From the IMG/VR virus record IMGVR_UViG_3300032294_002121, positions 1 to 22,714 of that record: a stretch of 22,714 nucleotides of DNA, one strand, 5' to 3'. The notes beneath the pieces are model-generated. The model was not told where the DNA came from and did no database searches. It saw only the letters and a program-made list of their open reading frames with translations. Shown here one piece after another: positions 1 to 22,714 of this stretch. Origin of the DNA: a virus. A program made the translations under genes and the position numbers. Positions within the stretch are counted from its first letter, which is position 1, and each line of letters starts with the position of its first letter.

Positions 1-2
1 AA

Positions 3-11
3 CATTTATTT
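3..11 (+). promoter_or_regulatory. Weak copy of the late-promoter-like motif
   Basis: CATTTATTT lies 14-22 bases before the start of the first gene and resembles the AATATTTAT motif found at seven better sites in the window. It differs at two positions, and the upstream context is cut by the window edge, so it is only a possible promoter. Confidence 0.25.
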
Positions 12-24
12 AAAATAGAATAAC

Positions 25-210
25 ATGATTTACGAAGTACAAATGCAATTTATTCCAGGTAACGATCAAATTTGGGTAGCACATCTTAACCCAAATGATC
101 CAGTTTATCAATATGATAATTTTGCTGATGCGCAAGCAAAAGCAACAGAATTGCAAGATAATGACCCAACAGGAAGACAGTATCGTGTAACACAATTAGC
201 TGCAGAATAA
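25..210 (+). CDS. Small hypothetical protein, 61 aa
   Basis: I do not recognise a family. The 61-residue product is soluble and acidic, with no signal peptide, membrane segment or cysteine. The pattern is an N-terminal beta-like stretch (YEVQMQF), a middle segment rich in Asn/Asp/Pro, a short helix around residues 33-44 (FADAQAKATELQ) and a final beta-like stretch (RQYRVTQL), suggesting a small alpha/beta domain. The start at 25 follows an A-rich leader (AATAGAATAAC) of the kind used by most genes here. The gene ends 26 bases before the next one, with a promoter-like motif between, and sits at the head of the fibre locus, so a virion or assembly role is possible but not shown. Confidence 0.65.
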   Translation: MIYEVQMQFIPGNDQIWVAHLNPNDPVYQYDNFADAQAKATELQDNDPTGRQYRVTQLAAE

Positions 211-211
211 T

Positions 212-222
212 AATATTTATAT
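212..222 (+). promoter_or_regulatory. Late-promoter-like motif AATATTTATAT
   Basis: A full copy of the recurring motif, followed by CAAATAA, lies between two genes 15-25 bases before the start at 237. No TTTG box is seen at the host -33 spacing, so it does not look like a standard host promoter. A role as a phage late promoter is inferred from its repeated placement upstream of structural genes. Confidence 0.5.
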
Positions 223-236
223 CAAATAAATAACAA

Positions 237-518
237 ATGAGAGCAATTCAACCAGTAAACATTTGGGTAGGTGGCCAAAATGTGCAAGCTAATAACATTA
301 ATATGTATGTTATTAATGATGATTTATCATCATCCGCTACATTCTATTATCAATTATTGAAAGTAGAAACAATAGATGATAATACATCATCTCAACAATT
401 AGCACAAGGCAATTTAACAATCAGTGGAACTGATTATGAAAATTGGAATGCAAACCCAGACATCAATAATGCTGCTTATGTATGGGCTGCTGGGCAATTG
501 AACTTGACTTTAGCTTAA
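237..518 (+). CDS. Hypothetical protein, probably virion-associated, 93 aa
   Basis: Family not recognised. The 93 residues are rich in Asn, Gln, Ser, Thr and aromatics and poor in charge, with alternating hydrophobic residues (VNIWVGG, NMYVIND, ATFYYQLLKVE, AAGQLNLTLA) that suggest a beta-sandwich-like structural domain. There is no Cys, signal peptide or membrane helix. The gene has its own promoter-like motif 15-25 bases upstream and an A-rich leader. It is followed after 45 bases by the long fibre gene, so a fibre-associated or other virion role is plausible. This rests on composition and neighbourhood only. Confidence 0.65.
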   Translation: MRAIQPVNIWVGGQNVQANNINMYVINDDLSSSATFYYQLLKVETIDDNTSSQQLAQGNLTISGTDYENWNANPDINNAAYVWAAGQLNLTLA

Positions 519-563
519 TATAAACCCCTCGCCTTAGGGAAAGTGAACTAGGGCACAATATAA

Positions 564-3326
564 ATGCCAAACGAATTTGTAGCGCGCAATGGTATCATTG
601 CGCTTAATAACTCATCAATAACTGGTTCTTTAGGTGTATCCGGTGGTATCACTGGATCTCTATTTGGTACGGCCTCATGGGCATCAAATGCCGTTACATC
701 ATCTTATATATTAAATGCAGTAAGTGCTTCATTTGCATCAACAGCATCGTTTGTAAATCCACTTAGGCAAAATGTAATAATAACCGGATCAATACAGCTA
801 TCCGGATCTAAAAGTACATTTATTAATACAGCTGCTAATGACACTGTAGCTGAATTTGTTGCTGGTGGTTCTACTAATATAAGATTTAGTAGTGCAACCG
901 TTGGATCTTCTGCTGCTATGTTTATCCGTCCACAAGATGGATTATTACAAGGTCAAAACTACACCTACTTTAATATAGCAGCAGCAAGTGCTAAACTTAA
1001 ATTAAGTACAGATAATGCTGCTAATCCTATAGAAATGCAAGGTGGTAATGTATTAATCAATACATCTACCGACTCTGGGTTTAGGTTTGATGTCAACGGT
1101 ACTTCTCGTTTCACAAATAACATGCTTGTAACAGGTTCTGTTACAGCTACTTCTGCTACAATAAATGGTGCAGTAACATTATACTCAGTTCAGAAAAACA
1201 GTGCTGATCAAACTAATCCTTTACAAATATACAATGCCTTTAATAGTATCAACCCTAGAATTGAATTCTGGGGAGGTTCAGGAGCAAGATTACACTACAA
1301 TACTAGTACTAGAGTATTAAGCCCAGATACCGCTAGTGGTGTTGACTTAGGTACCTCAGCTTTAAATTTTGGTAATGTATTTTCTAATACAATTACAACA
1401 AACACATCATCCTTCTTTGCTACAGTAAGTGGTAGTGTAGGTATTGGTAAGACTACAGCAAACGCTCGCTTAGACGTTAGCGGCTCAGCTATTATAACAG
1501 GTTCTCTCACAGTAACCCAAGGCATTACAGGTTCTCTCCTCGGCACAGCATCCTTAGCAACAACAGCATCAAATGCTTTAACAGCATCATTCGTTCAAAA
1601 TGCTATATCTGCTTCATTTGCATCAACTGCTTCGTTTGTAACAACAGCTCAAACAGCATCATTCGTTCAAAATGCTGTTAGTGCATCGTTTGCAGCTACA
1701 GCATCATCAGCAGATAACTTCTTAGTAAGAGGTACACTTACAGCACAAACAATTGTTGCTCAAACAATTACCTCGTCTACTGATTTTGTAACTGGTTCTA
1801 CACGCTTCGGAAGTTTATCATCAAACACACATCAGTTTACTGGTAGTGTTAGTATAACTGGAAGTTTAACAGCCAATGTTGCTACTTCATCTTTTGTAGG
1901 ATCAATTACAAGTACAGGAAACGGCACTTTTGGTGGTACTATAGTTGGTGATAGAGGGGATGGGTTTCTTTATATGCAAGGATCTAGAGCAGCTGGATTT
2001 TTTATTCAAAACCTATTAGGACCTATAAACTTAAATGCTACCGGATCTTCACTTATTGGTGGATATGTTACTGTACGTAATTCACTTAGAGTATACTCTG
2101 ATAATGATGGAACAGATGGTGTATATATTTTACCTACCACCCTTAATACCAGAAATAGAGCAGGTACAGATTTCTTATTAATAGGAGCAGCTGAAACATC
2201 TTCTATAAAGATATTCAACAATGGAAATGTATTAATCCAAGATGCTGTATCTAGTGGAACATCTGATCCAGGATATAAGTTTAGTGTAAGTGGAAGTGCT
2301 AGATTTAGAAACAATGTAGAAATATCTGGTTCATTCACAGTATTTACAGGCAGCGCGGTTGAATTCCAGGTTACAAACACAGGCGTTAGAATGGGTAATA
2401 TAATTACCGATGCTCACACAGTAACAGGTTCATTCAATGTTAGTGGCAGTGTAACTGCTACTGGTAGTGTTAATATAGCAGGTGGCGTATCAGCATCAGG
2501 AAATATATATCAAGGAGGTACAGGTAATGCTTCTACAGTATTAGCAAGTAATGGAAATACTGCTTTAGTTACTATTTCAAGTACAGGAGCTACTATCAAC
2601 ATGGGTAGATTAGGAGCAGTAAGTTTACTTGCTAACTCTACTGATGGTGGTATTGTAATGAATGATGGAGCATATCTTGGAGTATCATCAGGCACACTTA
2701 GAATTGGTAGTAATCTTGCTGCTAATAATGTTGTCATAGGTAATTTTGCTAATTCAACAGCAACAATAAATGGTAATACTACTATAAGTGGTTCTACTGT
2801 AATAACAGGCTCCTTTACAGTCATCACAGGCAGCGCAGTTGAATTCCAGGTTACAAATACTGGTGTTAGAATAGGTAATGTAACTGCCGATGTTCATACA
2901 GTAACAGGTTCATTCAACATAAGTGGAAGTGGATTTGTACATGGAGGTGGATTTATAGTATCTGGTACATTAGCAACATCAGGTAGTGCCTCTCAAGGTT
3001 TAGTAGCACCACTTAAATTCACTACTGCCACAGCAAACACCAACTATACTTTAGTATACACAGATGAAGGAAAGATGGTTGAAATGAATAATAACGCTGA
3101 TGCTCCTTTAACAGTAACCATCCCATTAAATTCAAGTGTTTCTTTCCCAATAGGAACAGAAATTTCTATTATACAAATAGGAGGAGGAACAACTATAATT
3201 ACAGGAAGTAGTGGAGTAACAGTATATAGTTCTCTTGGAGTAAAAACTCTTCAAAACCCATACGACGTTGCCTCTGTTGTAAAACGCGGCACTGATAGTT
3301 GGTATCTATTTGGTAATTTAAGTTAA
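564..3326 (+). CDS. Long repetitive tail-fibre-like protein, 920 aa
   Basis: Probable receptor-binding or structural fibre, acting at the virion surface. The chain is almost entirely low-charge Ser/Thr/Gly/Ala/Asn-rich repeats. Two regions (about residues 13-70 and 310-390) carry units like TGSLxGTAS and SASFAxTASFV. The rest has beta-prone ITGSxxVSGS units and segments resembling those in other phage fibres (SVGIGKTTANARLDVSGSA, RFDVNGTSRF). A block containing GSAVEFQVTNTGVRxGN occurs twice, 160 residues apart. The last 110 residues form a distinct C-terminal domain (YTLVYTDEGKMVEMNNNAD, then TVTIP, then VVKRGTDSWYLFGNLS) of a type seen at the ends of phage fibre proteins. No S74 intramolecular chaperone is visible. 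The start at 564 follows ACAATATAA; no promoter motif was found in the 45-base gap, so it is probably cotranscribed with the gene before it. Confidence 0.8.
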   Translation: MPNEFVARNGIIALNNSSITGSLGVSGGITGSLFGTASWASNAVTSSYILNAVSASFASTASFVNPLRQNVIITGSIQLSGSKSTFINTAANDTVAEFVAGGSTNIRFSSATVGSSAAMFIRPQDGLLQGQNYTYFNIAAASAKLKLSTDNAANPIEMQGGNVLINTSTDSGFRFDVNGTSRFTNNMLVTGSVTATSATINGAVTLYSVQKNSADQTNPLQIYNAFNSINPRIEFWGGSGARLHYNTSTRVLSPDTASGVDLGTSALNFGNVFSNTITTNTSSFFATVSGSVGIGKTTANARLDVSGSAIITGSLTVTQGITGSLLGTASLATTASNALTASFVQNAISASFASTASFVTTAQTASFVQNAVSASFAATASSADNFLVRGTLTAQTIVAQTITSSTDFVTGSTRFGSLSSNTHQFTGSVSITGSLTANVATSSFVGSITSTGNGTFGGTIVGDRGDGFLYMQGSRAAGFFIQNLLGPINLNATGSSLIGGYVTVRNSLRVYSDNDGTDGVYILPTTLNTRNRAGTDFLLIGAAETSSIKIFNNGNVLIQDAVSSGTSDPGYKFSVSGSARFRNNVEISGSFTVFTGSAVEFQVTNTGVRMGNIITDAHTVTGSFNVSGSVTATGSVNIAGGVSASGNIYQGGTGNASTVLASNGNTALVTISSTGATINMGRLGAVSLLANSTDGGIVMNDGAYLGVSSGTLRIGSNLAANNVVIGNFANSTATINGNTTISGSTVITGSFTVITGSAVEFQVTNTGVRIGNVTADVHTVTGSFNISGSGFVHGGGFIVSGTLATSGSASQGLVAPLKFTTATANTNYTLVYTDEGKMVEMNNNADAPLTVTIPLNSSVSFPIGTEISIIQIGGGTTIITGSSGVTVYSSLGVKTLQNPYDVASVVKRGTDSWYLFGNLS
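1581..1604 (+). repeat. 24-bp direct repeat, copy 1 (in fibre gene)
   Basis: A 24-base segment beginning ACAGCATCATTCG is repeated exactly at 1653-1676, a 72-base (24-codon) offset. Both copies encode TASFVQNA, so the reading frame is kept and the protein repeat is reflected in near-identical DNA. Confidence 0.85.
1653..1676 (+). repeat. 24-bp direct repeat, copy 2 (in fibre gene)
   Basis: Exact second copy of the 24-base segment at 1581-1604. Identity at the third codon positions suggests recent duplication or recombination rather than only protein-level selection. Confidence 0.85.
2346..2437 (+). repeat. 92-bp imperfect direct repeat, copy 1 (in fibre gene)
   Basis: This block runs from ACAGGCAGCG to GTAACAGGTTCATTCAA and is repeated with scattered mismatches at 2826-2917, an offset of 480 bases (160 codons). 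It encodes TGSAVEFQVTNTGVR and the following residues through TVTGSFN. Confidence 0.8.
2826..2917 (+). repeat. 92-bp imperfect direct repeat, copy 2 (in fibre gene)
   Basis: Second copy of the block at 2346-2437. Most differences are third-position changes or conservative replacements (Met to Ile, Ile to Val), consistent with an in-frame duplication that has since diverged. Confidence 0.8.
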
Positions 3327-3335
3327 TAAAAGATT

Positions 3336-3797
3336 ATGATTTTAACTAGAATGGGAGTTATTGCTGCATCAAAACCTGCTGTTGCAGTAACATACACCTA
3401 TACAGTATACTACACTTTAGAATTTGTTCCATCTAACGTACCGATAGATGGTACAGGAATATATTATTCAATAAATAACAATGGAGATAACCTCTTAATA
3501 GATTTTACTGAAAACAATAATTGTACCGGATATTATACTATAGATAATATATCAGCAGGAAGTACTTTATACATTGGTGCTAAAGAAGCAACTACTCCTA
3601 TCTATTATGGAGTATCTACTTTATCTTGTGGTGGAGGAGGAGGAGGTAATGAGTTTGATTATGGAGGAACAGAAGATGTACCTTGTATTAATGTATACAA
3701 TGTTCCTAACGTTTCTAGTAATCGAACATTATATATTTATGTAGCATCATATGAAGATAAAATTGGGAATCCATATTTCTATTATTGTGAACCTTAA
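3336..3797 (+). CDS. Hypothetical Cys/Gly-rich probable virion protein, 153 aa
   Basis: No family recognised. The product is rich in Tyr, Thr, Asn and Gly, with beta-prone alternation (TYTYTVYYTLEFV, YYGVSTLSC). There are four cysteines, in NNCTGY, LSCGG, VPCINV and YYCEP. A run of six glycines near residue 103 separates an N-terminal part of about 100 residues from a C-terminal part of about 45, like a hinge between two small beta domains. The gene begins 9 bases after the fibre gene stop, so it is probably translated from the same transcript. A second in-frame ATG five codons later (3351) could also be used. A fibre-tip or fibre-accessory role is inferred from position and composition. Confidence 0.65.
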   Translation: MILTRMGVIAASKPAVAVTYTYTVYYTLEFVPSNVPIDGTGIYYSINNNGDNLLIDFTENNNCTGYYTIDNISAGSTLYIGAKEATTPIYYGVSTLSCGGGGGGNEFDYGGTEDVPCINVYNVPNVSSNRTLYIYVASYEDKIGNPYFYYCEP

Positions 3798-3812
3798 AAA
3801 TAAAGTATAAAC

Positions 3813-4370
3813 ATGTTGATAAAAACAGGGTTAACTAATGGTGTATTGAATACATTTCATTCTCAAATGACTACTCAAGATTTAGTAAATGGTGATTGGA
3901 AAATAACAAAAAAACCAAATCATCTTATACTGAAAAAATCACTTATTAGAGAAGACATAATGTCTGATTATATTCCTTTTATTGAACGCTTTTATGATAA
4001 GCTATATAATAGAAATTTTACTAGTATTTTATTTGGAGGATTAGGATTAGGAGTACTACCCTATTTAGTACAATCTTTCTGCATAAAAATAGATGTAGTA
4101 GAAATTGACCAACAAAATATAGACTTAATAACAAATAATACTAATTATTTAGATCCAAAAGTCAATATTATACATGATGATATATTCAATTACACTACAT
4201 CAGAAATATATGATGTAATTTTAATAGATTTATGGTCTATAAAAACTATTAGTACTGTTTCAGAAGTTAGTATTTTAGAAAATAAATATGCTTCTAATGT
4301 ATCTCCGGATGGGTTATTATATTTTCCTATTTCTAAGCTAACAACAACAACTCCTTGCCCTACTTGTTAA
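3813..4370 (+). CDS. SAM-dependent methyltransferase-like protein (spermidine-synthase fold), 185 aa
   Basis: Likely a Rossmann-fold class I methyltransferase. The visible order is: glycine-rich motif I (ILFGGLGLGVLP, with G75-G80), an acidic residue ending the second strand (VVEID, E97 and D99) that would hold the ribose of S-adenosylmethionine, an acidic pair after strand 3 (HDDIF, about residue 122) and the strand-4 motif YDVILIDLWS (133-142). This order and spacing, and the D-L-W after strand 4, recall the spermidine-synthase-like group. At 185 residues it is shorter than full spermidine synthase (about 280), and its C-terminus stops soon after strand 5 (GLLYFPIS), so a small-molecule or protein methyltransferase is more likely than a polyamine enzyme. 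It lies in the fibre locus, 15 bases after the preceding gene. The substrate cannot be read from the sequence. Confidence 0.7.
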   Translation: MLIKTGLTNGVLNTFHSQMTTQDLVNGDWKITKKPNHLILKKSLIREDIMSDYIPFIERFYDKLYNRNFTSILFGGLGLGVLPYLVQSFCIKIDVVEIDQQNIDLITNNTNYLDPKVNIIHDDIFNYTTSEIYDVILIDLWSIKTISTVSEVSILENKYASNVSPDGLLYFPISKLTTTTPCPTC

Positions 4371-4374
4371 AATA

Positions 4375-4409
4375 TTTGGTTGTCTCCTATCCCTTGTATA
4401 TATTTATAT
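4375..4409 (+). promoter_or_regulatory. Promoter: TTTG-N20-TATATTTA overlapping the late-like motif
   Basis: TTTG at 4375-4378 is followed after 20 bases by TATATTTA (4399-4406), a 5 of 6 match to the Bacteroidetes -7 box TAnnTTTG, within a TATATTTATAT copy of the recurring motif. It lies in the 52-base gap before the gene starting at 4423, where a new transcription unit appears to begin. The host consensus is established; its use by this phage is inferred. Confidence 0.55.
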
Positions 4410-4422
4410 CAAATATAAAAAC

Positions 4423-4683
4423 ATGTTAACGATTATCATTTTAGCTGCTCTTAGTGTTATTGTTGGTGTTTGGATCCTCAACAAAAACAGTAAATCCACC
4501 ACAACAGAAACCAAACCAGAAGTTCCAACTGTAGAAGAAGAACCAATTGGTTACGAATCAGGTTCATTTGCCTCTACCCCAGTTGAAGAACAACCAACTG
4601 TAGAAGTTAAAAAGCCAAAAGCTAAAAAAACTACTGCTAAACCTAAAGCACCTAAAGCTCCTAAGAAGCCAAAAAATGCTTAA
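4423..4683 (+). CDS. Small membrane-anchored protein with Lys/Pro/Ala-rich tail, 86 aa
   Basis: Residues 2-19 (LTIIILAALSVIVGVWIL) form a single hydrophobic membrane helix at the extreme N-terminus, followed by a basic NKNSK. Next comes an acidic, Pro/Glu/Thr-rich linker (about 27-62), then a strongly basic low-complexity tail of Lys, Pro, Ala and Thr (about 63-86) resembling histone H1-like tails. By the positive-inside rule the C-terminal part should face the cytoplasm, where the tail could bind DNA, RNA or other polyanions. The start follows an A-rich leader (AAATATAAAAAC). It overlaps the next start by 8 bases, so translation is probably coupled. No recognised family; a holin or spanin is possible but no specific hallmark is seen. 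Confidence 0.7.
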   Translation: MLTIIILAALSVIVGVWILNKNSKSTTTETKPEVPTVEEEPIGYESGSFASTPVEEQPTVEVKKPKAKKTTAKPKAPKAPKKPKNA

Positions 4684-4909
4684 GATTGTTGAAATAGCTA
4701 AAGCATGGATTGCTGCAGCTAACCCAACTCCTGAACAACAGGCTATAGCGGAATATCGCGCCGCTGTGTGCGATCAATGTCCGCATAGAAACCATGTAGC
4801 AGCAATTAACACATTTACCTGTGGTAAGTGTGGATGCCCATTAAGTAAAAAAATATTTAGTCCACTCCCTGGCAAACAGGCATGCCCTGATCAACGCTGG
4901 GAAAAATAA
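4676..4909 (+). CDS. Small zinc-ribbon-like protein, 77 aa
   Basis: Six cysteines are arranged as C32-x2-C35, C49-x2-C52-x-C54 and C70, in the contexts VCDQCPHRN, FTCGKCGCP and QACPDQRW. Such paired CxxC knuckles normally bind zinc. The layout CxxCP, CGxCGCP, CPxxxW is familiar from small phage proteins of unknown function. Residues 1-30 form a likely amphipathic helix (IVEIAKAWIAAANPTPEQQAIAEYRAA). The start codon lies within the last codons of the preceding gene (ATGCTTAA overlap), which implies translational coupling, and the next gene begins 8 bases after the stop. Its role (nucleic-acid binding or structural) is unknown. Confidence 0.75.
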   Translation: MLKIVEIAKAWIAAANPTPEQQAIAEYRAAVCDQCPHRNHVAAINTFTCGKCGCPLSKKIFSPLPGKQACPDQRWEK

Positions 4910-4917
4910 AAAAGTAT

Positions 4918-5190
4918 ATGTCAGAAGTTAAAAAACTCACATCCGAAGAATTACAGCAAATTAAAGACATGCAAGCCCAATACAACAAGTTTGTATTTGA
5001 ACTTGGTAGTGTTGAAGCACAATTGCAAAATGTTATTGCTACTAAAGAATTGATCGAAACCGAAAAAGGTAATGTTTTAGGAGATATTAAAAAATTAGGT
5101 GAGCGCGAAAAAGAATTGGTTAATGGTCTTCAAGCAAAATACGGTACCGGAAATATCGATATAGAGACCGGTGAAATAACTCCGATGTAA
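4918..5190 (+). CDS. Coiled-coil protein, 90 aa
   Basis: About residues 5-75 are helical with heptad-like hydrophobic spacing (LTSEELQQIKDMQAQYNKFVF, then LGSVEAQLQNVI, then KELVNGLQAKYG), and the protein ends in a short GNIDIETGEITP tail. The form resembles prefoldin-like helical hairpins: two long helices joined near residue 45. It has no cysteine and no membrane segment. It is the last gene of a three-gene unit and precedes the sheath gene by 86 bases. Small coiled-coil proteins of this kind occur next to tail genes in other marine and freshwater myoviruses, to my knowledge without an assigned function. An assembly-chaperone role is a guess. Confidence 0.7.
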   Translation: MSEVKKLTSEELQQIKDMQAQYNKFVFELGSVEAQLQNVIATKELIETEKGNVLGDIKKLGEREKELVNGLQAKYGTGNIDIETGEITPM

Positions 5191-5224
5191 TTTAATTAGC
5201 TTCTGCGTTTTACGTGTTTTTGTA

Positions 5225-5233
5225 AATATTTAT
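5225..5233 (+). promoter_or_regulatory. Late-promoter-like motif upstream of tail sheath
   Basis: AATATTTAT lies in the 86-base gap before the sheath gene, 43-52 bases upstream of its start. No TTTG is at the host -33 distance. The sheath is expected to be among the most abundant late products, so a promoter here is reasonable. The longer leader also contains TTATAAATTA (5251-5260), a weak alternative AT-rich box. Confidence 0.45.
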
Positions 5234-5276
5234 CGTTAGGTAATCCCTAATTATAAATTAAACAATTACAAATAAA

Positions 5277-7310
5277 ATGTCAGAAGTAATTCTTTCCCCT
5301 GGTGTATTTCAGATTGAATCTGATCAAAGTTTATACACCCAAGCCCCACCAGCTCTTGGCGCCGCTATTGTAGGACCTACAGTAGGTGGTCGTCCATTTG
5401 TACCAACTTACGTTACTACTTACACACAGTACTTATCACTTTTTGGTGATATTTTTAAAAGTGGTAGCTACTATTATGAATATTTCACGTCACAAGCTGC
5501 TCGTGAATATTTCCAAAATGGTGGACAATCATTATTAGTAACCAGAATTATTAGTGGTTCAGCTGGTATTAGTACTTATGCTACATCTAATGTAGCTGCT
5601 ATTGACACTTTAATAAATGGTACTGCTGCTACAGCTAGTTTAAATTTAACCAATGCTGTTACTGCTCAACATTCTGCTTCTATTAATGGATTATATACAT
5701 TAAGTTTATCTGGTTCATCTGCAATAGAAATTTACAGTCGTCTTACAGCATCTGCCGCGTACAGTGCTATTTCTAGTAGCGTTATTAGTGCTTCATTTAC
5801 TAATCCAAACGTAATATTTACCGCTATTCCAAAGGGAACAACAGGTAATAATTACTATGTAGTTTCAGGTAGTACAACTACAATCTTTACTGGAGGTGCT
5901 GATATTCAATCTTTTCAACTCGAAACATTAACCTGGGGTAACCAAATGAATGATGCTGCTACACCAGCTGCTGTTGTTTCTGGTTCTGTAACTAATGGTG
6001 CTTTACCAAGTGGTTCATCTCAAAATGTTCGTTGGGAAGTAACTAATGTAAATACTGGTTCAAACGGTGGTACATTTACAATTGTAGTTCGCCGTGGTGA
6101 TGATAATAATTCTCAAAAGAATATCTTAGAAACATGGGCTAATGTAAGTTTGGATCCACAATTACCAAACTTCATATCTCGTGTTATCGGTGATTTAAAA
6201 CCAGAATTCAATACAATCACAGGACAGGTTGATTTTGAAGGTACTTATGCCAACCAATCATTATATGTTCGTGTAGCTTCAGTGACTACTCCAAACGTAG
6301 ATTCACTTGATAATAATGGTAATTTTAAAACTGGATCTTTTGCTTCTACATTACCATTAGTAGGTAGTGGCTCTGCATTTGGTGGATTTGCTGGTGGTGT
6401 AGCTGATACTAATCAGCCTAAATTAATGAATGAATTTATCACTACAACTAATATCCAAGGTTTCCATCCAGATGATTATAACCGTGCTTTCTTATTATTA
6501 TCAAATAAGGACGAATATCAATTTAACGTATTAATGGCTCCAGGAGCTGGTTTAGATACAGCTGCTGGTGATGATATGATTGCTACTTGTGAAGGTCGTG
6601 GTGATGCAATCGCTATTGTAGATGCTGGTGATTATGGAACTACAATTGTTGGTGCTACTCAAAACGCTGCTGGTCAATCTAGCAACTATGGTGCTACTTA
6701 TTATCCTTGGGTTCAATTGTTTAGCTCTAACTTAGGTAAGACTGTATGGTGTCCTCCATCAACAGTAATTGGTGGTGTATTAGCATTTAACGACCAAGTA
6801 GGTGCTGAATGGTTTGCCCCAGCCGGTTTAAATCGTGGTGGTATTCCTTCAGTAGTAAGAGCTGAACGTCGCTTATCTCAAACAGATCGTGATACATTAT
6901 ATACAGGAAATGTTAACCCATTAGCTACATTCCCAGGAACTGGAGTGTGTGTATGGGGTCAGAAAACATTACAACGCAAACCAACAGCTCTTGATCGTGT
7001 AAACGTTCGCCGCTTGTTGATTGCATTGAAAGACTTCATTGGTGGTGTTGCTCGCAACTTAGTATTCGAACAAAATACAACTGTTACTCGTAACCGTTTC
7101 TTAAGCCAAGTAAACCCATATCTTGAATCAGTAGTTCAACGTCAAGGTTTATTTGCTTATAAAGTAGTAATGGATGATACTAATAATACACCTGATGTAA
7201 TCGATAGAAATCAGTTAGTAGGTCAGATCTATATCCAACCAACTAAGACTGCTGAATTCATTATCTTGAACTTCAATTTAACTCCAACTGGCGCTGAGTT
7301 CCCTGCATAA
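5277..7310 (+). CDS. gp18: Contractile tail sheath protein (T4 gp18-like), 677 aa
   Basis: Forms the contractile outer tube of the tail. The N-terminus (SEVILSPGVFQIESDQS) has the SPGV opening typical of sheath proteins, followed by ALGAAIVGPTVGGRP, the conserved early strand. A long Ser/Thr/Gly-rich middle part (about 100-380) is the variable, surface-exposed domain. The C-terminal 130 residues carry the conserved interlocking core: GTGVCVWGQKTLQRKPTALD, then VNVRRLLIALKDFIGGVARN, then NRFLSQVNPYLESV, ending in the terminal strand FIILNFNLTP. Length is close to T4 gp18 (659 aa). It sits directly upstream of the tube gene, the standard order. It has its own promoter-like motif and ends in a hairpin that contains the stop codon. 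Confidence 0.97.
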   Translation: MSEVILSPGVFQIESDQSLYTQAPPALGAAIVGPTVGGRPFVPTYVTTYTQYLSLFGDIFKSGSYYYEYFTSQAAREYFQNGGQSLLVTRIISGSAGISTYATSNVAAIDTLINGTAATASLNLTNAVTAQHSASINGLYTLSLSGSSAIEIYSRLTASAAYSAISSSVISASFTNPNVIFTAIPKGTTGNNYYVVSGSTTTIFTGGADIQSFQLETLTWGNQMNDAATPAAVVSGSVTNGALPSGSSQNVRWEVTNVNTGSNGGTFTIVVRRGDDNNSQKNILETWANVSLDPQLPNFISRVIGDLKPEFNTITGQVDFEGTYANQSLYVRVASVTTPNVDSLDNNGNFKTGSFASTLPLVGSGSAFGGFAGGVADTNQPKLMNEFITTTNIQGFHPDDYNRAFLLLSNKDEYQFNVLMAPGAGLDTAAGDDMIATCEGRGDAIAIVDAGDYGTTIVGATQNAAGQSSNYGATYYPWVQLFSSNLGKTVWCPPSTVIGGVLAFNDQVGAEWFAPAGLNRGGIPSVVRAERRLSQTDRDTLYTGNVNPLATFPGTGVCVWGQKTLQRKPTALDRVNVRRLLIALKDFIGGVARNLVFEQNTTVTRNRFLSQVNPYLESVVQRQGLFAYKVVMDDTNNTPDVIDRNQLVGQIYIQPTKTAEFIILNFNLTPTGAEFPA

Positions 7311-7320
7311 GGGACTCGGC
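7293..7320 (+). terminator. Hairpin containing the sheath stop codon
   Basis: GCTGAGTTCCC and GGGACTCGGC can pair into a 10-bp stem with one bulged T and one G-T pair; the 7-base loop TGCATAA contains the stop codon. No T-tract follows, so it may be a weak terminator, an RNA processing or stability element, or a coincidence of coding sequence. A promoter-like motif begins 6 bases later. Confidence 0.4.
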
Positions 7321-7325
7321 CAGTT

Positions 7326-7334
7326 AATATTTAT
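7326..7334 (+). promoter_or_regulatory. Late-promoter-like motif upstream of tail tube
   Basis: AATATTTAT sits 27-35 bases before the tube start, immediately after the sheath-end hairpin. There is no TTTG at the host -33 spacing. Separate promoters for sheath and tube would fit the large amounts both proteins are needed in. Confidence 0.45.
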
Positions 7335-7360
7335 TAACAGCAATTAAACAACAATAGAAA

Positions 7361-7846
7361 ATGGCAGTATTAAATCCTAATGAAATAATGTTTACAGCGT
7401 TTGAACCTAAAGTTCAAAATCGCTTTATCATGTATATTGATGGTATCCCAGCTTATCTAATCAAAAGTGCTTCAGCACCTGGATTTGAAGCTGGTGAGAT
7501 TATTTTAGATCATATTAACGTTTACCGCAAAGTTAAAGGTAAAGTTCGTTGGAACGACATGACCTTAAGCTTATACGATCCTGTAACTCCATCTGGTGCT
7601 CAATCAGTAATGGAATGGGCTCGTTTGGCTCACGAATCAGTAACTGGCCGCGATGGTTATTCTGACTTCTATAAGAAAGATTTAACCTTAGATATTTTAG
7701 GTCCAGTAGGTGATATCGTAGGTGAGTGGATTGTTAAAGGTGCTTATGTTAAAACAGCAACTTTCGGTGAATACGATTGGGCAAACGATGCAGCAATTAA
7801 CTTGTCTGTAACAATTGCTATGGATTATTGCGTATTAAACTTCTAA
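7361..7846 (+). CDS. gp19: Tail tube protein (T4 gp19-like), 161 aa
   Basis: Forms the inner tail tube, polymerising on the baseplate inside the sheath. It matches the T4 gp19-like family in length (163 aa in T4) and in sequence pattern: NRFIMYIDGIPAYLIKSASAPG near the N-terminus, the acidic-to-basic loop GEIILDHINVYRKVKGKVRW, the strand TLSLYDPVTPSGAQSVMEW, and the closing strands KGAYVKTATFGEYDW and INLSVTIAMDYCVL. It follows the sheath by 50 bases and is followed by a strong intrinsic terminator, so it can be made as a short separate transcript. The start follows an A-rich leader (CAACAATAGAAA). Confidence 0.97.
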   Translation: MAVLNPNEIMFTAFEPKVQNRFIMYIDGIPAYLIKSASAPGFEAGEIILDHINVYRKVKGKVRWNDMTLSLYDPVTPSGAQSVMEWARLAHESVTGRDGYSDFYKKDLTLDILGPVGDIVGEWIVKGAYVKTATFGEYDWANDAAINLSVTIAMDYCVLNF

Positions 7847-7871
7847 TTCCCCTTCATATTTCTCAACTTCA

Positions 7872-7901
7872 GGCGTCTGCTTTGGCAGACGCCTTCTTTT
7901 T
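7872..7901 (+). terminator. Intrinsic terminator after tail tube gene
   Basis: GGCGTCTGC and GCAGACGCC pair perfectly (9 bp) around a TTTG loop, followed by TTCTTTTT. This is the clearest terminator in the window, 25 bases after the tube stop. The loop TTTG (7881-7884) may double as the -33 element of the next promoter. Confidence 0.9.
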
Positions 7902-7915
7902 ACATATATTTATAT
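7881..7915 (+). promoter_or_regulatory. Promoter for gp26-like gene: TTTG-N20-TATATTTA within late-like motif
   Basis: TATATTTATAT (7905-7915) lies 22-32 bases before the start at 7938 and follows the terminator directly, so transcription must restart here. A TTTG exactly 20 bases upstream (the terminator loop) gives a host-like spacing. The TATTTATA motif is seen directly; promoter function is inferred. Confidence 0.55.
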
Positions 7916-7937
7916 ACGCACAAAATAAAATTAGTTT

Positions 7938-8690
7938 ATGGCTGAATTAAAGTTACCGACCGAAATGGTTTCATTGCCTTCAAAAGGCTTATTGTATCCT
8001 AAAGAATCACCACTCTCAAGTGGTGAAGTTGAAATGAAGTATATGACAGCTAAGGAAGAAGATATCCTTACCAACAGTAACTTCATTAAAAATGGTACTG
8101 TAGTTGATAAACTATTACAATCATTGATTGTAACACCAATCAACTATGATGATTTGTTAATCGGAGATAAAAATGCAATTTTGATTGCTGCTCGTATCTT
8201 AGGATACGGTGCTGAATATCCTTTTAAGTATACAAATGAGCGAGGACAAGAAATAGAAGCAACAGTTGATTTATCTAAATTAAATGAAAAAGAATTAGAT
8301 GAATCTTTAATTAACAATGGTGTTAATGAGTTTATGTTTACTACTCCTAAAACAGGTACAGTATTAACATTTAAATTATTGACACACGGTGATGAGAAAA
8401 AGATTGAAGCTGAGATTAAAGGATTGAAAAAAGTAAATCCTAATGGCTCATTCGATGTTACTACTCGTTTAAAATATATGGTTACGTCTGTTAATGGAGA
8501 CCGTGATCAAAAAACAATCCGTGATTTTATTGACAATTACCTATTAGCTCCAGATGCTAGAGCATTGCGTGATTATTATTCTAAAATACAACCGGATATC
8601 AAGTTGAAATACACTCCAGAAGATGAAAACTATACAGGGGAGGGTATAGATGTTCCTATTTCTATTAACTTTTTTTGGCCTGACGCCTGA
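7938..8690 (+). CDS. gp26: Baseplate hub assembly protein (T4 gp26-like), 250 aa
   Basis: Belongs to the T4 gp26-like base plate protein family. Landmarks are MVSLPSKGLLYPKESPLSSG near the N-terminus, the core VEMKYMTAKEEDILTN, then DKLLQSLIV, then the strongly conserved DDLLIGDKNAILIAARILGYG, and the terminal FFWPDA. In many relatives a CPxCG zinc knuckle follows; here that loop reads YTNERGQE with no cysteines, so metal binding appears lost. It acts in tail or baseplate assembly rather than, as far as is known, as a major virion component. It overlaps the next frame by 41 bases, ending over a run of seven T at 8670-8676, and lies in the slot just upstream of the tape measure where tail assembly chaperones are usual. 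Confidence 0.88.
   Translation: MAELKLPTEMVSLPSKGLLYPKESPLSSGEVEMKYMTAKEEDILTNSNFIKNGTVVDKLLQSLIVTPINYDDLLIGDKNAILIAARILGYGAEYPFKYTNERGQEIEATVDLSKLNEKELDESLINNGVNEFMFTTPKTGTVLTFKLLTHGDEKKIEAEIKGLKKVNPNGSFDVTTRLKYMVTSVNGDRDQKTIRDFIDNYLLAPDARALRDYYSKIQPDIKLKYTPEDENYTGEGIDVPISINFFWPDA
8636..8644 (+). promoter_or_regulatory. Rare Shine-Dalgarno-like sequence before the overlapping frame
   Basis: AGGGGAGGG ends 5 bases before the ATG at 8650, an ideal Shine-Dalgarno spacing, although it lies inside the gp26-like gene. Other starts in the window lack such a sequence. It may allow internal initiation of the overlapping frame. Confidence 0.4.
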
Positions 8691-8940
8691 ACATAGACCC
8701 ATTATCTTTAAACAAATTCATGAAATAGTATTTCATGGAAATGGTGGATACGATTGGAATACTGTTTATAATATGCCTCTGTGGTTACGTCGAACTACGT
8801 TTAATTTAATTAAAGAGTATTATGATGAGCAGAGAGAAGCTGATGAAAAGCAGCGAAATATGCTAAAAAACAAGGACAAGAAAGATATAGCACGACCAAA
8901 CATAACGCCAAATTATACAGCGAAGGTGCCCAAAAAATAG
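8650..8940 (+). CDS. Small tail-assembly protein overlapping gp26, possible frameshift extension, 96 aa
   Basis: The recognisable part begins at FFGLTPEHRPIIFKQIHEIV and continues HGNGGYDWNTVYNMPLWLRR, followed by a charged helical tail (IKEYYDEQREADEKQRNMLK) and a basic end. Similar short frames follow gp26-like genes in other T4-like phages and take the place of the gp51 hub catalyst or a tail assembly chaperone; the exact equivalence is not certain. The first seven residues (MFLFLLT) are only the shifted reading of gp26 codons and look non-native. The conserved part starts right after the run of T at 8670-8676, where a +1 shift would give a 333-residue gp26 fusion. Internal initiation at 8650 is the alternative, supported by AGGGGAGGG upstream. 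The stop lies in a hairpin. Confidence 0.75.
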   Translation: MFLFLLTFFGLTPEHRPIIFKQIHEIVFHGNGGYDWNTVYNMPLWLRRTTFNLIKEYYDEQREADEKQRNMLKNKDKKDIARPNITPNYTAKVPKK

Positions 8941-8948
8941 GCACCTTC
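8922..8948 (+). terminator. Hairpin at end of gp26 operon
   Basis: GAAGGTGCC and GGCACCTTC pair perfectly (9 bp) around the 9-base loop CAAAAAATA; the right arm begins with the last base of the TAG stop. The following bases are AATATTTATAT rather than a run of T, so termination would be inefficient. It could also protect or process the transcript end. Confidence 0.5.
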
Positions 8949-8959
8949 AATATTTATAT
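8949..8959 (+). promoter_or_regulatory. Late-promoter-like motif upstream of tape measure
   Basis: AATATTTATAT follows the hairpin arm without a gap and lies 17-27 bases before the tape measure start. No host -33 box is seen. This is one of the four copies that match the 11-base form exactly or with T at the first position. Confidence 0.5.
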
Positions 8960-8975
8960 GATGTAATATTAACGT

Positions 8976-10910
8976 ATGGCTGTAGATCCACAAATAATTA
9001 GAAAACTTACAGAAGATTTAGATAATCTGAATGATGTTATAGATGATGTATCTAAACAAATTCAGAATAATTTAAATAAACAGCTTGCTGTAACTAGTGA
9101 ATCTATCAATGATATGGTAGAGGGTCTGGAAAAGGGTGAAGATGTTACCAAAAAAGCAGCATCTGCCCTAAAGAAAGCCCAAATAGAAAATAGAAAATTA
9201 GGCCTTGACCAAAATAGAATACAATCTCAATTGCTAGAGATTGAAAAAAAACTTGCTAAAGGATACAGTGCTAAACTAAAAGCCCAAAAAGATTCTCTTG
9301 AAGCCCAAATGCAAGATAATCTACTACAACAACAACTAAATGATTCTTTATCTGATTATTTAAGAAAACTTAATGAAGCTGCAGAAACTGAAAGCAAAAT
9401 ATCTAAACAAAAAGGGACACAAGGTATTCTAGATGATATAAAGAAAAGACTTAGACTAGAGGAAATAAAAGATATGTTTACCTTAGCAAGTATTTTTAAA
9501 ATTATATTAGACTCTGCTTTAGGTTTTAATAAAGCTTCTGTAGAAATAGGTAAAAATTTAGGTTATGGTGCCGATCAAGCAGATAGAGTAACTAATAACA
9601 TAGTTAATGCTGCTAGAGGTTCTGAAAATCTTAATTTTACTTTAGCTAATGCAGCAGCGGCAATGAGTGAACTAAATGCCTCTATTGGATTAGTAGCTGA
9701 GTATTCTGCTGATACTCTTGAAACCCAGATAATGTTAACTAAACAGTTTGGGTTACAAGCAGATGAAGCAGCCGGTATTTATAAGTTTTCAGTTTTAACA
9801 GGTAAGTCTGCTTCTGAAACTAACAAAGCAATGGTTAGTGCCTTTGTTGCTGCTAGAAACCAGTTTAAAGTAGGAGCTAATTTTAAACAGGTAATGGCCG
9901 AGGCTGCTAAAGTATCAGGCCAATTAGCAGCTAATCTAGGATACAACCCAGATCGTATTACTAAAGCAGTAGTAGCAATGAAAGCATTTGGTACTACGCT
10001 TGAACAAACAAAAGCCCAGGGTGAAGCTTTATTAAATTTTGAATCATCACTTGAAGCAGAATTAAAAGCAGAATTATTAACTGGTCAAGCTATAAATTTA
10101 GAAAGAGCTAGAGCAGCTGCTTTAGCTGGTGATCAAGTTAAATTAGCAGAAGAACTTGCTAATCAAGGAATGACGCTTGAGAAGTTTCAAAAGATGAATG
10201 TACTTGCTCAAAAGTCATACTCTGAAGCATTAGGATTAAGTGCAGATCAATTATCCGAACAATTACAAAAGCAAAAATTAGCTGTTGAAAGCGGAAAATC
10301 ATTAGCTCAGTTAACTGAAGAAGAAGCATTAGAAGCTCAAAAAAGACAAAACATACAAGACCAATTTAATGCTGCTATGTTAAAACTTCAAGATATAATT
10401 GGAGGATTAGTAGCAGGACCTTTAGGAATGATGTTATCTGTACTTTCAGATGCATTGTCATTAATAGGAAAAATAGTAGCAGGCATACAATCCGTATTAG
10501 GATCAGGATTAACCAAAGTATTACTAGGTACTATAACTGGTTTAGCTGTTGGAGGACCTGTAGGTGCTTTAGTAGGAGGTATTGCTGGTATAGCTTCAGC
10601 AGCAATAGCAGATGATATGGTAGGATATGGTGCTCGCACATTAGTGACTCCTGATGGTCCTATAGCTTTGAATAATAACGATACTGTAATCGCAGGTACT
10701 AATTTATTTAAAGGAGATGACGTTATGTCTTTTGGAAAAGGAGCATTACGATTAGGAGGAGGCAATGATGAACTTATAGCAAAATTAGACCAAATAGCAT
10801 CCCGACCAGCAGTAGCCTATATACAAGGTGAACGTCCGTTTGCTGATACTTTAGGAAGACAATCACAGTTATTCACATCAGGTATGCAAAACCAATCCAA
10901 ACTAGCATAA
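8976..10910 (+). CDS. Tail tape measure protein (T4 gp29 equivalent), 644 aa
   Basis: Sets tail length and is ejected ahead of the DNA. Residues 1-165 are charged, heptad-rich coiled coil (EDLDNLNDVIDDVSKQIQNN, then ALKKAQIENRKL). Residues 170-470 are Ala/Gln-rich helix. Residues 473-547 are a hydrophobic Gly/Ala-rich segment (GGLVAGPLGMMLSVLSDALS to VGGPVGALVGGIAGIASAAI) able to insert into a membrane. A C-terminal domain follows with MVGYGARTLVTPDGPIALNN and DTVIAGTNLFKGDDVMS, a module common at the ends of phage tape measures. Its place after sheath, tube and the assembly chaperone confirms the call. Length is near T4 gp29 (590 aa). By the usual 1.5 Angstrom per residue rule the tail would be roughly 95-100 nm. 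Confidence 0.93.
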   Translation: MAVDPQIIRKLTEDLDNLNDVIDDVSKQIQNNLNKQLAVTSESINDMVEGLEKGEDVTKKAASALKKAQIENRKLGLDQNRIQSQLLEIEKKLAKGYSAKLKAQKDSLEAQMQDNLLQQQLNDSLSDYLRKLNEAAETESKISKQKGTQGILDDIKKRLRLEEIKDMFTLASIFKIILDSALGFNKASVEIGKNLGYGADQADRVTNNIVNAARGSENLNFTLANAAAAMSELNASIGLVAEYSADTLETQIMLTKQFGLQADEAAGIYKFSVLTGKSASETNKAMVSAFVAARNQFKVGANFKQVMAEAAKVSGQLAANLGYNPDRITKAVVAMKAFGTTLEQTKAQGEALLNFESSLEAELKAELLTGQAINLERARAAALAGDQVKLAEELANQGMTLEKFQKMNVLAQKSYSEALGLSADQLSEQLQKQKLAVESGKSLAQLTEEEALEAQKRQNIQDQFNAAMLKLQDIIGGLVAGPLGMMLSVLSDALSLIGKIVAGIQSVLGSGLTKVLLGTITGLAVGGPVGALVGGIAGIASAAIADDMVGYGARTLVTPDGPIALNNNDTVIAGTNLFKGDDVMSFGKGALRLGGGNDELIAKLDQIASRPAVAYIQGERPFADTLGRQSQLFTSGMQNQSKLA

Positions 10911-10916
10911 TCTTTT

Positions 10917-10927
10917 AATATTTATAT
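10917..10927 (+). promoter_or_regulatory. Late-promoter-like motif AATATTTATAT upstream of the gene at 10950
   Basis: Full copy followed by CAAACAA, nearly the same downstream bases as at 212-222 and 4399-4409 (CAAAT). It sits 23-33 bases before the start at 10950, in the 39-base gap after the tape measure, and would drive the baseplate genes that follow with little or no spacing. Confidence 0.5.
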
Positions 10928-10949
10928 CAAACAATAAATTAACATAACT

Positions 10950-11291
10950 ATGGCAATTATTGATCAATTAAACAGAAGCAATTTAAGCTTACAAGGCAAC
11001 GGAATTAACCCACATCAGCAGTCACCTTCTTGGGGTTATATTGATGCTTCCGCTAATTTAGATCCGGCTGCTAGCAAATTGCAAAACACATATTCTGTTG
11101 ATTCTATCCCGCAAGTTAGATTAAAGAATTTCAACATCGATGGTGTCACTACTGTACCAGCTGAATCTAGATTAGATGAGTTAGATAGAAGAGCTCCAAA
11201 TTTACAACCAAGCGGAGTAGTATCTCAGATCTATAAGTCTAAACCAGGCCGTCAATACAAACAATTAGGTCCTCAACCAGGACGCTATTAA
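10950..11291 (+). CDS. Hypothetical baseplate-region protein, 113 aa
   Basis: Not a recognised family. The protein is polar, rich in Gln, Asn, Pro and Ser, with little predicted regular structure (LSLQGNGINPHQQSPSWGYI, then RLDELDRRAPNLQPSG, ending GRQYKQLGPQPGRY). No cysteine, signal or membrane segment is present. It starts a run of genes to 18050 separated by only 2-10 bases, so it is probably co-expressed with the gp48/gp54-like, gp53-like and hub genes. An extended peptide that binds other baseplate or tape-measure parts would fit its composition, but this is only a suggestion. Confidence 0.65.
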   Translation: MAIIDQLNRSNLSLQGNGINPHQQSPSWGYIDASANLDPAASKLQNTYSVDSIPQVRLKNFNIDGVTTVPAESRLDELDRRAPNLQPSGVVSQIYKSKPGRQYKQLGPQPGRY

Positions 11292-11301
11292 TATAGTCTA
11301 A

Positions 11302-13350
11302 ATGCCTCTACTTGACTTACGTACAGACTTAAAATCACTTAAGTATGGTTCCGACCGTTTGGGCGGAGGCGATAGTGGTTTGCCTTACATAAAAAAAGAC
11401 ATCAATACCGCAAATACAGGTGAAAAATTCGATGATGGTCTTGTTAGAGGAGGAGTAGTAAATGCTGCCATAGCTAGTGCTGTTGATACAGCTCGTATAG
11501 CAAAATTTTTGACAGATTTACCTAAAGGACCCTTATTTATAACTAAACAAGTCGGATTACAATTATCTAACCCAAGATTAGAAGTACCTAAAAACCCAGC
11601 TAACATAGCATCAGGATTACCTGATAATGTTTTATCTATAGGAACAAACGGTTTATTACAGCCAACACGAATTTATAATTTAGGTATTAATACACTTGCT
11701 CAAGTACCTGTTAACTTTTTAGGTTTACATTTCAATAGACACGGTATATTACCTGTTCAAACAAATGCTAGTAAATACGAGGCTGTAGTTACTGCTAATA
11801 ATGATTTAGGTGGATCTTCTAAATTTAATAGATTAGTAGGATTAACTAATAAATTTAAATTAGGTGATAGAACTTCTAATTTAACTATTGATAGAAGAGT
11901 AACTAATACTCTCAATACAATATTTCAGGCAGTTAGTCTTGTTACAGGAACACCAATAAAACCTTTAAAAGTTAATCCTCAAGATCTTATTATTGATGAT
12001 TATGCTGCTGGACCTGGATCAGTATATGGGATAGGTCGTACTACAATTAACAGATACGCTAATACTGAAGATGGTTTTAGAATTAATTTACTAACTACTT
12101 TTAGTAAAGATTATGCTGGTAAAACAAGAAACCAAACAACTGGTATTCCCCAACCAGTAAATTTTTCCCAAAATAAAGGAACAGGTCCTAATTCTATTTC
12201 TACATATTCAGAAATTACTAAAATTGAACCTAATGATATAAATGCTTCTATTAATTTAAATACAATACAATACAACCCGGCCTTAAAAACATATGCTACT
12301 CTACAAAAACAAGTAAATCAGCAACAACAACTAAAAAATCCCAATAAATTAACAACAATAGAATCAGGGTCTAGTTTAATAAATATTCCTTATAACCAGT
12401 TTGGAATATATGTTACTAACAGAGGAGTAGGAGATGGAGATTTAAATGCAAATAATGATGTTTTTAATGTTGGGAATTATTTTACTAGTACCAATCAACC
12501 TAAAATAGGGTATGTAAATTCTTATGGAGATAAAGTTATTATTAATAAACAAAACTGGAATGCTGCTTCTCGCGCTGTAAGAGTAGGAAGTGGTAGAACT
12601 GATTCTATTAATTTAACTCCATTATTTAATGCTCCTATAGGCCAAGATAGTTTAGTAGTAAATATAGGTGGAACAGATTATACTATAAATGATTTATGCA
12701 AATTCAGAATCCAAGCAATAAACACTGATTCCCCAGGTCAAAGTACTGTTATGGTATTTAGAGCTTATATAACTAGCTTTGACGATAGTGTTAATGCTGG
12801 TTGGGATCCTATAAAATATGTTGGTAGAGGTGAAGAGTTTTATGTGTATAATGGATATACTCGTAAAATAAACATTGGATTTAAGGTAGCAGCATTATCT
12901 GCTAAAGAAATGCAACCAATGTATCAAAAATTAAATTTCTTAATGAGTAATTTAATGCCTGATTACAATGGAGTATTTATGAGAGGACCGTTTATGAGAA
13001 TGACTGTTGGAAACTGGATAGATAGTCAAGCAGGTGTGATTAATTCATTAACATACACTGTATCAAACGATTCTCCTTGGGAAATAGCATTAAATGAACC
13101 AACAGCAGGAGGAGTAAGAGAAATGGTATTGCCTCATATTGTAGATGTATCATTATCATTTACCCCTATTGGTGTTCAAACACAAGGTAAAGATCAATTA
13201 GCTAAGAAAACAAACCAACAATCTAATATTGCTCAAAACTGGAACGGAGCTGGTGAAGTAGCATCAAACTACATAACACCAGATACTATATTAACAGGTT
13301 CATTCTATGAAAGTGGAAAACCAGCTGCTTCTCCTAGTAAATTGTATTAA
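11302..13350 (+). CDS. Baseplate tube-initiator-like protein (gp48/gp54-like C-terminal domain), 682 aa
   Basis: Residues about 485-640 resemble the tube-like domain of T4 gp48 and gp54, which cap the hub and start tube assembly: MVFRAYITSFDDSVNAGWDP, then IKYVGRGEEFYVYNGYTRKI, NIGFKVAALSAKEM, the helix MYQKLNFLMSNLMPDYNG, a PFMRMTVGNWI strand, and closing strands INSLTYTVSNDSPWEI and HIVDVSLSFTPIG. The N-terminal 480 residues are unfamiliar; they include KGPLFITKQVGLQLSNP, a stretch I associate with structural proteins of similar phages. At 682 residues it is about twice the size of T4 gp48 (364) or gp54 (320), so it may combine both jobs or carry an added peripheral domain. It starts 10 bases after the previous stop and ends 2 bases before the next start. 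Confidence 0.7.
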   Translation: MPLLDLRTDLKSLKYGSDRLGGGDSGLPYIKKDINTANTGEKFDDGLVRGGVVNAAIASAVDTARIAKFLTDLPKGPLFITKQVGLQLSNPRLEVPKNPANIASGLPDNVLSIGTNGLLQPTRIYNLGINTLAQVPVNFLGLHFNRHGILPVQTNASKYEAVVTANNDLGGSSKFNRLVGLTNKFKLGDRTSNLTIDRRVTNTLNTIFQAVSLVTGTPIKPLKVNPQDLIIDDYAAGPGSVYGIGRTTINRYANTEDGFRINLLTTFSKDYAGKTRNQTTGIPQPVNFSQNKGTGPNSISTYSEITKIEPNDINASINLNTIQYNPALKTYATLQKQVNQQQQLKNPNKLTTIESGSSLINIPYNQFGIYVTNRGVGDGDLNANNDVFNVGNYFTSTNQPKIGYVNSYGDKVIINKQNWNAASRAVRVGSGRTDSINLTPLFNAPIGQDSLVVNIGGTDYTINDLCKFRIQAINTDSPGQSTVMVFRAYITSFDDSVNAGWDPIKYVGRGEEFYVYNGYTRKINIGFKVAALSAKEMQPMYQKLNFLMSNLMPDYNGVFMRGPFMRMTVGNWIDSQAGVINSLTYTVSNDSPWEIALNEPTAGGVREMVLPHIVDVSLSFTPIGVQTQGKDQLAKKTNQQSNIAQNWNGAGEVASNYITPDTILTGSFYESGKPAASPSKLY

Positions 13351-13352
13351 TA

Positions 13353-13661
13353 ATGGCAACAAGATACAATAATAAAACAATTTTATATACCTCTCAAGGT
13401 AAACCTTATTATAAAAGTAAGCAATACCCAAATATACCTTTATCTGAAACAGATGTATATGTTATCACAACAATTGGAGATAGACTTGATTCCCTAGCCT
13501 ATTCTTATTATCGTGATACCGATCTATGGTGGGTAATATCAGCAGCAAACAATAATATAACTAAAGGTTCATTGTTTCCTGTACCTGGTACTCAATTAAG
13601 AATACCAACCGATATAAATAATGTTTTACAATTATTTAATAGATTCAATCAAGCTAGATAA
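13353..13661 (+). CDS. gp53: Baseplate wedge protein with LysM-like fold (T4 gp53-like), 102 aa
   Basis: The single domain resembles the LysM-like core of T4 gp53: ETDVYVITTIGDRLDSLAYS, YYRDTDLWWVISAANN, then FPVPGTQLRIP. In LysM-type modules the tyrosine/tryptophan helix after the first strand and the final PGxxLxIP strand are characteristic. T4 gp53 is longer (196 aa), so this is a minimal form. It closes the baseplate wedge around the hub. It sits between the gp48/gp54-like gene (2-base gap) and the hub gene (5-base gap). A generic LysM peptidoglycan-binding protein is the alternative, but its place inside the baseplate operon favours gp53. Confidence 0.82.
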   Translation: MATRYNNKTILYTSQGKPYYKSKQYPNIPLSETDVYVITTIGDRLDSLAYSYYRDTDLWWVISAANNNITKGSLFPVPGTQLRIPTDINNVLQLFNRFNQAR

Positions 13662-13666
13662 ATGTT

Positions 13667-16600
13667 ATGTCAATATTTAAAGATACATTTCCTGAAGAAA
13701 TAAAAAAGCAAATAGAGGAACGCCAGAATCGTCTAGAAACAAGATCACCTAAAGACCTTTCCTATTTAACTTCTAGAAAAGCTTGGGTTAGATTAACATC
13801 TGGTGTTAACACATTAGAAGAAGGTGGTGAAGGAACCATAGTTCCTAGCAATAAATTAGCAAGACAATATGTTTTACAAGGCGGTACTTTATATGATACT
13901 ACTCCAAGTGATACCGGCTCTTACGGAGGTACTTTTAGACAAGGAGTAGGAAGCGATTCAAATAAAGCATATAGCACAACAACACCATCAGGAAAAACAC
14001 ATGACTTGGGCATTCGCCCAATGCCAGGTATTACTAATGTTGATATTAAAAGCAAATCAGCATATGGTTCACTAAGAGAGGCAACAGTAAATTTTGTTTG
14101 TTGGGATATAAAACAATTAGAAGATTTAGAATTGCTTTATATGCGCCCTGGTTTTACACTGTTATTAGAATGGGGTTGGTCTCCATATATTAATAATAGT
14201 GGTAGTTATACTACTACCGTTTCTACCTACGATGATTTCTTACTAGGAACATTCCCATCAGGAAGTAGTACTTTACAAGACATATACAAATATCTCCATG
14301 TTACCAAATCATTAATAGAATCAAATGGTAACTATGATGCAATGATTGGATATGTAAAAAATTTCCAATGGTCTTTCCGTTCGGATGGTGGGTATGATTG
14401 CCAAACAACAATTATTTCATTTGGTGAAGTATTAGAATCATTAAAAATAAATTATTCTGTTCTTAACATACCCATATCAGAAAAAAAGAATGGTTTTTTA
14501 GGAGTAGGACCAACAATATCTAAAGAAATATCAGATAATTTTCCAAAAGTATATGACAAAAGTAAATTATCTGGGATATTATACGAATTAGCGGCTTATT
14601 TAGATAATGATTTAAAAAATAAATCTTCTAAAAGTGCAGGGAATGATTATCGCAATACTTTTATAGGTGGTAGTTTATATAATTTATTTGCTCTAAATTT
14701 AAGATCCAAATCTGAAAACCAATCTACTTCTGACAAGAATGGTGTTATCACTCTTCCATCATCAGATGAATACCAATATTATATCACTTTAGGATCACTT
14801 TGTGATTTACTAAATAAGTATATATTAGTAAGTTCTGATAAAGGAAGTATAGTATCTGTATCTACCAAAAATAGAGAATATGGTGGGTCTGTGCAAAATC
14901 CTTCTACAACAACACCTAAAAGAGAAACTCCTCCTCAACCACCACCTAAAAAACAACCAATCCCTCCTAAAAGTTTGTCTGAAAGAATAAAAGAAATAGC
15001 TTCTTCTGCAATAGGAACAGTAGGTGAAGCTGCTGAAATTGCAGCTCAAGCTGTCACTGCTGCTGCTAATGAAATAAATCCAAATTCTCTTGATAAACTA
15101 AATTCAACATCTTTATTCTGTTTAACCCACCCCATACAGATATCTGTTGATCCATCTATATGTTTAATTAACTCACCAGTATGGAGAAATGGATTTGCTT
15201 TTCCTAAAACGGATGAAAATGTAAATGAAGCTACACCAGGCGCTATAGATGCTAATAGAGCAAACGGAGATGGAAACCCTACTCTTAGTGCTACTGCTAG
15301 AGGTATTGTTCAAAAAGTAATAGATTATGTATTGATAGGAGGACAACGTGGAGACAATGTTAAAATTAAAGATGAAATAAAAAAATATTTAGATATATCT
15401 GATGCTACACAACAAGAAAAAGCATTACAAGAATTTATCATTCAATATGAACTATTAAGAGGAGGAAAAATAAAAAAAACATATGTAACAGGAAACGGAA
15501 CTGTAGAAATAGAAACAACTCAGGGTCTTATTAGCTCAGATAGAACAAAGAAATATTCAGATACTGTCTTTCCTACTGCTGGAGAAAGTATACGATTCCC
15601 ATCAACAGCTGATTTTATTTCTAAAATGCCTGGTATTTCTTTTAACAATATTTTTTCTGAATTAAATTTAGATGATAATACTAAAAAGGCATATTTAAGT
15701 TATGTAAATAAACGTACCTTTACTGGTGTAGCTCAAACAGCAACTAGTCGTATAGAAACAAATGATGCTAGTGAAAAATCAGCAGAAGGATCTAAAACTA
15801 ATTTGAAATTTTTAAATGATTTGTTACCTTTCTTTAAAGATGATAATGGGCAATCAAATCAATCTTTTAATAATGGTTTAGGATACATATCAAACATATA
15901 TATTAATATAAATTACTTGTATCAACTATCATTAAACCAAAACTTAGAATCATTAGATAAAAAGGAAAAGAACGAAATTAATCTATATGACTATCTAAAA
16001 ACAATGATGGGATCTGTACAAACATCTATTGGAAATGTTAATAACTTTGATGTCCATGTTGATCCGATTGATAATATAGGTAGAGTAATAGATATTAATT
16101 TTACTAGTGAAAATCCTGAAGATGAATTTGATAAAGCAGTACTTATTGAAGTCCAAGGAACTAAAACCACTGCAACTAATACTAGCTTACAATCCCAAAT
16201 ATTCCCAGAACAAAGCAGCATTGTAGCTATATCCGCACAAAACGGTGGAGGAACATTAGGATTAGATAATAATACACTAGTAGGATTTAATCGAGGAATT
16301 AGAGATAGAGTATTGCCTGAAAAATATGCTCCTAGAGTAGGAATTATTCCTTCTAATGACATTAATACCCAACTAGCTAATTTAAAAGAATCTATTGGTA
16401 GTTTAGCTACATTTTTCAATGATTTAAGAGCACAATACACGGATAGTTGGTTTTCAAGAGATATTGTCCCTTCTTATAATTCATCTAATGCAGGAGAATA
16501 TAAAAATGCTTTGAAAGATATAATCAATACTATTAAAGCACTATCTAATGACCCTAACGAATTTAGATCTATTATTCCTACCAAAATATCCTTAACAATA

Positions 16601-17467
16601 GACGGTATTGGGGGTATAGTAATAGGAAACATATTTAGAATCCCTGAAGGTCGTCTCCCTAGAGGATATAAAGGAGAAAACGGAGTAGGTAGAAAATTAG
16701 GATATACTGTAACTGGGTTAAGCCACAGAATAGACACTAAATTTTGGGAAACTACAATTGATGCTCAAACAATTATATTGGAAAAAAACACTAATAAAAA
16801 CGGATTTAATTATAATAACATTATCATCCCTGACCCAAACAATCCAGGGGGGGTTAAATTCCAACCACCAGTTCAAACAAGTAAAGTAGGAGCTAATGAT
16901 TATAGTTATTCACCTGTAGCTCAGTATTATAAGAGTAAAACACCACCATATGCTAATGGTAATATACCAGACAGTGAATTAAGATATTTAAGAACAGATG
17001 ATGCTAGATCAAATAAAATCCATCGTTTACATCCAACAGCAGCCACCCAGTGGGAAAAATTAGTAGTAGCAGCAAGAAATGCTGGGTTTACAAAAGATAA
17101 ATTCAATATATCTTATATTGAAGATAAAAATTTTCCAACAAACTCACCATCCGCTTATAGATTGCGTGCCCAACAAAAATCAGGAGTCGGACGTGCAGAT
17201 CCAGGATCTTCACCTCACGGATGGGGAGGAGCAGTTGATATTCAACAATTAATAAATGCTCAACGAACAGCAGCTGGATTACCTCAAACAGCCCGTGCTG
17301 GTTTAGCAGCAGGGGCAAAACCAGCTGCTAAAGTTAGAGAAACTAATGAATTATATAAATGGCTTGCTCAAAATGGCCCTACTTATGGATGGTATAATCC
17401 ATCTAGATTAGCAGACGGAAGTGGACAAGACGAAGCTTGGCATTTTGAATATTGGGGACCAGTATAA
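13667..17467 (+). CDS. Baseplate hub protein with C-terminal M15 peptidoglycan peptidase, 1266 aa
   Basis: Probably combines a gp27-like hub with a cell-wall hydrolase. Near the N-terminus are DIKSKSAYGSLREATVNFVC and the LEWGWS strand (about 167-172), seen in hub proteins of T4-like marine phages. A proline-rich linker (PPQPPPKKQPIPP, about 421-434) divides the chain. A second hub-like segment (IDGIGGIVIGNIFRIPEGRL, about 978, then LGYTVTGLSHRIDTKFWETT) follows. The last 150 residues are an M15 (VanY-type) zinc peptidase: SSPHGWGGAVDI with H1184 and D1191, and DEAWHFEYWG with H1259 as third zinc ligand and E1256 as likely catalytic base. T4 instead uses a lysozyme in gp5. The enzyme would cut the peptide crosslinks during injection. 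The start is 5 bases after the gp53-like stop. Confidence 0.85.
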   Translation: MSIFKDTFPEEIKKQIEERQNRLETRSPKDLSYLTSRKAWVRLTSGVNTLEEGGEGTIVPSNKLARQYVLQGGTLYDTTPSDTGSYGGTFRQGVGSDSNKAYSTTTPSGKTHDLGIRPMPGITNVDIKSKSAYGSLREATVNFVCWDIKQLEDLELLYMRPGFTLLLEWGWSPYINNSGSYTTTVSTYDDFLLGTFPSGSSTLQDIYKYLHVTKSLIESNGNYDAMIGYVKNFQWSFRSDGGYDCQTTIISFGEVLESLKINYSVLNIPISEKKNGFLGVGPTISKEISDNFPKVYDKSKLSGILYELAAYLDNDLKNKSSKSAGNDYRNTFIGGSLYNLFALNLRSKSENQSTSDKNGVITLPSSDEYQYYITLGSLCDLLNKYILVSSDKGSIVSVSTKNREYGGSVQNPSTTTPKRETPPQPPPKKQPIPPKSLSERIKEIASSAIGTVGEAAEIAAQAVTAAANEINPNSLDKLNSTSLFCLTHPIQISVDPSICLINSPVWRNGFAFPKTDENVNEATPGAIDANRANGDGNPTLSATARGIVQKVIDYVLIGGQRGDNVKIKDEIKKYLDISDATQQEKALQEFIIQYELLRGGKIKKTYVTGNGTVEIETTQGLISSDRTKKYSDTVFPTAGESIRFPSTADFISKMPGISFNNIFSELNLDDNTKKAYLSYVNKRTFTGVAQTATSRIETNDASEKSAEGSKTNLKFLNDLLPFFKDDNGQSNQSFNNGLGYISNIYININYLYQLSLNQNLESLDKKEKNEINLYDYLKTMMGSVQTSIGNVNNFDVHVDPIDNIGRVIDINFTSENPEDEFDKAVLIEVQGTKTTATNTSLQSQIFPEQSSIVAISAQNGGGTLGLDNNTLVGFNRGIRDRVLPEKYAPRVGIIPSNDINTQLANLKESIGSLATFFNDLRAQYTDSWFSRDIVPSYNSSNAGEYKNALKDIINTIKALSNDPNEFRSIIPTKISLTIDGIGGIVIGNIFRIPEGRLPRGYKGENGVGRKLGYTVTGLSHRIDTKFWETTIDAQTIILEKNTNKNGFNYNNIIIPDPNNPGGVKFQPPVQTSKVGANDYSYSPVAQYYKSKTPPYANGNIPDSELRYLRTDDARSNKIHRLHPTAATQWEKLVVAARNAGFTKDKFNISYIEDKNFPTNSPSAYRLRAQQKSGVGRADPGSSPHGWGGAVDIQQLINAQRTAAGLPQTARAGLAAGAKPAAKVRETNELYKWLAQNGPTYGWYNPSRLADGSGQDEAWHFEYWGPV

Positions 17468-17477
17468 TATATAAACA

Positions 17478-18050
17478 ATGGGAATAAGAATACCTAAAAA
17501 TAAAATTAAAGAAAATTTATACACCTCAGGTAATGAGTTTGTAGAGAAAGAGTCCTATAAACCTTATAAAGGATATTATTATTCTTTAGGACAACAGTTC
17601 TTTTCAGGTAAAACATTCAATCCAAACGCTCTAGAAATAATTAGACAATCACCTGAAACAAATAAGGTTGGTTCTTTTGGAGCTGATATTTTAAAATATT
17701 TCTATGCTGCATCACCTCTAATTCAAAATGCACTAACCTCCCCAACTGAAATTAGAGGTATAAGATTTACTCCTACTCAAGAAGATATTAATAGAGGATA
17801 TGCTAATAGGTATTTTGTTAAAAAACAAAATTCAAATCCTATTGCTATAACAGAAGTAAGTGAAGAAACATATAACAGCTTGACTAATCCCGTCTATGTA
17901 AAAGCAGTATTGTTATGGAACGTATCAACCGGATTTAACCAAAATGAAATAAATATTCTAGATGCAGATTACATGACAGGAATAAAAACATTCCTACAGG
18001 ATTTAAATTACAATCCGGATGCAGATGTTGATTATTACCCTATAGATTAA
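17478..18050 (+). CDS. Hypothetical structural protein at end of tail module, 190 aa
   Basis: No named family. It begins MGIRIPKNKIKENLYTSGNE and contains PYKGYYYSLGQQFFSGKTFN and GYANRYFVKKQNSNPIAITE, stretches I have seen in proteins of unknown function near baseplate genes of uncultured marine myoviruses. It is soluble and mixed alpha/beta, with no cysteine, signal or membrane segment. The C-terminus has TGIKTFLQDLNYNPDADVDY. It starts 10 bases after the hub stop and is the last gene of the tail transcription unit, followed by a host-like promoter for the replication genes. A baseplate-peripheral or fibre-attachment role is possible from position only. Confidence 0.7.
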   Translation: MGIRIPKNKIKENLYTSGNEFVEKESYKPYKGYYYSLGQQFFSGKTFNPNALEIIRQSPETNKVGSFGADILKYFYAASPLIQNALTSPTEIRGIRFTPTQEDINRGYANRYFVKKQNSNPIAITEVSEETYNSLTNPVYVKAVLLWNVSTGFNQNEINILDADYMTGIKTFLQDLNYNPDADVDYYPID

Positions 18051-18052
18051 GG

Positions 18053-18083
18053 TTTGAAGGCTAAATTCTCTTACTTATATTTA
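18053..18083 (+). promoter_or_regulatory. Host-type promoter TTTG-N19-TATATTTA before the replication genes
   Basis: TTTG (18053-18056) and TATATTTA (18076-18083) are 19 bases apart, matching the Bacteroidetes primary-sigma consensus TTTG-N19/21-TAnnTTTG except for the last base. It lies in the 52-base gap between the tail module and the polymerase gene, with a predicted transcript start about 15 bases before the ATG at 18103. Consensus match is seen; activity is inferred. Confidence 0.6.
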
Positions 18084-18102
18084 AGGATAAAGGTTATGAA
18101 AT

Positions 18103-19407
18103 ATGTTTTACATAGTAGAAAGACAAGATCAATTATCTAAACTAAGCCCATTTGAAGATTGCTTCGTTAAGTTCATCCCACACAACGACAATTTCCATCC
18201 CAAACTTAGTCCGCTTAGCTTAATATACATCAGATCATTATCTGAACATAAGGGTTATATTTTGTGCTTAGACCACAATGAATCGTTTTCATTAGACAAA
18301 CAATCAGTTATTGATTGGCTTAATATTAATACAAACAAATTGTGGGTATTAAATAAAAAAGAGGCAATGTGTTGGTTTCCCAACGCTGATAAATTGTATG
18401 ATGTTAACTTTATTGAACAGCCCAACTTAACAGAAGCACTAAACATACCAGCTATTACGTTTTATTATAGCAAACATACCAACTATCCAACTGTAAATCG
18501 GCTGATTCCTATTAGCAAACACTACGAGGAATGCGAGAATGTATTTGATGTAGTACTACCTATAATCCAAAAATACCGAGCAAATAACGTTGCTTATGCG
18601 TTTAATAACGGCCCACTTACGCGCGTGTTTCACGAGATTGAATCGCAAGGTATTAAAGTAGATAAACAATGCTTCATTGATTGCTATGGCAATGATTTAA
18701 GATATCCTGAATTTAATTTGGCTAAAGGTAAAATATATAGCCAATATAACCTGTACACTACTACTGGTCGTCCATCCAACACCTACAACAGCATTAACTT
18801 TGCTGCATTAAATAAAAATAATGGTGAGCGAATGTGCTATAGACCACAAAATACTAAATTTATTGAACTTGATATTCAGGGATATCACCCACGATTAATT
18901 GGTGAAATGATTGATTTCAATTTCCCAAGCGATAGAAATTCATACGAATATTTAGGTGAATTGTTAGGTGTAAGCCAACAAGAGGCCAAAGAATTAACAT
19001 TCAAACAGCTATATGGTGGTGTTTGGGAGGAATATAAATACCAACCATTCTTCAAAGATGTAGCAAAATACGTTGATGAACTGTGGGATGAATTTCAATA
19101 CCAAGGGTACGTTAAAACACAAAACCGTTGCTTTAATCGCTCTGAATTACCAGATATGACGCCGGCTAAGTTGCTAAATTACGTCATCCAAAGCTGTGAG
19201 ACATCAACAAACGTTATGTTAATCAATGCAATACAGAACATATTAAAAAATAAACAAACCAAATTAGTGTTGTACACTTATGATGCATTTCTATTTGATT
19301 ATGCTAAAGAAGATGGCAACGAATTATTAACCGAAATCCAAGATATTATCCATTATCCTGTAAACATTAAGCAAGGTAATACATATCACGGCTTAACAAA
19401 AATCTAA
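18103..19407 (+). CDS. Compact family-A DNA polymerase-like protein, 434 aa
   Basis: The C-terminal half carries the palm and fingers motifs of family-A DNA polymerases in order: TTTGRPSN (R223, as in the usual TGRLSS), motif A FIELDIQGYHPR with catalytic D257, motif B AKELTFKQLYGG with K296 and Y304, and motif C LVLYTYDAFLFD with catalytic D394. Both metal-binding aspartates are kept. Upstream, GPLTRVFHEIESQGIKVDKQ (about 170-190) matches the segment that precedes the thumb in Pol I, yet only some 30 residues separate it from the TGR motif, so most of the thumb is missing. The first 160 residues may be a decayed exonuclease domain; no DxE motif or other catalytic acids are evident. Pol I Klenow is about 605 residues. 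T4 itself uses a family-B polymerase. The ATG at 18103 is preferred; an ATG at 18096 is out of frame and ends quickly. Confidence 0.82.
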   Translation: MFYIVERQDQLSKLSPFEDCFVKFIPHNDNFHPKLSPLSLIYIRSLSEHKGYILCLDHNESFSLDKQSVIDWLNINTNKLWVLNKKEAMCWFPNADKLYDVNFIEQPNLTEALNIPAITFYYSKHTNYPTVNRLIPISKHYEECENVFDVVLPIIQKYRANNVAYAFNNGPLTRVFHEIESQGIKVDKQCFIDCYGNDLRYPEFNLAKGKIYSQYNLYTTTGRPSNTYNSINFAALNKNNGERMCYRPQNTKFIELDIQGYHPRLIGEMIDFNFPSDRNSYEYLGELLGVSQQEAKELTFKQLYGGVWEEYKYQPFFKDVAKYVDELWDEFQYQGYVKTQNRCFNRSELPDMTPAKLLNYVIQSCETSTNVMLINAIQNILKNKQTKLVLYTYDAFLFDYAKEDGNELLTEIQDIIHYPVNIKQGNTYHGLTKI

Positions 19408-19413
19408 ATATTT

Positions 19414-19836
19414 ATGATGGCACAATTAAATGAATTTTTGGACTTGAACAAGTTATTTTGCACATTTACCTCGCCAGCAGACTTAGACGAGACGGTATCA
19501 ACGATTAATCGTAGATATGCGGTACTATTTAATAAAATATTTATTCTTGAGTCACCTCAAAGTGATGAGTTGATGTGTACCTATAATATTGATACTGGAA
19601 ACATGGCTTCATCTCCAATGTCTAATACAATATTGTTACACCGTAAAAAGGAAAGTAATACATTGTACACTATCAATGCACTTAATACTTTAATTATGTC
19701 ATTGAATGGTGGTAGATTAGATAAAAATTTCATCATTAATTGGCAGGACTATAAAAACAGTATATTGTTAACTAATGGTCCTGATTTGCGCCGTTTAGAT
19801 ACATCTATTCATAAAATTATAGATCTTAATAAATAA
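19414..19836 (+). CDS. Conserved hypothetical protein in replication cluster, 140 aa
   Basis: The function is unknown to me, but the pattern (VLFNKIFILESPQSDELMCT, YNIDTGN, SNTILLHRKKESNTLYTINA, then LNTLIMSLNGG and DKNFIINWQDYKNSILLTNG) looks like a conserved phage protein rather than a chance frame. It is soluble and mixed alpha/beta, with two cysteines that do not form a CxxC pair. It starts 6 bases after the polymerase stop, with two adjacent ATG codons (19414 and 19417); either could be used. Its stop overlaps the next start by one base. Its place between the polymerase and gp32 suggests a replication, repair or regulatory role, but nothing in the sequence proves this. Confidence 0.75.
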   Translation: MMAQLNEFLDLNKLFCTFTSPADLDETVSTINRRYAVLFNKIFILESPQSDELMCTYNIDTGNMASSPMSNTILLHRKKESNTLYTINALNTLIMSLNGGRLDKNFIINWQDYKNSILLTNGPDLRRLDTSIHKIIDLNK

Positions 19837-20186
19837 TGGCTACATACACCCCATCTCAGCTTTCTGGAACTGGTTCAATAGGTGAAAATCTATCAGGATT
19901 AAAAACATTTGCGTTTACTAACGCTAATCCTGCAACTAACTACTTTACTCTTGAAACTATACCTGGCCCTAGTGGATTTTATGTTAGTGGATCATCACCA
20001 TTTAATACATCAGGATCTTGGGTTGTATCTGCCTCTATGCTTACTGGATTTATAACATCATCATATATAGCATCAGTTGTGGTCCCTCCTGGTAGCTCAG
20101 CTTTGACCTTTACTCCTGCTATTAGTGTTGTTGGTACAACATATTACCTAAAAGGAACTGGAGATTTAACTTTAGTTATTTCTTAA
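19836..20186 (+). CDS. Hypothetical virion-like protein inside replication cluster, 116 aa
   Basis: Not recognised. Ser, Gly, Thr, Pro and aromatic residues dominate and there are almost no charges: GSIGENLSGLKTFAFTNANP, GPSGFYVSGSSPFNTSGSWV, then TGFITSSYIASVVVPPGSSA and a final GTTYYLKGTGDLTLVIS. This beta-rich composition, including the ITSSYIASV and GSW pieces, resembles the 920-residue fibre at the start of the window far more than the replication proteins around it. There is no cysteine, signal peptide or membrane helix. The start overlaps the previous stop (TAATG), so translation is coupled to the upstream gene. An 81-base gap with a promoter follows. A small capsid or fibre decoration protein would fit. 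Confidence 0.7.
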   Translation: MATYTPSQLSGTGSIGENLSGLKTFAFTNANPATNYFTLETIPGPSGFYVSGSSPFNTSGSWVVSASMLTGFITSSYIASVVVPPGSSALTFTPAISVVGTTYYLKGTGDLTLVIS

Positions 20187-20193
20187 GGTAAGT

Positions 20194-20224
20194 TTTGAAA
20201 CCATAAAGAAGAATCATAGATTCA
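20194..20224 (+). promoter_or_regulatory. Host-type promoter TTTG-N19-TAGATTCA before gp32-like gene
   Basis: TTTG (20194-20197) is followed after 19 bases by TAGATTCA (20217-20224), matching the first four fixed positions of the Bacteroidetes -7 box TAnnTTTG. It lies in the 81-base gap and would start a transcript about 35-40 bases before the SSB start, leaving a leader that contains the hairpin at 20233-20247. Confidence 0.5.
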
Positions 20225-20232
20225 CAATTATT

Positions 20233-20247
20233 GTGTTCATAGAACAC
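20233..20247 (+). promoter_or_regulatory. Leader hairpin / inverted repeat before gp32-like gene
   Basis: GTGTTC and GAACAC form a perfect 6-bp inverted repeat with a 3-base ATA spacer, 21-35 bases before the ATG at 20268. It could be an RNA hairpin for autoregulation of the single-strand binding protein, by analogy with T4 gp32, or a DNA operator. No T-tract follows, so a terminator is unlikely. Confidence 0.45.
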
Positions 20248-20267
20248 CTCATTTAAAAACATATACC

Positions 20268-21086
20268 ATGGACTTAAGTCTCATCAAGCAGAAGTTATCC
20301 GCTTCTCAAAACAAAGGACAAAAACGTGAAAAAGTAGATTACAGTAAAATCTTCTTTAAACCAAAACCAGGTAAATACCAGGTTCGTATTCTCCCCTCAA
20401 AATTCGACAAATCAAATCCGTTCCGTGAAGTTTACTTTCACTATGGTTTCTCTAAAGGACCAATTCTGGCCTTGACCAACTGGAACGAGAAAGATCCTAT
20501 CGTTGAGTTTGCAAAAAATCTCCGCAAATCCTCTGACAAAGAAGATTGGCAATTAGCTAAAAAAATTGAACCAAAACTCCGCTACTTCGTTCCTGTATTG
20601 GTACGTGGTGAAGAAGCACAAGGTGCTCGCCTATGGGAATTTGGTAAATTGATTTACGAGCAATTGCTTGGCATCGCTGCAGATGAAGATTATGGTGATT
20701 TTACAGACATTACTGATGGTCGTGATTTCACAATCGAAGCAGTAGAAGACGTTGTTGCTGGCCGTAAAGGTATCAAATGCAACATTCGCGTTAAACCAAA
20801 AACCTCTCCTATCTCTGAAGAAGGTGATGTAGTAACTAAAGCTTTGGAAGAACAACCAGACATTCTTACCATCAACAAACACTATTCGTTTGATGAATTG
20901 AAAGAATTGTTGGATAAATGGTTGAACCCAGAAGAAGACACTGAAGAACCAATCGCATCTAAAGACGAAGAGGAAGAAGATGAATTTATTACTGAAATGA
21001 ACAAGCCAGTAGAACAAACCTACAAACTTGACACTACAGCAACTAAGACATCTAACGCAGACAAATTCGACGATTTATTTAATTAA
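20268..21086 (+). CDS. gp32: Single-stranded DNA-binding protein (T4 gp32-like), 272 aa
   Basis: Coats single-stranded DNA in replication and recombination. The order is as in T4 gp32: a short basic N-terminus (LIKQKLSASQNKGQKREK), the start of the OB-fold core (IFFKPKPGKYQVRILPSKFD), the region FREVYFHYGFSKGPILAL, a helical part with RLWEFGKLIYEQLLGIA, then strand GIKCNIRVKPKTSP, and an acidic C-terminal tail (KDEEEEDEF about 228-236) ending NADKFDDLFN, like the acidic end used by gp32 to contact partner proteins. Length is near T4 (301 aa). The zinc-binding His/Cys cluster of T4 gp32 is absent: only one cysteine occurs. It is followed after 13 bases by uvsX, its functional partner. Confidence 0.88.
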   Translation: MDLSLIKQKLSASQNKGQKREKVDYSKIFFKPKPGKYQVRILPSKFDKSNPFREVYFHYGFSKGPILALTNWNEKDPIVEFAKNLRKSSDKEDWQLAKKIEPKLRYFVPVLVRGEEAQGARLWEFGKLIYEQLLGIAADEDYGDFTDITDGRDFTIEAVEDVVAGRKGIKCNIRVKPKTSPISEEGDVVTKALEEQPDILTINKHYSFDELKELLDKWLNPEEDTEEPIASKDEEEEDEFITEMNKPVEQTYKLDTTATKTSNADKFDDLFN

Positions 21087-21099
21087 TTAAAACTGATTT

Positions 21100-22206
21100 A
21101 TGGCGAAAGCAAAAAGCTCACTTAGTGAGGTTGTATCTGCCTCTTTAAAAGGTGGTTTCGATTTGGATAAGTTTAAAAAATCCAAATTCCTAGATCAATC
21201 CTCTAAATTTAAAAAACAGCGCTGGTTGACTTTCTCACCAGCACTACGTGATGCGCTTTCAATTCCTGGTATTCCTCTGGGCCACGTATTCGTGGCTCGA
21301 GGAGGCTCGGATACAGGTAAAACTACTATGCTAATTGAAGCGGCAGTTGAAGCTCAAAAGCAAGGTATATTGCCTGTATTTATCATTACTGAAATGAAAT
21401 GGGACTTCTCACACGCTCAGAAAATGGGATTCCAGTGTGAAGCAGTTCCTGATGATGCAACTGGAGAAGTGGTAGATTATAAAGGATTCTTCCTCTATGT
21501 AGATAGATCCTCTCTAAACACTATCGAAGATGTATCTCATTTCATTGCTGATATTTTAAGCGAACAAAAAGACGGAAAATTACCTCATGACTTATTGTTC
21601 CTATGGGATTCAGTAGGTTCTATTCCATGCGAAATGAGCGTTAAACAAGGTAATAATAATCCTATGTGGAATGCAGGCGCAATGGCAACTCAATTTGGTA
21701 ATTTTATTAACCAACAATTTCCACTATCACGTAAAGAAAGTTATCCACACACCAATACATTATTTGTAATTAACAAAACAGGTGTACAACCAGCATTAAC
21801 TCCTATGAGTCAACCTCGTATGACTAATAAAGGTGGTAACTCAATGTATTGGGATGCTACAATCGTAGCTACATTTGGTAACGTTACTAATAGTGGTACT
21901 TCAAAAATTAGCGTACAGCATAAGGGTAAAAAGGTTGAATTTGCTAAACGCACCAAAATCGCTATCGATAAGATTCATGCTGATTATGGTATTGCTACTG
22001 CATCAACAGTACTTGTTACTCCCCACGGCTTTATCCCAGACACACCAGAGGCAATTAAAGAATATAAGAAAACTTATGCCCACGAGTGGTTTAATGAAGC
22101 CATCGATGTATCTGACCTAGTACAGGTTGAAGATAACAGCGAATGGGAAGAAAGCAGTAAAATATCACCAACAATCGAAATCGATAACGAAGGAAATGAA
22201 GAATAA
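21100..22206 (+). CDS. uvsX: RecA-like recombinase UvsX, 368 aa
   Basis: Strand-exchange ATPase that forms filaments on single-stranded DNA and drives recombination-dependent replication. Visible features: Walker A GGSDTGKTT with K74, strand and loop VFIITEMKWDFSHAQKMG holding the likely catalytic Glu, Walker B LLFLWDSVGS with D170, and the L2-region TLFVINKTGVQP followed by KGGNSMYWDATIVATFGNV. Length is close to T4 UvsX (391 aa). It is Walker-type RecA but with GGSDTG in place of the bacterial GPESSG. The C-terminus is acidic (EDNSEWEESSKIS). It overlaps the following exonuclease start by 11 bases and is probably cotranscribed with gp32 upstream. Confidence 0.93.
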   Translation: MAKAKSSLSEVVSASLKGGFDLDKFKKSKFLDQSSKFKKQRWLTFSPALRDALSIPGIPLGHVFVARGGSDTGKTTMLIEAAVEAQKQGILPVFIITEMKWDFSHAQKMGFQCEAVPDDATGEVVDYKGFFLYVDRSSLNTIEDVSHFIADILSEQKDGKLPHDLLFLWDSVGSIPCEMSVKQGNNNPMWNAGAMATQFGNFINQQFPLSRKESYPHTNTLFVINKTGVQPALTPMSQPRMTNKGGNSMYWDATIVATFGNVTNSGTSKISVQHKGKKVEFAKRTKIAIDKIHADYGIATASTVLVTPHGFIPDTPEAIKEYKKTYAHEWFNEAIDVSDLVQVEDNSEWEESSKISPTIEIDNEGNEE

Positions 22207-22714
22207 ATACGCGGACATGATGTCCAAGATTAACAATGATCAGCGTGGAATCTCTGACTCCATTCTGATTATTGATGGTCTAAATACGTTTCTAAGATCA
22301 TTTACAATGATCAATCACATCAATCCAGATGGAGCCCACATTGGTGGGCTCACTGGGTTTTTGAAATCAGTTGGTTATGCTATCAAAATGCTAGAACCAA
22401 CTAAAGTAATTATTGTGTTTGATGGAGCTGGAGGTTCTAATGCCAAACGAAATTTATATCCTGAATATAAAGCAAACAGGAATAAAACTCGAATGACTAA
22501 TTACTCTATCTTTAGTTCTAAAGATGAAGAGAACGAGTCTATCAATAATCAGATGGCAAGATTGATTCAGTATCTTCAATGCCTACCAGTTACAATGATT
22601 GTAGTAGATGGAATTGAAGCAGATGATACAATTGGCTATTTAGTAGGTAAATTTGAAAAATTTAATGCTACTAAAGAAGTAACAATATTATCAGCTGATA
22701 AAGATTTCCTTCAA
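22196..22714 (+). CDS. rnh: 5'-3' exonuclease / flap endonuclease (T4 RNase H-like), partial at window end
   Basis: The reading frame is open from 22196 to the last base (173 codons) with no stop, so the gene is cut by the window edge. It belongs to the FEN/T4 RNase H family: SILIIDGLNTFLRSF with D27, VIIVFDGAGGSNAKRNLYPE with D76 and the conserved Lys/Arg helical arch residues, YKANRNKTR, then the acidic pairs GIEADDTIGYLV (E141, D143, D144) and ILSADKDFLQ (D168, D170), which bind two metal ions. It removes RNA primers and flaps during lagging-strand synthesis. The start at 22196 overlaps the end of uvsX by 11 bases; ATG codons at 22217 and 22220 are alternative starts just before the conserved part. 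T4 RNase H is 305 aa, so roughly 130 residues may be missing. Confidence 0.9.
   Translation, partial: MKNKYADMMSKINNDQRGISDSILIIDGLNTFLRSFTMINHINPDGAHIGGLTGFLKSVGYAIKMLEPTKVIIVFDGAGGSNAKRNLYPEYKANRNKTRMTNYSIFSSKDEENESINNQMARLIQYLQCLPVTMIVVDGIEADDTIGYLVGKFEKFNATKEVTILSADKDFLQ

Follow-up and report, generated by a model that had tools for sequence, protein, structure and literature searches.

The window analyzed here, meaning the whole stretch of DNA, is a virus record of 22,714 bases. Among its tail genes, the sheath gene (5277) is followed by those for the tube (7361) and a gp26-like protein (7938–8690), then by an open reading frame (ORF) that is in the +1 frame relative to gp26 and ends at 8940, and then by a putative tape measure gene (8976); the features from the tube to the tape measure all lie on the plus strand. 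The tube gene (7361–7846) was recognized by its match to PHROG 4542 (E = 1.4e-20). The gene that follows the +1 frame (8976–10910) was designated a putative tape measure by its position and length; family searches (Pfam-type and PHROG) gave no match for it, and the gene occupying this position in immuto is annotated as a tail tape measure protein. Two overlapping frames directly precede the tape measure gene, a layout that immuto shares. Farther downstream, a small ORF at 13353–13661 matched the baseplate wedge family PHROG 7145 (E = 7e-13) and other tail families.

The gp26-like gene (7938–8690) encodes 250 residues and terminates at the TGA at 8688–8690. Sequence comparison assigns its product to the T4 gp26 family, as the match to PF12322 (T4_baseplate; E = 9e-7, 29.2 bits) exceeded the curated cut-off of 24.5, and a further match was obtained to the baseplate hub family PHROG 150 (E = 1.4e-12). 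Direct comparisons of 17-row profiles with T4 gp26, gp51, and gp28 were negative, and a PDB sequence search with both the gp26 and the +1 domain profiles returned nothing. AlphaFold2 (AF2) models were made for gp26 and the +1 domain separately. In BFVD, the matches to the gp26 model (pLDDT 90.4) were T4-like hub proteins, the SP-15 protein among them (E = 1.6e-16). When residues 1–94 of this model were compared with 998 PDB chains, the leading matches were YqbN (Z = 6.3), which we take to be a tail-chaperone relative, and the HK97 tail assembly chaperone (Z = 5.2), followed by the next chain at Z = 2.2; Z-scores of 5–6 are moderate, and the Foldseek E-values were not significant. The modeled comparison supports a tail-assembly-chaperone-like fold for the N-terminal part of gp26.

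At its 3′ end, the gp26 frame reads ATT AAC TTT TTT TGG CCT GAC GCC TGA, so that the codons TTT TTT T(GG) span a run of seven T at 8670–8676. Read one base on, the letters become TTT TTT GGC CTG ACG CCT GAA, encoding FFGLTPE. The +1 frame is open from its first Phe at 8671, and the extension (8677–8940) comprises 87 codons, from GGC at 8677, plus the stop codon at 8938–8940. The initial annotation had described a gp26-like frame ending in INFFWPDA over the seven T, a +1 frame reading FFGLTPEHRP for 87 codons, and a 333-residue fusion of the two. The letters bear out both frames, and reading TTTT as a single Phe step yields one product of 333 residues (7938–8940) with no internal stop. Hereafter, the 250-residue protein is termed the short form (TAC-N) and the predicted frameshift product the long form (TAC-NC). 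Across all 22,714 bases of the window there is a single TTTTTTT, compared with 12 positions for AAAAAAA.

Relatives of the junction were collected with the +1 ORF as query (80 viral contigs), with its alignment as query (the best 80 of 595 confirmed relatives, 79 of them new), from bacterial MAG contigs (6 added), and with the domain of the divergent Microcystis phage Mel-JY01 (another 70 loci); the LR756508 domain used as a query found no relatives. Among the matches listed, the second frame stood at +1 in 169 of the first 170 loci having both parts and in all 70 loci of the divergent Mel-JY01 set, that is, in 239/240 loci found via the second frame. The single exception (L007) is accounted for by an indel upstream, near 2990–3022 of that locus, which breaks gp26 and leaves the slip site, identical to the others, and the +1 domain intact. 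Since these queries included the FFG peptide, relatives were resampled with gp26 alone, using three patterns, one of which covered FFWP. All 79 loci with both parts again had the +1 relation, and the eightieth stops just past the site; the locus counts (170, 70, and 79) do not represent independent lineages. No in-frame fusion of gp26 and the second domain was found among the sampled loci. The same +1 layout is present in immuto, Mel-JY01, SP-15, LIS04, GXN1, and RM378, and the complete immuto and Mel-JY01 records each hold a single place for gp26 and a single place for the +1 domain. Differences in the +1 frame were distributed over codon positions 1, 2, and 3 as 757/336/1242, a pattern indicating that this frame is coding and under protein selection.

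The letters at the junction are strongly constrained. Among 124 non-redundant loci, the site codons were TTT TTT TGG (118), TTT CTT TGG (4), TTT TTT TTC (1), and TTT CTA TTC (1), while the gp26-based sample (n = 79) gave TTT TTT TGG in 65, CTT TGG in 5, CTT TAC in 4, TTT TTC in 3, and TTT TAC in 2. The constant part is TTT YTT T, found in 122/124 non-redundant loci and in 79/79 loci sampled through gp26, the exceptions being the TTT CTA TTC locus (L083) and more distant phages. The run of seven T occupies the slip site in 119/124 non-redundant relatives, compared with 117 other such runs in the 623 kb of the same loci, and other Phe-Phe pairs in gp26 are written TTTTTT in just 3 of 13 cases. 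By these counts, the seven-T run at the junction is more than a chance occurrence. The codon after TTT YTT T varies (TGG, TAC, or TTC), so a slow Trp codon would not be essential. The idea that the base preceding the run is never T was also considered and ruled out, as T stands there in 3/79 loci. Downstream of the site, nothing consistent stood out in RNA structure predictions of the relatives' loci (mean z of −0.5 to −0.95).

Within the run, the initial annotation had placed the slip at TTT 8673–8675. In the window alone this codon cannot be separated from the preceding TTT (8670–8672), as both give the same peptide; the YTT T variation among relatives favors the second codon. The probable P-site codon is therefore TTT 8673–8675, re-pairing with TTT 8674–8676. 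A seven-T run is also a possible place for a −2 ribosomal shift, which Mu uses according to the initial annotation, or for RNA polymerase slippage, and either event could in principle join the two frames. Several relatives speak against both, as the layout is unchanged where the run is interrupted by TTT CTT T (4/124 and 9/79 loci), and GXN1 (TTC TTT CGT) and L083 (TTT CTA TTC) likewise break it; moreover, CTT re-pairs with TTT at +1 and poorly at −2. We consider joining by a −2 shift or polymerase slippage highly improbable.

A different alternative is that the +1 frame is expressed as a gene of its own, with initiation inside gp26 at the ATG at 8650–8652, aided by AGGGGAGGG. Both elements, put forward in the initial annotation as the rival to frameshifting, are present: AGGGGAGGG occupies 8636–8644, and the ATG lies 5 nt past the Shine–Dalgarno (SD)-like element GGGGAGGG (8637–8644), which contains GGAGG at 8639–8643. 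Internal initiation would also fit with the conservation of GGAGG upstream across relatives, with the annotation of the second gene of Mel-JY01 from an in-frame TTG, and with the related −1-frame domain of T4-like phages, for which an ATG frequently overlaps the stop of gp26. The relatives nevertheless offer little from which such a gene could start. In 77/123 scored non-redundant loci, the stretch from the last stop to the conserved part contains no ATG, GTG, or TTG; 100/123 lack an ATG in the +1 frame ahead of the conserved part; and in 10 loci the +1 frame opens just 3 nt ahead of the first Phe. Some relatives carry a stop immediately ahead of the conserved part, and in many a stop separates GGAGG from the site. 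Only four loci, including the window with its ATG at 8650, have an ATG preceded by an SD-like motif. Furthermore, an SD was absent from all inspected upstream sequences of window genes (0/22) and from all gp26 starts (0/79). The main gene starts of the window are all without an SD, in which they resemble those of Bacteroidota-type phages.

Given the missing start codons in 77/123 loci, the directly preceding stops, and the absence of SD use in the phage, the proposed initiation at 8650 is very hard to sustain, and we judge this ATG, which is unconserved, a non-start. Aligning the junction across relatives, the check suggested at the outset, showed a conserved T-run with FFW/FFG kept and no conserved start codon. 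In many relatives, stops break up the residues preceding the conserved part, in agreement with the earlier reading of these residues as shadow coding. Among the more distant phages, RM378 has no start ahead of its +1 continuation, and SP-15, LIS04, and GXN1 retain possible start codons. Across relatives, then, the second domain appears to lack a start of its own and to follow a conserved slippery site, as a G/GT-type pair requires. We conclude from these comparisons that +1 frameshifting at the junction is very probable.

Deposited annotations treat the second frame unevenly. The deposited second gene of immuto and of SP-15 begins at a late ATG, and that of LIS04 is unannotated; in all three (L081, 4124–4234; L241, 3255–3374; L243, 3209–3438) the conserved +1 part is lost.

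The GGAGG motif occurs within 45 nt upstream of the site in 111/124 loci, against an expectation of 0.011 per locus. The distance from the start of GGAGG to the T-run is 31 nt in 81 loci, including the window, 22 nt in 18, and 28 nt in 10, and the gap between GGAGG and the T-run spans 17–26 nt. The residues encoded there vary (GEG, EEG, QEG, REA, and GGV) while GGAGG itself is kept, and in a 35-locus set, Glu at GGAGG is encoded by GAG in 32/32 cases, although GAG makes up 13% of Glu codons. The motif is missing in some groups (Mel-JY01 and L171). Bacteroidia retain the prfB frameshift together with its SD-like element even though their ribosomes hardly initiate via SD (PMC8710568), which makes a role for GGAGG as a stimulator of the +1 shift plausible. 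Its spacing is unlike that of prfB, and at 17–26 nt it is too far upstream for the prfB mechanism. The comparison with prfB (release factor 2) extends to the YTT T slip, of which both CTT and TTT variants exist (PMC8710568, PMC12421855), prfB genes with a poly-T slip having been reported by a 2025 survey (PMC12421855), and to the presence of an SD-like element upstream. At our junction, however, the resemblance is confined to the YTT T part, with YTT and then T in the P site: the A site would hold a sense codon (TGG, TAC, or TTC) rather than a stop, GGAGG lies at 17–26 nt rather than about 3, and there is no autoregulation.

The +1 domain forms a conserved family (42-row alignment). Its AF2 model (pLDDT 79.8) contains helices at residues 9–22, 29–33, and 37–68, and fold searches with it gave only weak matches (best E = 0.0096, best Z = 2.6), so its fold was not identified by structure. 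In profile comparisons, hhalign, whose E-values apply to single comparisons, aligned the +1 domain with the short gp51 of cyanophage-type relatives at a probability of 93.5 and with the SP-15 group at 91.6, and short gp51 in turn aligned with residues 200–244 of T4 gp51 at 89.6. A direct comparison of the narrow +1 domain profile with T4 gp51 was negative, the link being seen only with a wider alignment via short gp51. By profile evidence, the +1 domain is homologous to short gp51 and, through it, to the C-terminus of T4 gp51, the baseplate hub assembly catalyst. Pfam DUF6760 was considered for the domain and set aside: the hints were far under the cut-off, and a three-genome search gave no matches, with the controls silent too.

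Farther relatives place the junction in a wider context. In SP-15 (TTT TTT CAC), LIS04 (TTT TTT AGT), GXN1 (TTC TTT CGT), and RM378 (TTT TTT TGG), gp26 ends in Phe-Phe and is followed by the +1 continuation. In eleven T4-like phages (Sf-FS3, P-HM1, HTVC008M, Cr30, Moby, K393, PX29, D483, KWBSE43-6, LIMEstone1, and RAS14), a similar, gp51-like domain follows the Phe-Phe end of gp26 in the −1 frame, the junction usually being T TTT TTC or a run much like it; in this group, which may either shift or restart, an ATG often overlaps the stop of gp26, and the LR756511 domain likewise lies in the −1 frame. The gp26 and short gp51 systems of cyanophages, HTVC008M, Cr30, PX29, and Ackermannviridae share with the window the gene order, the Phe-Phe end of gp26, and a related second domain, but differ in that this domain is in the −1 frame and often comes with a separate ATG where gp26 stops. 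With the domain following at the same Phe-Phe place in the −1 or the +1 frame, the direction differs between groups. It is conceivable, though we would not call it probable, that the chaperone site switched frameshift direction in evolution, from the same Phe-Phe codons, being −1 in the cyanophage type and +1 here, with the +1 form stimulated by GGAGG from 17–26 nt. To our knowledge, GGAGG at this spacing is not known to promote +1 shifts.

Taken together, we propose, with a probability of roughly 0.87, that the locus makes two proteins, gp26 and a frameshifted 333-residue long form, as a tail chaperone pair. Most ribosomes would read gp26 to the stop at 8688 and release the 250-residue short form, while a fraction would slip by +1 at TTT YTT T (8670–8676), where the peptidyl-tRNA on TTT would re-pair with the overlapping TTT. 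The +1 frame would then be read to 8937, which would append the helical, gp51-like domain at the C-terminus. If the two forms act as lambda gpG and gpGT do, the tape measure would be coated by the short form and tail tube subunits would be brought in by the long form, with the product of the upstream tube gene as a possible partner; both forms would then leave the finished tail.

The likeness to lambda gpG/gpGT consists of a pair directly before the tape measure, a short and a frameshift-extended long form, and a helical extension (PMC5009743). In lambda, however, the shift is −1, and the likeness seen between gp26 and the HK97 and YqbN chaperones is a moderate one of fold rather than of sequence. 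With T4, the locus shares the gp26 family, a gp26 that also ends in Phe-Phe (LKEFFELL), and the link of the +1 domain to the gp51 C-terminus; T4 differs in having gp26 and gp51 as two separate genes on opposite strands, for which no frameshift was proposed (PMC10885494). The earlier suggestion that gp26 plus this frame is the T4-type equivalent of a frameshifted chaperone pair is supported by the chaperone matches of the gp26 model and by the gp51 link, with the refinement that T4-like cyanophages and others carry the domain in the −1 frame, so that the equivalent exists in a different direction.

That the two forms act as a tail assembly chaperone pair is itself probable. The frameshift could be real and both products could instead be structural hub proteins, as annotations make gp26 a part of the baseplate hub, a T4 review notes genetic evidence for its presence in the hub (PMC3004832), and LIMEstone1 gp26 has been noted as a confirmed structural protein. 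In a table of the same review, though, both gp26 and gp51 appear among the hub assembly chaperones (PMC3004832), the matches of the gp26 model are to known tail assembly chaperones, and the gene stands directly before the tape measure. The tail assembly chaperone (TAC) assignment in T4-like phages by Vladimirov et al. 2022, as described in papers citing it, points the same way, and we regard the structural reading as unlikely.

A 2016 review described lambda-type frameshifting as widely conserved in long-tailed phages, with T4 excepted (PMC5009743), and the archaeal myovirus HSTV-2 offers a very likely +1 shift at the tail chaperone position, in an archaeal virus (PMC5009743). According to papers citing it, Vladimirov et al. 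2022 proposed a mechanism other than frameshifting for the T4-like TAC, and one of these papers describes poly-T −1 signals as known in T4-like TAC genes; both limit the novelty that can be claimed here. The literature searched contained no description of a +1 shift for the gp26/gp51-type family.

These findings suggest a widespread T4-type group in which frameshifting seems to be the sole route to the second domain, in the unusual +1 direction, and would correct the deposited genome annotations of immuto, SP-15, and LIS04. They further provide a set of natural variants for a type of +1 site whose A-site codon is a sense codon, as well as a case of a conserved SD-like element in phages whose genes start without SD.

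Follow-up and report, generated by a model that had tools for sequence, protein, structure and literature searches.

A divPolA1-type family-A DNA polymerase and its small companion protein in aquatic T4-like phages

Introduction

The viral DNA analysed here is a single stretch of 22,714 nt (hereafter the window), in which the open reading frame at 18103-19407 on the plus strand runs from ATG to TAA and encodes a protein of 434 aa. This protein is almost certainly a member of the divPolA1 family of DNA polymerases, a family with a truncated thumb and a degenerate exonuclease domain. On balance, we favour for divPolA1 a predicted role as an accessory, short-patch, non-proofreading polymerase for gap filling or coupled to recombination, and not as the main replicase.

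The family was reported in 2024 in 14 phages, including Flavobacterium phage immuto (PMC11348598, Virol J). As described in the sections of that paper drawn on here, its members have a truncated thumb and replaced exonuclease aspartates, and they occur alongside a regular polymerase that belongs to family A, B or C (PMC11348598). The window protein thus adds a member to a family already described, and the novelty implied by the initial annotation does not stand. In a full-text literature search, the name divPolA1 was found only in this paper and its preprint. The features newly added here are the wide spread of the family, a fixed histidine in the active site (H262) and a companion protein encoded next to the polymerase, the latter two not being mentioned in PMC11348598 as far as those sections show. 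The family matters in that so reduced a polymerase is retained within the recombination and replication block of hundreds of aquatic phages, while the main replicase differs among them. The positions of the features are summarized in Table 1.

Table 1. Features at and downstream of the polymerase gene in the window
Feature	Position	Strand	Basis
divPolA1-type family-A DNA polymerase	18103..19407	+	434 aa; motifs, family profile, AlphaFold2, hhalign, immuto homology
Degenerate 3'-5' exonuclease-like domain, residues 1-160	18103..18582	+	AlphaFold2 alignment from residue 1, column composition; register inferred
Polymerase-domain start and thumb remnant of about 30 residues, residues 163-222	18589..18768	+	sequence, AlphaFold2, hhalign
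T-x-R-P-S/T-N motif, R223 equivalent to Klenow R668	18763..18780	+	T221, R223, P224, N226 in 68/68 clusters
Motif A, residues 252-269; catalytic D257, H262	18856..18909	+	cluster alignment, hhalign
Motif B, residues 292-305: K296, F300, Y304, G305; Klenow R754 position not conserved	18976..19017	+	cluster alignment, hhalign
Motif C, residues 387-400; Y393-D394-A395 instead of H-D-E	19261..19302	+	cluster alignment, hhalign
Small companion protein, 140 aa, no family match; alpha/beta N-terminal part	19414..19836	+	linkage to divPolA1; AlphaFold2 pLDDT 90.5
gp32-like single-strand DNA-binding protein	20268..21086	+	PF08804, E 6.8e-13
UvsX/RecA-like recombinase	21100..22206	+	PF00154, E 9.4e-8; phrog_97, E 7e-15
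5'-3' exonuclease (FEN / Pol I N-terminal type), cut by window end	22217..22714	+	immuto homology

Identification of the polymerase

The initial annotation described a miniature family-A polymerase that keeps both catalytic aspartates, and the motifs, hhalign and the predicted structure bear this out. The family-A motifs lie at the positions it claimed, namely R223 in TTTGRPSN, D257 in motif A, K296 and Y304 in motif B and D394 in motif C; motif B also contains F300 and G305. The loci that were fetched yielded 203 distinct full-length proteins, which fall into 68 clusters at 80% identity. R223, D257, K296, F300, Y304, G305 and D394 are identical in all 68 clusters, and T221, P224, N226, N232, H262, K356, Y360, Q363, E366, T367, N370, Y391 and Y393 are likewise invariant, while G222 of the 'TGR' motif is variable (S, G, T, R or K).

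With the Pfam model DNA_pol_A (PF00476), the window protein scores 18.1 bits (E 0.0014), under the cut-off of 34.3, a gathering score that is a detection threshold and not a structural criterion. Alone, it thus falls below the cut-off, and relatives are needed for the family assignment. Matches to DNA_pol_A were obtained for 15 of 66 family members (best E 7e-13), and the immuto protein gp001 passes the cut-off with 43.9 bits over its frame. The divPolA1 family profile matches Klenow, and hhalign aligns the family with Pol I at 96% probability. No DNA_pol_B domain was found in the open reading frame at 18103-19407, DNA_pol_A being the sole polymerase family matched in Pfam.

An AlphaFold2 model based on an alignment of 64 family members has a mean pLDDT of 95.5 and a pTM of 0.91, and was also submitted to a Foldseek search. 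It superposes on the Bst Pol I large fragment with Z 25.5 (rmsd 4.2, 404 residues) and on Klenow (1kfd) with Z 23.7 over 421 residues, and thereby recovers the palm/fingers fold of Pol I. Model residues 1-432 align to Klenow 329-928, that is, over the full length, so the first 160 residues or so take the place of the exonuclease domain rather than forming a domain of a novel type. Judged by column composition, the first strand of this domain does not end in a conserved Asp-x-Glu pair, the exo II position has an invariant lysine (K86) nearby, and E142 is the only fully conserved acid near exo III, in a register taken from secondary structure and not from residue-level superposition. The claim that the N-terminal 160 residues have no exonuclease acids therefore holds except for E142. 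In this register, the domain appears to be dead, with its fold kept and its catalytic acids gone bar E142. Of the thumb, about 30 residues are left to link the first polymerase helix to the TGR motif, as had been noted. Taken together, the lineage looks reduced from a Pol I-like ancestor with exonuclease and polymerase domains, in which the exonuclease fold would have been kept in inactive form and the thumb nearly lost, with the catalytic residues of the palm and fingers retained.

Between near relatives, dN/dS is 0.02-0.10, a sign of strong purifying selection. With its invariant catalytic residues (68/68 clusters) and low dN/dS, the enzyme is probably active. That divPolA1 is instead a catalytically dead polymerase, retained for a structural or regulatory role, is highly improbable: the exonuclease part is inactive and some nucleotide-contact residues are altered, but D257, D394, R223, K296, F300, Y304 and Q363 are unchanged throughout the clusters and purifying selection is strong.

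Active-site substitutions

In the hhalign alignment with Pol I, H262 takes the place of Klenow Glu710, and the histidine is fixed in 68/68 clusters. Q292 aligns with Klenow Arg754, an arginine that is not conserved in divPolA1, and Y393-D394-A395 aligns with His881-Asp882-Glu883, the motif being Y-D-A/S family-wide. F300 (Klenow 762) and Y304 (Klenow 766) are retained. In Pol I, Glu710 is the steric gate against ribonucleotides (PMC13228545).

These changes could be read as the mark of a translesion or specialised-substrate polymerase, whose altered active site would serve lesion bypass or the use of modified nucleotides or ribonucleotides. The three substitutions are fixed or family-wide, one of them at the steric gate, and the exonuclease is not functional. 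We nevertheless regard this reading as doubtful, as these residues cannot reveal substrate choice, the residues around the incoming nucleotide (F300 and Y304) are retained, and lesion-tolerance genes were not seen in the gene context.

Distribution of the family

Hundreds of relatives of divPolA1 are present in aquatic T4-like phages. The first scan for relatives gave 19 loci with 64-99% identity to the window protein; further scans gave 312 matching stretches with the immuto protein, at least 588 with the family profile and 109 with the Microcystis-phage protein, sets that may overlap. A scan with the protein from LR756508, a 484-kb record, found no relatives. Immuto gp001 shares 35.3% identity with the window protein over 98% of the query (E 8e-73). 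It also matched MT837804 and MT839648, human-gut phage records whose matching genes proved to be ordinary bacterial Pol I genes and not close relatives.

A split family-A polymerase exists in Rhodothermus phage RM378; this phage was present in the phage collection and absent from the tblastn matches. In a tree of the 68 representatives, of which few tips are labelled, the labelled members of the immuto clade go with PolA and the labelled others with PolB.

Gene neighbourhood

The gene lies in a T4-type phage, as the initial annotation had stated, with gp32-, UvsX-, tail-sheath-, T4 baseplate- and gp19-like genes nearby. The partial exonuclease at the window end is 52.5% identical over 158 aa to the immuto 5'-3' exonuclease, which matches PF02739. 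Downstream of divPolA1, where the flank could be assessed, gp32 is present in 163 of 166 loci, UvsX in 127/127, the 5'-3' exonuclease in 107 of 109 and DnaB in 54/54. In immuto, the order is gp001, a relative of the small companion protein, a gene with no assigned function, single-strand DNA-binding protein, recombinase, 5'-3' exonuclease and DnaB helicase; Microcystis phage Mel-JY01 and LR756508 keep this order, interrupted here and there by additional genes. In short, the type of replicative polymerase varies between phages, while divPolA1 stays with gp32, UvsX, the 5'-3' exonuclease and DnaB.

Other genes of the window were also recorded. A protein of 1266 aa (13667-17467) adjoins the baseplate genes, has a C-terminal VanY-type D,D-carboxypeptidase domain and is probably a cell-wall-cutting tail protein. 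A protein of 920 aa (564-3326) with many short ITGSL/TASF-type repeats and a weak Bactofilin match is probably a tail fibre.

The companion protein

Of 234 loci that could be assessed, 225 encode a relative of the small companion protein no more than 700 nt downstream of divPolA1. In the reverse search with the companion profile, counted in the best 80 loci, a sample of nearer relatives, divPolA1 was upstream in 59/59 loci with at least 1.6 kb of upstream sequence and in 19 of the 21 with less. Searches of 50,697 phage records gave significant E-values for the two proteins in an identical set of six, in which immuto accounts for four entries. The companion is the more conserved of the two, with 59% identity to its immuto relative compared with 35% for divPolA1, and 22 positions are invariant in 26 sequences, including K41, H76, K78, N82, Y85 and W110.

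No convincing match to the companion was found in Pfam, PHROG or the PDB sequences. Its fold matches are weak (Z 6.2 or less, residues 7-75 or so), and a Foldseek search with its model returned one clear viral match, an uncharacterised protein of 126 aa. In the window, a 116-aa reading frame of structural-protein-like composition (19836-20186) lies between the companion and gp32 and shares one base with the stop codon of the companion; another gene occupies this place in immuto.

The companion is the obvious candidate partner of divPolA1. A tentative and rather unlikely extension is that the two proteins assemble into one polymerase of two subunits, with the companion holding the primer-template in the stead of the lost thumb, and that H262 gives the enzyme an unusual choice of substrates, for instance in gap filling that tolerates ribonucleotides. 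Should the companion indeed take over from the thumb, this would be a novel design for a polymerase, and the strict linkage makes the idea directly testable with two small genes.

A second, full-size polymerase in relatives

Seventeen of 18 related records of at least 100 kb also have a full-size polymerase, which is PolB in 11 records and PolA in six; PolC (PF07733) was not found in these 18 records. G020, the sole record in which no second polymerase was detected, may well be a fragment. Where the full-size polymerases were scanned, exonuclease domains were found. Immuto, Mel-JY01 and LR756508 likewise have a second polymerase beside divPolA1: a full-size PolA with an exonuclease domain (gp199) in immuto, an intact PolB in Mel-JY01 and a PolB in pieces in LR756508. 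PolB in two open frames or partial form was seen in LR756508 (W02:260623-266900), G012:86123-86770, G019:53555-55532 and G031:31919-33765, which may reflect a split gene, an intron or an intein.

The window record is 22.7 kb, so we infer its own second polymerase from relatives. The nearest, G001, is 96% identical in the divPolA1 protein and has PolB, as do G002-G004; in these four nearest large records PolB is encoded in uninterrupted frames of 861-872 aa, its exonuclease and polymerase motifs can be recognised in the sequence, and G001 has both Pfam domains. Of eight records searched for a separate DnaQ-like exonuclease (PF00929), only LR756508 gave a match.

Among G001-G004, identities are 77-84% for PolB, 65-79% for divPolA1, 64-78% for the 5'-3' exonuclease, 81-92% for gp32 and 80-89% for DnaB. 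In these four records, divPolA1 is thus less conserved than PolB and changes at a pace like that of the 5'-3' exonuclease.

A further observation concerns immuto, in which the region NC_055915 18607-37015 (L021) contains queuosine-type genes and a gene for a DpdA-like transglycosylase. The DNA of this phage may therefore be 7-deazaguanine-modified, and such a modification could be relevant to the presence of two polymerases in immuto.

Role of divPolA1

The initial annotation offered two readings, a reduced replicative enzyme that borrows a partner or a specialised polymerase. The former is unlikely, because 17 of the 18 large records have a full-size polymerase too, and the latter fits better.

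As an accessory polymerase, divPolA1 would make short stretches of DNA near the gp32/UvsX machinery, filling gaps or extending the ends of recombination intermediates or Okazaki fragments, and the adjoining 5'-3' exonuclease would contribute nick translation, so that the two together would amount to a 'split Pol I'. Since it has neither a complete thumb nor proofreading, divPolA1 is expected to be distributive and of lower fidelity unless a partner helps.

A rival with a modest chance of being right is that divPolA1 itself replicates the genome, alone or as one of two replicases that might, for example, each copy one strand, with the companion conferring processivity and the full-size polymerase doing repair or other work. 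divPolA1 does sit in the sole conserved replication block, whereas the regular polymerase varies in type and neighbourhood, and the companion is almost always present. The authors of PMC11348598 also lean toward replication, suggesting from the conserved neighbourhood that divPolA1 'is involved in replication' and judging the gene contexts of the regular polymerases less telling, in the sections of the paper drawn on here. However, divPolA1 has neither proofreading nor a thumb, nearly all large records encode a full-size polymerase, and PolB is the better conserved enzyme in G001-G004. An accessory role for divPolA1 thus remains the reading that we prefer.

Comparison with known systems

The window protein resembles the published divPolA1, as characterised in the sections of PMC11348598 drawn on here, in size, truncated thumb, inactive exonuclease, conserved palm and downstream replication genes, and a regular polymerase alongside is predicted for it from its relatives. 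It is only about 35% identical to the immuto member and belongs to another clade, whose sampled large records have PolB. The regular PolA of immuto, gp199, is also of family A and shares its genome with a divPolA1, but it has 777 aa, exonuclease motifs and a match to PF01612.

With Klenow and the Bst large fragment, the window protein shares the architecture of an exonuclease-like and a polymerase domain (Z 23.7-25.5), but it is about 150-170 residues shorter, its thumb is a remnant and the exonuclease acids are absent. Compared with Klenow, it also has E710 replaced by H and H881-D-E883 by Y-D-A/S, and R754 is not conserved. The divPolA2 of barbaviruses, as far as it is described in those sections of PMC11348598, is likewise an accessory thumbless family-A polymerase beside PolB, but that description sets it apart from divPolA1 by an unrelated N-terminal domain and a variable neighbourhood.
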